Shown in pieces: positions 1 to 64,000 of a DNA stretch of 64,000 nt (position 1 is its first letter; each line of letters starts with the position of its first letter). The notes beneath the pieces are model-generated. The model was not told where the DNA came from. It saw nothing but the letters and a program-made list of their open reading frames with translations, and did not search any database. The DNA is from Paenibacillus bovis (GTDB lineage Bacteria; Bacillota; Bacilli; Paenibacillales; Paenibacillaceae). The stretch covers positions 1,481,501 through 1,545,500 of the forward strand of contig NZ_CP013023.1 in NCBI RefSeq assembly GCF_001421015.2, in the 5' to 3' direction. The translations under genes were made by a program, and so were the position numbers.

Positions 1-556
<556 letters not shown>

Positions 557-622
557 TCATAAATTCTCAATTCTGTCGATAGACTTTCATTTATCTCCGG
601 CTTGCATTACAGTAAGCCTAAC

Positions 623-643
623 GCCTTCGTGTTACACGAAGGC
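623..643. promoter_or_regulatory. Perfect 9-3-9 palindrome between reductase and merR-type gene
   Basis: GCCTTCGTG at 623-631 and CACGAAGGC at 635-643 form a perfect inverted repeat around TTA. It lies in the divergent intergenic region, 40 bases before the regulator start and 112 bases before the reductase start. MerR-family regulators bind dyads of this size, so it is a candidate operator. The absence of a downstream T-run argues against a terminator. Confidence 0.5.
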
Positions 644-682
644 AAGAGGAATATGCGTATTTATTTTTCGGGAGGGATTTCG

Positions 683-1150
683 ATGTATACTGTCAAAAAT
701 GCGGCGCAGATTACCGGACTAACCGAACATGCTATCCGCTTTTATACCGACAAAGGGCTGGTACCAAGCGTGCAGCGGAGTCCAAATAACATCCGTATGT
801 TCGACGAAGAGTCCATCAATTGGCTGCATGGTATCCGGTGCCTCAAGCAATCCGGAATGCCGCTCGAAACGATTAAATTGTATGTGGATCTCTGCCTCGA
901 AGGGGAGACAACGATTCAACAGCGTTATGAATTGATGATGGAGCACCAGGAAGCTGCACGACGCAAGCTGGAAGAAGCGAAGCGGCATATCGCTCATCTG
1001 GAAGAGAAAACGGAGCTGTATCAGAGTATACTGAAGGGCGCTTCTCTCGACACGATGAATCCCCGAAACTGGGACCGTATTCAGCATATGCATAGTGATG
1101 TATTTTATGCTTCTTCTGCAGGAAGTGTTGAGGAAGGATATAAGGCATAA
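683..1150 (+). CDS. MerR-family transcriptional regulator
   Basis: The 155-residue protein has the MerR architecture. Residues 1-70 form an N-terminal winged helix-turn-helix (MYTVKNAAQITGLTEHAIRF, then FDEESINWL). A long helix of charged residues (about 85-125) gives the antiparallel coiled-coil dimer interface, and the effector region is short. There are no cysteine pairs of the metal-sensing subgroup; the sequence resembles the AdhR/TipAN-like group that senses aldehydes or small molecules (inference). The ATG at 683 was chosen because GGGAGGG precedes it; the frame is open further upstream without a binding site. It probably controls the divergent aldo/keto reductase. Confidence 0.9.
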   Translation: MYTVKNAAQITGLTEHAIRFYTDKGLVPSVQRSPNNIRMFDEESINWLHGIRCLKQSGMPLETIKLYVDLCLEGETTIQQRYELMMEHQEAARRKLEEAKRHIAHLEEKTELYQSILKGASLDTMNPRNWDRIQHMHSDVFYASSAGSVEEGYKA

Positions 1151-1585
1151 GCAATTAATGAGTATATTCACGTGCATATCTCTGATTGTATATCTATGAT
1201 GGTGATACACAGAGTCCAGGCAAACAGGCGGAAATCCGTTGGGAAGGTTTATTTACAATAGCATGCCAGCTGTCTGGAAGTCTTGCTGCATCAATATAGC
1301 GCTTATTCATAGAGATATACGTGCTGAATTGGCCAAAAGAAGAAATTAATCTTCTGTTTTGGCTGTGCAATCTAGTATAATAATTGAGGTCTATATCGTT
1401 ATCGTTGTATACTGCCAGTATTTACAGGGGTATATTTCTTTGGCAGATAACGGAGTACCATACGCAAGACATATAGGAGCAAGCGCTTCTATCCGCTCTA
1501 CCTTACGATTTCCAATTTCAATAGCCGTCTATATACAAATACAGCATAAAGACTTACAGCTATATACCATGAAAGGATTTTTAAA
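1151..1585. other. Intergenic region with hairpin and -10 candidate
   Basis: No convincing gene was found here. A stem-loop lies at 1332-1363: GCCAAAAGAAGA pairs with TCTTC and TTTTGGC around AATTAA, with a two-base bulge. A TATAAT hexamer follows at 1376-1381 without a good -35, and may serve the dihydrouridine synthase gene. A 76-codon open frame from 1359 overlaps the next start, has no binding site and looks spurious. Confidence 0.35.
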
Positions 1586-2569
1586 ATGACAGACAATTTT
1601 TGGCGTGAATTACCCAAGCCTTTTTTTATACTGGCACCGATGGAGGACGTGACGGATGTTGTTTTTCGTCATGTTGTGAGCGCAGCGGCCAGACCGGATG
1701 TATTTTTCACTGAATTTGCAAACACGGAGAGTTATTGTCACCCGGAAGGGCACCACAGTGTGCGCGGCCGGCTCATGTTTACCGAGGATGAGCAGCCGAT
1801 GGTGGCGCATATCTGGGGAGACAAGCCGGAGTATTTCCGGCAGATGAGTATCGGCATGGCCGAGCAGGGATTCAAGGGAATCGATATTAATATGGGTTGC
1901 CCAGTGCCGAATGTAGCCGAGAACGGCAAAGGCAGTGGTCTGATCTGTCGCCCCGAGCTGGCAGCAGAGATTATCCAGGCAGCCAAAGCGGGCGGTCTGC
2001 CGGTAAGTGTTAAGACGCGGCTTGGTTTTAGCGAAGTCGACGAATGGCGCAGCTGGCTGACTCATATTCTGCAGCAGGATATTGTGAATCTGTCGATTCA
2101 TCTGCGGACGCGCGACGAGATGAGCAAAGTCCCTGCCCACTGGGAACTGATCCCGGAGATCAAAAAGCTGCGTGACGAGATCGCACCGAATACGCTGCTG
2201 ACGATTAACGGCGATATTGCCGACCGTGCAGCCGGATTGGAACTGGTAGAAAAGTACGGTGTAGACGGTGTGATGATCGGACGCGGAATTTTCAGTAATC
2301 CGTTTGCTTTTGAACAGGAGAAGAGAGAGCATAGCAGCGAGGAACTGCTGGATCTATTAAGACTGCATATGGATCTGCATGACACATATTCAGCGGTTGA
2401 ACCTCGTTCGTTCAAGCCGCTGCCGCGCTTTTTCAAAATCTATGTTCGCGGATTCCGGGGAGCGAGCGAGCTGCGCAATGAGCTGATGAGTACACGGTCG
2501 ACCGATGAAGTACGTGCGATGCTGGATGAGTTTTTGGCGAAGCAGATGGAGACGGTGGAAGAGGTCTAA
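1586..2569 (+). CDS. tRNA-dihydrouridine synthase (Dus family)
   Basis: This FMN enzyme reduces specific uridines in tRNA to dihydrouridine. The 327 residues carry the whole Dus signature. It starts with the FMN-binding strand [13 protein letters not shown] (about 16-28). The active-site block [12 protein letters not shown] follows, with the proton-donating Cys105 and GKGSGL just behind. Next come the VKTRLGF strand, the TINGDI segment and the C-terminal phosphate-binding [12 protein letters not shown]. The length is usual for the family. The start is preceded by AAAGGA. It appears to be a single-gene unit, with a hairpin after the stop. Which Dus subgroup it belongs to cannot be settled by eye. 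Confidence 0.93.
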
Positions 2570-2578
2570 ACGTATAAA

Positions 2579-2624
2579 ATAGAGATATTACTTTGCATAA
2601 CTTGCATAGTAGTATCTCTTTATT
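2579..2624 (+). terminator. Probable terminator of dus gene
   Basis: AGAGATATTACT (2581-2592) pairs with AGTAGTATCTCT (2608-2619) with one mismatch, followed by a T-rich tail. Confidence 0.55.
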
Positions 2625-2761
2625 TATTTGGAAGAGAGTTCAATTGTCTTTCTAAATATATAGTCATCTTTTGAATTGCTGTAAAACATAAAATTATTCA
2701 AATTAATAATCAGATCAAAAATGTTCTTTTTAATTTATAAAATGAAAGTAGAGAATCTAGC

Positions 2762-3298
2762 ATGGAAATCAATATTCCAAAATTGTATAAAAAGTATTTG
2801 GAATTAAATATTCCTCAACCATTTTCTCCTGAACAGATTCATCAACGTTTAACTAAAACGTATTACGCTCAAAAAGTTGATCTTGATCGCTTCTCGGATT
2901 TAAAAGAAGACATGTATGCAGAATTCGATAAAGCAACAGGAGCATATATTTTTGAAGACGAACGCGGTATTCAAAAATTAATGCAATTAAACAATAATGA
3001 AGACATAGATAGTGATTCCGTGCATGCTTGGGTAATCAATTCTACTCAATTAGGTATGTCGAATTTATTAACATTAGAGATCACAATTTTTTATGGGATG
3101 CAACCTGAAAATATGTCTATTGGTAATTTGGAATTTGAAGAATATTTAATCATGCTTTATTTGGCAGGATACATTCAATTTGAAAATGATACGTGCATTA
3201 ATGAAATTCGCGAATTATATAAAAAAGGATATTGCTTACGTTATTTTGGAGTACAAAATGATAGCGGAAAATTTTTATATGATCCTAAGTATGTATAG
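2762..3298 (+). CDS. Hypothetical protein in AT-rich patch
   Basis: The 178-residue product is not recognised. It is acidic and rich in Asn, Tyr and Ile, has no signal peptide or membrane segment and looks like a soluble helical protein. Codon use is strongly AT-biased compared with the flanking dus and 3446 genes, which suggests horizontal acquisition. There is no clear Shine-Dalgarno sequence before the ATG. Orphan genes of this size and composition in Bacillales are often immunity or phage-derived proteins, but nothing in the sequence proves that here. Confidence 0.6.
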   Translation: MEINIPKLYKKYLELNIPQPFSPEQIHQRLTKTYYAQKVDLDRFSDLKEDMYAEFDKATGAYIFEDERGIQKLMQLNNNEDIDSDSVHAWVINSTQLGMSNLLTLEITIFYGMQPENMSIGNLEFEEYLIMLYLAGYIQFENDTCINEIRELYKKGYCLRYFGVQNDSGKFLYDPKYV

Positions 3299-3445
3299 TT
3301 TTATGCAAAAGTAAGGATAAAAAGCATATGACAATTTCCTATATTCCAAGATTATGAGTTATTATTAACAATATATAATTTCATGGGATCAGCTGAATAG
3401 TCTTTATATAAATAATAGTTCGGCTTGGAGAATATAGGAGGATAC

Positions 3446-4015
3446 ATGTCCTGGAGTAAATTAAAGCAAAATCTGGAGAGCTTTCTGGCTCCTGCGCTGG
3501 ATGGAAGAGTGGAGTACCGGGCGACCAGTTACAGTTATATGACCGGCAAATCGGGCAACTGCTATATTACGGTAGACAAGAAAAACATTTTCAATATGAA
3601 CGACAAGACCAGTCCGATTCGCTGGTATCAGACGGAGCAGGAAATCAAGAGTGATCCGGAGCTGCAGATTCCGGTCAGCCCGGAAGAGATTGAAGCGATC
3701 CGCAAAGAAACCAACGGCAACGTACCGGAAGAACGTATGAAGATCATGGCGAGAAACCGTAAAGTGACTACTTATGCCAAAGAAATCCTGACTGCACAGA
3801 CAGCACTTAGTAAATCCAATTTTACCGCTGTAGCTACCCGTTTTCTGGCAAGTTCGATCGAAGACAGTCTGGAGAGCAGTGATATCCTGCTGAATATTCT
3901 GGCACTGATGGATCGCCGCGTAGGCAAAAAGCGGATTCTGAGCATGAGCAGTACGATCAAGCTCAAACATCCGATTGTGCAGTACTTTTATGAACTGCGA
4001 CTGGGCAAATGCTAG
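3446..4015 (+). CDS. Conserved hypothetical protein
   Basis: The 189-residue soluble protein begins MSWSKLKQNLESFLAPALDG. A strand-rich part follows, with GNCYITVDKKNIFNM and a WYQTEQE segment, then a helical C-terminal half containing NRKVTTYAKEILTAQTAL and ALMDRRVGKKR. The layout recalls the family annotated as SF0329 in enterics and bacilli, whose function is unknown; that assignment is from memory and uncertain. The ATG at 3446 sits eight bases after TAGGAGG, so the earlier in-frame start at 3425 is rejected. The basic C-terminal half could bind nucleic acid, but that is only a guess. Confidence 0.8.
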   Translation: MSWSKLKQNLESFLAPALDGRVEYRATSYSYMTGKSGNCYITVDKKNIFNMNDKTSPIRWYQTEQEIKSDPELQIPVSPEEIEAIRKETNGNVPEERMKIMARNRKVTTYAKEILTAQTALSKSNFTAVATRFLASSIEDSLESSDILLNILALMDRRVGKKRILSMSSTIKLKHPIVQYFYELRLGKC

Positions 4016-4040
4016 TTCATACAATCACTAATCTACCAGG

Positions 4041-4072
4041 GGCTGTCGATTATTCGGCAGCCTTTGGTGTAT
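4041..4072 (+). terminator. Weak terminator hairpin
   Basis: GGCTGTCGA (4041-4049) pairs with TTCGGCAGCC (4053-4062) with one G-T pair; the tail is only moderately T-rich. Confidence 0.45.
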
Positions 4073-4140
4073 TGTGGATAGGATATTTTACTGTCGAAAA
4101 CCGTTTATTGTCCAAATGACTGCCATATTATCGGAAAAAT

Positions 4141-4156
4141 ATAAAGCGCTTTCAAT
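4141..4156. promoter_or_regulatory. cre-like CcpA site upstream of xylanase
   Basis: ATAAAGCGCTTTCAAT contains the catabolite-response core AAGCGCTTTCA and deviates from the palindromic TGAAAGCGCTTTCA at one end. It lies about 205 bases before the xylanase start. CcpA repression of xylan-degrading genes through such sites is well known in Bacillus. Confidence 0.6.
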
Positions 4157-4220
4157 TTCTGGTTGATACGATAAGGGTTTGTTCTGTTGCCTGTCTGCTA
4201 AGCTATTTCGCTTATATTAT

Positions 4221-4236
4221 ATGTTGATATCAACAT
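4221..4236. promoter_or_regulatory. 16-base perfect palindrome upstream of xylanase
   Basis: ATGTTGATATCAACAT is a perfect 8+8 palindrome 125 bases before the xynA start, in the region where the promoter is expected. It is a candidate operator for an unidentified dimeric regulator. Confidence 0.45.
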
Positions 4237-4360
4237 GTTAAAAAAGGATTTTGTTACTTAATATGGAATATATATATTATGGCTATCACTCTGTCGATAA
4301 CCCGCTTTAAATAGGCGATAGATGAGATGCCAATAATTTATTTTCTAGAGGAGGCACAAT

Positions 4361-4999
4361 ATGTCTACATTCAAAAAGAAATTTCTCACGACCATTCTTG
4401 CCATTTCTATGAGCTCCAGCGTATTTGCGGCTACTTCCAGCGCAGCTACCGATTACTGGCAAAACTGGACAGATGGCGGTGGTACTGTAAACTCGGTTAA
4501 CGGAAACGGTGGTAACTACAGTGTGAATTGGCAGAATACCGGCAACTTTGTTGTAGGTAAAGGCTGGACAACAGGTTCACCAAATCGCGTGATCAATTAT
4601 AATGCAGGACTGTGGGCACCATCCGGTAATGGTTATCTGACCTTATACGGTTGGACTCGCAACTCGCTGATCGAATATTATGTTGTAGATAGCTGGGGAA
4701 CGTACCGTCCGACCGGTACATACAAAGGGACGGTAACCAGTGACGGCGGTGTGTATGACATTTACACAACGACCCGTTACGATGCACCATCGATCGAGGG
4801 TGACCACAAAACATTCACCCAGTACTGGAGTGTACGTCAGACCAAGCGTCCGACCGGCAGCAATGCGACGATTACCTTTAGCAACCATGTGAAGGCATGG
4901 GCCAGCCACGGCATGAATCTGGGTAGCACCTGGTCGTATCAAGTACTGGCAACAGAAGGCTACCAGAGCAGTGGTAGCTCCAATGTAACGGTATGGTAA
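4361..4999 (+). CDS. xynA: Secreted endo-1,4-beta-xylanase, GH11
   Basis: The enzyme hydrolyses internal beta-1,4 bonds of xylan outside the cell. The 212-residue precursor has a Sec signal peptide (basic MSTFKKKF, hydrophobic stretch, cleavage near Ala28) and a mature part of about 185 residues, the usual size of single-domain GH11 xylanases. The jelly-roll signature blocks are present: [19 protein letters not shown], then [10 protein letters not shown] with the nucleophile Glu105, and near the C-terminus [11 protein letters not shown] with the acid/base Glu199. GAGGAGG precedes the ATG. It is a single-gene unit with a cre-like site and a palindrome upstream and a strong terminator downstream, which suggests glucose repression. 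Confidence 0.97.
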
Positions 5000-5044
5000 G
5001 GCAATCAGTCTATTGCAGTATGAATCATAAAGAAGTGCGAGACG

Positions 5045-5156
5045 GCTCTGCCTGATCCTGTAATTTCATTAGAAAAAGGCTTGTCCTGCAGTCTTTACCA
5101 AAGACAGGGGACAAGCCTTTTTTTGCATATCTGATGAGGAATTGATCAGGCAGAGC
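5045..5156. repeat. Nested inverted repeats around the xynA terminator
   Basis: An outer perfect 13-base inverted repeat (GCTCTGCCTGATC at 5045-5057, its complement at 5144-5156) encloses the terminator stem at 5073-5124. That stem in turn holds a small GTCTTT/AAAGAC hairpin. The structure sits between convergent genes. Confidence 0.7.
5073..5124. terminator. Strong bidirectional terminator
   Basis: AAAAAGGCTTGTCC (5073-5086) pairs with GGACAAGCCTTTTT, followed by more T's on the plus strand. The A-run on the left makes it usable for the convergent RDD gene as well. Confidence 0.9.
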
Positions 5157-5202
5157 GGAACTATGAAATCGGCTGTGTTTTCAAAAAGAAGTACATAAAC
5201 AT

Positions 5203-5844
5203 TTAGAGTATATGCTTCTGCGCAGCCATCTGGTTGTTATACTCCTGCAGCTGCTCCTCGTATTCGCGCTGCTGTTGATGCAGACGCTGTAGAGCATGTT
5301 TGTTCACTACATATGTACTGGCGACCAGATCGTGCATCCCTTGTTTATGCGTTGTCCAGCCAGCGACCATGTAGCCGATATACAGGGTGAATTCATTGAG
5401 CCACTTCGCCCAGTATCGGCCGCTTGCCCGGCCAAAGCTCAGTGGACGGTAATTCCGGTCGACCGCTACAATACCCAATAGCATTTTACCCGGTGTCGCT
5501 TGGTATTTGGAGTATTCAAACAGGCTAAAGTACAGCCATGGAATTACCACTCTCAGCAGAAGAAACACAAATGGCAAAAGAGCGCCAAAAATCTGTTCTC
5601 CTGTTGTAGATTCCTCATAAGTATGAGTACTGTCAAAATATCCACTCAGGTTACCGATCAGGATGACAATACCTGCAATACTGCCCAGTCCCAAAATTAA
5701 AATAAAGAGATCAATACAGGTCGCCAGAAATCTTTTCCAGAATCCGGCATATAGATCCTTCCATTCGTTTCTTGCATTTTTCTGATACACTTGTTGATTG
5801 TGCACCGTTCGGGCTGCATTTTCAGCCATATGTTCATTCATCAT
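5203..5844 (-). CDS. RDD-family integral membrane protein
   Basis: The 213-residue protein has an amphipathic N-terminal segment, then the RDD hallmark FWKRFLATCIDLFILILG (about 36-53, with the Arg and Asp of the name). A second hydrophobic hairpin region spans about 85-115, and GKMLLGIVAVD leads into the conserved region near 130. A charged, Gln-rich C-terminal tail of about 30 residues lies in the cytoplasm. RDD proteins have been linked to ion transport or membrane organisation, but the role is not established. GGAGG precedes the start at 5844. It is convergent with xynA. Confidence 0.85.
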   Translation of the reverse strand: MMNEHMAENAARTVHNQQVYQKNARNEWKDLYAGFWKRFLATCIDLFILILGLGSIAGIVILIGNLSGYFDSTHTYEESTTGEQIFGALLPFVFLLLRVVIPWLYFSLFEYSKYQATPGKMLLGIVAVDRNYRPLSFGRASGRYWAKWLNEFTLYIGYMVAGWTTHKQGMHDLVASTYVVNKHALQRLHQQQREYEEQLQEYNNQMAAQKHIL

Positions 5845-6286
5845 AACAATAAATCCTCCATGCTCTATGTATGGTATTCATTTCGATCTGCTGCTTCTGT
5901 CTATAATGACGAAAAGCGATAGGTACCAGACTTTCTATCAAAATTCGCTACGCTTATCTGTATGGATTGTATTCACTTCTTGCGTTATGTATAACAATCG
6001 TATATACGGTAACTACCTATTTGCTAAAGAGTCTCGCTAATATCATCCTGTTTACTGGAATGAATGTTAAATCTATTGTTTATTTCCTCCTTTCCCCAAA
6101 ACTATATTATATATAAGTTAAAAGAAGAGGGATATTCAACTATAGACTTATATTACGTAACGATAACTTTTGCGAGATAGGCCCTCAGGACCGCATGGAG
6201 AAGAGAACGATTCATGTTTATGCAGACTGTCATTTTTGTTCTATAATCAGTACCATCATAATTAAAGTATAAAAAGGATGCGTATC
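5845..6286. other. Intergenic region with -10 candidate
   Basis: This holds the divergent promoters of the RDD and MocR genes. TATAAT at 6242-6247 is a good -10 for the MocR gene, with no clear -35. No gene or structured RNA was recognised. Confidence 0.3.
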
Positions 6287-7678
6287 ATGCCGATTAATTC
6301 ATTTGAAGATTACCCGATGAGCTGGAGACCGGAGATCGACAAAACGCAAAAGCCCATTTACCAGGTGCTTGCCGGACAATTGGAACAGGATATTATGAAG
6401 GGTATGCTGTTACCCGGTACCAAGCTTCCGCCCCAGCGGGAGCTGGCCGATTATCTGGATCTCAACCTGAGTACCATTTCCAAGGCGTTCAAAGTCTGTG
6501 AACTCAAAGGTCTGCTCAGTGCGACTGTAGGAAGCGGAACGTTCGTATCGTATGATGCGTTGTCAAACGGTTACTTGCTGGAAGATACCAAGCCGGAGCA
6601 TCTGATCGAAATGGGAGCGACCCTGCCGGATGATGCGTCGTACGAGCCGCTGCTGCACCAGCTCAAAAGTATGCTGCAGGAGCCCGATTATGCCAAGTGG
6701 TTTGGCTATGGACGCGCCGGAGACAGTCTCTGGCAAAAGGATGCCGCTGTGAAACTGATGCGCAAGGGCGGATTCGATACGACTGTAGATCGTATCCTAC
6801 TGTCCAATGGAGCGCAAAATGCAATTGCTGCTGTACTCGCCAGTCTGTGCAAGCCAGGAGATCGGATCGGCGCGGATGCCCATACGTATCCAGGCCTCAA
6901 AACGGCTGCCGCAATGCTGAATGTGCAGCTGGTACCGATCCGACCGGAGCAGTATGAGATGAGCCCGGAAGCATTGGAATATGCCTGCAGGAATGAGAAT
7001 ATCAAAGGCATCTACCTGATTCCGGATTATCACAACCCTACGGCTTCGGTCATGTCGATGAAGACCCGTTCGAGAATCGCAGCCATTGCCGAGCAGTACA
7101 ATATATTTATTATCGAAGACGCTTCCTACCATCTGCTGACGGATCAACCGCTGCCAGCAATCGCTTCTTTTGCCCCGGAGCAGGTGATCCATATTGCCGG
7201 CCTGTCCAAGTCGATGGCTCCCGGTCTGCGTATGGCCTATGTCGCTGTGCCAGAACGATTCAAGGAACCGATGATCAAAGCACTGTATAACCTTAATATA
7301 GCGGTATCTCCACTGCTGACCGAGCTGACTGCCCGGACGATTGTATCGAATCAGTTTGAGACGCTGATCGCCAGTCATCAGCAGCAGAATACACTCCGAA
7401 ATCAACTGGTTAACCGCTATCTGGCAGACTATACCTGTCTTGGTACAGATACCGGTATCTTCCGCTGGCTGCTGCTGCCGCCGGGCAAAATTACCGGTGC
7501 CGAATTTGAAGCATTGGCTGCGCAGCAGGGAGTACAGGTATATGCGGCGGAGCGCTTTGTCGTCGGCAGCAGTATGCCGGAGAGAGCAGTGCGCCTGTCG
7601 GTATGTGCGCCAGGCACTTCGGAAGAGCTGGAGCAGGGATTGATGATTCTGAGGGAGTTGCTGGATACGCTGGTCTAA
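6287..7678 (+). CDS. MocR/GntR-type regulator with aminotransferase domain
   Basis: The 463-residue regulator joins an N-terminal GntR winged helix (about 15-85, with LPPQRELADYLDLNLSTISK) to a fold-type I PLP aminotransferase domain. PLP-site features are visible: PDYHNPTA, the IIEDASYHLL strand with its Asp, and GLSKSMAPGLRMAY with the Schiff-base lysine at about 308. MocR proteins bind PLP and often an amino acid or vitamin and usually control a neighbouring gene. The MFS gene that starts 116 bases downstream in the same direction is the obvious candidate target. The ATG at 6287 has AAAAAGGA eight bases upstream; the in-frame ATG at 6278 overlaps that site. A terminator follows directly. 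Confidence 0.93.
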   Translation: MPINSFEDYPMSWRPEIDKTQKPIYQVLAGQLEQDIMKGMLLPGTKLPPQRELADYLDLNLSTISKAFKVCELKGLLSATVGSGTFVSYDALSNGYLLEDTKPEHLIEMGATLPDDASYEPLLHQLKSMLQEPDYAKWFGYGRAGDSLWQKDAAVKLMRKGGFDTTVDRILLSNGAQNAIAAVLASLCKPGDRIGADAHTYPGLKTAAAMLNVQLVPIRPEQYEMSPEALEYACRNENIKGIYLIPDYHNPTASVMSMKTRSRIAAIAEQYNIFIIEDASYHLLTDQPLPAIASFAPEQVIHIAGLSKSMAPGLRMAYVAVPERFKEPMIKALYNLNIAVSPLLTELTARTIVSNQFETLIASHQQQNTLRNQLVNRYLADYTCLGTDTGIFRWLLLPPGKITGAEFEALAAQQGVQVYAAERFVVGSSMPERAVRLSVCAPGTSEELEQGLMILRELLDTLV

Positions 7679-7686
7679 TATTGTAC

Positions 7687-7718
7687 GCCACACAATTATT
7701 GTATTGTGTGGCTTTTTT
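7687..7718 (+). terminator. Terminator of MocR-type gene
   Basis: GCCACACAAT (7687-7696) pairs perfectly with ATTGTGTGGC (7703-7712), followed by six T's. Confidence 0.9.
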
Positions 7719-7794
7719 GGTACGTGTTATGATCGTTCATACTTGGAGCAAGGAGAAGCACGATCATTTATATACCGGAAAGGCAGAGTAGAAG

Positions 7795-9096
7795 ATGTCG
7801 CATAATCACAGTATCCACATACCGAATATACAATCGGTACGATTACAGGAATATATTCATTCCGAACAAAAACAGCATGCGTTATACAAGCGTACGTTGT
7901 GGATTGTAAGCATTTCACAAATTTTTGGCGGTGCAGGACTGGCAGCAGGAGTTACGGTGGGCGCGCTGCTCGCGCAGCAAATGCTGGGTACCGATGCACT
8001 GGCTGGCATACCGTCTGCATTGCTTACTTTTGGATCAGCGGGGGCGGCTCTGCTGGTAGGGAGACTTTCCCAGCGTCGAGGTCGCGGAATCGGTCTGGGC
8101 GCCGGATTTATGGCAGGTGGTCTCGGAGCGCTAGGTGTTATTCTGGCTGCTGTATTGAATAATGTGTTTCTGCTGTTCCTGTCTCTGCTCATTTATGGAG
8201 CAGGATCGGCGACCAATCTACAGGCGCGTTATGCCGGGACAGATCTGGCAAGCAGTCGGCAAAGAGCGACCGCTGTCAGTCTGACCATGGTATTTACTAC
8301 ATTCGGTGCTGTCGCCGGGCCGAATCTGGTCAATGTGATGGGCAATGTAGCACTTTCGATAGGTATCCCTGCTATGGCAGGACCGTTCATTCTGGGTGCT
8401 GCTGCCTATATGCTGGCAGGAATTGTGCTGTTCGTGTGGCTGCGACCCGATCCACTGACGGTCTCGCGTATGATTGAAGCCGCCAGAGTCGATACTCTGG
8501 ATACGAATCAGCCAGCAGCTGTTCCTCACGCCGAGAACAAAAGAGGGATCACTGCCGGAGCTATCGTTATGATTCTGACCCAGATGGTGATGACAGCGAT
8601 CATGACAATGACACCGGTACATATGGGTCATCATGGACATGATCTGGGTGCGATTGGACTGGTGATCGGTTTCCATATCGGAGCGATGTATCTGCCGTCA
8701 CTTGTGACCGGAGTACTTGTCGATAAGCTGGGACGCAAAACGATGGCGGTGGCATCCGGGGTTACACTGCTGCTGGCAGGACTGGTAGCGGCCTGGGCAC
8801 CGGCAGATTCGATGGTACTGCTGGTCGTAGCACTGGTGCTGCTCGGATTGGGCTGGAACTTTGGATTGATTAGCGGAACGGCGATGATTGTCGATTCGAC
8901 CGAATCTTCTACCCGGGCGAAAACGCAGGGGACGGTAGATGTGCTGATTGCCCTGTCTGGTGCTGCTGGAGGGGTATTGTCGGGGATGGTCGTGGCGGGC
9001 TCGAGCTACTCTACATTGTCGATCATCGGAGGAGTGGTGTCACTGCTGCTTATACCGGTGATTCTGTGGAGTCGTGGCAATAACAATCGAAAGTAA
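7795..9096 (+). CDS. Major facilitator superfamily transporter
   Basis: The 433-residue polytopic membrane protein has about twelve hydrophobic segments after a 35-residue hydrophilic N-terminus. An MFS loop motif between segments two and three reads GRLSQRRGRG, and a related GVLVDKLGRKT follows in the second half after a central charged loop (about 225-250). A short His/Gly/Met-rich stretch (TPVHMGHHGHD) lies at the start of the second half. The substrate is unknown; drug or metabolite efflux is typical of this branch. It follows the MocR regulator with a terminator between them, so it has its own promoter. Confidence 0.88.
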   Translation: MSHNHSIHIPNIQSVRLQEYIHSEQKQHALYKRTLWIVSISQIFGGAGLAAGVTVGALLAQQMLGTDALAGIPSALLTFGSAGAALLVGRLSQRRGRGIGLGAGFMAGGLGALGVILAAVLNNVFLLFLSLLIYGAGSATNLQARYAGTDLASSRQRATAVSLTMVFTTFGAVAGPNLVNVMGNVALSIGIPAMAGPFILGAAAYMLAGIVLFVWLRPDPLTVSRMIEAARVDTLDTNQPAAVPHAENKRGITAGAIVMILTQMVMTAIMTMTPVHMGHHGHDLGAIGLVIGFHIGAMYLPSLVTGVLVDKLGRKTMAVASGVTLLLAGLVAAWAPADSMVLLVVALVLLGLGWNFGLISGTAMIVDSTESSTRAKTQGTVDVLIALSGAAGGVLSGMVVAGSSYSTLSIIGGVVSLLLIPVILWSRGNNNRK

Positions 9097-9112
9097 TTGA
9101 ACTCTGATATAC

Positions 9113-9143
9113 AATGAGGCAGCTAATATGTGGCTGTCTCATT
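9113..9143 (+). terminator. Hairpin after MFS gene
   Basis: AATGAGGCAGCT pairs with GGCTGTCTCATT with one mismatch; there is no T-run, so function as a terminator is uncertain. Confidence 0.4.
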
Positions 9144-9186
9144 GATATATGGTTATTTGTGGTTTACATCTATGTTCATATCATAT

Positions 9187-9224
9187 AAAAAAGACTCCAG
9201 CTCAATACAGAGACAGAGTCTTTT
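9187..9224. terminator. Bidirectional terminator between convergent genes
   Basis: AAAAAAGACTC (9187-9197) pairs with GAGTCTTTT (9216-9224), giving U-tails in both directions. Confidence 0.7.
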
Positions 9225-9227
9225 AAA

Positions 9228-10208
9228 TTATTTATCGTTTTCATCATTTACATAAAACATAAGTCCAATTCCGTCCAGATAGGAAATGCTGTATTTTAGA
9301 CCGTCTATAGTCGCTTGTTTGTTCAGATTAGCAAGTTCCAGATTCTCGTCCATCAATCCGAGTTTTCTCATTTTTGCCGCGTTGTCTTCCTTGGTCGCTC
9401 TAGGATCGACTGCTTTCATAATTAGTCCCATAGCGAGCAAATAATTGGCGCTTTCTTCGTAAGAACCTGCAGTTTGACCCAGTAGATTGATTTCTCGTAT
9501 AGAGCTATCGGCTTTATTAATAGTACCGGTCAGAGCAATATTATCCGAGAGCATATACTGAAAAGTATTCTGAACAGCTCCAGAAGATATATTGAGCTTG
9601 GGAAGATGCATATCCATTCCGATTTCGGTACTGCTTTTATTAAATGCAGTTCTGAATTGATCGGGTGTCATTCCTATTGTTCCGGGAATCGCATTGGTAG
9701 CTGCCTCTTTCGCTACTTTGGCTTTGGCGGCAGCTGTTTCTTGTTCAGCTTCTGCTGCTTTTTTATCTGCTTCTGTCTTTGCTGCAGCATCAGATTTGGC
9801 TTTTTCAGCGGCTTTTATTTTGGCTTGTGCTGCGCTCTTTGCTTCGTCTTTCTTGATCTGATTTTCGGCAAAGGTTTTTTGCTGTTCTGCGTTTCCTTGT
9901 ACTTGTTTATCTGTAGCAGTGGTCTGCTCAGCTGTTACGCCAGGCTGATCGTCACCTATGGAGGCGGTTGGTTGGGATACTTCACTAACTGGCGTTTGAA
10001 CGGTCTCGGTAGGTCCGGGAGACTTGACGGCTGGAGCATCTGGAGATGTAACCGCCAGTATGATCGTGGCAATAAATGCTGCGCCACTATAAAGAAAGGT
10101 TCGTTTTGCTCTGCCATTCTTTTTTATAACGTTCATAATACCAAGAACCAAAAATACTATAACTGCAATAAGAGCAGCCATGAAAAGAAAAGCTATAAAT
10201 GTACTCAA
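9228..10208 (-). CDS. Membrane-anchored protein with Ala/Lys/Glu-rich coiled coil
   Basis: The 326-residue protein starts with two membrane segments (about 2-24 and 36-54). A Pro/Thr/Val-rich linker follows, then a helical, low-complexity stretch of Ala, Lys, Glu and Gln (about 110-175) typical of an extended coiled coil. The C-terminal globular domain (about 178-326) begins IGMTPDQFRTAFN. The C-terminal part resembles uncharacterised DUF-type domains of Paenibacillus surface proteins; no catalytic motif was recognised. The TTG at 10208 is preferred because AAGGGG precedes it; the open frame upstream has no binding site. The membrane topology would place the coiled coil outside the cell. Confidence 0.75.
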   Translation of the reverse strand: MSTFIAFLFMAALIAVIVFLVLGIMNVIKKNGRAKRTFLYSGAAFIATIILAVTSPDAPAVKSPGPTETVQTPVSEVSQPTASIGDDQPGVTAEQTTATDKQVQGNAEQQKTFAENQIKKDEAKSAAQAKIKAAEKAKSDAAAKTEADKKAAEAEQETAAAKAKVAKEAATNAIPGTIGMTPDQFRTAFNKSSTEIGMDMHLPKLNISSGAVQNTFQYMLSDNIALTGTINKADSSIREINLLGQTAGSYEESANYLLAMGLIMKAVDPRATKEDNAAKMRKLGLMDENLELANLNKQATIDGLKYSISYLDGIGLMFYVNDENDK

Positions 10209-10383
10209 TGTATAATCCCCTTCGACTAATATGTATTTTATAAATAGTATACAGGTTGTATTTAGGTGTATGTTACAATTAATGGATATTTTATAAAGAA
10301 AACATACCAATTGACTATTCCACCATATGGGAATTATGCATTATGCTAGTTAAGCAGTTAAATAATTATTCAAGGGTGATTGT

Positions 10384-10605
10384 ATGTATGATGTGAAGAT
10401 TGTATTTACGGGGAATACCGAGCTGTATATTCAGGGCGTCAATGACAAGCAGGTCGCCCAGTTCAAAGAAGCGGTAGAACGGGGGGATAATTTCTACTAT
10501 CAGAACTATCATCTAAAATGTGCCAATATTGCCTACTATCACTTAACCGAAGCTCCGCAGCGCAAGCCAAGCACTAATCCCAATGAGTACTTTTACTTTA
10601 ATTAA
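10384..10605 (+). CDS. Small conserved hypothetical protein
   Basis: The 73-residue soluble product starts MYDVKIVFTGNTELYIQGV and looks like a small beta-beta-alpha fold rich in Tyr and Asn. AAGGGTGA precedes the ATG at a good spacing and codon use fits the host. No family was recognised. A strong terminator lies about 90 bases after the stop, so the gene forms its own transcription unit. Confidence 0.7.
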   Translation: MYDVKIVFTGNTELYIQGVNDKQVAQFKEAVERGDNFYYQNYHLKCANIAYYHLTEAPQRKPSTNPNEYFYFN

Positions 10606-11110
10606 TCGATTAGGTATTGTAATCTTTACTGCTGGAATATATTTGGACATACATATACAAAGGATAGCAGCAGGAACAATCTCCAGCATAGACCAAAAGA
10701 AGCAGACCATCAACCTGATTAGGGATGGTCTGTTTCTTGATTGGATTAAACAAAGAGGCTAAGCAAATTGAAGAAATAAAATATTAAAGTATCGAAATAA
10801 GTACGGTTTATGAACTATTTTATTTACCATAATCAATAAACATATAGCTTTCAAAAAATAATCTATAAATATTTTAATTCCGTATATAAATTCTTTTATA
10901 GGAATTATAGAAAATAATAGCTTAATATAACGTCTTATGAACTAAAAATATATGTCTTATTAATTAATAGTTTGCCACAAGTTGTTCTTTGGATTGTTTT
11001 TCGACTTAAAAGTACAAAAAAAGTGACTTAATTCTAGTAAATTTGCCTTGTTTACAATATTTGAATGTATGTTATCTTTTTTGGTATTAAATAAAAGGAG
11101 GAACATTTAT
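10606..11110. other. AT-rich intergenic region
   Basis: Apart from the terminator near 10.7 kb it contains no recognisable gene. From about 10740 the sequence becomes very AT-rich, marking the left border of the atypical segment that carries the Amidase_6 gene. No direct repeats bounding an insertion were found by eye. Confidence 0.4.
10697..10738 (+). terminator. Terminator hairpin
   Basis: AAGAAGCAGACCATC (10697-10711) pairs with GATGGTCTGTTTCTT (10724-10738) with one mismatch. Confidence 0.75.
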
Positions 11111-12304
11111 TTGAATATCAAAAAACAAGTTGTTCAATTTGTAGCCGTTGGAATGTCATTCTTTCTTTTTTCTAGTAGTACCAATGCATCTACTAATTCA
11201 ACCCCGATTGAAATTGATGTACCAACATCTCAAGCAGACTATCTTGATTATTTAAATGATATTAAAGAAGGGGAAATTAAAGTACCGATTAAAAAATTAG
11301 AAGAAATAAATACTAGCAAAGAAGATGTTTTAGAAAAATACGACCATGCCATCAAGCTAGTCAACAATTATATGAAGGACAATCAAATACTTATTAAAAA
11401 CGATATTGATAATGCGGATTACCAAATGTTTGTTATTAGTTTAGGAGTTAATTTAGATCAATTTTCTCCTGCAGATCAAAGTTTTATATTGGATTATGTT
11501 AAATTTATGGATCTATATGAGAATAAAAGAAAAAATAAATTGATTGAAAATTACGAACAAAAACTGTCAACGAATCAAATTTCCACAAATGAAATTATTG
11601 ATTTAATGGATTTGATGCCAGTGGCTGATTCTGAAAAAGCTACTAAGCCATCTACTGTAAACGAGGTTATAGAAAATCAAAAAAATGCAATCGATCATAA
11701 GAATTCCGTAGAAGAGTCTGTTTATGAGAACTCTGTAGCACAATTAATATCTCCATCAGCGTATTCCAATGGCTATAGTTCAGTCAAAGCTAGAGACTAT
11801 GCATATAAGTGGTGGGATGGAAGAAATCCATCATACCCTTATTATGCAAAATCAAAAGATTGTTCTATTACCTCTAAAGAATGTTGGAAAAAATGGGATG
11901 ATTGCACCAATTTTGTTTCACAAGCTTTATTAGCTGGGGGGATGGAAGAATGGCCTGGTTTAGTAAATAGAAGTACGGCATGGTACTATATTGATAGTTT
12001 AATCAATGCACCTTCTCATAGTTGGGGTGGCGCAAATAGTTTTTATAAATTTTGGTCAATAAGAGCTAAAACAGCTCCAACTGCAGCAAAAGCTGCTATG
12101 GGTGATCCTGTAAATGCAGATTTTGAAGGCGATGGGGATATAAACCATACTGCTCTAATTACATTGCTTAAAGATGGCCACTTTTACTTAACACAACATA
12201 CCGTGGACAAGAAAAATGCACCTCTTAGCAGCTGGTACTCTTCAGGATATAAAGTTTATGTTTGGAAAATGGATCAAGCTATTCAAAGTCAAATACCCAG
12301 TTGA
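11111..12304 (+). CDS. Secreted protein with C-terminal Amidase_6 domain
   Basis: The 397-residue precursor has a signal peptide (MNIKKQ, hydrophobic core, cleavage after about SSTNA). A long helical, Asn/Lys/Glu-rich region (about 30-225) precedes a C-terminal putative amidase domain. In that domain YSSVKARDYAYKWWDGRNPS leads to the catalytic-type DCTNFVSQALLAGGM with Cys265, and INHTALIT supplies His346, the Cys-His pair expected of this papain-like family. Such proteins are thought to cut cell-wall peptides or similar amides. A TTG start at 11111 is chosen because AGGAGG lies eight bases upstream. Codon use is far more AT-rich than in neighbouring genes, which suggests acquisition from a low-GC bacillus. 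Confidence 0.8.
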   Translation: MNIKKQVVQFVAVGMSFFLFSSSTNASTNSTPIEIDVPTSQADYLDYLNDIKEGEIKVPIKKLEEINTSKEDVLEKYDHAIKLVNNYMKDNQILIKNDIDNADYQMFVISLGVNLDQFSPADQSFILDYVKFMDLYENKRKNKLIENYEQKLSTNQISTNEIIDLMDLMPVADSEKATKPSTVNEVIENQKNAIDHKNSVEESVYENSVAQLISPSAYSNGYSSVKARDYAYKWWDGRNPSYPYYAKSKDCSITSKECWKKWDDCTNFVSQALLAGGMEEWPGLVNRSTAWYYIDSLINAPSHSWGGANSFYKFWSIRAKTAPTAAKAAMGDPVNADFEGDGDINHTALITLLKDGHFYLTQHTVDKKNAPLSSWYSSGYKVYVWKMDQAIQSQIPS

Positions 12305-12345
12305 AAAGAAGGGAGAGAGCCTAATTAAGCTCTCTCCCTTCTTTT
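12304..12345 (+). terminator. Strong terminator of Amidase_6 gene
   Basis: AAAAGAAGGGAGAGAGC (12304-12320) pairs perfectly with its complement at 12329-12345, ending in a T-run. Confidence 0.93.
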
Positions 12346-12479
12346 TGAATTACATAGATTTTGAATATGTTTTTGATGCGTAACACCATATGTGAAATCA
12401 ATTAATAACTACTAAAAGTAAGATTGAATATATTGAATCAAATTAGAAAAATAACAACATGATAAAAGATGAAATAGGC

Positions 12480-13718
12480 TTAGATCAGTTCCTGTCTTCT
12501 TTTCAAATATCCAAATAAGACGATCCCGGATATCGCGCAGACTGCCGCACACAGCCCGATAAATCCATATCCAGCCTGCAGCCCCCGCAGCAGTCCAATC
12601 GAGGTGTTGGCGCCGTAGGCGTTTTTAACTCCATCTATGACCCAGCCGATGACATAGTTGCCGATTACGCTGCCGACGCCCATCCAGGTCACGACAAACG
12701 TAATCGCGGTATCACTGCCATTGGGATAGCGTCGCGCAATAAATGCCATAACTGTCGGATAAATCATCGCAATACCTGCTCCTGACAGGGCAAACAGAAA
12801 AGCAACACGTTCTCCGCCGGCAATCGCGACAAATGTACACACTGCCGAGAAAGCAGAGAACACAATCAGGGACAATACGAACCCAATACGATCTGTCAGT
12901 GGGCCCAGCAGCAGCCTTCCCAGCGAGAACATGAGGAAGAAGCCGGACAGCAGGCCAGAGGCTTTTACCGTGTCCCAGGCATAGGCTTTTTCCAGAAAGT
13001 TAACGAGCCAGCCACCGACCGCCAGCTCCGATACTACGCCAAAGGACAGAATCAGAACCATCAGCCACAGCGCAGGATCGCGGGTTAGCGTTTTCATGGA
13101 AATGCGGTCTTCATGCGGTAGATCATCACCGGGAAAATGACTGCGCAGCGCAAACAGGATCGGCAGCAGACACAGCGACAGCATCACCAGATACATACCG
13201 CGCCAGTCCAGCTCATGACCAAATACCGACAGCGACATCACGCCGGTCGCCAGCAGGGGGGCCACCGTAGAACTAAGCCCATAGAAGAAATGGGACAGAT
13301 TCATCATGGTTCCGGTATTTTTGACAAAGATCCGTGCGCCGAGAATCGCCAGTGCGATCTCCAGCATCCCGTTGCCAATATACATAAAGAAATACGATGA
13401 AGCGAACAGCGGATAGGTATGGGACAGATAGATAAATACGCCAGATAACACCATCGAGCCAAAAGCGATAATACTGACAGCCTTGATGCCCCACAAACGT
13501 ACCAGAATAGCGGTAAATGAACAAGCAATCAGATAACCGAGTGCATTGAGCGACAGCAGCGTGCCCAGCTGCTGTTCATCCAGATTAAAATCGAACTGGA
13601 TACGCGGAATTGCCGGGCCTTTGATATTCTCCGAGATCCCGAATACGATAAAGCCGACGAAAATAGTCGCCAGCTGCATCGCATAGATCCGGTTAAATTT
13701 GCGTTCTTTTGCTTCCAC
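12480..13718 (-). CDS. MFS transporter, probably sugar-related
   Basis: The 412-residue polytopic protein has about twelve membrane segments. The first half contains a long GARIFVKNTGTMMNLSHFFYG stretch resembling the FucP/GlcP-type sugar porters. The second half holds the MFS loop GPLTDRIGF. A GTG start at 13718 follows GGAGG with nine bases between; no ATG fits. It lies 70 bases downstream of a ROK repressor on the same strand, which argues that both form one unit and that the transported or sensed compound is a sugar or sugar derivative. The exact substrate cannot be read from the sequence. Confidence 0.85.
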   Translation of the reverse strand: MEAKERKFNRIYAMQLATIFVGFIVFGISENIKGPAIPRIQFDFNLDEQQLGTLLSLNALGYLIACSFTAILVRLWGIKAVSIIAFGSMVLSGVFIYLSHTYPLFASSYFFMYIGNGMLEIALAILGARIFVKNTGTMMNLSHFFYGLSSTVAPLLATGVMSLSVFGHELDWRGMYLVMLSLCLLPILFALRSHFPGDDLPHEDRISMKTLTRDPALWLMVLILSFGVVSELAVGGWLVNFLEKAYAWDTVKASGLLSGFFLMFSLGRLLLGPLTDRIGFVLSLIVFSAFSAVCTFVAIAGGERVAFLFALSGAGIAMIYPTVMAFIARRYPNGSDTAITFVVTWMGVGSVIGNYVIGWVIDGVKNAYGANTSIGLLRGLQAGYGFIGLCAAVCAISGIVLFGYLKRRQELI

Positions 13719-13788
13719 AACAAGTTTCCTCCAGATTCATTAAATAGGAATAAAGATAGAATAATTGCAATATCAGGACAAAAACTGC

Positions 13789-14820
13789 CTAATTCCGCTC
13801 GATTAGCTGAACATGGTAAGTCAGGCTTTCCAGTGTCATCGTGATTAATCCGGTCAGATATTCATGCCGGGTGTCCTGCTGAATGAGCAGCTGCGGCATA
13901 TGCTCGGACGGAATCTGCTGCCGGCAGTCCTGCTCGATCTGCCCCAGCATGGAAGGAGCAATCGCGCCGCCGGTAATAACGAGAGCAGCCGGGTTGATAA
14001 TCGCAATAATCGAGACGATCGTATGGACGACCAGTGTATGAATCCCTTGGGGTGTGCCTAACTGACGAAGCTGTTCTTCCCGGCTGATCCCGAAGGGCAA
14101 ATAGGACACCTCGCCGCTAAAAAAGCTGTTGCCGCTAAGCAAGCGTCCGCCAATTATGAAACCTGCCCCGGCATAATGATTCTCGGAAAAGGTCAGCACG
14201 GCAAAATTACTGTCTTCTTCATAATTCTGTTCATGATACAGTCCATATACCGTCAGATTCATATCATTTTGGATAATCATCTGCAGACCCTCGTAACGCT
14301 GCTGCAGAATATGTACCAGTGGTTGACCTGCCAGCTCGGCGACATCACAGATGCCAATCTGCCCATTATGGGCAACACCGGGAATCCCGATTCCTACGGC
14401 CTGTACATTGTGATACCGACCGAGCAGATCATCCAGCAGCTGTTCGATGGTCTGCACATTAATGACTTCGTACTCTCGGGTATGCTGCTCCAGAATCTCT
14501 CCGTTCAGATTGGCACGGGCATGGGTGATCGAGTGGATACCGCGCTCTGTGCGGATAATAAGACCAATCAGGCTGGCATAATCGGCATTGAACTGATAAC
14601 GACTGGCTGGTCGTCCACCGCTGGATTCATCGGGCCCCAGATCCAGAATTTCGCCGGTCTGTACCAGTTCATTGAGGATAGTACCGCAGGTAGCTATGCT
14701 GAGCCGGGTCAGACTGGCGATAGACGCTTTGGTTCCTGTACCGGTTGTACGGAGTGTATTTTTAACCAGCTCGATATTGATTTTTTTGACCTGCTGGGTA
14801 CTATGGTATAACGGTCGCAT
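13789..14820 (-). CDS. ROK-family transcriptional regulator
   Basis: The 343-residue protein has an N-terminal winged helix (about 15-75, KASIASLTRLSIATCGTILNELV) and a C-terminal ROK domain with AVGIGIPGVAHNG, QNDMNLTVYGLY and INPAALVITGGAI. In most ROK proteins a GHxxxxxxG...CxCGxxGCxE zinc motif follows; here the matching region reads GEVSYLPFGISREEQ and has no cysteines or histidine, so the zinc site is lost. It is probably a repressor of the downstream MFS gene that senses a sugar-like ligand. AAAGGAG precedes the ATG. Confidence 0.9.
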   Translation of the reverse strand: MRPLYHSTQQVKKINIELVKNTLRTTGTGTKASIASLTRLSIATCGTILNELVQTGEILDLGPDESSGGRPASRYQFNADYASLIGLIIRTERGIHSITHARANLNGEILEQHTREYEVINVQTIEQLLDDLLGRYHNVQAVGIGIPGVAHNGQIGICDVAELAGQPLVHILQQRYEGLQMIIQNDMNLTVYGLYHEQNYEEDSNFAVLTFSENHYAGAGFIIGGRLLSGNSFFSGEVSYLPFGISREEQLRQLGTPQGIHTLVVHTIVSIIAIINPAALVITGGAIAPSMLGQIEQDCRQQIPSEHMPQLLIQQDTRHEYLTGLITMTLESLTYHVQLIERN

Positions 14821-15159
14821 GAGGGAACAGGCTCCTTTGTTTTACTTTTTAAAATAGATTTAATAAGTCGATCCATAGTAGTCTAACGGTATGTATCCGG
14901 AAAAGCAACCCCTGTAAGAAATGAACATTTCCGTTATAGAAGTGCTGGATCATGAGGATAGAAGAAGCTCGGAAAAGCATTAATAGAAATAGTACAAAAA
15001 AACCAGTGGAGAAGAGGTACATTCTTCGATGCCATCGCATATGGCTATACATCATACACATCTATTTGACAGCTTCTTTATTTGGTAAAAGGTGGATAAT
15101 AGAGCGAGAATATGTCATGATGATTAGATACATAATGGAAGATTAAGGAGAAATACGCA
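14821..15159. other. Divergent intergenic region
   Basis: Region between the ROK gene and the lipoprotein gene. A consensus TTGACA lies at 15066-15071 on the plus strand, but the best downstream -10-like GATAAT (15095) is 23 bases away, so the promoter is uncertain. No gene was recognised. Confidence 0.3.
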
Positions 15160-15873
15160 ATGAAAATCTATACGATCACGATAGTCGTAGTACTGCTGCT
15201 GTGTGCATGTGCAGCCGATGCGAATGCGGTCCGATTGAACCGGGATACGGCGTCAGATCCCCTTTCTGGTTCTACAGGTTATGGGGAGCGTCTGCCTGTA
15301 CCCGGCGAAAAGTCACTGGAAGCCCTGATAGCAAAAGAAATCTGGAAATTATACAAAATAGACATACCGGACAGCGATATCCATGTCGTAGAGCGGCAGG
15401 ATACCGGCCAAGCGACAGCAGCCAGTTACAGTCTAACGTATCAAAAGGTTCCGTATGCTGGTCTGATCATCGGTTATCGAAGCAATGAAAAATGGTATAA
15501 ACTCAGTATGGATATAATGAAAGTATATCGGGATATGAGGGTACAGACCGCTGACTCGGGAGGTGCTGCTTCACTGCCCAATCAGCACCGGGATGGTCTG
15601 GCCTTCCGCAGTGTTTATGGATATGTCCATGACCCCAATATCCGGCAGATTCGGATCGAATATCAGGGCGGACGAATATCTACGCTGCTACTTGCTGAGG
15701 GACAGTCGATTTATATGGACAGCAACATCGAACCCGAACAACGGGAACAGGAAAAACAGCAAAATCAGCAAAACCAACAGTTCGAGCAGTTATTGCGGAT
15801 AACGATGTACAGTGCCAATGGCAAAGTGCTATATGACCGCGATTATTCACCTGATGGCCAAGCAGAAATATAA
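15160..15873 (+). CDS. Putative lipoprotein of unknown function
   Basis: The 237-residue precursor has a hydrophobic leader (MKIYTITIVVVLLLCAC) with a lipobox-like end at Cys17, so it is probably a lipid-anchored surface protein. The body (about 45-235) begins with a helix (KSLEALIAKEIWKLYKI), alternates predicted strands and carries a Gln-rich stretch near 195-210 (EKQQNQQNQQFEQ). No known domain was recognised. AAGGAGA precedes the ATG. It lies upstream of, but not clearly in an operon with, the coiled-coil pair, because a promoter sits between them. Confidence 0.75.
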   Translation: MKIYTITIVVVLLLCACAADANAVRLNRDTASDPLSGSTGYGERLPVPGEKSLEALIAKEIWKLYKIDIPDSDIHVVERQDTGQATAASYSLTYQKVPYAGLIIGYRSNEKWYKLSMDIMKVYRDMRVQTADSGGAASLPNQHRDGLAFRSVYGYVHDPNIRQIRIEYQGGRISTLLLAEGQSIYMDSNIEPEQREQEKQQNQQNQQFEQLLRITMYSANGKVLYDRDYSPDGQAEI

Positions 15874-15983
15874 CGGAAAAGAAAAATGGTGTAAATATAA
15901 AACCTTTTTGAAGATCTGCCGTAATATAGACAGTCAGGAAAATTGAATTAGTCAAAAAGGCACTAGATTTTCCTTCTTTTTGA

Positions 15984-16012
15984 TTGAATGGGTAAAGTTT
16001 GTACCTTATAAT
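15984..16012 (+). promoter_or_regulatory. Promoter of coiled-coil gene pair
   Basis: TTGAAT (15984-15989) and TATAAT (16007-16012) are 17 bases apart and lie about 43 bases before the start at 16055. This is a good vegetative-type promoter. Confidence 0.7.
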
Positions 16013-16054
16013 CAAAGTGATTCAATACTATGTAAACTAATGGGGGATATGCCA

Positions 16055-16474
16055 ATGCTCGTAGGTAAAGGCGCAGTACGCGAGATGTCCAATGACATCG
16101 ATAAAGTAATTAGAGAGATCGATCAGATCACACAATCCAAAATTGACCGTGTAGCCGACAAAATCGACTCCGAATTGAACTCCTGTGGTCGTGAGCTGAC
16201 TAATGCTGCCAGCACATTGTCCCAAATTAAACCCCTGATGGATCGTCTGGTTGCACAGGTTGGACAAAATGCACCTGACCACGTACAGATTCTGGTAACT
16301 TCGATCGCGCAGGAAGTAATGTCCAAAGTTATCGCAGCAGGTGGCAACGTTGACGAAGTACAGAAAAATATCAAAGACGTCGACAAACTGACTGACGAGA
16401 TCGATAACCTGACCGATGAGATCGACAAGCTGACTAACAAAATTGATGAGATCACTGACAAATATCAGAAATAA
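16055..16474 (+). CDS. Small coiled-coil protein with heptad repeats
   Basis: The 139-residue protein is almost entirely helical. The first part (about 5-100) is an amphipathic helical bundle, and the last 40 residues consist of tandem seven-residue units of the type D-K-L-T-D-E-I, four times in a row, ideal for a coiled coil. No signal peptide or membrane segment is present. GGGGG lies eight bases before the ATG at 16055, which is preferred over the ATG at 16049. The gene is followed after 14 bases by a second small helical protein, so the two are co-transcribed and may form a complex. No family was recognised; the size recalls WXG100/LXG-associated proteins, without the WXG motif. Confidence 0.78.
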   Translation: MLVGKGAVREMSNDIDKVIREIDQITQSKIDRVADKIDSELNSCGRELTNAASTLSQIKPLMDRLVAQVGQNAPDHVQILVTSIAQEVMSKVIAAGGNVDEVQKNIKDVDKLTDEIDNLTDEIDKLTNKIDEITDKYQK

Positions 16475-16488
16475 GGAGGCTTATCTCC

Positions 16489-16839
16489 ATGAACGACTAT
16501 ACACCACCGGTAGGTGGCCAGCCCAACTACATATCCGGGTGGGGCAATCAGAAAGCCAAGGAAACGGCTCTGAAAATTGACCATATTGCGGATAAAGCCA
16601 AATTTGGCATTGAGATTCTGGGTTCCGGTCTGGTCGGTATTGATGCGATCGAGAAAGAGTTGATCGAGCTCTCGCATGCTCCGAATCCTCCATCCCAGGA
16701 ACAGATTCGCTCTATCGCACACCGTCTGGATTCCCACCAGAAGCAGATCCAGCAAGCGCTTGATCGGATCCGGGACATGATGACCGATATTGATAAAGCG
16801 ACAGACGCGATTCAGAATTCACCGCGTACCAGCTGGTAA
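16489..16839 (+). CDS. Small helical partner protein
   Basis: The 116-residue protein begins with a short Pro/Gly-rich segment (TPPVGGQPNYISGWGNQ). It is then helical throughout, with a Gly-containing break (GIEILGSGLVG) and a C-terminal amphipathic helix ending in DMMTDIDKATDAI. AAGGAGG precedes the ATG at ideal spacing. It is encoded 14 bases after the heptad-repeat protein and before a strong terminator, so both form a two-gene operon. The two proteins resemble each other in size and helical layout but not in sequence. The function is unknown. Confidence 0.78.
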   Translation: MNDYTPPVGGQPNYISGWGNQKAKETALKIDHIADKAKFGIEILGSGLVGIDAIEKELIELSHAPNPPSQEQIRSIAHRLDSHQKQIQQALDRIRDMMTDIDKATDAIQNSPRTSW

Positions 16840-16879
16840 GCATTAGCAACTGGCATTAGCCAGATTATAGAACGTACTG

Positions 16880-16909
16880 AAAAGACGCATACCCGGTATG
16901 CGTCTTTTT
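16880..16909 (+). terminator. Terminator of coiled-coil operon
   Basis: AAAAGACGCATACC (16880-16893) pairs with GGTATGCGTCTTTT; five T's end the element. Confidence 0.95.
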
Positions 16910-17124
16910 GGTATGCTATAATGCAGCCGAATCATTACAGGTCCAGCTGCATCCCCGACCAAAGTCCAAGCTGAAAAACAGCCGCAGGACGGTTTGAAAG
17001 GCTCCTCTATTCCTATATCCTAAAAGTATCACATATCAACGAGACAGCGTGGATAAACAAGCTTGCGGAAGAAGAAATGTTGCTGTCGGCACAGGAATAT
17101 ATTTTGCAGAGGAGAGTATGGGAA

Positions 17125-17319
17125 ATGAACAAATTATATCGTTCCAACAATGACAGGATGATGACCGGGCTGATGGGTGGCTTCGCAGAGATTCTGGGAA
17201 TGAGTTCTACCTTTTTGAGATTGTTATTCGTCGTCAGCGTATTTTTGACTGGTGGAACATCCATCCTATTTTACTTTATAGCGGCGCTTTTGATTCCGCG
17301 GGGAAAACAGATGTACTGA
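17125..17319 (+). CDS. PspC-domain membrane protein
   Basis: This 64-residue protein is a stand-alone PspC domain. A short basic start (MNKLYRSNNDRMMTGLMGG) leads into GFAEILGMSSTFLRLLFVV, followed by a second membrane stretch and the typical ending PRG. In phage-shock systems PspC proteins sense or relay envelope stress at the cytoplasmic membrane; small Firmicute versions are often under cell-envelope-stress control. GAGGAG lies about eleven bases before the ATG. No other psp gene is adjacent. Confidence 0.85.
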   Translation: MNKLYRSNNDRMMTGLMGGFAEILGMSSTFLRLLFVVSVFLTGGTSILFYFIAALLIPRGKQMY

Positions 17320-17467
17320 GGTAAAGCATACTGGGTGCGAGAGGAACAGCATCTTTCTACGGAGAATTGCTTCACTGAATAAAGCAGCATGAGGCTATGA
17401 GCAAGCAGGAGAGCACCTGCCTATAACGATTGTACAGGGAACAACTAACATAAGCGTGGTAAACAAT

Positions 17468-17516
17468 AAAACGATGAAGCATTCGTATCCGTATACGAAA
17501 GGCGTCATCGTTTTTT
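17468..17516 (+). terminator. Terminator hairpin
   Basis: AAAACGATGA (17468-17477) pairs with TCATCGTTTT (17505-17514) around an inner TTCGTAT/ATACGAA stem, with a T-run. Confidence 0.8.
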
Positions 17517-17786
17517 GTTTGATTTGGTGAAAAGGAGGAAATAGTCTGTATAGGCTGGTTATTCCTCTATTCAGCACAGCGCATTATCTAAATTCCACTC
17601 CGCGTATTTTGGCAAATATCATCGTGTCACGCAGCCGTCCCTCATGATTCAGACGATCCGGCGACTCAAGCATTATCCACTCCATACCTTGTGGAAATAC
17701 ATATAAAAATAAAGTCATACTACATATAAAAAGAGCATCGTATAAAATGAAATACTTTTAAAAAACCGCTTTTTTTGGTTGATAAA

Positions 17787-17801
17787 TAGTAATGATTACG
17801 A
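17787..17801. promoter_or_regulatory. Zur box 1
   Basis: TAGTAATGATTACGA matches the Bacillus Zur consensus TCGTAAT-N-ATTACGA at 13 of 14 fixed positions. It lies 67 bases before the start of the binding-protein gene. Confidence 0.8.
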
Positions 17802-17823
17802 TAAGATGAAAACCGATATTAAA

Positions 17824-17838
17824 TCGTAATTATTACTA
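17824..17838. promoter_or_regulatory. Zur box 2
   Basis: TCGTAATTATTACTA matches the Zur consensus at 13 of 14 fixed positions. Its centre is 37 bases from that of box 1, and the box lies 30 bases before the GTG start of the importer operon. Confidence 0.8.
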
Positions 17839-17867
17839 AGTATAGATATATAGCGGGGGGAACGATT

Positions 17868-19535
17868 GTGAATAAGACAGGTAAAGCCAGCCGGTGGAGT
17901 AAGTCCGTACAGTCATCAGACCAGGCCAATAATAAAAACACTTCTACATATACGAGAGCCTATACATCAGGCAGTTCGTTGTACAGATGGGTAAATGTCA
18001 AAGGAAAAACAAGCAAATACACGCCGGGACTGATCATACTGCTTCTCTGCGCCGTTATGCTCGGAGCCTGCTCGTCTCCTTCTTCCAGCGCCAAGGAGCA
18101 GGGCAAGCATATCAGCTTCCTGTATAACTTCTCTACCAACTCGCTTGATCCGCATGTGGACTCCAGTTATGTGCCGATTCGTGCCGGGATTACCGAGACG
18201 CTGGTTCGTCTGGATGAAGACAATCTGACAGTCGCGCCATGGCTCGCCGAGAGCTGGGAAGGGACAGATGGGCAGAACTGGAAAATAAAGCTGCGGGATA
18301 ATGTGACTTTCCAAAATGGCAAGCCGATGACAGGAGACGCGGTCAAAGCTTCCCTGGATCGTGCCATGACCGAGAGCATCGCTGTCAAAAATGCACTCAA
18401 GATCAAAAGTATTCAGGCAGATGGAAATACGCTGCAGATCGTAACCACCCAGCCTTTTCCGGAATTTATCTCGGAGCTGGTCAATCCCAATACTTCGATT
18501 ATCGATGTGACCGAGACAGATGTAGTGAACAAGCCTGTTGGTACAGGACCTTTTCTGCTGAGTTCGTTCACACCCGGCAGCAAGCTGGAAGTCAAGCGGT
18601 ATGATGGTTACTGGGATGGCGCCTCTCCACTGGATGGAGTAACTTTTGCCTTTAACGAGGATGCCAATGCCCGTTCGCTGGCGCTGCGCTCCGGACAGGT
18701 GGATATCGTATATCGTCCCGAAATAGAGAGCCTGGATACACTAAATGCCGAGCCGGGGATCAAGGTGGAATCGACGTCTACGTTCCGGGTGCATCAGTTA
18801 ACGATGAATATGGAGCGTCCGGCTCTGCAGGATGTCAATGTACGCCGGGCGATGGACGCACTGATCGACCGGCAGAAGATCGTAGATACGATCCTGCTGG
18901 GACATGGAGAAGCGGCAACAGGACCTTTCCTGCCATCGCTGCCATTTGCACCGACCTATGAACCGTCTCCACTGGGAGCGGACGCAGCCGTAGATTATCT
19001 TCAGCAGGCAGGCTACTCGCTCGTCAACGGCCAGATGCAAAAAGACGGCAAGCCGCTGCAGTTAACCTTGCTGACCTACCCGGCACGGGCGGATCTACCG
19101 CTGATCGCACAGGTGTTCCAGTCCGACGCCAAAAAGATCGGTATTCAGGTGGAAATTCGCCAGATAGATACACCGGAAGATTATATGGCAGCCAATCGCG
19201 ATTGGGATCTGGCGACCTACAGTAATCTGACCGCGCCGCGCGGAGATGCAGGTTATTATCTGAATGCCACCTATCATCCGGATGGCGCACTGAATTTTAG
19301 TGGAGCAGAAGATCCCAAGCTGACAGCTATTATCGACCAATTGAACCGTACTGTCGAGCCGGAGAAACGGGCTGTACTGGCCGAGCGGGCTGCTGATTAT
19401 GTACATGATAATGTAATTAATTCCTTTGTTCTGCACCCGTCGACCATCGTGGCTTATAACGAAGAGAAAGTGAAAAACTGGATCACGACGCGCAGTGAAT
19501 ACTATATGATTACCAACAAGCTGGATGTGATGTAA
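17868..19535 (+). CDS. ABC importer substrate-binding lipoprotein (SBP family 5, NikA/CntA-like)
   Basis: The 555-residue precursor has an unusually long n-region of about 54 residues before the hydrophobic leader, with lipobox LGAC and Cys68. The mature part is a family 5 solute-binding protein (DppA/NikA/CntA), with SFLYNFSTNSLDPHVDSSY at the start, LRDNVTFQNGKPMTGDAVK, and VRRAMDALIDRQKIVDTI in the middle. The GTG follows GGGGGG. It heads a tightly coupled five-gene operon. The two Zur boxes upstream point to zinc starvation as the signal, so the ligand is probably a zinc complex such as an opine metallophore, or possibly nickel. This ligand is inferred from regulation, not read from the protein. 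Confidence 0.92.
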   Translation: MNKTGKASRWSKSVQSSDQANNKNTSTYTRAYTSGSSLYRWVNVKGKTSKYTPGLIILLLCAVMLGACSSPSSSAKEQGKHISFLYNFSTNSLDPHVDSSYVPIRAGITETLVRLDEDNLTVAPWLAESWEGTDGQNWKIKLRDNVTFQNGKPMTGDAVKASLDRAMTESIAVKNALKIKSIQADGNTLQIVTTQPFPEFISELVNPNTSIIDVTETDVVNKPVGTGPFLLSSFTPGSKLEVKRYDGYWDGASPLDGVTFAFNEDANARSLALRSGQVDIVYRPEIESLDTLNAEPGIKVESTSTFRVHQLTMNMERPALQDVNVRRAMDALIDRQKIVDTILLGHGEAATGPFLPSLPFAPTYEPSPLGADAAVDYLQQAGYSLVNGQMQKDGKPLQLTLLTYPARADLPLIAQVFQSDAKKIGIQVEIRQIDTPEDYMAANRDWDLATYSNLTAPRGDAGYYLNATYHPDGALNFSGAEDPKLTAIIDQLNRTVEPEKRAVLAERAADYVHDNVINSFVLHPSTIVAYNEEKVKNWITTRSEYYMITNKLDVM

Positions 19536-20479
19536 TGGGCCGGATTCTGATCCGCAAATTTCTGGAAACCCTTGGGTTTGTATTGTTTATTACTTTTATT
19601 AGTTTTCTATTTATCCGTATGGCACCGGGCGATCCGGTGCTGACGATTCTGAATGTGGATGAATTATCCGTCAGTCAGGAGCAGGTAGAGGCATTAAGAG
19701 AAGAGATGGGATTCAATCAGCCATTGCTCGTTCAATACGGGCAGTGGCTGCTGGATTTCGTACGGCTGGATTTTGGACAGTCGTATGTAACCGGTCAGCC
19801 TGTTATGAAAATGATTATGGGCGGGCTGCCGGCGACACTGGAATTAACCGGCGGTGCGCTGGTAATTATGCTGCTGATTGCGCTACCGCTCGGCTCTCTG
19901 TCGGCTTTGTACCGGAACAGCTGGATCGATCATATGAGCCGGCTGCTGTCGATTATAGGCGCGGCGGTGCCTAGCTTTTGGCTTGGCTTGATTCTGATAG
20001 ATCTGTTCGGCGTCCGGCTCGGCTGGCTGCCGACCATGGGACGGGATGGATGGATTTCGCTGCTGCTGCCTTCCCTGACACTGGGACTGGCTATTTCCAG
20101 CGTGTATGTACGTCTGCTGCGTTCGAGTCTTCTGGATTCGCTCGGACAGGAGTTTGTACGGGCTGCACGGGCGCGGGGATACAGTGAATTACGTATTTTC
20201 TGGGTACATGCCCTTCGTCATAGCCTGCCGCCTGTGATTACGGTATTTGGCGTCAGTCTGGGCAGTCTGATCGGGGGTGTCGTGGTGATCGAGGTATTGT
20301 TTGCCTATCCCGGTATCGGCAAGCTGGTCGTGGATTCGATCCGCCAGCGGGATTATCCGCTGATTCAGGGCTATATTCTGGTGATGGCGGCTATCGTATT
20401 TGTCGTTAATACACTGGTGGATCTATCCTACCGTTACCTTAACCCCGAGATGAAGCTCAAAGAAAGGAAGACCGGCTGA
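19535..20479 (+). CDS. ABC importer permease (NikB/CntB/DppB-like)
   Basis: The 314-residue inner-membrane permease starts with the DppB-type helix (IRKFLETLGFVLFITFISFL), then FIRMAPGDPV. It has the EAA coupling loop FVRAARARGYSELRIF about 40 residues before VVVIEVLFAYPGIGKL. About six membrane segments are present. Its ATG shares one base with the stop of the binding-protein gene, so translation is coupled. It pairs with the following permease to form the translocation channel. Confidence 0.95.
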   Translation: MGRILIRKFLETLGFVLFITFISFLFIRMAPGDPVLTILNVDELSVSQEQVEALREEMGFNQPLLVQYGQWLLDFVRLDFGQSYVTGQPVMKMIMGGLPATLELTGGALVIMLLIALPLGSLSALYRNSWIDHMSRLLSIIGAAVPSFWLGLILIDLFGVRLGWLPTMGRDGWISLLLPSLTLGLAISSVYVRLLRSSLLDSLGQEFVRAARARGYSELRIFWVHALRHSLPPVITVFGVSLGSLIGGVVVIEVLFAYPGIGKLVVDSIRQRDYPLIQGYILVMAAIVFVVNTLVDLSYRYLNPEMKLKERKTG

Positions 20480-21330
20480 TGAGAGAATTATCCATACCTG
20501 CGATGCCACGGCGCAGCAAGCACGGCTGGCAGGGAGTTATCGCATTTTTATTTGTTCTGGTTACGATTGTGGCTTCGATTTATGCTTTTGGTTGGCTTAA
20601 ATATGATCCCAATACGACGGATCTTGGTGATCGTCTGCAGGAGATGAGCATGCTGCATCCGCTGGGTACGGATCATCTGGGCAGGGATGTGCTGACGCGT
20701 CTGCTGCTTGGTGGACAACAGACGCTAGGTTACAGTCTGCTCGCGCTGGGAGCAGCACTGCTGATCGGTATTCCGTTCGGGCTGATTTCGGGATACCGCC
20801 GTGGCTGGGTTGACCGGATCTTTATGCGGATCGCAGACAGCTTTTTGTCTTTTCCCGATACGATTGTAGCGATTGTATTGAGCGGTCTGCTCGGTGCAGG
20901 CATCGGCAATCTGGTACTGGCGATCGTGGTTGTAAAATGGGTCAACTATGCGCGGCTCGTACGCAGCACGGTATTGTCCGAGGCGCAAAAAGATTATGTA
21001 CAGATTGCACGTACCAACGGGTTGTCGCCAGCCACTATTATGCGCAGGCATCTGTTGCCGCATGTACTTGGTCATGTGCTCGTATTGGCGAGTCTGGATC
21101 TGGGCAAAATTATTTTGCTGATCTCGGCATTCTCTTATATTGGACTGGGGGCACAGCCGCCAACACCGGAATGGGGAGCGATGCTTAATGATTCGCGTCC
21201 ATATTTCCAGTCGCGTCCGGAGCTGATGATCTATCCGGGACTGGCGATTGTATCGGTCGTACTGCTGGCGAATATGCTGGGCGATTATTTGCGTGACCGT
21301 TTTGATGTGAAAAGGGAGGTGCAATCATGA
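20479..21330 (+). CDS. ABC importer permease (NikC/CntC/DppC-like)
   Basis: The 283-residue permease has a short cytoplasmic N-terminus and a first membrane helix. The DppC-type periplasmic loop follows, with MSMLHPLGTDHLGRDVLTRL, then the EAA coupling loop DYVQIARTNGLSPATIMRRH and the conserved YIGLGAQPPTPEWGAML. The start overlaps the preceding stop by one base. Together with the upstream permease it forms the heterodimeric channel of the Zur-controlled importer. Confidence 0.95.
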   Translation: MRELSIPAMPRRSKHGWQGVIAFLFVLVTIVASIYAFGWLKYDPNTTDLGDRLQEMSMLHPLGTDHLGRDVLTRLLLGGQQTLGYSLLALGAALLIGIPFGLISGYRRGWVDRIFMRIADSFLSFPDTIVAIVLSGLLGAGIGNLVLAIVVVKWVNYARLVRSTVLSEAQKDYVQIARTNGLSPATIMRRHLLPHVLGHVLVLASLDLGKIILLISAFSYIGLGAQPPTPEWGAMLNDSRPYFQSRPELMIYPGLAIVSVVLLANMLGDYLRDRFDVKREVQS

Positions 21331-22136
21331 TTCTGACGATGGATAAGGTAACGATACGCAGCCGCGAAAAAACGATCGTCGATGAAGTCTCCCTAACCGT
21401 GCATGAAGGAGAATGGTTCGCACTGGTCGGTCAGAGCGGCAGCGGCAAAAGCCTGCTTTCCCAAGCAGCCGGACGCATGCTGCCACCGAATCTGCAGATG
21501 GAAGGCCATATCAGGCTCCATGGGCAGGATTTGCTGAGTCTGTCTGCACGGCAGATGCGCGATATTCGCGGTCGCAGGCTGGCATATGTATTTCAAGATT
21601 ATCAGGGGTCATTTACACCATTCCGTACGATTGGGCAGCATCTGGATGAATACCAAAAGGTTCACGGCATTACCCCGGGTGCTGTACGCAAACAGCAAGG
21701 CATGGAGGCACTGGAGTCTGTCGGGTTGGAAGCGGAACTGTACCGACGGTATCCTTTTCAATTGAGCGGTGGGCAGCTGCAGCGGGTATCGATTGCGATG
21801 GCGCTGATGCTGTCACCGGATGTGCTGATTGCCGACGAAGTCACGACAGCGCTGGACAGTGTATCCGGTCATCGGATTCTGGAGCTGCTGGCACACAAGC
21901 AGCGGGAGACGGGCTGTGCAATTCTTTTTATTACTCATGATTGGCGTCATGTTCGCCGGTATGCCAGTCGTCTGGCGGTGATGCAGGAAGGGCGGATCGT
22001 CGAGACGGGCGGCAAGCACCGGATTCTGGATCATCCCCGGCATCCGTATACCCGTCAGCTGATCCAGGCCACGCCGATGCTGCACAAGCCGGGCCACCTG
22101 CTGCCTTCCGGTTTGCAGGAGGTGAGAGGACAATGA
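21327..22136 (+). CDS. ABC importer ATP-binding protein (NikD/CntD-like)
   Basis: The 269-residue ATPase has Walker A GQSGSGKS (about 36-43), a Q-loop in VFQDYQGSFTPF, signature LSGGQLQRVS and Walker B VLIADEVTTALD. The switch histidine lies in FITHDW. Walker B ends in Asp-Glu-Val-Thr rather than the more common Glu-Pro-Thr, as is often seen in NikD-type subunits. The start overlaps the permease stop by four bases (ATGA). It energises uptake together with the next gene. Confidence 0.95.
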   Translation: MILTMDKVTIRSREKTIVDEVSLTVHEGEWFALVGQSGSGKSLLSQAAGRMLPPNLQMEGHIRLHGQDLLSLSARQMRDIRGRRLAYVFQDYQGSFTPFRTIGQHLDEYQKVHGITPGAVRKQQGMEALESVGLEAELYRRYPFQLSGGQLQRVSIAMALMLSPDVLIADEVTTALDSVSGHRILELLAHKQRETGCAILFITHDWRHVRRYASRLAVMQEGRIVETGGKHRILDHPRHPYTRQLIQATPMLHKPGHLLPSGLQEVRGQ

Positions 22137-22894
22137 GCCTGCTGCAGGTTGATCGGCTGAACAAGTCGTATGCACCGGATAAGCGTGTGCTGAATGAAGT
22201 GTCCTTTGCAATCGAATCGGGAGAATGCCTGGGTCTGGTCGGAGAGAGCGGATGCGGCAAAAGTACGCTGGCCCGCTGCCTGCTGCGGATAGAATCAACA
22301 GATAGCGGCTCTATTGTACTGGATGGACATTCTATCGAGAAAATGAATGACCATCAGCTGTATCCTCACCGCAGGAACATGCAGATCGTTTTCCAGAATC
22401 CTTCGGCAGCGCTGAATCCCAAGCTGAAGATTCGGGACTCCTTGCTTGATCCCTACCGGCAGTACCGTCAGGAACTGAGATTGCAGCATTTCCAGCCGTC
22501 ATCCGAACAGCATCTGATCAAGCAGCTGCTGGAAGCGGTAGAGCTGTCAGATACGCTGGCCGATAGGTATCCTCATGAGCTGAGCGGCGGTCAGCGTCAG
22601 CGGGTAACGATTGCCCGCGCGATCAGTATCGAGCCGCAGCTAGTTGTACTGGATGAGCCGACAGCCAGTCTGGATGTGATCTCCCAGGGAGCGGTACTTC
22701 ATTTGCTAACACGGCTGCGTACCGAACTGAATCTGTCGTATCTGTTCATTTCCCATGATCTGGCGGCTGTTCATCAGATGAGCCAGCGTATTATGGTCAT
22801 GAAGGATGGCCAGCTGGTAGATCAGTTCCCGCAGACCGCCTTGTTTGCAGAAGAGCGGCATGCGTATACAAGAGAGCTGATTTCGATTTTTTGA
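22133..22894 (+). CDS. ABC importer ATP-binding protein (NikE/CntF-like)
   Basis: The 253-residue ATPase has Walker A GESGCGKST, Q-loop VFQNPSAALNP, signature LSGGQRQRVT, Walker B LVVLDEPTASLD and switch histidine in FISHD. The ATG at 22133 overlaps the previous stop by four bases and follows GAGAGGA. The open frame extending upstream to 21941 is only overlap with the preceding gene. It is the last gene of the operon; a hairpin follows. No metallophore synthesis genes (cntKLM type) or exporter lie downstream. Confidence 0.95.
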   Translation: MSLLQVDRLNKSYAPDKRVLNEVSFAIESGECLGLVGESGCGKSTLARCLLRIESTDSGSIVLDGHSIEKMNDHQLYPHRRNMQIVFQNPSAALNPKLKIRDSLLDPYRQYRQELRLQHFQPSSEQHLIKQLLEAVELSDTLADRYPHELSGGQRQRVTIARAISIEPQLVVLDEPTASLDVISQGAVLHLLTRLRTELNLSYLFISHDLAAVHQMSQRIMVMKDGQLVDQFPQTALFAEERHAYTRELISIF

Positions 22895-22924
22895 ATTAAA
22901 ATACAGAAGAGAATACATGTAAAT

Positions 22925-22964
22925 AGACTCAGCCGATCATAGATTGAAATGATCCGCTGAGTCT
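22925..22964. terminator. Hairpin between importer operon and ATP-grasp gene
   Basis: AGACTCAGC (22925-22933) pairs with GCTGAGTCT (22956-22964), and GATCAT pairs with ATGATC inside. It serves as a terminator between convergent genes. Confidence 0.7.
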
Positions 22965-22999
22965 GTTTGTATAGGAGTATTAAGATGAGGTCGGTTTGG

Positions 23000-23836
23000 T
23001 TATGCTTTGATTGCCTGCTCGAGAGATTGTATCATCCGGCTGATAAAGCGGCGGGAATAATTCACCGGGATATCCAGCAGGGATAGATAGGGATTCAAAT
23101 CTTCCAATTCCACGAGCAGCAGCTCTCCGCTGGCTGTGCGGCAGGCATCGACGCGCTGGATGCCACAGCTGATATGATTCCAGCGGATAAATTGCTCGGC
23201 AAAAGCAAAATCAGACGGCTGTGGATCATACAGCTCCATCTTCCAGCGCTGCTGCGGGTCGGGAGCATACAGGGCATATTGAAATTCATGATCGATATAA
23301 TAAAAGGAAACCTCATATTCAAACGGGATATACGGCTGGATCAGCATCCGCTGGTCACACGCAGCAAGTGCTTGTTGAAAGTGATCGGCGGATACACGCT
23401 GTACACCATGCGAATCGGCACCATCGAATGGCTTGATAATATATTCTTTGCTATCCGGTAGCCGGTGCAGCTGCTCTAGGTGATCAATAGTCGGAATAAC
23501 CGGATATTGTGCAGCAGTCAGCTCCAGCAGATAGGATTTGCCATTCATATCGGCATGACCATCCAGACTGTTGTATGTCTTTAGCTGCTGCGCCTGAATC
23601 CGCTGCCGGAAAGCCTCATACTGATCCTGGTACGGAGCGACCGGTCCGGCATTGCGGAACACGATCAGATTGGCAGTATGTTCAAAGGGCTCGGTATCTT
23701 CGGGATGACAAAGAATAATCCGGAAATACTGCCGAAGATGCGACGTCAGAAAAAGATCTTCTTCGTAATAATGGCGTCCTTTGGCTTCATAGTACAGATC
23801 GGTTACCCATAAAAGGGTGTGCTGGCGCAATTCCAT
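23000..23836 (-). CDS. Orphan ATP-grasp protein
   Basis: The 278-residue cytoplasmic protein has the ATP-grasp layout. An N-terminal alpha/beta part holds LLWVTDLYYEAKGRHYYEED. The nucleotide-binding strands YIIKPFDGADSHGVQRV lie near residue 135. The metal-binding end is LLLVELEDLNPYLSLL, with acidic residues and Asn in the usual order. ATP-grasp enzymes join a carboxylate to an amine or thiol through an acyl phosphate; the substrate here is unknown. The ATG at 23836 follows AGGTGG. Only the octanucleotide array and 40 other bases separate it from the upstream XRE-cupin gene on the same strand, so the array lies in its leader. Confidence 0.8.
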   Translation of the reverse strand: MELRQHTLLWVTDLYYEAKGRHYYEEDLFLTSHLRQYFRIILCHPEDTEPFEHTANLIVFRNAGPVAPYQDQYEAFRQRIQAQQLKTYNSLDGHADMNGKSYLLELTAAQYPVIPTIDHLEQLHRLPDSKEYIIKPFDGADSHGVQRVSADHFQQALAACDQRMLIQPYIPFEYEVSFYYIDHEFQYALYAPDPQQRWKMELYDPQPSDFAFAEQFIRWNHISCGIQRVDACRTASGELLLVELEDLNPYLSLLDIPVNYSRRFISRMIQSLEQAIKA

Positions 23837-23872
23837 ACCCACCACCTGCTTTCACTAAAGTAAAATCGCTCC

Positions 23873-23952
23873 TATCACTCTATCACTCTATCACTCTATC
23901 ACTCTATCACTCTATCACTCTATCACTCTATCACTCTATCACTCTATCACTC
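23873..23952. repeat. Octanucleotide array (TATCACTC)x10
   Basis: Ten perfect head-to-tail copies of TATCACTC (GAGTGATA on the minus strand) fill 80 bases, followed by one degenerate copy CATCACTA. It lies between the stop of the XRE-cupin gene and the start of the ATP-grasp gene, both on the minus strand, and is not coding. It has no spacers, so it is not a CRISPR array. Simple repeats of this length change copy number by slippage. Confidence 0.97.
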
Positions 23953-23957
23953 CATCA

Positions 23958-24518
23958 CTACTGAAGGGCATCGTCCGGATAATGCATCATCATGAAAAAG
24001 CTGGCTTTTTCTGCTGTAGGATTGGAGTAGCCATGCAGATTCATACCAGAGAATTGCAGCGCATCACCTTCGGTCAGCTCATACTTTTCCCCTTTGAGAT
24101 CGACGACCATCGATCCCTGCTTGACGATTAGATACTCTTCGCCGGGATGCGTTTTCGGTTCATGTATGCAGCCGGGCAGCAGCTCCACAATATACAGCTC
24201 GAATCGTTTTTCCGGATGATACGGGAAAAAAGGATATACCCGGTATTTGTCATCACTGTCCATAATCATATTCACTTCGTTCATATTGACGCGGCGTACG
24301 AGTACTTCTTCTTCCTTGAGAAAGGTGGTAAAAGATACCTGCAAGCCGTTGGCGATTTTCCATAGGGTGCTGATGGTTGGATTGGATTTCTCATTCTCGA
24401 TCTGTGCGAGCATCGCTTTGCTCACACCGGTCAATTCCGATGTCTGATCCAGCGTCAGATTTTTGCTTTTGCGGATACGTGACAGATTTTTGGCGATTAC
24501 ACTTTGTATAGGGTCCAT
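23958..24518 (-). CDS. XRE-family regulator with cupin sensor domain
   Basis: The 186-residue regulator has an N-terminal HTH_XRE domain (about 8-65: IRKSKNLTLDQTSELTGVSK, then IENEKSNPTISTLWKIA) and a C-terminal cupin barrel (about 100-180). Cupin motifs read HPGEEYLIVKQG and EGDALQFSGMNLHGY. Such regulators often control the adjacent amino-acid or metabolite exporter and sense a small ligand in the cupin. AGGAGA precedes the ATG. It is divergent from azlCD, with a perfect inverted repeat between them, so it is the likely controller of that exporter. Confidence 0.92.
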   Translation of the reverse strand: MDPIQSVIAKNLSRIRKSKNLTLDQTSELTGVSKAMLAQIENEKSNPTISTLWKIANGLQVSFTTFLKEEEVLVRRVNMNEVNMIMDSDDKYRVYPFFPYHPEKRFELYIVELLPGCIHEPKTHPGEEYLIVKQGSMVVDLKGEKYELTEGDALQFSGMNLHGYSNPTAEKASFFMMMHYPDDALQ

Positions 24519-24540
24519 AATTTTCTCCTTTGCTCTTGTT

Positions 24541-24570
24541 TAATATAACAGAATAATGTATGTTATATTA
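24541..24570. promoter_or_regulatory. Perfect 10-10-10 inverted repeat in xre/azlC region
   Basis: TAATATAACA (24541-24550) and TGTTATATTA (24561-24570) form a perfect dyad with a ten-base spacer. It lies 23 bases from the regulator start and 78 from azlC. A TATAAT hexamer for azlC is at 24584-24589. This is a good candidate operator for the XRE-cupin protein. Confidence 0.65.
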
Positions 24571-24647
24571 GAAATAAGTATACTATAATAAACTTTAGTT
24601 CATTTTAGCATACAGGAATAACAACGAGCCAGTAAGGAGTGGATAAA

Positions 24648-25469
24648 ATGTCTCATATTCAAACGGTACATCAGCATACGGGATGCGGTACCAAAACGTG
24701 CACAGAAATACAAACGGAGCAGTCTGGATATTCGGTGCAGCCACCGGAAGAACCCGGTTGTGATGGAGCAGAGAAGCAGACAGAATCTACCTTTGCAGAT
24801 GGAGTCAAAGACGGGATTCCTACGCTGCTTGGATATATCAGTATCGGCCTGGCAGCAGGTATTGTAGGGGCGGCTTCGCATCTGAGTGTACTGGAGATGG
24901 GAATAATGTCACTGCTGGTATATGCAGGAGCAGCACAGTTTATTATTTGCGGGATGCTGGCTGTACATGCGCCTGTATCAGCTATTATTTTGACTACCTT
25001 TATCGTCAATTTGCGGAATTTTCTGCTTAGTGCAACGCTGGCGCCCCATTTTACCCGTTATTCACTGCTTCGAAATATAGGTATTGGACTGCTGGTTACG
25101 GACGAATCATTTGGCGTGGCAGCAGGCCGACTAGCCCAGGGCAAACCGCTCAATGACCGCTGGATGAATGGGCTGAACCTGATTGCCTATGTCAGCTGGG
25201 TAGTCTCCTGTGTAGTGGGTGCATTGTTCGGCAGCTGGATCGCCGATCCGGAGCAGTTCGGAATGGATTATGCGCTGACAGCAATGTTCGTTGCTCTGCT
25301 CGTGCTGCAATTGGGGCATCTGGTTCCGGCCAAGCTGAAGCATTATTTACAATTGATGGGCTATATGGTGATCGCCATGCTGCTATTGTCACTGTTCGTA
25401 TCCTCACAGCTCGCGGTTATTATCGCTACGGTTATCGTAGCGACCATCGGGGTGGTGACAGAGAAATGA
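24648..25469 (+). CDS. azlC: AzlC-family branched-chain amino acid exporter, large subunit
   Basis: The 273-residue membrane protein has a hydrophilic N-terminus with several Cys and Glu residues (about 1-45), longer than in most AzlC proteins. The AzlC core follows, with TFADGVKDGIPTLLGYISIG, YAGAAQFIICGML, NLRNFLLSATLAPHF and LLVTDESFGVA. With AzlD it forms the exporter for branched-chain amino acids or analogues. The ATG at 24648 has AAGGAG eight bases upstream and is preferred to the GTG at 24639. It is coupled to azlD by an ATGA overlap and is divergent from the XRE-cupin regulator. Confidence 0.93.
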   Translation: MSHIQTVHQHTGCGTKTCTEIQTEQSGYSVQPPEEPGCDGAEKQTESTFADGVKDGIPTLLGYISIGLAAGIVGAASHLSVLEMGIMSLLVYAGAAQFIICGMLAVHAPVSAIILTTFIVNLRNFLLSATLAPHFTRYSLLRNIGIGLLVTDESFGVAAGRLAQGKPLNDRWMNGLNLIAYVSWVVSCVVGALFGSWIADPEQFGMDYALTAMFVALLVLQLGHLVPAKLKHYLQLMGYMVIAMLLLSLFVSSQLAVIIATVIVATIGVVTEK

Positions 25470-25789
25470 GTATGCAATGGACGACGCTGATAGTCATTAT
25501 CGGCTGTGCGCTGGTGACTATGATACCGCGTGTACTTCCTTTTCTGGTCGTACGCAATCTCAATCTGCCTGCACCCGTGCTAAAATGGTTATCTTATATT
25601 CCGGTCTGCATTCTGACCGCTCTGGTCGTGGATAATTTCCTGATCCAAGAGAAAGATTCGCTGCGTATCGATTGGCAGGTCATTATCGTACTTATTCCTA
25701 CCTTTTTGATTGCGATCAAAACCCGCAGCCTGTCGATTACCGTAATTGCCGGGGTGATGATGATGGCTGCTGTACGTTATTTTTTCTGA
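25466..25789 (+). CDS. azlD: AzlD-family exporter, small subunit
   Basis: The 107-residue membrane protein has four hydrophobic segments and the AzlD pattern TMIPRVLPFLVVRN near residues 18-31, followed by LKWLSYIPVCILTALVV. It overlaps azlC by four bases and is needed with it for export. A perfect terminator hairpin closes the operon. Confidence 0.93.
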   Translation: MSMQWTTLIVIIGCALVTMIPRVLPFLVVRNLNLPAPVLKWLSYIPVCILTALVVDNFLIQEKDSLRIDWQVIIVLIPTFLIAIKTRSLSITVIAGVMMMAAVRYFF

Positions 25790-26248
25790 ATACGGACCCT
25801 GCTTATTGCCAATAAAGTTAATGGTATATCTATAATGCGGACTGAACCTGATGGACATCCATCAGGTTTTTTTGTAGGAATTTTTGAATGTTGTCATAGC
25901 AATTTCTCCGATCGAACCATGATTTATACATAGTAGCATGATATCGAAGACAAAGAGCGAAGACGAGGCACCAAGATGCAATCATCGAGTACAGTTCGTT
26001 TAGCTACTATTAGGAAATTTATATTCGCCTACCTCTATATACCGTATTGGTGCTCAAGTATGGTTTTTATGAATATATGCGCTCAATTTTGAATATGTGT
26101 ATAAACTAATGGCGCTCTGCAACAGATAATAAAATAGAATATTTAACCAAATGAATCAAAATGGTACTTAATGGAATTCTATTAACGAAACTGAGCGGAG
26201 CCTGCGAATGCGGCAGACAGAGGCTGCAGTCAGGTAAGGAGACGACAA
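25790..26248. other. Intergenic region upstream of diguanylate cyclase
   Basis: Apart from the azlCD terminator no gene, riboswitch or clear promoter was recognised. The conserved core of a cyclic di-GMP riboswitch is not present. Confidence 0.3.
25845..25873 (+). terminator. Terminator of azlCD
   Basis: AACCTGATGG (25845-25854) pairs perfectly with CCATCAGGTT (25859-25868), ending in a T-run. Confidence 0.95.
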
Positions 26249-28072
26249 ATGAAAAAATCCTTCATCAAAATTTTTCAGGAAGAAAACTTTATCGGCGCGG
26301 GCGTTGTGAAGACGAACCTCTGGTCCATCATGGTTTTTTTGCTGATTGTGGTGTTCGGATTATTTTATATGAATCAATCTGTCCGGAATGATTATACACA
26401 GGTCAAAGAAGCGGCGAATCTGCAGATTCAGCTGCAGACACTGGAGAATGCCCTTGTGGATCAGGAGACTGGGCAGCGTGGGTATTTATTGACCCGGGAT
26501 ATTTCTTTTCTGGAGCCGTTCGACCGAGGTAGTATGTATTATCAGGTGGCTGCCAGTGAATTAATGGACCGGCTGGAGAACTATCCCGAGTATATCGATC
26601 AGACACGTAAGCTGATCGATACAGGGACAACCTGGAAAGTAAGATACGGCGATAAACAGGTACATGAAGCCATGACCGGTCATCAGGTGACAAGTGAAGA
26701 ATTGCTATCCGGCAAAAAGCAGTTTGATTCTTTCCGCCAGCAGCAGGATATGCTTTTCAAGAAGTTTGAAGACCTACGTAACCGTCTGCGTGCCGAGATG
26801 CTGAGAAATATTACACTTACGCTTGTGGGCATGGGAACGATGTTTGTGCTGTTCCAGTGTATTATGCTGTACTTTATCCAGCGCGGGCTGCGCCGGATTA
26901 CGATTCCGATCGTACAACTGGACAAGGCGGTATCCTCTTATGCCAATGGTAATATCTCGGCGGAGCTGCCTGCCTATTCCTCATCCAACGAAATTGGCCG
27001 CTTGATTCATACTTTTGAAGATATGCGTCTGGAAATGCAAAAAGACCAGCGTCTGCTCGGTTATACGTATCAGATGATCAATACGCTGAATCAGGCCAAG
27101 TCGGTTCAGCATGTGTATCAGGAGACGTTGATGGGCATCTGGAATATTATCGAATGTGAGCGAATCTCGATTATTACGCAGAATGCGGATCGCAGCTTTA
27201 CCATCAAGTCGTCTATTTATCATGGCGTAATTGATCATAAAGAAGTGTCTCTTGGCGGAGAACAAAAAGATGTGCATGAGCTGCTGGAAGGTGGCTTCTC
27301 GATGATTCATGAAGACTGGAATGTGTACCGGCCTACAGGCAGCGTAACCGATTACTTGCATGAACAGGGGATTCGCTCGTCGATGCATATTATTTTGCGC
27401 AAGGAAGCACGGGTGGTCGGTGTACTCAATCTGATGTCACCGGAACAAAACCACTTCTCCATACAGCAGAAAAACCGGGTTGAAAAGCTGGCACCGATGA
27501 TTGTTACTGCTATCGAGAATGCAAGGGAAACCGATAAAATCCAGCGTCTGGCTATGCGGGATGGTCTGACCGGTCTCTGGAATCGCCGGTATTTCGACGA
27601 ATCACTTCATCATCTGATGACTCGTGTAGTTACAGCCGATACAGAGCGTCATCTGCTGTCTTTGATTCTGCTGGATGTAGATCATTTCAAAAGCTTCAAT
27701 GATAACTGGGGGCATCAGGAAGGTGATCTGGTGCTCAAACATCTGGGACGCGTGCTGAATGATTACTGTCGTCCGGGAGACCTGACTGTGCGTTATGGTG
27801 GCGAAGAATTTGCCGTACTGCTACCGGATACTTCACTGAGCGAAGCGAGAAGTGTCGCCGAGCGGCTGCGCAAGCTGATCGAGCTGGAATCACCATCCCG
27901 CAAATATGCAGTTACCGCCAGCTTTGGCGTTGCCGAATGGGACGGATACCAGTTGGGAGAAGAACTCGTACATGCAGCAGACGAGGCATTGTATCAGGCC
28001 AAGGATGAAGGGCGTAACCGGGTCTGCTGTTACAATCCGAAGTCTGCTGATCAGGCTACCGAAGCAGGTTGA
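26249..28072 (+). CDS. Diguanylate cyclase: CHASE3-HAMP-GAF-GGDEF
   Basis: The 607-residue membrane protein makes the second messenger cyclic di-GMP. A first membrane helix (about 23-42) is followed by an extracytoplasmic CHASE3 sensor (about 43-185, with LENALVDQETGQRGYLLT). Then come a second membrane helix (about 190-212), HAMP (to about 265), a GAF-like domain (about 285-430) and a GGDEF domain (about 440-600). The active site reads RYGGEEFAVLLPD near 517-521. The inhibitory site RPGD lies five residues before it, so product feedback is expected. AAGGAGA precedes the ATG. It is monocistronic. The CHASE3 ligand is unknown. Confidence 0.95.
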   Translation: MKKSFIKIFQEENFIGAGVVKTNLWSIMVFLLIVVFGLFYMNQSVRNDYTQVKEAANLQIQLQTLENALVDQETGQRGYLLTRDISFLEPFDRGSMYYQVAASELMDRLENYPEYIDQTRKLIDTGTTWKVRYGDKQVHEAMTGHQVTSEELLSGKKQFDSFRQQQDMLFKKFEDLRNRLRAEMLRNITLTLVGMGTMFVLFQCIMLYFIQRGLRRITIPIVQLDKAVSSYANGNISAELPAYSSSNEIGRLIHTFEDMRLEMQKDQRLLGYTYQMINTLNQAKSVQHVYQETLMGIWNIIECERISIITQNADRSFTIKSSIYHGVIDHKEVSLGGEQKDVHELLEGGFSMIHEDWNVYRPTGSVTDYLHEQGIRSSMHIILRKEARVVGVLNLMSPEQNHFSIQQKNRVEKLAPMIVTAIENARETDKIQRLAMRDGLTGLWNRRYFDESLHHLMTRVVTADTERHLLSLILLDVDHFKSFNDNWGHQEGDLVLKHLGRVLNDYCRPGDLTVRYGGEEFAVLLPDTSLSEARSVAERLRKLIELESPSRKYAVTASFGVAEWDGYQLGEELVHAADEALYQAKDEGRNRVCCYNPKSADQATEAG

Positions 28073-28112
28073 ATCACGCATTTCTACTCTTCTTATCATT
28101 CCTGATTTCATG

Positions 28113-28162
28113 ATAGCCAAATAGCCTTGCCGACATTGGGATCAGCAAGGCTATTTGGCTAT
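28113..28162. terminator. 18-base-pair perfect hairpin between convergent genes
   Basis: ATAGCCAAATAGCCTTGC (28113-28130) pairs perfectly with its complement at 28145-28162, with a 14-base loop. There is no T-run on either side, so it is an atypical terminator. Confidence 0.65.
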
Positions 28163-28171
28163 GGAACAGGA

Positions 28172-28852
28172 TCACTTTTCGAGAACCAGCAGCAGCATGC
28201 TGAAATCCTTTTCAAAGTCCCAATCCAGATAAGCATTTTTGAGAGGACGACCGAGCAGATCCAGTATGGGCAATTCTTCGATAAAATGACCCAGCTCCAG
28301 CTCCCGCTTGGATACACGGAGAGCGCTGTTAAAGCCTTTTTTGATAATCTGTTTCTCCAGATTGATCAACAGGCCTTTACGCAGTACAACCAGAATATCA
28401 TCGGACAGCCAAAAGGAATTGACCGCTTCCGGAGCTTTTTGTACAGATTCGGTAATCTGGCTGACCTTGATATGCAGATCGGCTTTGCCTGTATAGATAT
28501 CTTCGTCAAAAGTCTCGGTCGATGCCTCAAAGGTAACTGCAATAGCAGCGCTGTTGTATTCCAGTTTCCAGTCAATAAATACATGGGATACCGTATGACC
28601 GAACGTAGACTCTATTTTTTTCTGCAGAGCAGGAAAGATAAACTGGCTAAGTAGAATATGAATATGGGTATAACGTTCATCCGGATCATCAGGCAACCGG
28701 TCGTCACCGGGATCAATCAGTTCCTGCAGCATAATGACTGCACTTTGCTCATTAAAATGAATATGAATTCTCTCTGGCTGTTTGCCGAACTGGCTCTGGC
28801 ACAGCAGGCTAGCGTGTTTGAGAATCGGGTCCAGATGAATTTGCTGTGACAC
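28172..28852 (-). CDS. Duplicated DUF2294-like protein
   Basis: The 226-residue soluble protein appears to hold two related halves (about 10-115 and 125-226). The first reads IHIHFNEQSAVIMLQELI, then HILLSQFIFPALQKKIESTFGHTVSHVFIDW. The second repeats the order of a strand (ILVVLRKGLLINLEKQII) and a later YLDWDFEKDFSMLLLVLE. The pattern matches DUF2294, usually a single domain of about 120 residues with no proven function, so this is a tandem version. The N-terminal ATG at 28852 is followed by SQQIHLDP; the upstream AAAGGGGATT is a good binding site. The assignment is from motif memory and moderately sure. Confidence 0.75.
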   Translation of the reverse strand: MSQQIHLDPILKHASLLCQSQFGKQPERIHIHFNEQSAVIMLQELIDPGDDRLPDDPDERYTHIHILLSQFIFPALQKKIESTFGHTVSHVFIDWKLEYNSAAIAVTFEASTETFDEDIYTGKADLHIKVSQITESVQKAPEAVNSFWLSDDILVVLRKGLLINLEKQIIKKGFNSALRVSKRELELGHFIEELPILDLLGRPLKNAYLDWDFEKDFSMLLLVLEK

Positions 28853-29012
28853 AGTTAAATCCCCTTTGCATAGATAGTTACAGTGTATTACCCATAAATA
28901 GCAAATTAATAAGCAATTGAATACACTTCTATTTTACAATATTGTTTTCAAGGAAATAACCGAATCGAAAAGTCACAGTTATCGAGGAGAGCCAGCTGAC
29001 GATACAGCCGTA

Positions 29013-29061
29013 AATAGTAATAAAGCCCCCGGTCGTGGATACCAGGGGCTTTATTACTATT
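29013..29061. terminator. Terminator downstream of pectate lyase
   Basis: AATAGTAATAAAGCCCC (29013-29029) pairs perfectly with its complement at 29045-29061. It serves the pectate lyase gene on the minus strand. Confidence 0.85.
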
Positions 29062-29114
29062 GGGAAATAGATAGTCAATTGAATTGAAAAAGAGTGTGGA
29101 AAAGAATAGCCGGT

Positions 29115-30614
29115 TTAGTACCGGGTCAACAGCCAGTTCCCTTTGGCCCAGTCGAGTTTGCCGGAGCCTGCACCATCTGCAGCGAGCAGACGGGTAACCA
29201 GATTGGATGGGTCATCAGGCTGATAGCTATAAGGAAGTGTACTGAATCCGTTCCACGAAAAAGGCTTGGCCGGAGCCGGATAAGGAGCAAGCGGACTGCC
29301 GGCGCTGTCGCTGTCCCCGCGGAATGTTTTGCCGTCATTTTCATAAATAGTGTCTACTGCACGAATTTTGCCGGTATAGCTTGCATCCGTCGGATCTGCC
29401 TGATTGTTACGGATTGGAGAAGCAACGTCGATAATACGGGATTTCTCAACCAGCAATGCGCCGTCTTCCGTAGAAATCGCCCCGTTGCTGGTTACCGTGA
29501 AATGATAACCTTTGGAGGTAATCGCTTTTTCCATCTCCGGGGTGATACGCTTTTTGGCGGCGACGAGACCGGAAGCATCCATTACAATGTTGTAGGCATG
29601 GGCATTACCGCCGCGCAAGCGAGGCATCCGGTCCTGGATATCCAGATAATAGTTATGATGCAGCGTTACTTCCAGATCGGCGTTATCCGAGGCAAATTCG
29701 GTAGCGCCGACGAGATGGGTCTTTTTCTGGCCGGAGGAGATAGCGATAATATTATCCGGTGACATACCAACCGCACTGCTGCGCAAATAATTGTACATCG
29801 GATAAGCAGATTTGTTCGCTTCCAGTGCCTCGATCTGCTGTCTGACCCAGCTGCCAGCGCTTCCATTATCCCCGCGGAAATACGACCAGGAGATGGTTAC
29901 ACCAGAGCTGCCTTTTTTGACATCGACAATTCCGTCATAGGCTTTGTTGAATGTGCAGTGGTCGATCCACACTTTGGAGCTGGCTCCTTCGATCGTGAGG
30001 TAGTCCCAGTCGTTTTTATCGTAATCGCCTTTGGAGGCTTCATCCCATTCCCATAGTTCATCAAATTCCAGATTACGGATGAGCAGATTGGAGCTGCGCT
30101 TTACACTGATACCGACATGTTTGATTTTGGAACCGTTGGTCGAGAAAATAGTCAATCCGTCGAACCCGTCAATACTGAGCTTGCTGACACCGGTTTTCTT
30201 GAGCACCGGATGGGTGAGAGGTGCATTATGAGCAGCAAAAGGCGAAGTCTTCGCAGCCGCAGGAAGCTCATTCCATCCCAGATCCAGATCGTTCATGATC
30301 TCGATGACCTTGATACCCGAATTTTTGCGCAGGGCCTGGGCGAGATCGGTAGCGTTATAGACTTTTTTGTAGCGACTGTCGGTCTCGGCGATAACACCTC
30401 CGCCCGTGTTGCCGGTAGAGAAACCGGTCAGGTTATAAGCGCTGTAGGAAGCATTAGTCTGTATTTCGGATAAGGAAGGGATTCCGCTTTCATCCATATA
30501 GGCGGGGTTGGAGTCGGCAGCATAGGTTGGCGAACCGGATAAAGGCAGAGCAACCACAGCCAGCATGCCGCTTAATAGCAGGGTGATTCCTTTATGTAAT
30601 GTTTTGTTGGTCAT
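29115..30614 (-). CDS. Secreted pectate lyase, PL1 family
   Basis: The enzyme cleaves polygalacturonate by beta-elimination outside the cell, using calcium. The 499-residue precursor has a Sec signal peptide (MTNKTLHKG, hydrophobic core, cleavage after about TYA at residue 32). The parallel beta-helix of PL1 follows, with LTIEGASSKVWIDHCTFNKA, YDGIVDVKKGSSGVTISWSY and DRMPRLRGGNAHAYNI, where the catalytic arginine lies. Its length is larger than the minimal family member because of insertions near 245-290 and a C-terminal extension. AAGGAGA precedes the ATG. A candidate promoter overlapped by an inverted repeat lies upstream. Confidence 0.96.
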   Translation of the reverse strand: MTNKTLHKGITLLLSGMLAVVALPLSGSPTYAADSNPAYMDESGIPSLSEIQTNASYSAYNLTGFSTGNTGGGVIAETDSRYKKVYNATDLAQALRKNSGIKVIEIMNDLDLGWNELPAAAKTSPFAAHNAPLTHPVLKKTGVSKLSIDGFDGLTIFSTNGSKIKHVGISVKRSSNLLIRNLEFDELWEWDEASKGDYDKNDWDYLTIEGASSKVWIDHCTFNKAYDGIVDVKKGSSGVTISWSYFRGDNGSAGSWVRQQIEALEANKSAYPMYNYLRSSAVGMSPDNIIAISSGQKKTHLVGATEFASDNADLEVTLHHNYYLDIQDRMPRLRGGNAHAYNIVMDASGLVAAKKRITPEMEKAITSKGYHFTVTSNGAISTEDGALLVEKSRIIDVASPIRNNQADPTDASYTGKIRAVDTIYENDGKTFRGDSDSAGSPLAPYPAPAKPFSWNGFSTLPYSYQPDDPSNLVTRLLAADGAGSGKLDWAKGNWLLTRY

Positions 30615-31009
30615 TGTATCCTTCTCCTTTTTGGATAAATGTAATCATGGAATATAAGATCAGGCTGTTTTGTGTAAATAGGGTGGCTTGCTGCGCCTGA
30701 TCATTTCCACCTGTACAAAATAGCACTAAGCTGCAAAAAAGCAAAAGAGGAAGTAAGTACTAATCCATAGACCAAAATTGACATATAGTGCATATTTGAA
30801 TGAAATCAGGCATGAATGTTGTTGAATATCGTCATATCCCATATATGTTTAACGAAGAGGAAAATATGAAATAAAAGAAGCGAGAGCTGTGCATCAATCG
30901 CAAGCAGTACAACGACTGTCTGAACGGCAAACGGAACACAGCAAAAAACCGGAAACCGTCTCATAAAGAGACCATTTCCGGCTGAACTTGCAGGTTTAAT
31001 TTGGATAAA
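30615..31009. other. Intergenic region with pectate lyase promoter candidate
   Basis: On the minus strand TTTACA (30678-30673) and TATATT (30656-30651) are 16 bases apart and could be the lyase promoter. GATCAGGC at 30658-30665 lies between them and its inverted copy GCCTGATC is at 30695-30702, which would suit a repressor. The rest holds the YtxH terminator and no gene. Confidence 0.45.
30943..30981 (-). terminator. Terminator of YtxH gene
   Basis: On the minus strand CCGGAAATGGTCTC pairs with GAGACGGTTTCCGG (two mismatches) and is followed by six T's. Confidence 0.9.
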
Positions 31010-31453
31010 TCAGAATCCCACGGATGAAGGAGTTCTACCTTCCGGCAATGCCTGTGAAGATGAAGAAGGCTGGGAAGACGGTGAAGATGTTGAAGACTGT
31101 GCAGAAGAATCGGAAGAGCTTTCACTGGATTTGAATCCCTGTACTTCGGTCTTCAATTCGCCAGCGGATGTCTGCAGTACTTCTTTCCATTCTTTGACGA
31201 CGCTGATCGCTTCCTGCACGACCGGTGTAATCTCGCGGATCATCTGGATAATCTCTTGACCACGGCTGGTAGCCAGCTGTGTTTTTTCTTTGGCGGTTAC
31301 CGCAAAGTCGGAAGCGGAGGAAGCTGCACTCGCTGTTCCACTTTTGAGGCTGTAACGCATATCTTCTCCGGACTTCGGTGCCAGCAGCAGCGCTGTTCCC
31401 GCACCTACCAATGCTCCTGTAATAATTCCAAATACCAGATTTTTCGTTTCCAT
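31010..31453 (-). CDS. YtxH-domain protein
   Basis: The 147-residue protein starts with a Gly/Ala-rich membrane helix (NLVFGIITGALVGAGTALLLAP) and the YtxH hallmark LLLAPKSGEDMR. A helical region follows (about 45-110), then a Ser/Pro-rich low-complexity tail of about 35 residues. Small YtxH proteins are general-stress or envelope-associated proteins in Bacillus, without a known activity. CGGAGAG precedes the ATG. Confidence 0.85.
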   Translation of the reverse strand: METKNLVFGIITGALVGAGTALLLAPKSGEDMRYSLKSGTASAASSASDFAVTAKEKTQLATSRGQEIIQMIREITPVVQEAISVVKEWKEVLQTSAGELKTEVQGFKSSESSSDSSAQSSTSSPSSQPSSSSQALPEGRTPSSVGF

Positions 31454-31603
31454 ATTAATCTCTCCGTTCGTTATAGTAATGTAGGCTGAAAATAGTTCCT
31501 GTCTGGCTATCTACAGCATACTTACCCAATGAAACGGCATTCGCTTACATATTGGCACATGAATTCGTAATTATTTATACATGGAGCATATGGTTATGTA
31601 TTT

Positions 31604-31942
31604 CTATTCGTAGAGCGGTTTGATCTCCTGACCATTCAGCCAGAGCCAGGCTTGTTGTCCCACTGAAGGGTAGATATCTTGAGGATGCCACCATACGGCC
31701 AGTACCAGTGTCATGATGACTGTCAGCGACCATAGTATGATACCAGGTATTCTGGGCATCAGGCGTGTTAGGCTTAGACAAAGAAAAATAATAAAAAAGT
31801 TGGCTACAAGTGTCATAGGTATACTGACTATGCGTTGAAAGCCGGTCATGGGGAAAAAAAGAAGTAGCAACATCAGCATAATAATCGTGGGCGCAAAACC
31901 AGCAATAAACCAACGAGCACTGCTTAGAGGAGTTTTATTCAT
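31604..31942 (-). CDS. Small hydrophobic membrane protein
   Basis: The 112-residue protein has three predicted membrane segments (about 12-32, 38-58 and 64-85) and a short soluble C-terminus. AAGGAAGG precedes the ATG at good spacing. No family was recognised. It stands alone on the minus strand between the M20 hydrolase and the YtxH gene. Confidence 0.65.
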   Translation of the reverse strand: MNKTPLSSARWFIAGFAPTIIMLMLLLLFFPMTGFQRIVSIPMTLVANFFIIFLCLSLTRLMPRIPGIILWSLTVIMTLVLAVWWHPQDIYPSVGQQAWLWLNGQEIKPLYE

Positions 31943-32116
31943 AGGGTATCCTTCCTTTAGAATATTTAGAAATAGATGTAGCTAAAATGTACCATATCTG
32001 GTATGAGAATAGATATCGATATATCCAATCCTAGAGCGGCTATATAACAGTCATTATTAAATCCAAAAAAGATAGTATCAGACAGCCGCTTGATTCGTAC
32101 AACGCAGACGCTATAT

Positions 32117-32147
32117 GAAAAGGACCCGGCTTTTACGCCAGGTCCTT
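32117..32147 (-). terminator. Terminator of M20 hydrolase gene
   Basis: AAGGACCTGGC pairs with GCCGGGTCCTT on the minus strand (one mismatch), followed by a short T-run. Confidence 0.8.
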
Positions 32148-32232
32148 GTTGACTTCATATCCTGTTATTTATATTCCCAATTATAAATTAATAAAAATCG
32201 GGATCTATCCTACCTTTTGCTTTATGATTGGC

Positions 32233-33435
32233 TTAGCTGCTGACAGCCACACCACGTTTGGACAGCAGCTTCTCGGCGATAATGCCGAGGAATACATAAC
32301 CGGTGTTCAGCAGCGCTGTTTCATCGATATCAAATCGTGGGTGATGATGCGGGAAGCCGGTATGTTCGCTTTCATTCTGTGAACCTACGTAGAAGAAGTT
32401 GCCTGGTCTGTGTTCCAGATAATAGGCAAAATCCTCTGCGCCCATTGATGGCTCCGGAATATCGAACAGTGCTTCTTCGCCGAGTGTGTTGATTACAATA
32501 TCGCGTACCTGATCTGCTTGTTCCGGTGGATTCACGACAGCAGGATAACCGTGAGTATAATCAATCGTATACGAAGCCCGCTCAGCCAGTGTAATGCCGT
32601 GCACCAGCGTGCGGATACTTTCTTCAATCTGCTTGCGTACTTCCGGATCAAAGGTACGCACGGTGCCTTCGATTTTGGCTTTGTCGGCAATAACGTTAAA
32701 TGCCGATCCAGCCTGGAATACACCGACTGTGACGACCGCTGATTTGAGCGGATTTACATGACGGGAGACGATATGCTGCAGCGAGCTGACCACCTGACTG
32801 CCGATCACGATAGAGTCGATCGTCTGATCCGGCTTGGCGCCATGACCGCCCTTGCCCTGGATCACGATAGAGAAACCATCGGCTGCTGCCATGGAAGGTC
32901 CGGCGATAACGCCGATACGTCCCAGCGGCAAATAGCTCGCCAGATGGGCACCGTATACTTCATCGACACCTTCCAGCGCGCCATCTTCGATCATTGCTTT
33001 GGCACCACCGGGGATCTGTTCTTCAGCATGCTGGAAAATAAAACGTACATTGCCTTCCAGCTGTTCCTGATGCTGACTGATCACCTTGGCAACGCCGAGC
33101 AGTGCAGCTGTATGACCGTCATGGCCGCAAGCATGCATCACACCGTCATTTTGTGAACGGTAGGGCACATCATTCTCCTCATGAATCGGCAGTGCATCAA
33201 AGTCTGCACGGAATGCAATCGTCGGTCCGGGCTGTCCACCCTGCAGATCGGCGAGAATACCGCCTTCACCAACACCGGTACGCACTTGATAACCAAATCC
33301 GGTCAGCGTATCAGCGATAAACTGCGCAGTTTTTACTTCCTGAAACGAAAGCTCCGGGTACTGGTGCATATGTCTGCGCCAGCTAACGATCTGTTCCTGC
33401 TCTGCCTGTAGTTCCTGAATCCATTGTTGTTTCAT
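32233..33435 (-). CDS. M20 metallohydrolase (N-acyl amino acid / hippurate amidohydrolase type)
   Basis: The 400-residue enzyme belongs to the M20D group that splits N-acylated amino acids with two zinc or cobalt ions. Metal-binding and catalytic blocks are visible: FRADFDALPIHE, the HACGHDGH motif, FIFQHAEE with the catalytic Glu, GAHLAS and the C-terminal MGAEDFAYYLEHRPG. The dimerisation insert starts about GKGGHGAKP. The protein has no signal peptide and is cytoplasmic. GGAGGAA precedes the ATG. It appears monocistronic. The natural substrate could be an acylated amino acid, a peptide or an auxin-like conjugate; the sequence does not decide. Confidence 0.93.
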   Translation of the reverse strand: MKQQWIQELQAEQEQIVSWRRHMHQYPELSFQEVKTAQFIADTLTGFGYQVRTGVGEGGILADLQGGQPGPTIAFRADFDALPIHEENDVPYRSQNDGVMHACGHDGHTAALLGVAKVISQHQEQLEGNVRFIFQHAEEQIPGGAKAMIEDGALEGVDEVYGAHLASYLPLGRIGVIAGPSMAAADGFSIVIQGKGGHGAKPDQTIDSIVIGSQVVSSLQHIVSRHVNPLKSAVVTVGVFQAGSAFNVIADKAKIEGTVRTFDPEVRKQIEESIRTLVHGITLAERASYTIDYTHGYPAVVNPPEQADQVRDIVINTLGEEALFDIPEPSMGAEDFAYYLEHRPGNFFYVGSQNESEHTGFPHHHPRFDIDETALLNTGYVFLGIIAEKLLSKRGVAVSS

Positions 33436-33576
33436 GATGATTCCTCCTGTTCTGTATATTGTTCCTCATTTAAATGATAAAATAAATTCCATAATTTACA
33501 ATAAAACATTCACTATAAATTATCATTCCTCACCTGATATGTCAAATTTGACAAAGCCGAAATGGAGAGAAATTCT

Positions 33577-33963
33577 GTGACTGAATGGATACCCTATGAG
33601 AGAAGGGTAGGGCACCCGGCAGATTTCCGGGTACGCTATCGTTTTTATGCCCAGGAGGAAGGAGGCCGTCGCACATTGCCCTATCAGGGATATCGTGCAG
33701 ACTTTGCATATGCCGCGGATGAGCGGTTGATATTGTACATGATTCACCCTGAATTCGAGGATGAACATGGGCAGGTCATTGGTAGGGAAGAACATGTCCC
33801 TGCCTGCGGCACGGCATTAGTGTGGATCGTGATCCCCGAGCGGCGTCAGGACATTCACAGGCACCGGATACATACAGGCACTCGTGGATACATGATGGAA
33901 GGTCCTCATCGTACCGCCGAAGTGGAAGTAATCGAGATTCTAGGACTATTCACCAACTCATAA
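33577..33963 (+). CDS. Conserved hypothetical protein, beta-rich
   Basis: The 128-residue soluble protein is predicted to be mostly strands (VRYRFYAQEEGGRRTLPYQG, ALVWIVIPERR, RGYMMEGPHRTAEVEVIEI). The order of a GYRADF-type strand, an acidic turn and a final EGPH..EVEVIEI strand recalls the third domain of elongation factor Tu, as in small EF-Tu-domain proteins of Firmicutes; this is inference. The GTG at 33577 is chosen because GGAGAGA lies six bases upstream, whereas the ATG at 33562 has no binding site. The methyltransferase follows 47 bases later on the same strand. Confidence 0.7.
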   Translation: MTEWIPYERRVGHPADFRVRYRFYAQEEGGRRTLPYQGYRADFAYAADERLILYMIHPEFEDEHGQVIGREEHVPACGTALVWIVIPERRQDIHRHRIHTGTRGYMMEGPHRTAEVEVIEILGLFTNS

Positions 33964-34010
33964 TATTTTGCTGAATATTACAATAACTAGTATAGGAAGA
34001 GGTGTATACA

Positions 34011-34883
34011 ATGAATGTGCAAGAACAGGAACGTATTCTGGACGAAATTATCAGCTGTATGGCGACTGCCCAGGAGTATCCGGAGCTGCAGCGTATCCAG
34101 ACCCGGCATCGGCTGCATCTGGTTGATTTCTGGGATATTCCTCCCGGCAGCAAAGTGCTGGAAATTGGCTGCGGACAGGGAGATACCACGGCTGTCCTCG
34201 CCCATCGTGTCGGCCGGGACGGGCTTGTCTACGGTATTGATATTGCACCGCTTGATTACGGCAGTCCTGTCACTGTCGGGGATTCCGCCAAATTCCTGCT
34301 ACAATCCAAGCTTGGCTTTCAGACACGTATGGAATACGGTGTGAATCTGCTGGCACCAGAGACCGATTTTCCGGCGGGTACGTTTACTCATGTTGTGCTC
34401 TCGCATGCTTCGTGGTATCTGAATTCCAACGAAGAACTTATTCAGATTCTCACCAAAATAAGCAAATGGGGCGCCACGCTCTGTTTTGCCGAATGGGATA
34501 CACAGATCCGGAATATGCACCAGTTTCCCCATCTGCTGTCTGTGCTGATTCAGGCCAAATACGAATGCTTCAAAGAAAGCAGCTCGGCCAATGTACGCAC
34601 CCTGTTTACTCCTCAGGATATCCGTGATGCAGCGGCGGCTGCAGGCTGGACGGTCCGCAGCGAACAGAGCATTGCCGCCAACGATCTGCAGGATGGACAA
34701 TGGGAGACAGAGACTGTAATGCGTGATTATGGCAGAGAACTGGATGAATTGGACCATTTGCCTGATAAATTAAAGATGCTGATCCGCTCGGAAGTGCGTT
34801 TGCTGGAACAGTCCGTACAGGGTCTGGATCATCTGGAATCCATGTCCGCCTATGCGATGATAGCCGACCATACACAGGTCTGA
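34011..34883 (+). CDS. Class I SAM-dependent methyltransferase
   Basis: The 290-residue enzyme shows motif I VLEIGCGQGDTTAVL (about 50-64), motif II in VYGIDIAPLDYG and a later motif with THVVLSHASWYLN. A C-terminal helical extension of about 90 residues covers the substrate. The small molecule or macromolecule methylated is unknown. The ATG at 34011 follows AGGAAGAGG with eight bases between. It may be co-transcribed with the small beta-rich protein upstream, and a terminator lies 29 bases after its stop. Confidence 0.88.
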   Translation: MNVQEQERILDEIISCMATAQEYPELQRIQTRHRLHLVDFWDIPPGSKVLEIGCGQGDTTAVLAHRVGRDGLVYGIDIAPLDYGSPVTVGDSAKFLLQSKLGFQTRMEYGVNLLAPETDFPAGTFTHVVLSHASWYLNSNEELIQILTKISKWGATLCFAEWDTQIRNMHQFPHLLSVLIQAKYECFKESSSANVRTLFTPQDIRDAAAAAGWTVRSEQSIAANDLQDGQWETETVMRDYGRELDELDHLPDKLKMLIRSEVRLLEQSVQGLDHLESMSAYAMIADHTQV

Positions 34884-35299
34884 ACGATAAACAGAACATC
34901 GATGTGCACCGGCCTTTCTCCTGTTTACGGGAAAGGCTTTTTTGCTGTTGCTGGAGCAGGATTTGTTTGCTAGTGGCTTTTTGCTATTCACTATTTTAAT
35001 AAAGGATTAGCTGTTTCTTGATCTTGATATTAATTATACATTTATGGAAAATAATTCTTCCCAATGGAGTGTTAACTGCTTATGATTAAGGCAGATTCAC
35101 AGTGGAGAGGAGGAATTAATGAACAACCTGCTTGGAGCAGGCATTAATCGAAGACAGGCATCTTTGATTTCGGCACAGCGCTTCACGTAATCGCCGTATG
35201 GCCGGATGGCACAGGTGGCATACAGCATGGCAATGATATCCGGCGGAACAGTATGACAGGCTGTTTTCACAAGGCCGGTACAGTACAAAGGAGGCTATT
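34884..35299. other. Intergenic region upstream of discoidin-like pair
   Basis: This contains the methyltransferase terminator and the unrecognised promoter of the following genes. No gene was seen. Confidence 0.3.
34912..34952 (+). terminator. Terminator of methyltransferase gene
   Basis: GCCTTTCTCC and GGGAAAGGC form the stem around TGTTTAC, ending in six T's. Confidence 0.85.
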
Positions 35300-37249
35300 A
35301 TGAAGATCACGTCGAGAGGATTCAAATGGTATATGTGCTGCTGTATGCTGCTCGTGTCGCTGTTCCCAGCAGCAGGAAGATTGTATGCGGATACAATAGA
35401 GGACATGCAAGGCAGTACATTGCCTGGAGGAACAGTGTATACGGCTAGCGGATTCAGCGGACCTACGTTTGAGCCGGAGAATATCGGTGATGGAGACTGG
35501 TATAGCTTATGGCGGTCGAATACCCGGTATGCCTGGCTGCAGGCCGAATTTCCGGAAGCAGTGCAGATGAAGGCCGTGCAATTATCCACCGGAAGTATCG
35601 GTAAACGTTATGAAACGTATACCGTAGAGGGATTACAACATGGACAGTGGAGTCGACTGGGCAAAAAAACATACAAGCTCGATCCCACAGGCAATGTAGC
35701 ACTCGCGCCTATTCCTGTACCAGAAGGTTGGTACGATGGTATCCGGGTCAAAATCCAATCCACCAGAGAAGGACTACTCGTTACCGAGCTGCAGTATATT
35801 TCGGATCTGGATTCTCCATCGGAATTGAAGACCAGCTACGGCGATGAACAGCTGCATCTGAACTGGAAGCCCGTATCCGGCGCTTCCGGCTATCGAGTGA
35901 GCTATGGGCCTGAATCCGGCGTATACACCCAGACACTGGATGTAGGCGCTGACACCTATGGTGGACTGACTATACCCAATCTGAACAATGGACAGGTCTA
36001 CTATCTGACAGTGGCAGCTCTGACGGGCGGCTCGCGCAGCAATTACTCCAATGAAGTACTGAATGCACCAGTTCCCGGTTTTGATTTGCCCAAGGCGATG
36101 ACCGGTGGTTCCAGTGGAGAGTGGTATCGTAACCCTGCAACCAACACGAGAGATCGTAATCTATCTACGATGTGGAGGCATAATGGAAGCGATCCGCAGG
36201 GTGAGCTGTATTATGAATTTTTCTATCCACTCTATATAAGTGAGCTGCAGCTCACCGTGTCTGCTGCGGAAGACAGTGACCTGACCTATACCGTCTACAA
36301 AGGAAGAGGGTCGTCCGAACAGGTACTGGCTCAGCGGCAGATTCATCTGGAAGGCTCGACAAAGCCGGTTGTTCTGGACCCTTTTCCGGTGACACCGGGC
36401 TGGTATACAGATATTAATGTTCGGATTCAATCTTCTACAGCACCTATTCTGGTCAACGAGGTACGTTACAATACCGACCATACTCCTGTACAAAATGTAA
36501 AAGTGACGAGCGGAAATGCCCAGCTGACACTTACCTGGGACCCGATTGCCGGAGCAGACCAATACCGCATTGTGTATGGCAAGGAATATGGGGATATCTC
36601 AAAGACCGAGAAATTGACTGTGAGCGAGGATGCTTATACCGGCTATACGCTGACGGGACTAGACAATAATAGCAGTCCTTATTATATACAGGTGCAGGCG
36701 ATTGTAAATGGTGAAGCCTATGGCTACTCGGAGGTAATACCAGGCACGCCTCGAAGCTACAGCACCGGGGACTTTCTGCCGCTGGGTACGATCGTTACCG
36801 CTTCCGGTTCATTCGACGATAACCAGCCGTCCCATGCGGCGGATCGTAATTTTAGCAGTTCATGGGTGCCGGAGACAGGAGCAAGCAGAAGCGGCACAAT
36901 CAATTTTGCTTTTGCCCAGCCGATCGATATTCATGCCGTGCAGCCGGTAAGTACGATGTATCCACCGGGTACCCAGCATTATGTCATCTACGGTCTGAAA
37001 GGCAGAGAATGGATTCTGCTGTACGACGGACAGGTGCAGGTTCCGTATAATCCGTCCGGTGGCATACTCGAGCCGATCCCGGTAACGCCAGGCAAATACG
37101 AGGGTCTGATGCTCACTATAGATGCTTCTCCCAATTGGCTGGCCCTGCAGGAACTACTGGTATTCTATAATCAGCCGGGCAGTTCGGTTACGAGCGATAC
37201 GTATGGGGAGCAGACTGTACCAACAGTAGACACGGACACGTATCGATAA
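35300..37249 (+). CDS. Secreted multi-domain protein: discoidin-like and FN3-like modules (paralog 1)
   Basis: The 649-residue precursor has a signal peptide (KITSRGFKWYMCC, cleavage after about RLYA at residue 31). The mature part alternates three discoidin/F5-8C-like beta-sandwich modules (about 35-170, 263-400 and 492-630; each with a GWY or GKY turn and a strand ending in V.EL or EV) with two fibronectin-III-like modules (about 172-262 and 401-490; SPSELKTSYGDEQLHLNWKP and TPVQNVKVTSGNAQLTLTWD). No catalytic motif is visible, so binding of polysaccharide or surface adhesion is the likely role. AAAGGAGG precedes the ATG. The next gene is a paralog with the same order. Confidence 0.85.
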   Translation: MKITSRGFKWYMCCCMLLVSLFPAAGRLYADTIEDMQGSTLPGGTVYTASGFSGPTFEPENIGDGDWYSLWRSNTRYAWLQAEFPEAVQMKAVQLSTGSIGKRYETYTVEGLQHGQWSRLGKKTYKLDPTGNVALAPIPVPEGWYDGIRVKIQSTREGLLVTELQYISDLDSPSELKTSYGDEQLHLNWKPVSGASGYRVSYGPESGVYTQTLDVGADTYGGLTIPNLNNGQVYYLTVAALTGGSRSNYSNEVLNAPVPGFDLPKAMTGGSSGEWYRNPATNTRDRNLSTMWRHNGSDPQGELYYEFFYPLYISELQLTVSAAEDSDLTYTVYKGRGSSEQVLAQRQIHLEGSTKPVVLDPFPVTPGWYTDINVRIQSSTAPILVNEVRYNTDHTPVQNVKVTSGNAQLTLTWDPIAGADQYRIVYGKEYGDISKTEKLTVSEDAYTGYTLTGLDNNSSPYYIQVQAIVNGEAYGYSEVIPGTPRSYSTGDFLPLGTIVTASGSFDDNQPSHAADRNFSSSWVPETGASRSGTINFAFAQPIDIHAVQPVSTMYPPGTQHYVIYGLKGREWILLYDGQVQVPYNPSGGILEPIPVTPGKYEGLMLTIDASPNWLALQELLVFYNQPGSSVTSDTYGEQTVPTVDTDTYR

Positions 37250-37335
37250 GGCAGTACAGGTAGTACAGGAGCAGCTGCTGCATGTCCTCAATTGCAGCTG
37301 AACAATAAAACCTTAGACAGCCCAAGGAGGCTCTA

Positions 37336-39315
37336 ATGAACAATAGGTTCAGACGATTCAAGCTATACGTGTGCTGTTGTGTACTGCTGCTGTCATTGTT
37401 CCCGGCAGCCGGCCGGACGCAGGCCTATCATTATCCGGTGGAAGACATGCAGGGCAGCCGACTTCCGGCCGGAACGACCTATACAGCGAGTGCACCGTCC
37501 CAATGGGGATATGACCCCTATAAGGTAGCCGATGATGACAGGAATACGTTTTGGGGATTGTATGGGAATTTTGGCTATTTGCAATTGAATTTTCCCGAAA
37601 AGGTTCAAATGAATGCTGTGCAGCTGGCGACTAATTCATTTACACTGGGCTACCATACCTACAAGATCGAAGGGTTACAAAAGGGTCAGTGGAGTGAAAT
37701 CGGCAGAAAAACGCAAAAGGTGAACAGAGAAGAATACGTTGTTCTGGACCCGATCCCTGTCCAGGAAGGCTGGTATAACAGTATTCGGATCACAATCCAA
37801 TCCACCTCTTACTGGATGCGGATCAACGAGATTCACTACCTCTCCGATCTGGATTCACCAACAGGTCTGCAGGCGCGCTCCAATAACCAACAGGTTCGTC
37901 TTAACTGGACTCCTGTTCCTGGAGCAGCAGGTTATCAGATTCGTTATGGTACCAAGTCCGGCAGTTATACGGAGGCGGTGAATGTCAGCGCCGATACGTA
38001 TAAAGGTTATAGCTTAGCAGGTTTGCTGGAGAACAGGCCGTATTACTTTGTCGTAGCGGCACGAACAGGTGAGGTCCGAAGCAACTATTCCTACGAAACG
38101 TTCAGTATGCCGTTATCCGGATTTGATTTTCCTGATGATATGCAGGCCAGTGTGAATCCGGATAATGTGCATTATTTTGATCCAGCCAGCAATATAATCG
38201 ATCAGGATCTGTCTACAGGCTGGAGATTCAAAGGCTGGGGAATCGACGCCGAATTGTATCTGAAATCGGACTACCCGGTCTATATGGACGAACTGCAATT
38301 AGTAATGACCTCGGAAGCTGCCGATAATTATTTTATTGCTTATATCTATACAGGAGACAACGAAGACAAGCCAATAGCAGAGCACGAGATAGAGATGGAG
38401 AAAGGGAGCGAGCCTGGGGTGTGGATTATACCGATCGAGCCCGGCTGGTACAAGGATCTGAAGCTGCACATTATGGTAAGCCGCTCACCGCTGATTATCC
38501 ACGAAATCCGGTACAATACGGATCATACGCCGGTACAGAATCTGCAGGCTACCAGCGATAACCGGGAAGTGGCTCTTACCTGGGACCCAGTTGCCGGAGC
38601 AGATCACTATCGGATCGTCTATGGTCAGTCCTTGACGGATATTCATCAGGGCAGTGCAGTGACAGTGAGTGCAGATGCTTATGTAGGTTATACCGTTACA
38701 GGGCTGGAAAGCAGCGGTGCTCCGTATCAATTTCTCGTTCAGGCGATTCGCGGAGATGAGCCGTATGGGTATTCCAATATGGTATCGGCTGCACTGCAAA
38801 CATATCGTACAGGAGAATGGCTGCCATCGGGTACCCGTATAACGGCTACTGGTTCTTATCAGAACCATTTACCACAGCATGCAGCAGACGCAAACTTGCG
38901 CAGCTATTGGCACTCTGATATAGGCAACTGGTATGAACTGGATCAGGGAAATACGAATGGAACGATCAACTTTGCCTTTCCCCGTCCGATTAATCTATAT
39001 GCTGTGCAGCCGGTAAGCAGCATGTATCCGTCAGGCAGCCAGTATTACACGATCTATGGCCTGCAAAATCGGGAATGGATACTGCTGTACAAAGGAAAAG
39101 TCAACGTACCTTATCAACCGAACGGAGGCATATTAAAACCTATCCCGGTCAAATCCGGAGAATATAACGGGTTGATGATCAATATAGACGCCGGTTCCCA
39201 GGCAGTCACGCTGCAGGAACTGCTTATATTCTATAATCATCCGGCAGAAACGGTGCTGGGAGATACGTATGAACAGTTATCACTGCCAACGGTGAGCGAG
39301 GATACCTATAGGTAA
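37336..39315 (+). CDS. Secreted multi-domain protein: discoidin-like and FN3-like modules (paralog 2)
   Basis: The 659-residue precursor repeats the layout of the preceding gene: signal peptide (NNRFRRFKLYVCC, then LLSLFPAAGRTQA), three discoidin-like modules and two FN3-like modules (SPTGLQARSNNQQVRLNWTP and TPVQNLQATSDNREVALTWD). Stretches such as IRYNTDHTPVQN are almost identical, showing duplication followed by divergence, strongest in the second discoidin-like module. Both proteins end in a TYR-terminated tail (DTYGEQ / DTYEQL). AAGGAGG precedes the ATG 86 bases after the first stop, so both are probably one operon, closed by a strong terminator. Ligands are unknown. Confidence 0.85.
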   Translation: MNNRFRRFKLYVCCCVLLLSLFPAAGRTQAYHYPVEDMQGSRLPAGTTYTASAPSQWGYDPYKVADDDRNTFWGLYGNFGYLQLNFPEKVQMNAVQLATNSFTLGYHTYKIEGLQKGQWSEIGRKTQKVNREEYVVLDPIPVQEGWYNSIRITIQSTSYWMRINEIHYLSDLDSPTGLQARSNNQQVRLNWTPVPGAAGYQIRYGTKSGSYTEAVNVSADTYKGYSLAGLLENRPYYFVVAARTGEVRSNYSYETFSMPLSGFDFPDDMQASVNPDNVHYFDPASNIIDQDLSTGWRFKGWGIDAELYLKSDYPVYMDELQLVMTSEAADNYFIAYIYTGDNEDKPIAEHEIEMEKGSEPGVWIIPIEPGWYKDLKLHIMVSRSPLIIHEIRYNTDHTPVQNLQATSDNREVALTWDPVAGADHYRIVYGQSLTDIHQGSAVTVSADAYVGYTVTGLESSGAPYQFLVQAIRGDEPYGYSNMVSAALQTYRTGEWLPSGTRITATGSYQNHLPQHAADANLRSYWHSDIGNWYELDQGNTNGTINFAFPRPINLYAVQPVSSMYPSGSQYYTIYGLQNREWILLYKGKVNVPYQPNGGILKPIPVKSGEYNGLMINIDAGSQAVTLQELLIFYNHPAETVLGDTYEQLSLPTVSEDTYR

Positions 39316-39392
39316 TGCATAATCGACAGGGAAATAAGCTTACAGTCTACAGATTCAAATAAGATAATCAGTCATCAGTCGTAACGCAAACT

Positions 39393-39430
39393 AAGGCGTG
39401 TTGCAGAGCAATACTGCAACACGCCTTTTT
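39393..39430 (+). terminator. Terminator of discoidin-like pair
   Basis: AAGGCGTGTTGCA pairs perfectly with TGCAACACGCCTT (39415-39427), followed by T's. Confidence 0.95.
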
Positions 39431-39472
39431 AGAACAGGAATACATTTCGGAAGCAGCATAGATCTATACCAA

Positions 39473-39515
39473 ACAAACGCCCTGTGTACTCCACAAGAGT
39501 ATACAGGGCGTTTGT
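39473..39515 (-). terminator. Terminator of doxX-type gene
   Basis: ACAAACGCCCTGTGTACTC (39473-39491) pairs with its complement at 39497-39515 with one mismatch. Confidence 0.8.
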
Positions 39516-39586
39516 AGGTCATTCACAGTATGGTTGAAGTGACGCCGGTTCTTTATTTGTATATGAATCCGGCTGGTATTGTCTGA

Positions 39587-40117
39587 TTAAGCGGCTCGGT
39601 GATCAGGTGCAGGCGCTGTAGGTGTGCCGCCATGTTTGGTATGTTTTTTGAAAAGAGTAGCTTTCAGGTAAGGCAGTACCCAGCGATCCAGTCCGACTTT
39701 ACCGGCATTCGCACCAGCGACGACGATAAAGATTTCTGCCAGAAGCAGGTACGGGTTGGTGCTTACTGTACCCGAGAATAGGAAGGCGAAGTTCATCACC
39801 ATGCCCATCAGAGCAGCAACAGTAGTGAAGGTACCGAGGATCAATCCCAGACCAACCAGGAACTCGCCGATCGGTACGAGTACGTTAAACAATTCAACAT
39901 TGGGCAGTGCAAAGTTCTGCAAGAAGGCACCCCAGCCTGCCTGGACACTTGGATGTTCACCGCCAGTATTGGCGATAGCGCCGGTCAGGAATCCAGTAGC
40001 GTCGAATCCGCCGGTCAATTTGCCCCAGCCGCCTTCAATCCACTGCAAGCCGATATATACGCGAAGTACGGTCAGTAACCACATTGCCACTTTGTTTTCT
40101 CTAAGCCATCTGTTCAT
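39587..40117 (-). CDS. DoxX-family membrane protein
   Basis: The 176-residue protein has the four-helix DoxX pattern: VAMWLLTVLRVYIGLQWIEG with the following GGWGKLTG, then NVLVPIGEFLVGLGLILGTF, FTTVAALMGMVMNFAFLFSG and LLAEIFIVVAGANAGKVGLD. DoxX proteins are membrane partners of oxidoreductases; in other bacteria they act in thiosulfate oxidation or redox homeostasis. AAGGAG precedes the ATG. An FNR/CRP-type palindrome and a GAAGTCA-type palindrome lie upstream, so oxygen- or redox-dependent control is possible. Confidence 0.9.
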   Translation of the reverse strand: MNRWLRENKVAMWLLTVLRVYIGLQWIEGGWGKLTGGFDATGFLTGAIANTGGEHPSVQAGWGAFLQNFALPNVELFNVLVPIGEFLVGLGLILGTFTTVAALMGMVMNFAFLFSGTVSTNPYLLLAEIFIVVAGANAGKVGLDRWVLPYLKATLFKKHTKHGGTPTAPAPDHRAA

Positions 40118-40183
40118 GATGGATCACTCCTTGGTTTGTTTTGGGGTGCCGCTATAACGGCCCGATTGGTGAATGTATAATCT

Positions 40184-40199
40184 GAAGTCATCTGACTTC
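40184..40199. promoter_or_regulatory. Palindrome upstream of doxX-type gene
   Basis: GAAGTCA-TC-TGACTTC is a perfect 7-2-7 palindrome 67 bases before the DoxX start. It is a possible operator. Confidence 0.4.
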
Positions 40200-40259
40200 T
40201 TGATGGAAGATGATCATCTCTTTCATGTCTTTATATTAAATTAAAACTAAAATTTAATA

Positions 40260-40275
40260 TGTGATTTAAATCACA
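40260..40275. promoter_or_regulatory. FNR/CRP-type 16-base palindrome
   Basis: TGTGATTTAAATCACA is a perfect palindrome matching TGTGA-N6-TCACA, the site of Bacillus Fnr and related CRP-family regulators. It lies 143 bases before the DoxX start (minus strand) and 75 bases before a short plus-strand reading frame. Confidence 0.65.
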
Positions 40276-40349
40276 ATGTTGTATGAAATTTAAAATAAAT
40301 TTGAATCTAAAATGATATTTAGGAGATATAAGGAGGAATATTACGTGTA

Positions 40350-40460
40350 ATGGCAAAGAGATGGGGGATTTGGCATAGACTGCTTCGGAAAGGTATAGGG
40401 GCACGTCCTCCGGTTAAGTCTAGAGATCCTGAAAGGGTAGGAGAAGATGAGGATCTCTAG
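40350..40460 (+). CDS. Possible 36-residue basic peptide within structured element
   Basis: An ATG at 40350 with AAGGAGG thirteen bases upstream opens a 36-codon frame (start MAKRWGIWHRLLRKGIGARP, acidic end GEDEDL) that stops inside the right arm of the inner hairpin. The spacing is longer than ideal and the frame overlaps the inverted repeats, so it may be chance, or a leader peptide whose translation affects folding of the element. Confidence 0.25.
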   Translation: MAKRWGIWHRLLRKGIGARPPVKSRDPERVGEDEDL

Positions 40461-40495
40461 ACTTAAATGTCGTCCTTAGCCCCTATTCCCTTTCC
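40387..40495. ncRNA. Structured inverted-repeat element, candidate RNA
   Basis: An outer imperfect stem (GGAAAGGTATAGGGGC at 40387-40402 with GCCCCTATTCCCTTTCC at 40479-40495) encloses an inner perfect 15-base stem. The inner arms are AAGTCTAGAGATCCT at 40416-40430 and its complement at 40450-40464. Between the stems lies a nearly symmetric internal loop in which both sides contain GTCCT. The terminal loop is purine-rich (AGGGTAGGAGAAG). No T-run follows, so it is not a terminator. A structured RNA or a small inverted-repeat element are the alternatives; no known family was recognised. Confidence 0.5.
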
Positions 40496-40649
40496 TACGC
40501 TCTGTGCATCGAGCTTCGATTTTTGTATGTAGAGCTTGTAAGTATAGTTTTGGATCTTTATTATACAAGGGCATATATTAATTGGGTGGTTATAACTTGG
40601 CTTGAATAAATAGCTGCTTGTTACGTCGTAGCTATGCTGCTGCTGATAA

Positions 40650-40748
40650 TTAACGAAGCTTTTTCATAACAAAGCGGAACAGCCAGACAAGAGCGATCAA
40701 TACAACAATCAACATAATCATTCCGGGAATACCTATGCCATCAAACAT
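40650..40748 (-). CDS. 32-residue TatA-like membrane microprotein
   Basis: The 32-residue peptide begins MFDGIGIPGMIMLIVVLIAL and ends in the basic tail FRFVMKKLR. The GIGIPG-plus-hydrophobic-helix start is like that of TatA/TatE proteins, but the hinge FGPxKLP and amphipathic helix of TatA are absent. AAAGGAGG lies nine bases before the ATG, the strongest possible binding site, and codon use fits the host, so translation is likely. It is too short for standard gene calling. A role as a small membrane regulator is a guess. Confidence 0.6.
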   Translation of the reverse strand: MFDGIGIPGMIMLIVVLIALVWLFRFVMKKLR

Positions 40749-40887
40749 AATGAATGCCTCCTTTGTCAGATTCGATTTTATTTAGGATATCTGATAAGTG
40801 GATAAATACAAGCACGCGAGCAACTACAGATTCCGCAGCTAACTCTATACCCATTTTATGTCGGTAATGATTCTTGCATCAGGGTGA

Positions 40888-41118
40888 TTAACGGCTTTTG
40901 TTCTTTTCCCGCCATTTCTCCAATCCCTCCAAAATCTGATACACCCACACAGCTACCGCGATATAGCAGGCGAGACTGACCAGATACTTGATTCCGTTCT
41001 CCAGAGTAAACCATCCAGCAGCCATATCGTATTGCAAAAAGGAAAGCCTGCGAAAACTGAAATTGCCAATCACATTAGCCAGCAGAAACGCCAGAATAAA
41101 TTTGCGAAGTGTTTTCAT
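40888..41118 (-). CDS. Small membrane protein of unknown function
   Basis: The 76-residue protein has a basic start (MKTLRKFILAFLLANVIGN), one N-terminal hydrophobic stretch, a second one (YLVSLACYIAVAVWVYQIL) and a basic C-terminus (EKWREKNKSR). GAAGGAGG precedes the ATG. It lies 140 bases from the 32-residue microprotein on the same strand. No family was recognised. Confidence 0.7.
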   Translation of the reverse strand: MKTLRKFILAFLLANVIGNFSFRRLSFLQYDMAAGWFTLENGIKYLVSLACYIAVAVWVYQILEGLEKWREKNKSR

Positions 41119-41478
41119 ATAGCCTCCTTCATCGAATTAGGATAGACGAGCAAAGGATGGTTTTAATACATCACAGTCTAATATCGTACGTCTCAATACT
41201 ACCATTTATTTCCCGAATCGTTATAAAACCTTTTCTAAACGTCCACTTTATTTCTTTTCACTGTCAAAGGATCTCCGGGTCAACCGGAGTATATGCGCTT
41301 ATTGCTTTCTGGAATAAAAGGAACCAAGTGATGCAGCAAATACAGTCAATCCTATTCGGTATATGCATAATTTGCACAGCTTCTTTGGGAAATGATATGA
41401 AATAATTACCATTTGCCAAAAGAAGTAGGTTATGCTATTTTATATCTGTAACCGGTTACAGAATAAGGAGAGCAAACC
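41119..41478. other. Intergenic region before rbsR
   Basis: This is the divergent region between the small membrane protein gene and rbsR. It contains the RbsR-type operator near 41450; no gene was recognised. Confidence 0.35.
41446..41461. promoter_or_regulatory. LacI-type operator before rbsR
   Basis: CTGTAACCGGTTACAG is a perfect 16-base palindrome with the central CG typical of LacI/RbsR sites, 18 bases before the rbsR start. Confidence 0.85.
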
Positions 41479-42459
41479 ATGACAACCATAAAAGATGTAG
41501 CACGTCATGCAGGCGTATCTGTAGCTACGGTCTCACGGGTCATCAATGAGGCAGGCTATGTGCATGAAGATACCCGGCGCAAAGTTGAAAACGCTATCCA
41601 GGAACTGAATTATACGCCCAATGAAGTGGCACGTTCTTTATATAAACGCAAATCCAGATTGATCGGTCTGCTGCTGCCCGATATTACGAATCCTTATTTC
41701 CCACAGCTGGCTCGTGGTGTAGAGGATCGGATGCAGGAGAGCGGGTTCCGTTTGATTTTTGGCAATAGTGACGAGAGTCAGAGCAAGGAACAGGATTACA
41801 TACAGACTTTTGTCCAGAATAATGTGGTAGGCGTTATCTCATCCACCAATGATCCAGGTTCTCTTTCGTACCGTTCGCTCAAGATTCCGGTCGTGTTCCT
41901 TGATCGTATATCGAGTGATCGTCCGGCGGTCTATGCAGATGGCCGCGAAGGTGGACGCATGGCGGCACAACAGATGGTGCAGCGCGGAAGCCGGCAGATT
42001 ACGGTGATGCAGGGACCGGCGCATATTCGTCCGGCGCAGGATCGCTTTCAGGGAGCGATTGAAGCGCTGCAGGATATGGGCATGAGTTACCAGATTACGC
42101 AGACCACCTCCTTTTCATTTACCGAAGCGGATCGGTGGGCGAGAGAGCTGTTTGAGCAGTATCCCGATACGGACGGTGTAATCGCCAGTAACGATATTAC
42201 GGCTGCTGCAGTAATCCAGGAAGCCCATCGTCTCAGCAAACGCATTCCGGCGGATATACAGATTATCGGATTCGATGATACGCCGCTGAGCAATCTGCTG
42301 TCGCCGGCATTATCCACGATTCGCCAGCCCGCCTACGATATGGGCCGGGCAGCCGCGGATTTGTTGATCCAGCTAATTGAAGGTACAGCCGGAGAGCAGC
42401 GTACGATTCAGATGCCGGTACAATTTATAGAACGCGCGACGACTCGTTCACTGTCATAA
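41479..42459 (+). CDS. rbsR: Ribose operon repressor, LacI family
   Basis: The 326-residue repressor has an N-terminal LacI helix-turn-helix and hinge (ATIKDVARHAGVSVATVSRV-type: MTTIKDVARHAGVSVATVS, NEVARSLYKRKS) and a periplasmic-binding-protein-like sensor domain with LLLPDITNPYFPQLARGVED, VIASNDITAA and IIGFDDTPLSN. Its position at the head of the ribose genes identifies it as RbsR; ribose would release it from DNA. AAGGAG precedes the ATG. A perfect palindrome directly upstream suggests autoregulation. Confidence 0.95.
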   Translation: MTTIKDVARHAGVSVATVSRVINEAGYVHEDTRRKVENAIQELNYTPNEVARSLYKRKSRLIGLLLPDITNPYFPQLARGVEDRMQESGFRLIFGNSDESQSKEQDYIQTFVQNNVVGVISSTNDPGSLSYRSLKIPVVFLDRISSDRPAVYADGREGGRMAAQQMVQRGSRQITVMQGPAHIRPAQDRFQGAIEALQDMGMSYQITQTTSFSFTEADRWARELFEQYPDTDGVIASNDITAAAVIQEAHRLSKRIPADIQIIGFDDTPLSNLLSPALSTIRQPAYDMGRAAADLLIQLIEGTAGEQRTIQMPVQFIERATTRSLS

Positions 42460-42683
42460 CTAGTATCCATTTTGCAAAGAACGGTTTCAAAGCAGATCGA
42501 TTCGCTGTACAGGTAATATATACGATACACCACAGCGGATGTCGATTCGTACACATTTGGCTGCAATCGCAAGACTTCAATAACAGCTGTTGTAATTTTA
42601 TACGAATCGAAAGTAATAGCACGTCTATGATGACCAACCTAACTATAACTTCCAAATAGATAAGCGAAAGGTGGAATTTTATT

Positions 42684-43601
42684 ATGTCCCATACTCAACA
42701 TCCCGCATCAACTGCTTCCGGCAAAGCCAAAGTCTGTGTGATCGGCAGCTGCTCGATGGATCTAGTCGTTACTTCTTCCCGTCGTCCCGGTGCCGGCGAG
42801 ACAGTACTTGGAGAAAGCTTCAAGACCGTACCCGGTGGCAAAGGAGCCAATCAGGCTGTCGCCGCAGCACGTCTCGGAGCCAACGTAACAATGATCGGTC
42901 GTGTCGGTGATGATCATCTGGGAAAAGCCATTTTACAGAACTTCAAAGACAACCTTGTAAATACTGATTATGTGGAACCGGTTACAGATATGGAGAGTGG
43001 AACCGCACATATTATTCTCGCAGAAGGTGATAACAGTATCATCGTGGTCAAAGCAGCCAATGATCATGTCACCCCGGAATATGTAGCCCAAGCCATCGAA
43101 GTCATCCAAAACTCCGATATAGTGATGATCCAGCAGGAGATTCCGGAAGAAACCGTAGCCTATGTAAGCGAAATCTGTGCAAAAGCAAATGTGCCGCTGC
43201 TGCTGAATCCAGCGCCAGCACGACATGTCAGTGAAGCGGTAATCAAAAATATTTCCTATATTACGCCAAATGAACACGAAGCCTCGATTGTATTTGAAGG
43301 AATGACGCTGGAGCAGGCGCTGCGCCAGTATCCGAATATTCTGTTTGTCACCGAAGGCAGCAACGGAGTCCGTTATTATGATGGAGAACAGGAAGTAGTC
43401 GTGCCGACTTACAAAGTAGACGCGGTAGATACAACAGGAGCAGGCGATACGTTTAATGCAGCCTTTGGAGTGGCTCTCGCCGAAGGGCAGTCTTTGCAGG
43501 ATGCCATACGCTTTGGCAATCGCGCAGCTTCACTATCCGTAACCAAATTTGGCGCTCAGGGCGGTATGCCGACACGCCAGGAAGTGGAGGAACAACTGTA
43601 A
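42684..43601 (+). CDS. rbsK: Ribokinase
   Basis: The enzyme phosphorylates D-ribose to ribose 5-phosphate with ATP. The 305-residue PfkB-family protein has a short extra N-terminus (about 15 residues), then VCVIGSCSMDLVV, VPGGKGANQAVAAARLGA and the ATP/anion-hole block DAVDTTGAGDTFNAAFGVAL with the catalytic Asp. AAAGGTGG precedes the ATG. Its stop overlaps rbsD by one base. It lies 224 bases after rbsR. Confidence 0.96.
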   Translation: MSHTQHPASTASGKAKVCVIGSCSMDLVVTSSRRPGAGETVLGESFKTVPGGKGANQAVAAARLGANVTMIGRVGDDHLGKAILQNFKDNLVNTDYVEPVTDMESGTAHIILAEGDNSIIVVKAANDHVTPEYVAQAIEVIQNSDIVMIQQEIPEETVAYVSEICAKANVPLLLNPAPARHVSEAVIKNISYITPNEHEASIVFEGMTLEQALRQYPNILFVTEGSNGVRYYDGEQEVVVPTYKVDAVDTTGAGDTFNAAFGVALAEGQSLQDAIRFGNRAASLSVTKFGAQGGMPTRQEVEEQL

Positions 43602-44011
43602 TGAAAAAGCATGGAATATTAAACAGCCATATTGCCAAAGTGCTTGCTGATCTTGGGCATACCGATTATATCGTTATTGCGGATATCGGTTTGCCAGTGC
43701 CGGAGGGAGTGCCAAAGATTGATCTGGCACTCACCTATGGCGTTCCCAGCTTCCGGGATGTAGTGCAGATTATTGCCGATGATATGGAGATTGAGCAGAT
43801 TACGATCGCCGAAGAAATGATGGGGCAGAACCGGGAAACATTCGCCTATATGCAACAGGAGTTTGCCCATATCCCTTTATCCACATGCAGTCATGAAGAG
43901 TTCAAGCGGCGCAGCCAGCATGCCAAAGTTATTATTCGCACCGGTGAATCCAGACCGTATGCCAATTGCATTTTGCATGCAGGGGTATATTTCGGAGCCA
44001 ATGCACAGTAG
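43601..44011 (+). CDS. rbsD: D-ribose pyranase
   Basis: The 136-residue mutarotase interconverts the beta-pyranose and beta-furanose forms of ribose, so that ribokinase can use it. Family features are MKKHGILNSHIAKVLADLGH with the active-site His20, IADIGLPVP and the C-terminal RTGESRPYANCILHAGVYF. Its start overlaps the rbsK stop by one base. A second RbsR operator follows its stop. Confidence 0.97.
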   Translation: MKKHGILNSHIAKVLADLGHTDYIVIADIGLPVPEGVPKIDLALTYGVPSFRDVVQIIADDMEIEQITIAEEMMGQNRETFAYMQQEFAHIPLSTCSHEEFKRRSQHAKVIIRTGESRPYANCILHAGVYFGANAQ

Positions 44012-44023
44012 AATAAGCAATCC

Positions 44024-44035
44024 GTAACCGGTTAC
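44024..44035. promoter_or_regulatory. Second RbsR operator, inside the operon
   Basis: GTAACCGGTTAC repeats the 12-base core of the rbsR operator, 38 bases before the rbsA start. It suggests an internal RbsR-controlled promoter for the transporter genes or a roadblock. Confidence 0.75.
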
Positions 44036-44073
44036 ACATTAAATGTACAGCAGAGTTGAAGGAGGCATTGTAT

Positions 44074-45555
44074 ATGCAGATTCAAATGAATGGTATTTAC
44101 AAATCCTTCGGTACAAACCAAGTTTTGAGCGGAGTTGATTTTGATCTCCGCCCGGGCGAAGTTCATGCACTGATGGGTGAAAATGGAGCAGGCAAATCTA
44201 CACTGATGAATATTCTGATTGGCCTGCATGAGCGTGATCAGGGCACGATTGTGATCGATGGCCAGGAGACGTATTTTGATAATCCCAAAGTGGCAGAGCA
44301 AAAAGGAATTGCCTTTATCCACCAGGAGCTGAATATCTGGCGCGATATGACCGTGCTCGAGAATTTATTTATAGGTAAAGAGATGACCTCCAAATGGGGT
44401 CTGCTTAATACCAGACAAATGAAAACGCTAGCAAAAGAACAGTTCCGCAAACTGGCAGTCGATCTGCCTTTACAAGGTGAAGCCGGAGAATGCTCGGTCG
44501 GACAGCAGCAGATGATCGAGATCGCCAAAGCACTCATGACCGATGCCAAAGTAATCGTTATGGATGAACCGACCGCAGCACTGACCGAACGCGAAATCCA
44601 GAAATTGTTTGAAGTCATCGCTTCACTCAAAAAAGAAGGCGTATCGATCGTCTACATCTCGCACCGAATGGAAGAAATCTTTGCGATTTGTGACCGGATC
44701 ACCATTATGCGCGATGGTAAAACAGTGGACACCAAGGAAATTCCACATACTAATTTCGATGAAGTGGTCAAAAAAATGGTCGGACGCGAACTGACCGAAC
44801 GTTATCCGGTACGATCACCGCATCCGGGCGAAGTGATTCTGGAAGTAAAAGATGCCAGCAAAAAGGGTCAATTCCAGAATGTAAGCTTCACCGTACGTGC
44901 AGGAGAGATCGTCGGCTTCTCGGGTCTGATGGGTTCGGGACGTACCGAAATCATGCGTACGCTGTTCGGTCTGGATACGCTGGATAGTGGAGAAATATGG
45001 ATTCGCAGCAAAAAGGTCACTATTCGCAGACCGGATGATGCGGTCAAGCATGGAATTGGCTTTATTACCGAGGACCGCAAAGATGAAGGCCTGGTGCTGG
45101 ATTTCTCGATTCGCGAGAATATGGCGCTGCCGAATCTGTTCAGTTTCTCTTCTAAAGGATTTATTTCCGGCAAAAAAGAAGCCGAATTCGTCGATACGCT
45201 GATCAAGCGATTGCAGGTCAAAACACAGTCTGCCGAAACACCTGCACGCAGCCTGTCCGGCGGTAATCAGCAGAAAGTCGTTATCGCCAAATGGATCGGG
45301 ATCGGACCAAGCCTGCTGATCCTCGATGAACCGACGCGCGGAGTCGATGTCGGCGCCAAGCGGGAGATCTATCAGCTGATGAACGAACTCACCGATCGCG
45401 GGGTAGCCATTATTATGGTGTCATCGGAACTGCCGGAGGTACTCGGTATGAGCGACCGGATCGTGGTCGTACATGAAGGCCGGATCAGTGGAGAACTGTC
45501 CAGCCAGGAAGCGACACAGGAAAATATTATGACGTTAGCTACAGGAGGACAGTAA
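44074..45555 (+). CDS. rbsA: Ribose ABC importer ATP-binding protein
   Basis: The 493-residue protein has two fused ATPase domains, as in RbsA. The first has Walker [12 protein letters not shown] and Walker [13 protein letters not shown]. In the second Walker A is degenerate (GLMGSGRTE), with signature [13 protein letters not shown] and Walker [14 protein letters not shown]; this asymmetry is normal for the family. AAGGAGG lies eight bases before the ATG at 44074, which is preferred to the in-frame start at 44056. It is followed by rbsC one base later. Confidence 0.97.
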
Positions 45556-45556
45556 T

Positions 45557-46525
45557 ATGACAACCATAACCAAAGAAAAGCCGGAGAAAAACTTCAAATT
45601 ATCCAATGTTACACAGAAGCTTGGTCCACTGCTGGGATTTATTATTCTGGTCATTATCGTCTCGGTGTTGAATCCGGGCTTTTTGGAACCGCTTAATATT
45701 TTGAATCTGCTGCGACAGGTTGCGATTAATGCATTGATTGCGTTTGGTATGACCTTTGTTATTTTGACAGGTGGTATCGACTTGTCGGTCGGCTCGATTC
45801 TGGCGTTATCCAGTGCATTTGTAGCCAATCTAATGCTGGCAGGCGTAGACCCGATTCTGGCGATTATTATCGGCTGTGCGGCTGGTGGCGTAATGGGTAT
45901 GGTCAACGGACTGATGATCACCAAAGGCAGAATGGCTCCATTTATCGCTACACTGGCGACAATGACGATCTTCCGTGGACTGACACTTGTCTATACCAAC
46001 GGTAATCCGATTACCGGACTCGGTGACAGTATGGCGTTCCAACTGTTCGGACGCGGTTATTTCCTCGGTATTCCGGTACCGGCGATTACGATGGCAATTG
46101 CTTTTATTATCCTGTGGGTGATTCTGCACAAAACACCATTTGGCCGCAAAACGTATGCGATCGGTGGTAATGAAAAAGCAGCAATCGTATCCGGTATCAA
46201 GGTACCGCGTGTCAAAATCATGATCTACTCCCTGGCTGGTGCACTATCCGCACTCGCCGGTGCTATCCTGACCTCCCGTCTCAACTCGGCACAGCCAACA
46301 GCCGGTACATCGTACGAGCTGGATGCGATTGCAGCGGTAGTACTGGGCGGTACGAGCCTGTCCGGCGGACGCGGCCGTATCGTGGGTACACTGATTGGTG
46401 CGCTGATTATCGGTACACTGAATAACGGTCTCAACCTGCTCGGTGTCTCTTCTTTCTACCAGATGGTGGTCAAAGGGATCGTTATTGTGATCGCCGTATT
46501 AATCGATCGCAAAAAGTCTGCATAA
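45557..46525 (+). CDS. rbsC: Ribose ABC importer permease
   Basis: The 322-residue membrane permease has about ten hydrophobic segments and the RbsC patterns ALIAFGMTFVILTGGIDLSV, GSILALSSAFVANLM, FIATLATMTIFRGLTLVYT and VVLGGTSLSGGRGRIVGTLI. It forms the homodimeric channel for ribose with RbsA. The ATG begins one base after the rbsA stop. Confidence 0.97.
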   Translation: MTTITKEKPEKNFKLSNVTQKLGPLLGFIILVIIVSVLNPGFLEPLNILNLLRQVAINALIAFGMTFVILTGGIDLSVGSILALSSAFVANLMLAGVDPILAIIIGCAAGGVMGMVNGLMITKGRMAPFIATLATMTIFRGLTLVYTNGNPITGLGDSMAFQLFGRGYFLGIPVPAITMAIAFIILWVILHKTPFGRKTYAIGGNEKAAIVSGIKVPRVKIMIYSLAGALSALAGAILTSRLNSAQPTAGTSYELDAIAAVVLGGTSLSGGRGRIVGTLIGALIIGTLNNGLNLLGVSSFYQMVVKGIVIVIAVLIDRKKSA

Positions 46526-46569
46526 TCCGAATCGTTCATTGATTTTAATAAAGAAAAGAGGAATCAGGC

Positions 46570-47496
46570 ATGAAAAAAGTTATCCCTTTACTGGCTGCTG
46601 TAATGATCGTTGTTCTGCTGGCAGGCTGTTCTCTGCAGCCGCCGGAATGGGCCAAATCCCAAAAATCAGCCAAACCCGGTGATATCAAAATCGGATTGTC
46701 GATCTCAACGCTGAACAATCCCTTTTTCGTATCACTCAAAGACGGTGTCGTGAATGAAGCGAAAAAGCTGAATATTCAGGTGATCGTCGTCGATGCACAG
46801 AATGACTCTGCCAAGCAAAGCAATGATGTGGATGATCTGATCCAGCAGGGTGTCGACGCCCTGCTGATCAATCCGACCGATTCCGCAGCGATCTCGGCAG
46901 CGGTACAATCGGCGAATGGACTGGATATTCCGGTCGTTACGCTGGATCGTTCTGCCGACAAAGGCGATGTCAAAGCGCTGGTCGCTTCGGACAATGCCAA
47001 AGGTGGCAAAATGGCAGCCGAATACATCGTCAAAGAGCTTGGCAAAGACGCCAAGGTGATCGAACTCCAGGGTGTACCGGGTGCCTCGGCTACCCGTGAA
47101 CGCGGTAAAGGATTCCACGATGTAGCAGACAAAGAGCTGGACGTTGTCGCCAGTCAGGCGGCAGACTTTGACCGTACCAAAGGGTTGACTGTTATGGAGA
47201 ATCTGCTGCAGGGTAACCCGGATGTACAGGCCGTATTCGCTCATAATGATGAGATGGCGCTTGGCGCGATCGAAGCCATCCAGAGCTCCGGCAAGGATAT
47301 TCCGGTGATCGGTTTCGATGGTAACGAGGATGCACTGAATTCAATCAAGGAAGGCAAGCTGACCGCAACGGTGGCCCAGCAGCCTGAACTGATCGGACAG
47401 ATGGCAGTAGATGCCGCTCGCGATGTACTGCAGGGTAAAACGGTCGAAAAATCGATTCCTGCTCCGCTAAAATTGGTAACCAAAGAAGACAAGTAA
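46570..47496 (+). CDS. rbsB: Ribose-binding lipoprotein
   Basis: The 308-residue lipoprotein captures ribose outside the membrane and delivers it to RbsC. The leader ends in LLAGC with lipid-modified Cys20. The mature protein has the ribose-binding-protein pattern IGLSISTLNNPFFVSLKDGV, LLINPTDSAAISAAV, VTLDRSA and FAHNDEMALGAIEA. It lies 44 bases after rbsC and ends the operon before a terminator, the Bacillus order RKDACB. Confidence 0.97.
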   Translation: MKKVIPLLAAVMIVVLLAGCSLQPPEWAKSQKSAKPGDIKIGLSISTLNNPFFVSLKDGVVNEAKKLNIQVIVVDAQNDSAKQSNDVDDLIQQGVDALLINPTDSAAISAAVQSANGLDIPVVTLDRSADKGDVKALVASDNAKGGKMAAEYIVKELGKDAKVIELQGVPGASATRERGKGFHDVADKELDVVASQAADFDRTKGLTVMENLLQGNPDVQAVFAHNDEMALGAIEAIQSSGKDIPVIGFDGNEDALNSIKEGKLTATVAQQPELIGQMAVDAARDVLQGKTVEKSIPAPLKLVTKEDK

Positions 47497-47531
47497 GCCA
47501 GACTCATTAATTTTTCGTACAAAGGTTCACT

Positions 47532-47577
47532 AAAAAAGACTAATTCTATTTGTTATCCTACATAGAATTAGTCTTTT
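47532..47577. terminator. Terminator of rbs operon, bidirectional
   Basis: AAAAGACTAATTCTAT (47534-47549) pairs perfectly with ATAGAATTAGTCTTTT (47562-47577). Confidence 0.93.
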
Positions 47578-47594
47578 GATTTACAAACAGAGTA

Positions 47595-48100
47595 TTAAAA
47601 TGTTTTTTTGTTAAATATTGAGTTTTGTGAATAGGCGATTTGCTTAAAACGATCGTATGTTAGATACCCTTCTCTTTCTTCCACATGTCTAATTTGATTT
47701 AAATGTTGATTGAACTTTTCAATGTATTCTTGGTGATCCATGAAATTAAAAATGCTATAAGCATAGGATCTCAAGTCTTCATAGTCTATTGCAATTAAGA
47801 AAGGAAGAGATTCCATGGCGATATGAGTGAGCTGTTGATCTTCAAGTGTTAAAGTATCATCTTTTAAATAAGCTAGTTTTTGTAAGCCTAATATAATGGG
47901 GAATCGTTCTATTACAGTACCATTTTTTAAAAAGAAAATATGACATTGAACAATTGGCTGTAATAATGATTCAAACTGATCAATGTCGATAAGATCGGAA
48001 GTGACAAGAGGTCCTTTATATTTATAAAGCGTACGATATAACTGGATTCTATAAACCATTTTAAAATACGTTCAGCTAATGGATTTTTAGTCTCCAACAT
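47595..48100 (-). pseudogene. AT-rich orphan, probably frameshifted
   Basis: A 154-codon frame (47595-48059, start MVYRIQLYRTLYKYKGPLVT) has no ribosome binding site. Just upstream an ATG at 48100 with GAGGTATTT before it opens another frame, MLETKNPLAERILKWFIESS, which runs out after about 53 codons while overlapping the first. Reading through with one base gained or lost near the AAAA run around 48060 would join them into a protein of about 168 residues. The gene is far more AT-rich than rbs or ANT(6) on its sides. No function was recognised. A sequencing error would have the same appearance. Confidence 0.5.
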
Positions 48101-48334
48101 AAATACCTCATTTCAGTATATAGGATTTATTCTACTCTTTTACTATACCAATTAATTGTATTTATTGTAAAAAATAATAATTAAAATAATTTATATCCAT
48201 TAATGTATGTGTTAGGTATACTTTAACAATGTCTATTTGTATCTTATGAAGCAGCATTTTATGCACTAGAATCTACTGCTCGCCTGTATCGCTGTCCATT
48301 ATTCAGACAGCCGAAAGAAAGGAGCATTGTAACC
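48101..48334. other. AT-rich intergenic region
   Basis: No gene or regulatory element was recognised; the AT-rich patch ends near 48240. Confidence 0.3.
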
Positions 48335-49213
48335 ATGCGCAATAACCAGCAAATGATGGACCTGATCCTGAACTATGCCCGTCAAGACGAGCGTATCCGC
48401 GCGGTAGCCATGAACGGATCACGTGTAAATATTAACGCGCCAGCAGATCTTTTTCAGGATTACGATATCGTCTATATGGTGAATGATGTCGCTTCATTTA
48501 CACAGGATCACAGCTGGATCGATTATTTTGGCGAGCGGCTGATTTTGCAGATGCCGGATGCATCTGTTTCTTATCCACCGCATGACAATGGAAGTTTTGC
48601 CTATCTGATGTTGTTTACCGACGGGAACCGGATTGATCTGAGACTGCTGCCGGTTGCACAGTATCCGGCTTATCTGTTGGAGGACAAGCTGACAGTTATC
48701 CTCATGGACAAAGACAGGATTCTGCCTGAACTGCCGCAGCCGACAGATGAAGATTACCGGGTTACCCGGCCTACTGCTGCGGAGTTTGCCCATTGTTGCA
48801 ATGAATTCTGGTGGGTATCCACCTATATAGCCAAAGGGCTGTGGCGGCGCGAGATACTGTATGCACTCTCACCTTTGAATCTATATGTGCGGCCGATGCT
48901 GATCCGCATGCTGTCCTGGCAGGCAGGGATCGAGCATGATTTCCGCATCAGTATCGGCAAAAGCGCCAAGTATCTGGAAAGGTATCTGCCCGCAGATGAC
49001 TGGCAAGCGTTGCTGGCTACCTATCCACGCGCAGACTATAAAGAGATATGGCAATCTGTCTGGGAGATGACAGAGCTGTTCAGCCGAATTGCTCCGCAGG
49101 TGGCTTCCAGGCTGGGACTGGAATATAATAGGGAAGAAGAGCAAAATGTAACAACTTACCTGCATCATATCGCAGCACTGCCATATGATGCCGCAAGTAT
49201 TTATCCGGATTAG
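48335..49213 (+). CDS. Aminoglycoside 6-adenylyltransferase-like protein (AadK type)
   Basis: Enzymes of this family transfer AMP from ATP to the 6-hydroxyl of streptomycin. The 292-residue protein has the nucleotidyltransferase start AVAMNGSRVN, then QDYDIVYMV with the metal-binding acidic pair, the IDLRLLP strand, and downstream FWWVSTYIAKGLWRREILYA and KYLERYLP, as in the chromosomal AadK of Bacillus subtilis. AAAGGAG precedes the ATG. Its composition fits the host, so it looks resident rather than mobile. Activity on an antibiotic is not proven. Confidence 0.9.
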   Translation: MRNNQQMMDLILNYARQDERIRAVAMNGSRVNINAPADLFQDYDIVYMVNDVASFTQDHSWIDYFGERLILQMPDASVSYPPHDNGSFAYLMLFTDGNRIDLRLLPVAQYPAYLLEDKLTVILMDKDRILPELPQPTDEDYRVTRPTAAEFAHCCNEFWWVSTYIAKGLWRREILYALSPLNLYVRPMLIRMLSWQAGIEHDFRISIGKSAKYLERYLPADDWQALLATYPRADYKEIWQSVWEMTELFSRIAPQVASRLGLEYNREEEQNVTTYLHHIAALPYDAASIYPD

Positions 49214-49297
49214 ATACATATATGGGCAAAGCTCCTGAACGAACGTGGCATGACAGGTTACGTCAACGAGTTGCCCCATGGAGAGAGGAAGACCCCA

Positions 49298-50197
49298 ATG
49301 AGAATGCGCGCAATAGATATTTTTGAGTTTCCCACCAATCTGGGACTGAGACAGCAAGCGGAAGATCAGGAGCCAGGTGTCAGCAGGATGCCGGAATGGC
49401 TGCACCAGCATGGACTGCACGAACGGCTGCAGGCTGAGCAGGTATTTCGGCTGGAACCGCCTGCTTATACGATGGAACAGGATGAGGCGACCGGTCTGCT
49501 CAATGTAGAGGCGGTCGGCGATTATGCGATCCGCCAGGCACAGCTCATGAGCCGTCAGCTGGAAAAAGACAGCTTCAAGTTGGTACTCGGTGGCGATTGC
49601 AGTATCCTGATCGGCAGCGCACTGGCTCTGAAGCAGAAAGGCAAATACGGACTGTTCTTTCTGGACGGACATACGGATTATATTACACCGGAGCTGTCAC
49701 AGACCGGAGGAGCAGCAGGTATGGATCTGGCGATAGCAGCCGGACTTGGCGACGAACGACTGACCAATCTGGAGCAGTGCAGACCCTATGTGGACCCGCA
49801 GCATATCTTCTGTGTCGGCAACCGGGAGTATGATGAGGCTTATGTACAGCCTGTACAGGAATCCGCAGTACATGTGTATGATCTGGCAGCCATTCGCAGC
49901 CAGGGCATTCCGGCCATGATCGAATCCTTTTGGGCGATGATCAACGAGCAGGAGCTGGATGGGTTCTGGATTCATCTGGATGTGGATGTACTGAACGATA
50001 CACTGATGCCAGCTGTGGATAGTCGGCAGCAGGATGGGCTGAGTTATGAGGAACTGGCAGAGATCCTGATCCCGCTCGTATCCCATCGTCTGGCAGTAGG
50101 AATGGAAATCACAATTCTCGACCCTTCGCTGGACAAGGACGGACAGTATACCCTGCCGCTCGTTCATCATCTGGTGGATGTATTGGATCATATGTAA
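49298..50197 (+). CDS. Arginase/agmatinase/formiminoglutamase-family hydrolase
   Basis: The 299-residue enzyme belongs to the ureohydrolase family with a binuclear manganese site. Metal-binding blocks are GGDCSILIGSALAL (Cys where arginase usually has His), FLDGHTDY and HLDVDVLND. The first and the last differ from the classic GGDHS and DxDxxDP patterns, so activity may be altered; some family members carry GGDCS. The substrate could be arginine, agmatine, guanidino compounds or formiminoglutamate. The ATG at 49298 follows AGAGAGGAA. It lies 84 bases after the ANT(6)-type gene. Confidence 0.88.
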   Translation: MRMRAIDIFEFPTNLGLRQQAEDQEPGVSRMPEWLHQHGLHERLQAEQVFRLEPPAYTMEQDEATGLLNVEAVGDYAIRQAQLMSRQLEKDSFKLVLGGDCSILIGSALALKQKGKYGLFFLDGHTDYITPELSQTGGAAGMDLAIAAGLGDERLTNLEQCRPYVDPQHIFCVGNREYDEAYVQPVQESAVHVYDLAAIRSQGIPAMIESFWAMINEQELDGFWIHLDVDVLNDTLMPAVDSRQQDGLSYEELAEILIPLVSHRLAVGMEITILDPSLDKDGQYTLPLVHHLVDVLDHM

Positions 50198-50201
50198 AAC
50201 C

Positions 50202-50232
50202 AAAAGACGACAGTACGAGACTGTCGTCTTTT
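50202..50232. terminator. Terminator between convergent genes
   Basis: AAAAGACGACAGT (50202-50214) pairs perfectly with ACTGTCGTCTTTT (50220-50232). Confidence 0.95.
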
Positions 50233-50254
50233 ATTTTGGGGTATTCAAAGCAGA

Positions 50255-51310
50255 TCAATTCATCTGCTGGATCATGGCCCAGCGCTGTTCATACTGTTCA
50301 TGAATACGGTGAATCTGCTGATCATGCAGGATCGTCTGGGCAATATTGCGCTCCAGCATGGCGACAACGCGAATCTGCTCGGCTATATGCTGCAGCCGTA
50401 TCAGTCGTTCATCGCTAGACAGCGATAGCTGCAAATACGACTCACGGATCGCACTCCAGCTGCGCACACTTTGCTGAAAAGCATGCAGAATCAGCTTCAG
50501 CGGCTCGCCTGCCGAGTCGGACAGATGCTCCAGCAGCAGCAGGAACTGAATCCGTGCCTGCATCAGCAGCAGCATCTCCAGCTGTACACGTTGTCCACTC
50601 TCCGAGAGGGTAGCCATATTGTGCTGCTGTTCCAGGTGATCCAGTTCTACCAGCCGGTCGGCCAGTACTTCCATAGAGTCGAAGACCGAGATGCTTCCGT
50701 CGATATGTCCCAGATTACGCCGGGCACATTCGACGAGCAGCGTATATAGATCAGCAGGAGAAGGCGGTGGGCTCTGTTCTGTAGACGAGGCAAAGGTAAT
50801 CAGATCGCCGGTAAATCCGGCTTCGAATTCTGGCAAAGGCTGCGCATAATTTTGCGTCAGATAGGCTACATCTGTGCAGAGCAGCTGGTTGGACAATACA
50901 TCATAGTGAGTCACAATATAGAAATGTGCATTATGTACGGTCTGATAATCCTTTTTGAGCCAGGAGCAGTGGAACGTATCGCCCTTGACGAGCACAGGGC
51001 GCTGCTGCCGGCTTTCCTGTTGAATAAGTTCAATTGCCTGAGCAGCCGACTGATTCCGATGAATCCGGTGCTGCAGTCCGCTCGCGCCGAGAATCTGCTC
51101 ATATGTAGTATGATAAGCTCTTGCTTCCTGTCCGAGCGCCTGATATTCCAGCGGTACATGAGCCTGATATTCCGGGAATGTCCAGGCATGGGCAAAAGCC
51201 TGCAAGTAACCACGGTTAAAATAAGAGGCAATCGTCGCCATGTTCCCGATCAGATTTGCACGTTCAAACCCGGGCAGGGGCTTCAGCAAAAAGCTGTAAT
51301 CGTTCGACAT
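50255..51310 (-). CDS. BtrH_N-like protein, orphan
   Basis: The 351-residue protein has an N-terminal half (about 1-175) that fits the BtrH_N / C39-like fold by pattern: GFERANLIGNMATIASYFNRGY, RPVLVKGDTFHCSWLKKDY, then NAHFYIVTHYDVLSNQLLCTDVAYL. The C-terminal half (about 190-351) is helical and Gln/Leu-rich. In butirosin biosynthesis BtrH transfers an acyl side chain from a carrier protein to the aminoglycoside. Here the usual N-terminal cysteine is not obvious (Asn/Met in place) while His and Asp are present, so the catalytic state is uncertain. No carrier-protein or biosynthetic gene is adjacent. AAAGGAGG precedes the ATG. Confidence 0.6.
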   Translation of the reverse strand: MSNDYSFLLKPLPGFERANLIGNMATIASYFNRGYLQAFAHAWTFPEYQAHVPLEYQALGQEARAYHTTYEQILGASGLQHRIHRNQSAAQAIELIQQESRQQRPVLVKGDTFHCSWLKKDYQTVHNAHFYIVTHYDVLSNQLLCTDVAYLTQNYAQPLPEFEAGFTGDLITFASSTEQSPPPSPADLYTLLVECARRNLGHIDGSISVFDSMEVLADRLVELDHLEQQHNMATLSESGQRVQLEMLLLMQARIQFLLLLEHLSDSAGEPLKLILHAFQQSVRSWSAIRESYLQLSLSSDERLIRLQHIAEQIRVVAMLERNIAQTILHDQQIHRIHEQYEQRWAMIQQMN

Positions 51311-51436
51311 CAGTAGAGTCCTCCTTTGTATCGTTCCTTATCATTATATAATAGTTCAGTTAATTAATGAAATGATGCCAGCGGCTCACTTACCGTTGAC
51401 ATCCAAAATAAGGGTGTGATATATAAAAGATAAGGT

Positions 51437-51463
51437 TTAGCACTCTAATTGATCGAGTGCTAA
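51437..51463. promoter_or_regulatory. CIRCE element (HrcA operator) before htpG
   Basis: TTAGCACTC-N9-GAGTGCTAA is a perfect CIRCE inverted repeat, the site of the heat-shock repressor HrcA, 65 bases before htpG. Confidence 0.97.
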
Positions 51464-51527
51464 ACGGACTGATTTCAGACGTGGACAGAATCACTTACAT
51501 ATATTCGTGAAGGGAGCAATAATCATT

Positions 51528-53429
51528 ATGACAAAAAAACAATTTCAGGCAGAATCCAAGCGTCTTTTGGAGATGATGATCAACTCCATTTATACGCATC
51601 GCGAGATTTTCCTGCGCGAGCTGATCTCCAATGCGAGTGACGCGATCGACAAAATCTATTACAAAACGCTGAGCGATGATCAGCTGACATTTAACAAAGA
51701 GGATTACTTTATTAAGATTACACCGGACAAGGCTGCACGAACCCTGACCATTTCCGATACAGGGATCGGGATGACCGAGGAAGAGCTGGAGAACAATCTG
51801 GGTATTATCGCCAAGAGCGGCTCGCTGGCTTTTAAAAAGGAAAACGAAGCGCAGGATGGACACAATATTATCGGTCAATTCGGGGTTGGTTTCTATGCAG
51901 CCTTTATGGTGGCAGATGAAGTGACTGTAATTACGCGCGCGCTGGGCAGTGACCAGGCATACCGCTGGTACTCCGATGGAGCAGACGGCTATACGATCGA
52001 ACCGGCAGACAAAGCGACAGTCGGTACCGACATTGTTCTGACCATCAAGGAAAATACCGAAGATGATCAGTACGACGAATACCTGGAAGAATATCGTCTG
52101 CGCGCTATTATCAAGAAATATTCCGACTTTATCCGTTACCCGATCAAGATGGATATCACCAGCAGCCGTCCAGCCGACAAGCAGGAAGGCGATGCCGAAG
52201 ACAAAGAGCCGGAATACGTGGATTATACCGAAGAACAGACCATTAACAGCATGATCCCGATCTGGCGCAAAAACAAAAGCGAACTGACCGACGAAGACTA
52301 CAACAACTTCTATCAGGAGAAACGCTATGGCTTCGACAAGCCGCTCAAGCATGTGCATATCAGTGCAGATGGAGCTGTCGTGTATAACGCGATCCTGTTT
52401 ATCCCGGAAAATACACCGTTTGACTATTATACCAAAGAGTACGAAAAAGGCCTGGAGCTGTATTCCAACGGCGTGCTGATCATGGATAAATGTGCAGATC
52501 TGCTGCCGGATTACTTCAGCTTTGTCAAAGGGATGGTCGATTCCGAAGATCTGTCGCTCAATATCTCCCGTGAGCTGCTGCAGCATGATCGCCAGCTGAA
52601 GCTGATCGCCAAAAATATCAAAAACAAGATCAAGTCACAGCTGCAAAGCCTGATCCGTGACGAGCGCGAGAACTACGAGAAGTTCTATGCTTCCTTTGGC
52701 CGTCAGCTCAAATTCGGTGTGTACAATGACTATGGCATGCACAAGGACGATCTGCAGGATCTGCTGATGTTCCATTCGTCCAAAGAGAAGAAACTGGTGA
52801 CACTGGATGAGTACGTATCCCGTATGCCGGAAGATCAGAAGTATATCTACTATGCAGCCGGTGATTCGATCGAACGGATCGAGAAGCTGCCGCAGACCGA
52901 GATGGTATCGGACAAAGGCTACGAAATCCTGTACCTGACCGATGATATCGACGAGTTTGCACTCAAAGTGATCGCTGCCTACAAAGAAAAAGAATTCAAA
53001 TCCGTCTCCAGCGGCGACCTCGGTATTGAGCCGGACGAGAAAGACGAAGCGGCGCAAGCGGAAGAGAATGACAACAAAGAGCTGTTCGACGCAATGAAGG
53101 AAACGCTGGGCGGCAAAGTCAAAAACGTCAAAGCATCCAAACGCCTCAAATCCCATCCGGTCTGCCTGTCCACCGACGGCGAGCTATCGATCGAGATGGA
53201 GAAGATCCTGCAAATGATGCCAAACGGCCAGGATGTCAAAGCCGAGAAAGTACTGGAAATCAACGTGAACCACGAAGTCTTCCAGTCCCTGAAAAAAGCG
53301 TATGAAGGCGACAAAGAGAAGCTGGGCCTGTACACCAATCTGCTGTACAACCAGGCGCTGCTGATCGAAGGCCTGCCAATTCAGGACCCGGTTGAGTTCA
53401 CGAACGATATTTGCAAAGTGATGGTGTAA
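51528..53429 (+). CDS. htpG: Molecular chaperone HtpG (Hsp90)
   Basis: The 633-residue ATP-dependent chaperone helps folding of client proteins in the cytoplasm. The N-terminal ATPase (about 1-220) shows [28 protein letters not shown] and [13 protein letters not shown]. The middle domain contains [13 protein letters not shown] and NISRELLQ, and the C-terminal dimerisation domain carries [16 protein letters not shown] precedes the ATG at 51528, which is preferred to the in-frame start at 51507. A CIRCE element places it under HrcA, unlike B. subtilis, where htpG is outside the HrcA regulon. Confidence 0.98.
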
Positions 53430-53463
53430 GGCTAGTCCGATCATTTTTATATAGATTAAAAGT

Positions 53464-53505
53464 AAAAGCACTACGAGCTGGTTTGTCAGCTTGTAGTGCT
53501 TTTTT
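53464..53505 (+). terminator. Terminator of htpG
   Basis: AAAAGCACTAC-AGCTG (53464-53480) pairs with CAGCT-GTAGTGCTTTT (one mismatch) and ends in a T-run. Confidence 0.93.
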
Positions 53506-53723
53506 GTTAAGTCGTATGCCGTAAATTAATCTTTTATAATTGCAATCACATCGATTCTCTCAAGCTAAAAAAGCTCTAACATCCGACTGAGCAGAGTTTG
53601 TTCTCAAGGTTAAACAGCAGAGTTGAAGGATTGGGGCAGGACTGAAATCTAATTATTAAACAGGTCTAAACAGAAGAGCCATATACCAAATCAATAGGTT
53701 AAATGATGCAATTATAAATAATT

Positions 53724-53761
53724 AAAAAGCCGGAAGCTGCATATGCAGTCTCCGGCTTTTT
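53724..53761 (-). terminator. Terminator of xylose-type SBP gene
   Basis: AAAAAGCCGGA (53724-53734) pairs with TCCGGCTTTTT (53751-53761), with an inner CTGCATATGCAG palindrome. Confidence 0.9.
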
Positions 53762-53798
53762 GATGGTCGTATTCCTTTTGATCAGACCAATAAAGTTA

Positions 53799-54854
53799 TT
53801 ATTTCGCTCCGTAAATATCTGCTTCTTTGAGATAGTCATCCTTAACAACCGTATCGCGGATGTTGTCCTTGGTCACAGCTGTAGGCTCCAGCAGGATTGC
53901 AGGGACATCGATTTTACCGTTATTGACCTTACTGGTCGTCTGGATCGCGGTGCCTTTAGCTATTTGCAGCGCCATATCGGCGGCTTGCTTGGCAATAGCT
54001 GTGATTGGCTTGTAAATGGTCATGGCCTGCGTGCCTTTGGCGACGCGCTGTACACCGGCGAGTTCGGCATCCTGTCCGGATACAGGAACTCCGCTTACTC
54101 CGGCAGCCTGGAGGGCGTTGATGACACCGCCTGCTGTTCCATCGTTGGCAGCGACGACTGCATTAATCTTGTTGCCGTTTTGCTGAAGTGCAGAAGCCAT
54201 ATTTTTCTCGGCAGTTGCCGGGTCCCAGCCTTCGGTATATTTATCGTAGACGAGACGGATATTGCCTTTGTCGATCAGCGGTTTCAGTACGCTCATCGCT
54301 CCCTGACGGAACAGTACGGCATTGTTATCGGTCTCGGCACCGCCAATGTAGGCGTAGTTGCCGGTTGGCTGACGTTTGACGATTTCCTGTGCCTGCATCA
54401 CACCGACTTTTTCATTATCAAAAGACACATAATAATCCACATCGGCGTTTTTGATCAGGCGGTCATAAGAAAGCACTTTGACGCCGGCAGCATGGGCTTT
54501 CTCGACGATAGCAGCGGATTTCTCGGCATCATGCGGTACAACAACGAGTACATCGACGCCTTCCTGAATCAGCAGTTCAGCCTGCTTGACCTGCACATCA
54601 TCCAGTCCGTTGGCTGCGAGCGTTTTGACATGGCCGCCCTGATCCTGGATTGCTTTCTCAAACAGGGCTTTGTCTTTGTACCAGCGTTCTTCTTTGAGTG
54701 TATCCAGTACAAAGCCCACATAAGGCTTGTCATCCGGTGTTAGTTTGACTTTGGTCGCATCCGCGGTAGTAGCAGCGGGTGCCGGGCCACAGGCTGTAGC
54801 GAGTACAGTGGTCGCCAGCAGCATGATGCCGAGCAGTATTTTGGTGTTCTTCAT
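53799..54854 (-). CDS. Xylose-type sugar-binding lipoprotein (XylF-like)
   Basis: The 351-residue lipoprotein (leader ending ATAC, Cys22) belongs to the periplasmic sugar-binding family. It has the XylF-like patterns YVGFVLDTLKEERWYKDKAL, GVDVLVVVPHDAEKSAAIVE, VLSYDRLIKNADVDYYVSFD and AVVAANDGTAGGVINAL. Binding of D-xylose or a related pentose is likely. Normally such a gene heads an ABC operon, but no permease or ATPase gene is adjacent; it is instead the second gene after a chemoreceptor, 27 bases behind it. GGGAGG precedes the ATG. This suggests a sensory role, or a transporter encoded elsewhere. Confidence 0.88.
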   Translation of the reverse strand: MKNTKILLGIMLLATTVLATACGPAPAATTADATKVKLTPDDKPYVGFVLDTLKEERWYKDKALFEKAIQDQGGHVKTLAANGLDDVQVKQAELLIQEGVDVLVVVPHDAEKSAAIVEKAHAAGVKVLSYDRLIKNADVDYYVSFDNEKVGVMQAQEIVKRQPTGNYAYIGGAETDNNAVLFRQGAMSVLKPLIDKGNIRLVYDKYTEGWDPATAEKNMASALQQNGNKINAVVAANDGTAGGVINALQAAGVSGVPVSGQDAELAGVQRVAKGTQAMTIYKPITAIAKQAADMALQIAKGTAIQTTSKVNNGKIDVPAILLEPTAVTKDNIRDTVVKDDYLKEADIYGAK

Positions 54855-54881
54855 TTGGTATCCTCCCGATATCGGCTTCGT

Positions 54882-56588
54882 CTACAGATGGAAGCGTCCG
54901 ATCATGGTATTCATTCGTTCGACCATTTCCTTGAGCTGATAGACGCTGCTGGAAATATGGTCGATAGAAGCTCTCTGCTCGTGTACGGAAGCCGAGATTT
55001 GCTGGGCACCGGCAGCGGATTCTTCGGAAATGGCTGCGCTGTTGTTGACCGCTTCATTGATCTGATTGCTCGCGCCCTGTGCATGCTGCACCGTGTCGGA
55101 GATCGCCGTAACGCGTCCGGTCATATCTTCAATATACTGCTTGATTTCGGCGAAATATTGTCCGGTGATCTCGATCTTCTCTGTACCGGCAGTCACTTCG
55201 GCGTAGCCCTGTTTTAGCTCTTCGGACATGATAGTGGACTGCTGCTGGATATCGCTGATCACGCCGGTAATATCTTCGACGGAACGGGATACTTCTTCGG
55301 ACAATTTGCGGATTTCTCCGGCAACGACAGCGAATCCTTTGCCGGCTTCTCCTGCACGTGCAGCTTCAATCGAAGCATTCAGTGCCAGCAGATTGGTCTG
55401 CTTGGCGATCGATTTGATCACATCGGTAATCTCGGTGATCGAGTGTGTCTTGGCTTCCAGACTGGCGACTTTGTCCACCGAGCGGTTCATGACGTGGTTG
55501 ATAACATTCATCTGCTCCAGGGAAGCTTTCATCTGATGATCGCCTTTGACAGACGCATTCAGCGCTTCACCGGAGAAAGTAACCAGTTCTTCGCTGTGTG
55601 CACGCGCACGATCCAGCCGTCCGCTGAACTGCTGTGTGCTCTCGGCAATATCGGCTGTTTCGGTAGCCTGGCTGCTGGCGCCGGAAGCGAGTTCCTCGAT
55701 AGTAATCGCGATCTGCTCGCTGTTTTCTTTCACTCTACCGGATACATCGGACAAGGACGTTCCGTGCGTATCCATTTCGCCTGCCAGTATCTGTACTTCG
55801 CGGATCATGTTCTGCAGGGAAGTGCCCATGCGATTAATGGAATCGGACAGCATGCCGATCTCGTCATTGCCTGTATAGACGAGCGGTTCATTGTTCAGCT
55901 GACCTTCTGCGATTCGGTCACTGGCTTGAACGACTTTGTTCAATTCTTTGTTTACTTTGCGGCTGATCAGGTACATGAGGATAAAGCCGATCAGGATAGA
56001 TGCGAGGCCGGATACGATCAGTAGCGTAACAGTGCTGGTCATGCCTGCTTTGGTCTGCTCAATCGACAGCCCGCTCTCACGGCTGGCGACTTCTTTTAGC
56101 TGATTGCCGGCTTCCATCGTTTGTGACTTTAATTTTTCGGCATCGGTCTGCAGCTTGCCGAAGCTCTGAGTATTAATATTTTGTACGTTGGGAACAATTG
56201 TGCTGAAGAAATACTGATCCAGCTTGTCATTGTTCTCCAGAATCTGATTAAAGGTCTGCATTTGCTCTGGACTCAGCAGCGTTTTGGTTTGTTTGGCAAT
56301 CGCTGCGAATTTCATACTGTCATCCAGATAGTTTGATAAAATACGATCATCGGATAGCAGAATGTATTCCGGAATATGATTATATTTCTGGTTGTACAAC
56401 GACAGCAGCTCAGAGATACTCATGGCGCCCCAGCTCTTCATGCTGGATGTCTCCATCGTATTCCTAGCTGTCTGCAGTACGGTATAGGTAGCTGCTACAG
56501 ATGATAAAAAGATGACCGATACGAGAGCGAAAACGAGCATGTACTTCATGCCGATCTTCAAATTGCTCCATTTCCAATGTGTACTCAA
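54882..56588 (-). CDS. Methyl-accepting chemotaxis protein
   Basis: The 568-residue chemoreceptor has a first membrane helix (about 15-35), a helical extracytoplasmic sensor (about 40-185), a second membrane helix (about 187-210) and HAMP (to about 260). The cytoplasmic signalling coiled coil carries the conserved tip [20 protein letters not shown] and [21 protein letters not shown] at 56588 is the preferred start: GGGGGAG lies just before it, while the ATG at 56621 has none. The following gene encodes a xylose-type binding lipoprotein, so the receptor may detect the loaded binding protein. Confidence 0.92.
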
Positions 56589-56858
56589 ACGGACTCCCCC
56601 TGCTCTGACGAGACTTGACATAGAATGTTACTACTTCACCTATATCGGTCAAAAGATGCAGGAACTAAATACCTAAGTAAGCTATAAAAGAGTAAGTAGG
56701 TTAAATAAAAGGCAGCGTTTGCACAAAAAGAAGAAAAAAGCCGCTAGAAGCCTGCTTTTCCCTGTGGACACCTATTGTTCATAAATAGGTTGAGTATATT
56801 TCTAAGTAGTATAAATCGCGTATTATAGAAGTATAAAAAGAGAAAGATGAGGTGCTGT

Positions 56859-57443
56859 ATGCTGAACGATCATGGTCTTGAATTGACGGAAGACTACTGG
56901 CAGGCAATTATCCAAAATAATGCTGCTTATGATGGTGTGTTCTTTTATGCTGTTCGCACTACCGGTATTTTCTGTCGACCATCTTGCAGATCGCGCAGAC
57001 CCAATCGCGAGAATGTCAGAGTCTTCCGACAGGGTACGGAAGCAATTTCAGCCGGCTTTCATGCCTGCAAGCGATGCCAGCCGGATCAACTGCAGCCACC
57101 GCGTCAGGAATGGGTGCAAGGCATCGCTGCACTGATCGAACAGAGGTATGCAGAGAAACTGAATCTCGAAGAACTGTCGCAAGCTTCGAATCTGAGTCCG
57201 TTTCATTTGCAGCGTTCGTTCAAGGAAATCCGTGGCTGTTCACCAACCGGATATCTTCAATCTATACGTCTGCGCAAAGCGGCAGAGTTGCTTCGGGAAA
57301 CAGACAAAACCATCTCCCGTATCGGGATAGAAGTAGGAATGCCGAATCCAGCTTATCTGGCTACTTTGTTCAAAAAGAAATACGGACTTACTCCCAAGGC
57401 TTACCGGCTGCATATGCATTCCACGAAGAAGTCCGTTAGATAA
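56859..57443 (+). CDS. adaA: Methylphosphotriester-sensing regulator, AdaA type
   Basis: AdaA repairs methylphosphotriesters in DNA by moving the methyl group to a cysteine and then activates the adaptive response to alkylation. The 194-residue protein has the zinc/methyl-acceptor domain with Cys39, Cys43, Cys70 and Cys73 (GIFCRPSC, HACKRCQ), aligned with Cys38, 42, 69 and 72 of E. coli Ada. A C-terminal AraC-type domain follows (about 100-190, LEELSQASNLSPFHLQRSFK, PTGYLQSIRLRKAAELL, GLTPKAYR). GAGGTG precedes the ATG at 56859. The usual partner adaB is not next to it. Confidence 0.93.
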   Translation: MLNDHGLELTEDYWQAIIQNNAAYDGVFFYAVRTTGIFCRPSCRSRRPNRENVRVFRQGTEAISAGFHACKRCQPDQLQPPRQEWVQGIAALIEQRYAEKLNLEELSQASNLSPFHLQRSFKEIRGCSPTGYLQSIRLRKAAELLRETDKTISRIGIEVGMPNPAYLATLFKKKYGLTPKAYRLHMHSTKKSVR

Positions 57444-57835
57444 AAGGAAGCTGCTTTCAACGAAGTGATTGAATCAAATGATTGGCACAGCCTTGAGGAT
57501 ATCAACCGTACTCTAATTACATGATAGCACTCACTAAAAAACAAAATTGTATAGACGACCGTATACCATCCTACGCAGTTAGCGATAAGACCATCGAGAA
57601 TGATTCGTGATAGATGCCTGTACTTTTCTCTTCAAGAGAAGCGTACAGGCATTTTTTGTTTTTGATAAAAAAATATCATAAATACATAAAAAGATAATTT
57701 TTTACCAAAATAGTCATCTTCGTTAATCATCTGCTTACACTTCGTCCCTAATATGAATAAAGAAAGCGGCGCACGCGGCAGCTGCAGAACAGCGATGCCG
57801 GAGGATGCCATTTATCATTATTCCAGGAGGAATTT
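57444..57835. other. Intergenic region between adaA and importer operon
   Basis: No gene was recognised. It contains the terminator near 57.63 kb and the leader of the importer operon, an AT-rich stretch at 57655-57720. Confidence 0.35.
57614..57657 (+). terminator. Terminator hairpin
   Basis: ATGCCTGTAC (57614-57623) pairs with GTACAGGCAT (57643-57652) with an inner CTCTT/AGAG stem, then T's. Confidence 0.9.
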
Positions 57836-59017
57836 ATGAACAACGGATCGATGAACCCCAAATGGATCAAACCTGCAGGCCTGCTGTCTCTGCTGCTCGT
57901 GCCTGCCTTGATGTTATCAGCCTGCGGCAATGCGGGAACCGAGGCAGCAGCGAACGGACAGAATGTTCAGGCAGTGACAACGAATGAAACGGTAGACCAG
58001 CTCTACACCCAGGCCAAGCAGGAAGGCAAGGTAGTCGTATACTCTACCTCTGGCCGGGCCAATGATGCTGCCGAGACTTTTATGAAAAAGTATCCGGGCG
58101 TCAAAGTGGAAGTCAGCAAGGTGAAATCGGACGAGATGATGGACAAGGTCACCAATGAACAGGATGCCGGACAGTTCAATCCCGATGTGATTATTACCAA
58201 GGAAGTGAGCGGCGCTGTCGGCAAGGAAATGGTTGAGCAGGGACGCTATCTCAAATATCTGCCTGATGATATCGCACCCAAGGTAGACGAGCCCTACCGT
58301 ACCAAGGCACCGGGTTATGCCAACTATGCTGAGTTCCGGACAATCTTTTACAACACGGATTATTACAAAAAGACCCCTGTGACCAACTGGTGGGATCTGA
58401 CGACACCGGAATTCAAAAACAAAGTCTATGTCGCCGATCCGCTCAGCTCTCCGGCATTTATGGATCTGTTCACCACGATGGTCATACATAGCGATGATAT
58501 GGCAGCCGCCTACAAGCAGAAGTTCGGCAAAGATATTCAATTGAACGGCACGGAAAATGCCGGTTACGAGTTTATCCGTCAGCTGTTCGCCAATGGATTG
58601 ACTGTACTCAAAGGCAGTGATGATGTACTCGATGCGATCGGTAAAACAGCCAGTGGTGCTGTCGGGATTGCTGTCTCCGGCGATGTATCCAAAGTCGAGG
58701 AGAATGGCTGGGATGTGAAGCCGATCTATGATATTCAGCCGAAAACCTCGGTAGCTGATTCCGGCTATCTGTATATTGCGAACAAAGCACCGCATCAGGC
58801 AGCAGGCAAGCTGTTTATCCGCTGGATGATGGGCGAGCAGGATGGCAAGGGCGAAGGCCTGGCAGCCTTTAACGAAGTCGGATCGTGGGTACCACGCTCG
58901 GATGTGAAGACCAAGAATCCGGTTGGGTTTGAGCAGCTGAACCTGTGGGATTATGACGCGGATACGCTGTACATGACTTCGCCCAAAGTACGCGATTTCT
59001 GGATTCAGCAAAAATAA
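57836..59017 (+). CDS. FbpA/AfuA-type substrate-binding lipoprotein
   Basis: The 393-residue precursor ends its leader in LSAC (Cys30). The mature protein is a class II binding protein of the ferric iron / sugar-phosphate / phosphonate group (VVVYSTSGRANDAAETFMKK, PDVIITKEVSGAVG, YAEFRTIFYNTDYYKK, TNWWDLTTPEFKNKVYVADP). Such proteins bind Fe(III), but AfuA-type members bind hexose phosphates and others aminoethylphosphonate, so the fold does not fix the ligand. AGGAGGA precedes the ATG. The following genes encode a two-domain permease, an ATPase, a PHP phosphoesterase and an RpiR regulator, which together favour a phosphorylated ligand. Confidence 0.9.
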   Translation: MNNGSMNPKWIKPAGLLSLLLVPALMLSACGNAGTEAAANGQNVQAVTTNETVDQLYTQAKQEGKVVVYSTSGRANDAAETFMKKYPGVKVEVSKVKSDEMMDKVTNEQDAGQFNPDVIITKEVSGAVGKEMVEQGRYLKYLPDDIAPKVDEPYRTKAPGYANYAEFRTIFYNTDYYKKTPVTNWWDLTTPEFKNKVYVADPLSSPAFMDLFTTMVIHSDDMAAAYKQKFGKDIQLNGTENAGYEFIRQLFANGLTVLKGSDDVLDAIGKTASGAVGIAVSGDVSKVEENGWDVKPIYDIQPKTSVADSGYLYIANKAPHQAAGKLFIRWMMGEQDGKGEGLAAFNEVGSWVPRSDVKTKNPVGFEQLNLWDYDADTLYMTSPKVRDFWIQQK

Positions 59018-59126
59018 TCGTAGTCTGTGGAAGCTGCAGCGCGCAGGAATGTGATTCTGACTCTGGGGCAGCTTCTATGCTTCAACTTCTATCCACATCA
59101 AATAACTCAAAAAGGAGGGGAGCCGG

Positions 59127-60965
59127 ATGTCCAGCAAATCATTACAGCCCATCTCCCTAAAACGAAACCGTAGCCGTCTGTGGAATCAGGTGACGGGCTG
59201 GCTGCGCAATCCGGTGAACCTGATCGGAACGATCGGCCTATTGTTCCTTGCGTATACAATTATCTGGCCGGTCATCGAGATTCTGATCGCGACTTTTGTC
59301 TGGAAGCAGCAGGATATGCGGATTACCGCAGCAGCCAATCCGGGGCACTTTACGTTTTATCACTGGCAGCGAGTACTGGCGAGCGAGATTAGTCCATCCC
59401 TGTTTTACAAGCCGATTCTGCACGCTTCGGCGGTAGCTGTTACCGTATCATTTATATCCATGGTGCTTGGCTGCGGACTCGCCTGGCTAGTGACCCGTAC
59501 AGATCTGCCTTTCAAAAAAGGAATTACTTTTCTCGCAGTGATTCCGTATCTGCTGCCCTCCTGGGTTATTGCACAAGCCTGGCTGACTTTTTTCAAAAAC
59601 GAAAAAATCGGCGGGACTCCGGGGATTCTACAGTCGCTCACTCATATGAGTACGCCGGACTGGCTGGCGTATGGATTTGTACCGATTGTGGCTTCGCTGT
59701 CGATTCATGACAGTGTGTACTTTTTCCTGCTGGTTGGTGCTGCGCTTAGCTCGATGAATAGCCAGCTGGAGGAAGCCGCCAGTATGAGCGGAGCAGGCCG
59801 TGCGCGCATTTTGCGCCGGATCGTCTTTCCGCTAATGCTGCCGGCGATTCTGTCAGGATTTATCCTGACGTTTACTCGTGCGATCAGCTCGTATGGTGTA
59901 CCGGCGATACTGGGTACACCGGTTGATTTCTATATGATCTCGACGATGCTCTATTCCAGTATGCGGGCTCGGCTGACGACCGAAGCACATGTGCTCAGTC
60001 TGATGCTGATGCTGATCTCGATGCTGATGATCTATATGAACCACCGGATTGTCGGTCGTCAGCGCAGCTTCGTCACGGTCACTGGCAAGGACAGCCACAA
60101 GACATTGATGCCGCTGGGCCGGCTACGTCGACCGATGGCGGCTGTCACAGTGGTGCTGATGACTCTGGTATCGGTTGTACCACTGCTGATTCTGCTGGTG
60201 CAGACATTCATGCTGCGTGAGGGCGTCTACACAGCCGATAACTGGACCTTGCATTACTGGCTTGGCGGTTCGATAAGCGGTATTAATTCCGGTGAAAAGG
60301 GTGTACTGCAGAATCCGATTTTCCTGCTGGCACTGCGCAACTCGCTCTGGATTGCGGCTATTTCATCAGTGATTGCTGCGGTAGTCGGTCTGATCCTCGG
60401 CTATGTAGCTGCCAGAGGCAAGCAGACATGGATCGGCCGCATGGTGGATCAGGTATCCTTTTTCCCGTATCTGATTCCGGGGATTTCACTGTCGGCCATT
60501 TATATTACGATGTTCGCCAAGCCGCATTTTATCGTACCTGCGCTGTATGGCACGGTCTGGCTGATTATTCTGATTACGGTCGTCAAAGAGCTTCCTTTTA
60601 CCGTCAAGGCAGGCAGCGCATCAGTTATGCAGATTGGCGGTGAACTGGAAGAATCGGCCCAGATCAGTGGAGCTTCCTGGTGGACGCGGTTCCGCCGGAT
60701 TCTGCTGCCGCTGAACCGTAAAAGTCTGCTGTCCGCCTTTTTGCTTGTGTTTATCGGAGCAATGAAGGAGACCGAATTGATCATCATGCTGGTCACGCCG
60801 CGGACAGAGACACTGACGACATTAACATTTGAATATGTGGAAAAGGGTTATACCCAATTGACCAACGTGGTGCTGATGATCATGATCGCGATAGTGATTC
60901 TGGTATATTATCTGGCGACCAAATACGGCAAGGCGGATTTGACCACAGGGATAGGAGGGCAATAA
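59127..60965 (+). CDS. ABC importer permease with two fused membrane domains
   Basis: The 612-residue permease is the FbpB/AfuB-type fusion of two BPD_transp_1 domains with about twelve membrane segments. Each half carries its EAA coupling loop: LEEAASMSGAGRARILRRIV near residue 215 and LEESAQISGASWWTRFRRIL near 510. A charged linker (about 310-325) joins the halves. AAGGAGGGGA precedes the ATG. The gene ends one base before the ATPase start. Confidence 0.95.
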   Translation: MSSKSLQPISLKRNRSRLWNQVTGWLRNPVNLIGTIGLLFLAYTIIWPVIEILIATFVWKQQDMRITAAANPGHFTFYHWQRVLASEISPSLFYKPILHASAVAVTVSFISMVLGCGLAWLVTRTDLPFKKGITFLAVIPYLLPSWVIAQAWLTFFKNEKIGGTPGILQSLTHMSTPDWLAYGFVPIVASLSIHDSVYFFLLVGAALSSMNSQLEEAASMSGAGRARILRRIVFPLMLPAILSGFILTFTRAISSYGVPAILGTPVDFYMISTMLYSSMRARLTTEAHVLSLMLMLISMLMIYMNHRIVGRQRSFVTVTGKDSHKTLMPLGRLRRPMAAVTVVLMTLVSVVPLLILLVQTFMLREGVYTADNWTLHYWLGGSISGINSGEKGVLQNPIFLLALRNSLWIAAISSVIAAVVGLILGYVAARGKQTWIGRMVDQVSFFPYLIPGISLSAIYITMFAKPHFIVPALYGTVWLIILITVVKELPFTVKAGSASVMQIGGELEESAQISGASWWTRFRRILLPLNRKSLLSAFLLVFIGAMKETELIIMLVTPRTETLTTLTFEYVEKGYTQLTNVVLMIMIAIVILVYYLATKYGKADLTTGIGGQ

Positions 60966-60966
60966 G

Positions 60967-62109
60967 ATGAATGCAATTGAACTGCAGGGAATCCAGGTGA
61001 ATATGGGTCGCAAACCTATACTGAAAGGCATCGACCTGACGATTGAGCAGGGAGACTTTATGACCTTTCTCGGTCCATCGGGCTGCGGCAAGACGACACT
61101 GCTGCGTACGATTGCCGGTCTGCAAAAAGCAGATGGCGGCACGATTGTACTGAATGGCAAGGAAGTGGCCAATGGAGAGACTGCCTATCATATGGACCCC
61201 GCCAAGCGCGGACTTAGTCTGGTATTCCAGAGCTATGCCCTGTGGCCGCATATGTCGGTCTATGAGAATGTAGCCTTCGGTCTGCAGGTACGCCGGCAGT
61301 CCAAAGCCGAGATTCGCGAGAAAGTCACAGCCGCATTGACCAAGGTACGGATCGCTGATCTGGCTGAGCGTTATCCAGGCGAGCTATCCGGTGGACAGCA
61401 ACAGCGTGTAGCCATTGCCCGGGCGATTGTTACCGAGCCGGAGGTGCTGCTGCTGGATGAGCCATTGTCCAATCTGGATGCCCGGCTGCGCGTCGAGATG
61501 AGAGCCGAACTCAAGCGGTTGCATCGGGAACTGGGAGCGACGATTATCTACGTAACCCATGATCAGCAGGAAGCATTGACTCTCTCGACCCGGATCGCTG
61601 TATTTTTTGAAGGGGAGATTGTGCAGCTGGATCGTCCGCAGACATTGTATCAGCGTCCGGCTACGCTGCAGGTTGCCGATTTCTTCGGCAATGGGGGGAT
61701 GGATACGAATCATCTGCCTGCCGAACTGATTGCGGCGGATGGCGGAAGAATATACCTGAGTTCGCCGGTCTGTTCTTTTCCACTGGAGGGAATCACGCTT
61801 ACCGAGACGATGCCGGTCATCCTGACGATCAAGCCGGAGCATATCCAGCTGCATCGTAGTTACGCTCCGCAATCGGTGCCCTGTGTAGTTGAAGCGGTAT
61901 TCCCGGCAGGCGCCGAGACGCTGGTGAAGCTAATGACCGATGGCAGCGAACTGAGTGCCCGTGTACTCGGAGATGCCGAGTACAGCTGCGGAGAAACGGT
62001 ATATATCACGCTGAATCCTGAACATATGAATCTGTATAACCGGGACAGCGGTATCCTGCTGGATCGGGTGCGTCCCAGTGTACCTGCCCGGGAAATGATC
62101 CGCGCCTGA
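60967..62109 (+). CDS. ABC importer ATP-binding protein (FbpC/PotA type)
   Basis: The 380-residue ATPase has Walker A GPSGCGKTTLL, Q-loop VFQSYALWPHM, signature LSGGQQQRVAIARA, Walker B VLLLDEPLSNLD and switch His in YVTHDQQEA. A C-terminal TOBE-type beta domain (about 270-365) follows. GGAGGGC lies before the ATG. It energises the fused permease. Its stop is followed after 84 bases by the PHP gene. Confidence 0.96.
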   Translation: MNAIELQGIQVNMGRKPILKGIDLTIEQGDFMTFLGPSGCGKTTLLRTIAGLQKADGGTIVLNGKEVANGETAYHMDPAKRGLSLVFQSYALWPHMSVYENVAFGLQVRRQSKAEIREKVTAALTKVRIADLAERYPGELSGGQQQRVAIARAIVTEPEVLLLDEPLSNLDARLRVEMRAELKRLHRELGATIIYVTHDQQEALTLSTRIAVFFEGEIVQLDRPQTLYQRPATLQVADFFGNGGMDTNHLPAELIAADGGRIYLSSPVCSFPLEGITLTETMPVILTIKPEHIQLHRSYAPQSVPCVVEAVFPAGAETLVKLMTDGSELSARVLGDAEYSCGETVYITLNPEHMNLYNRDSGILLDRVRPSVPAREMIRA

Positions 62110-62193
62110 TTGATCCATGCAATACCACATCTCCGGCTGCCGGGTAATAGTGAACGATCTACCAATCCTGTTTAACTTATGGAGGAATTTATA

Positions 62194-62964
62194 ATGAAAA
62201 TCGATTTTCATATTCATGCCAAACTGTCCAAAAAAACAGACTTCTCGATAGAGCATTTCTATACGATTCTGGATGAAGCCAAAATGCACGGTCTGGATGC
62301 GATCATTCTGACTGAACATTTTAATACCCGTCGATTTGACGAAGTATATGGTACACTCGATCAGCATTTGCCATGCAATGGGCATTATTATAACCGCGAT
62401 GGCTTCCGTATTTTCACAGGCATGGAAGTAGACGTAGCAGAAGGTGGACATATTCTGGTGAGTGGACCGAAGGATGCGCTATTGAATGTACGTCAGGCGC
62501 TGGAAAGTTACACGTCGCCGGATCACTTTATCCCGCTGGAAGGATTATTCGATCTGTGTCATCCAGCAGGACTCATGGTGATCGGAGGTCATCCGTTCCG
62601 TGAATCCAATCATCTGTATCATGTAGCGCCGGAGCTGCTGCGCCGGTTCGATGCGTTTGATCTGAACGGCAAGGATCTGCATGAGATCGGTATTCAGGAA
62701 AATATCGCCAAAGTACTCACACTAGGCGAGCAGCATCAGGTGCCTGTCGTTGCCGGCAGTGATGCACACCAGATGTTCCAGGTAGGCTGCGTATTCAACG
62801 AGCTGCCGGGTACATACGAGACCGTAGCGGATATTCGCCAGGCGATTCAGGATGGGCTCTGCCGTCGTACCATTTCCCCTTCGCTGCACCTGCAGGTACG
62901 CGCTGCCAATGCTGTGAAAAAGCTGCTCAAGAAAAAAGTCGAAGTAACCGACTCACCGAACTAA
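62194..62964 (+). CDS. PHP-domain metallo-phosphoesterase
   Basis: The 256-residue protein has the metal-binding motifs of the PHP family in order: DFHIHA (His-x-His) at the start, LTEHF, the glutamate in GMEVDVAEGGH, VIGGHPF and VAGSDAH near 195. PHP phosphoesterases hydrolyse phosphomonoesters such as histidinol phosphate, or other phosphorylated substrates. Its place behind an AfuA/FbpA-type importer suggests that it removes phosphate from the imported compound. GGAGG lies eight bases before the ATG at 62194. Confidence 0.88.
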   Translation: MKIDFHIHAKLSKKTDFSIEHFYTILDEAKMHGLDAIILTEHFNTRRFDEVYGTLDQHLPCNGHYYNRDGFRIFTGMEVDVAEGGHILVSGPKDALLNVRQALESYTSPDHFIPLEGLFDLCHPAGLMVIGGHPFRESNHLYHVAPELLRRFDAFDLNGKDLHEIGIQENIAKVLTLGEQHQVPVVAGSDAHQMFQVGCVFNELPGTYETVADIRQAIQDGLCRRTISPSLHLQVRAANAVKKLLKKKVEVTDSPN

Positions 62965-62969
62965 GCAAA

Positions 62970-63021
62970 AGATGCTGTAGAGGCTGTGCCTTATTTCAGG
63001 CAGCAGTCTGTACAGCATTCT
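62970..63021 (+). terminator. Imperfect hairpin after PHP gene
   Basis: ATGCTGTA (62972-62979) pairs with TACAGCAT (63011-63018) around an inner GC-rich stem. No T-run follows, so it may not stop transcription fully. Confidence 0.35.
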
Positions 63022-63103
63022 GCATCATCAGCAGGTACGCCTACGTATTAACTAACCTCCTCGTATCGCACAGATAGTGGGTATTGCAGCGATACAAGCA
63101 GAT

Positions 63104-63162
<59 letters not shown>

Positions 63163-63208
63163 CGCGAGATGACAGATTGATTATGGACAGAAAGCAGAGG
63201 TTTGCACC

Positions 63209-64000
63209 ATGGAACTTACATTTGCCAGTGACAGGCTGTCCCGCAGTCATCAGCGGGTAGCCGACTATATTATCAAAAATATCGAAGGTATTCCTTTTAT
63301 GGTAGAAGAGGATATTGCCGCAGCCTGCAAGGTCAGCGTCTCGACTGTCTCCCGTTTCTGGGCGGAGATCGAATGCCGCAATCTCAAAGAATTCAAGCAC
63401 AGGGTCAAGGAAGAAGGATTGGTCTCCCCCTCCCGCAAGCTGCAATCGGCATTTGACCGTATGGAAGAGCAGGGCAGTGCCTCTGCCCAAATGATGGATA
63501 CGACTGCTTATTTGGAGCAGACAGCAGATCGCCTGGAACAGGAAGAGTTCGACCGTGCGGTAGAATTTCTGGTAGAAGCGAATACGGTGCATATATATGG
63601 TCCCGGTTCTGCCCGATCACTGGCGATGCTGCTGGAATTCCGGCTAACCCGGTTTGGCAATAATGTACGTACGATGGACTATGGCGGTCATGAATTATTG
63701 GAGTCTTTTATCCATATGCAGCCGGGCGATGCCGTGGTACTGTTCGGATTTGTATCGGAATCGCCGGAACTAGCTTCCCTGCTCGATTATGCGCGGGAAG
63801 CCGGCTGCCGTACCATTCTGGTGACGGATCTTGCGGTCAGTGATATGAGGGGCAAAGCAGACGTGGCTCTGTATACGGCCAGAGGCGAGGTATGGGAATT
63901 TCATTCTATGGCAGCGCCGCTTGTACTGTTGGAGACACTGATCGTAGCGGTAGGCAAATCGCAGGAACAACAGGCTCTTCACCGCAGCGAGGAACTGCAC
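63209..64000 (+). CDS. RpiR-family regulator with SIS domain, 3' part missing
   Basis: The frame is open to the window end (264 codons visible). Residues about 1-75 form the RpiR helix-turn-helix (ELTFASDRLSRSHQRVADYI, then AACKVSVSTVSRFW). From about 105 an SIS sugar-phosphate-binding domain follows, with VHIYGPGSARSLAMLLEFRL and VVLFGFVSESPELASLLDYA. RpiR proteins sense phosphorylated sugars and control their uptake or metabolism. AGAGG lies eight bases before the ATG at 63209. It follows the importer/PHP genes on the same strand, which suggests that it regulates them. Confidence 0.9.
   Translation, partial: MELTFASDRLSRSHQRVADYIIKNIEGIPFMVEEDIAAACKVSVSTVSRFWAEIECRNLKEFKHRVKEEGLVSPSRKLQSAFDRMEEQGSASAQMMDTTAYLEQTADRLEQEEFDRAVEFLVEANTVHIYGPGSARSLAMLLEFRLTRFGNNVRTMDYGGHELLESFIHMQPGDAVVLFGFVSESPELASLLDYAREAGCRTILVTDLAVSDMRGKADVALYTARGEVWEFHSMAAPLVLLETLIVAVGKSQEQQALHRSEELH

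Follow-up and report, generated by a model that had tools for sequence, protein, structure and literature searches.

A predicted Zur-controlled Opp5A/NikA-type importer in Paenibacillus bovis and its possible role in the uptake of chelated zinc

What does a peptide/nickel-type ABC importer bring into the cell when its promoter carries sites for the zinc-responsive repressor Zur? The window analyzed here, a stretch of 64,000 nucleotides from the genome of Paenibacillus bovis, holds such a locus, and the best reading of it is that the cell imports a metallophore which other species produce. On balance, we hold the operon to encode an importer, repressed by Zur, whose cargo is zinc complexed with a small nicotianamine-like chelator that is probably scavenged. 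The features on which this reading rests are as follows.

17779..17807, + strand: predicted sigma-A type promoter (-35 TTGATA at 17779-17784, -10 TAAGAT at 17802-17807, spacer 17)
17787-17801, no strand assigned: Zur box 1, TAGTAATGATTACGA, 13 of 14 positions, within the promoter spacer
17824-17838, no strand assigned: Zur box 2, TCGTAATTATTACTA, 13 of 14 positions, directly 3' of the -10
17868..19535, + strand: substrate-binding lipoprotein, Opp5A/NikA family, SBP_bac_5 (555 aa, GTG start, lipobox LGAC; NF045468 731 bits, cut-off 600)
19535..20479, + strand: permease, Opp2B type (NF045470 442 bits, cut-off 350)
20479..21330, + strand: permease, Opp2C type (NF045474 356 bits, cut-off 300)
21327..22136, + strand: ATPase 1, NikD/CntD-like (best matches NF047578 231/380, NF047576 229/385 and TIGR02770 214/318.7)
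22133..22894, + strand: ATPase 2, NikE-like (best match TIGR02769 238/332.55)
22921..22968, no strand assigned: inverted repeat 3' of the operon, a possible terminator (20-nt arms, 90% complementary, 8-nt loop)

The open reading frames and their profile matches bear out the importer operon of the original prediction, with the ends of its five genes abutting or overlapping (17868-22894, + strand). Neither ATPase reaches an equivalog cut-off, and the ATG at 22133 was taken as the start of ATPase 2 for its overlap with ATPase 1, the listed reading frame starting upstream at 21941. The closest solved relative of the binding protein is 3t66 (795 bits). The long n-region ascribed to this protein is present (its lipobox cysteine, residue 68, is encoded at 18069), and in the two nearest relatives the start site and approximate length are kept while the sequence is little conserved, for which reason a functional role for the n-region was dropped.

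A scan of the window with the Zur consensus TCGTAATNATTACGA recovered both boxes ahead of the operon, each with a single mismatch, and no other site with two or fewer mismatches; six further sites occur at three mismatches, where shuffled sequences average 3.4 sites at three or fewer. The boxes had been described as flanking the promoter, but they overlap it, with box 1 enclosed by the predicted -35 and -10 elements and box 2 just downstream. The promoter match (9/12) is by itself not above chance (1 found vs. 1.6 in shuffles), and the promoter is conserved in the nearest relative (L016). Across the whole genome, five places match the consensus with at most one mismatch. Two of these are the importer boxes and the other three lie upstream of two ZigA-like zinc GTPases (537 and 541 bits against a cut-off of 600) and one MFS transporter. 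Places with at most two mismatches number 24, compared to 20 for a reversed-pattern control, which is not above background, so that only the strict sites count as evidence. A znuCBA-like operon has a two-mismatch site at its start, and a Fur-family gene that reaches no NCBIfam cut-off, a candidate zur, has a two-mismatch box 62 bp upstream; inspection by eye of seven fetched two-mismatch places (L006–L010, L013 and L014) turned up no zinc-related genes.

Among relatives of the importer, a box with two or fewer mismatches within 450 nt upstream is present in all 38 tree rows of the window's clade and in 64 of the 85 rows overall, a set that is not a random sample and includes many close species. 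By the same measure, the control set of operon bodies (425 kb) yielded a single site, and 6 of 1,700 shuffled upstream regions had one. The 21 rows in which the box is missing include three of the nine linked to cntLM and all five from staphylococci. The tree was made by a quick method and carries a long-branch warning. The 85 rows leave out identical proteins (L048, L177, L181, L195 and L202), two distinct near-duplicates whose one-mismatch boxes would only raise the count (L166 and L182), two split matches (L049, with a one-mismatch box, and L051, with none), one broken nikA (L151, no box at two or fewer mismatches) and three proteins that were too distant (L203–L205). A box is therefore found in the promoter and is kept in orthologues, the two observations by which membership of the Zur regulon was judged. 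The strict sites of the genome and the conservation of the box in the clade support the proposed regulation, and the operon is almost certainly under Zur control, with the binding of Zur itself predicted from these sites.

The binding protein and both permeases exceed the cut-offs of NF045468 (Opp5A/NikA), NF045470 (Opp2B) and NF045474 (Opp2C), and by these profiles the importer is of the Opp5A/Opp2 type that NCBI names 'nickel'. The binding-protein cut-off is exceeded in 83 of the 398 class genomes sampled, Staphylococcus included. Membership of the SBP_bac_5 superfamily would also be consistent with a plain transporter of di- or oligopeptides under incidental Zur control. Peptide models score far under their cut-offs (Opp4A 94/650, DppA 82/1005, OppA 51/947), on which ground a peptide importer was rejected, and the linkage of relatives to metallophore genes, described below, adds to making this reading hardly credible. 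The likeness to the Cnt importer that had been proposed did not hold either. The binding protein scores 114 bits with the CntA model (cut-off 800) as against 731/600 with Opp5A/NikA, the CntC model gives 239/440, and the CntA of one relative (L085) scores 930/800 by comparison. Identity to CntA from the clusters of eight relatives is 23–27%, and the eight type-1 cnt clusters fetched from relatives carry an importer of their own, different from this one. Together, these profile scores, identities and separate importers rule out membership of the Cnt group.

The 'nickel' name derives from the staphylococcal members of the family, and staphylococcal NikA is a nickel importer that takes up nickel with histidine. 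The importer might thus carry nickel as its name says, with the Zur boxes as side control, and the best model bears this name at 731/600 bits. Such a reading is very unlikely given that the window's clade retains strict Zur boxes which the staphylococcal rows lack, and given the zinc GTPase genes that adjoin some copies of the importer (L167, L180, L192 and L198). Import of a zinc chelate, with zinc as the metal predicted from the regulatory sites, is likely, and the zinc uptake originally expected from Zur control is supported as a prediction.

If the metal is zinc, the ligand could still be the one used in the staphylococcal scheme, that is, zinc with free histidine. The binding protein and staphylococcal NikA are of one family, with matches of 263 bits to the solved structures of the latter, and R391 and several other pocket-candidate residues are common to the window and the staphylococcal rows. 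Set against this are W71, R98 and H242, which are invariant in all 78 rows that are neither staphylococcal nor paralogues and differ in all five staphylococcal rows, and the operon linkage of relatives to cntLM or nicotianamine synthase (NAS); we regard a zinc-amino-acid importer as improbable. The comparison with the CntA pocket that had been suggested gave no match. The CntA residues that we take to be the contacts, W103, R140 and Y410, are kept in 8/8 CntA rows. At the first two of these positions, W and R are absent from every Opp5A row; Y410 faces a gap in the automatic alignment, and its pairing with R391 was made by eye only.

The identity of the chelator is suggested by what accompanies the same importer type elsewhere. 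In other Bacilli it shares one operon with cntL-cntM-EamA (8 loci) or with NAS and a MATE gene (4 loci). When the lists for the 398 class genomes were compared by eye, each of the eight CntM rows scoring 425–534 bits had an Opp5A-type NikA (in one case a broken one) no more than 8 kb away, and an over-cut-off NikA was near none of the 41 CntM rows that score higher. In the window's own clade, the operon of Sutcliffiella rhizosphaerae (L044, NikA 73% identical) is followed by a gene for a CntE-type metallophore exporter (373 bits, cut-off 235). In the other 37 of the 38 rows, no tested synthesis or export gene was found beside the operon within the flanking DNA examined. The idea of metallophore import therefore stands on the linkage of the Opp5A type to metallophore genes in other Bacilli and not on likeness to Cnt. 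By analogy to relatives at 41–53% identity, a nicotianamine-like chelator is somewhat favored.

The original prediction that the window holds no metallophore synthesis genes was confirmed, and the search it called for in the rest of the genome found none by three profiles. PF10100 gave no cntM match, and PF03059 gave no NAS match, a weak test for which known CntL scores only 21–22 bits in carrier genomes. A CntL/NAS profile (A1) was built for this reason and found neither in the genome. As a positive control, the cntM and CntL searches were successful in three of the 16 genus genomes, with E-values of 1e-106 to 1e-114 for profile A1. The lack of a known chelator-synthesis gene set suggests that the chelator probably comes from other microbes or from plants. 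Alternatively, the cell may make an unknown zinc chelator from genes unrelated to cntL, cntM and NAS, export it, perhaps through the Zur-boxed MFS transporter, and re-import the zinc complex. A Zur box precedes the MFS gene in all four genus genomes that have it (64–100% identity), and a MATE gene lies beside the importer in fifteen further rows; strong matches to CntL or NAS are absent from all fifteen of these genomes, suggesting that part of the family works without a known synthase. The genome of S. rhizosphaerae likewise pairs its CntE-type exporter with neither cntM nor a strong CntL. However, exporters might also serve in recycling a chelator of foreign origin, the MFS orthologue is found in only 4/16 genus genomes compared to 15/16 for the importer over cut-off, and no synthesis gene is known or was found. 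A self-made shuttle is accordingly unlikely, and for scavenging as such we consider the case about evenly balanced.

For the favored reading, a zinc chelate probably obtained from other microbes or plants, the following sequence of events is proposed. With ample zinc, Zn-Zur would occupy both boxes over the promoter and block transcription, and under zinc shortage the operon would open. The lipoprotein would then catch the extracellular zinc chelate, which the pair of permeases and the pair of ATPases would bring in.

These observations may extend beyond one genome. It is possible, and proposed here only tentatively, that outside Staphylococcus the 'nickel' NikA/Opp5A proteins are a zinc-starvation family importing nicotianamine-like zinc chelates, many carriers of which lack synthesis genes, so that Paenibacillus-type bacteria take zinc from the chelators of their neighbors or from plant nicotianamine (zinc piracy). 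If true, a widely used database name would be wrong for many Bacilli, and orphan Opp5A-type importers would be the zinc counterpart of siderophore piracy. In the titles and abstracts of the literature searched, no Zur-controlled Opp5A/NikA importer was reported.

Of the known systems, staphylococcal NikABCDE (Opp5A with Opp2BCDF) has the same gene order and the same NCBIfam equivalogs for the binding protein and both permeases. In the five loci examined, NikA–E form one operon with 35–37% identity to the window importer, with no neighboring metallophore gene from the query set and no Zur box in any of the five upstream regions, whereas the window operon has two. CntABCDF, the staphylopine/bacillopaline importer, is described as Zur-controlled and as taking up zinc with a nicotianamine-like chelator (PMC5666155). 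The window importer has its superfamily and gene set in common with CntABCDF and differs in the CntA score, identity and pocket residues given above. The cntL-cntM-EamA-NikABCDE operons of Bacilli are closer, as in Fictibacillus aquaticus (L090), where the importer is 50–62% identical, NikA is of the Opp5A type (750/600) and Zur boxes are present, though the P. bovis genome, unlike these, lacks both cntL and cntM. In mapping zincophore clusters from CntM, Morey and Kehl-Fie (2020; PMC7438024) assign dipeptide/oligopeptide-type importers to clusters 1, 2 and 5 and report EamA exporters for most of the rest, and themselves state the limit of starting from CntM in general terms. Importers without CntM and the NAS-MATE operons are outside the reach of the map, and the NAS-MATE-NikABCDE operons would bring in a class of zinc chelators that bacteria make without CntM, invisible to a CntM-based search.

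The window (G000:C1:1481501-1545500) lies in a genome of 5.5 Mb in two contigs. By comparison of the binding protein (95% identity), Paenibacillus dauci and P. wulumuqiensis come nearest among named relatives. The operon consists of five genes whose ends abut or overlap, with products assigned by profile matches:

17868-22894 (+), Opp5A/NikA-family binding lipoprotein, an Opp2B-type and an Opp2C-type permease, and a pair of ATPases

The original prediction placed two near-consensus Zur boxes before this operon, and both stand, each matching at 13 of 14 positions. Box 1 sits between the predicted -35 and -10 elements and box 2 follows directly, a layout for repression. Most likely, the mechanism as a whole is that of a zinc-responsive operon for zinc-chelate import: bound by Zur, the operon would be silent with ample zinc and would open in zinc shortage; the lipoprotein would then capture zinc held by a nicotianamine-like chelator, for uptake of the complex through the ABC unit. 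Upstream of the operon (15980-16839, +) are two small proteins with many charged helix-like stretches and a repeated E-I-D..L-T, the second of which (116 aa) had no match in a Pfam search. Downstream, on the opposite strand (23000-23845, -), is an ATP-grasp-like protein under the Pfam cut-off.

Genome-wide, five strict sites (at most one mismatch) were found, two of them at this operon. The other three, and a weaker site before a candidate regulator, mark the following genes:

G000:C1:3478188-3480874 (L012:6189-8875, -), a pair of adjacent ZigA-like zinc GTPase paralogues, both with a one-mismatch Zur box of their own
G000:C1:2924389-2925702 (L011:6389-7702, -), MFS transporter (MFS_1/MFS_3 by Pfam, distant EntS likeness), one-mismatch Zur box
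L015:2447-2992 (-), Fur-family gene that may be zur, two-mismatch Zur box 62 bp upstream

The GTPases score 537 and 541 bits, slightly below the cut-off of 600. A znuCBA-like operon, whose binding protein reached no NCBIfam cut-off, likewise begins with a two-mismatch site; such weak sites are no commoner in this genome than in the control.

Boxes with at most two mismatches lie within 450 nt upstream of 64 of the 85 NikA-family members in the tree, against a background of one site in 425 kb of operon bodies and 6 in 1,700 shuffled upstreams. The window's operon falls in a 38-member clade (support 96) in which every member has a box, 35 with at most one mismatch. Boxes precede 4/4 NAS-linked, 6/9 cntLM-linked and 4/7 exporter-linked members, 7/11 at 56-69% identity and 5/9 others below 56%, and none of the five staphylococcal members or two distant paralogues. 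Four box-negative members at 65-69% identity have three-mismatch sites, which are little proof by themselves. Outside the count are five members dropped as identical, two near-duplicates and locus L049, all with boxes, and L051 and the broken L151, with no box at this threshold.

In other Bacilli, metallophore genes stand beside the importer. Contiguous same-strand operons join NikABCDE to cntL, cntM and an EamA gene at eight loci (L090 and L144 to L150) and to NAS and MATE genes at four (L178, L183, L187 and L189); the latter, with NAS and without cntM, are possibly CntM-free zinc chelator systems. Pfam was run on examples (CntL of L090, NAS 45 bits; CntM of L090, 498; NAS of L178, 73, and of L183, 117; also EamA of L090 and MatE of L163, L178 and L183), and the remaining linked genes are tblastn matches to these. 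Of 398 genomes of the class, 83 score above the cut-off of the Opp5A model and 49 above that of PF10100 (CntM). Each of the eight CntM matches scoring 425-534 bits has an Opp5A-type NikA (one of them broken) no more than 8 kb away, and none of the 41 higher-scoring matches is near an over-cut-off NikA, as compared by eye with the G101 fragments and three matches below cut-off excluded. One locus (L146, G124:C1:3310001-3329900) joins cntL, cntM and an EamA gene to two successive nikABCDE operons, and its genome has a type-1 cntM elsewhere as well. A MATE gene (34-58% identical to the one in L183) stands beside the importer in a further 15 members that have no synthase; in L168 it is separate, at a distance of 6 kb. 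None of these 15 genomes gave a strong CntL/NAS match. The MATE-only operons count against the chelator reading, as they show that some of these importers operate with no synthase known.

Within the window's clade, none of the 38 flanks (three under 8 kb on one side) holds cntL, cntM, NAS, EamA-type or MATE genes of the query set. Sutcliffiella rhizosphaerae, a member of this clade, has an exporter gene 385 bp after nikE (373 bits, cut-off 235), in a genome with no cntM and no strong CntL:

L044:15134-16363, CntE-type metallophore exporter directly after the nik operon, over the CntE cut-off

The next branches have MATE in 8/11 members, and the sister group includes NAS-, cntLM- and MATE-linked members. 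By whole-genome search, 18 of 32 genomes with close orthologues (L018 outside the count) have both cntL and cntM, two of them with an internal stop in one gene, and 14 have neither. Within the genus the importer is over cut-off in 15/16 genomes and cntM with cntL present in 3/16. The lack of metallophore synthesis genes noted for the window extends to its whole genome, where profile searches found no cntM, cntL or NAS. Because these known synthesis genes were not found, the chelator is probably foreign, scavenged from other bacteria or as plant nicotianamine. Room is left for a self-made chelator of a kind not yet known by the Zur-boxed MFS transporter, which has orthologues in 4/16 genus genomes (64-100% identity), all four with the box.

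A point against the reading is that the putative ligand of this importer is assigned from relatives at 41-53% identity. Among solved structures, the binding protein matches 3t66 best (795 bits) and staphylococcal NikA next (263 bits); its R391 is invariant in 78/78 family members and also present in the five staphylococcal ones. Staphylococcal NikA imports nickel, so a change of ligand may have taken place in this family.

The original prediction also likened the importer to Cnt systems, an identity that is rejected here. Eight cnt clusters from relatives (L084 to L089, L091 and L092), each with a box of at most two mismatches upstream, carry cntL, cntM, an MFS gene, their own permeases and a separate CntA-type binding protein 23-27% identical to that of the window. 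CntA residues W103, R140 and Y410, which we take to be staphylopine contacts, are conserved in 8/8 CntA sequences, and no Opp5A sequence carries W or R at the positions of W103 and R140. NCBIfam models support CntA (930 bits, cut-off 800) and CntE (651, cut-off 235) in L085, with CntK below cut-off (238 of 300); in the other seven clusters CntK and CntE were assigned from position and likeness. It should be noted that the P. dauci cluster (L086, G003:C1:294001-313000) looks whole except for a cntM homologue in two pieces with an internal stop, which may reflect decay or sequencing error.

No report of an Opp5A importer under Zur control came up in the literature searched. A CntM-based map describes importers of the Opp type in some of its zincophore clusters and states that chelators made without CntM would escape it (PMC7438024). 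As far as the searches reach, this kind of system is already known, and the novelty lies in the link to Opp5A, in the orphan importers and in the NAS-MATE operons.
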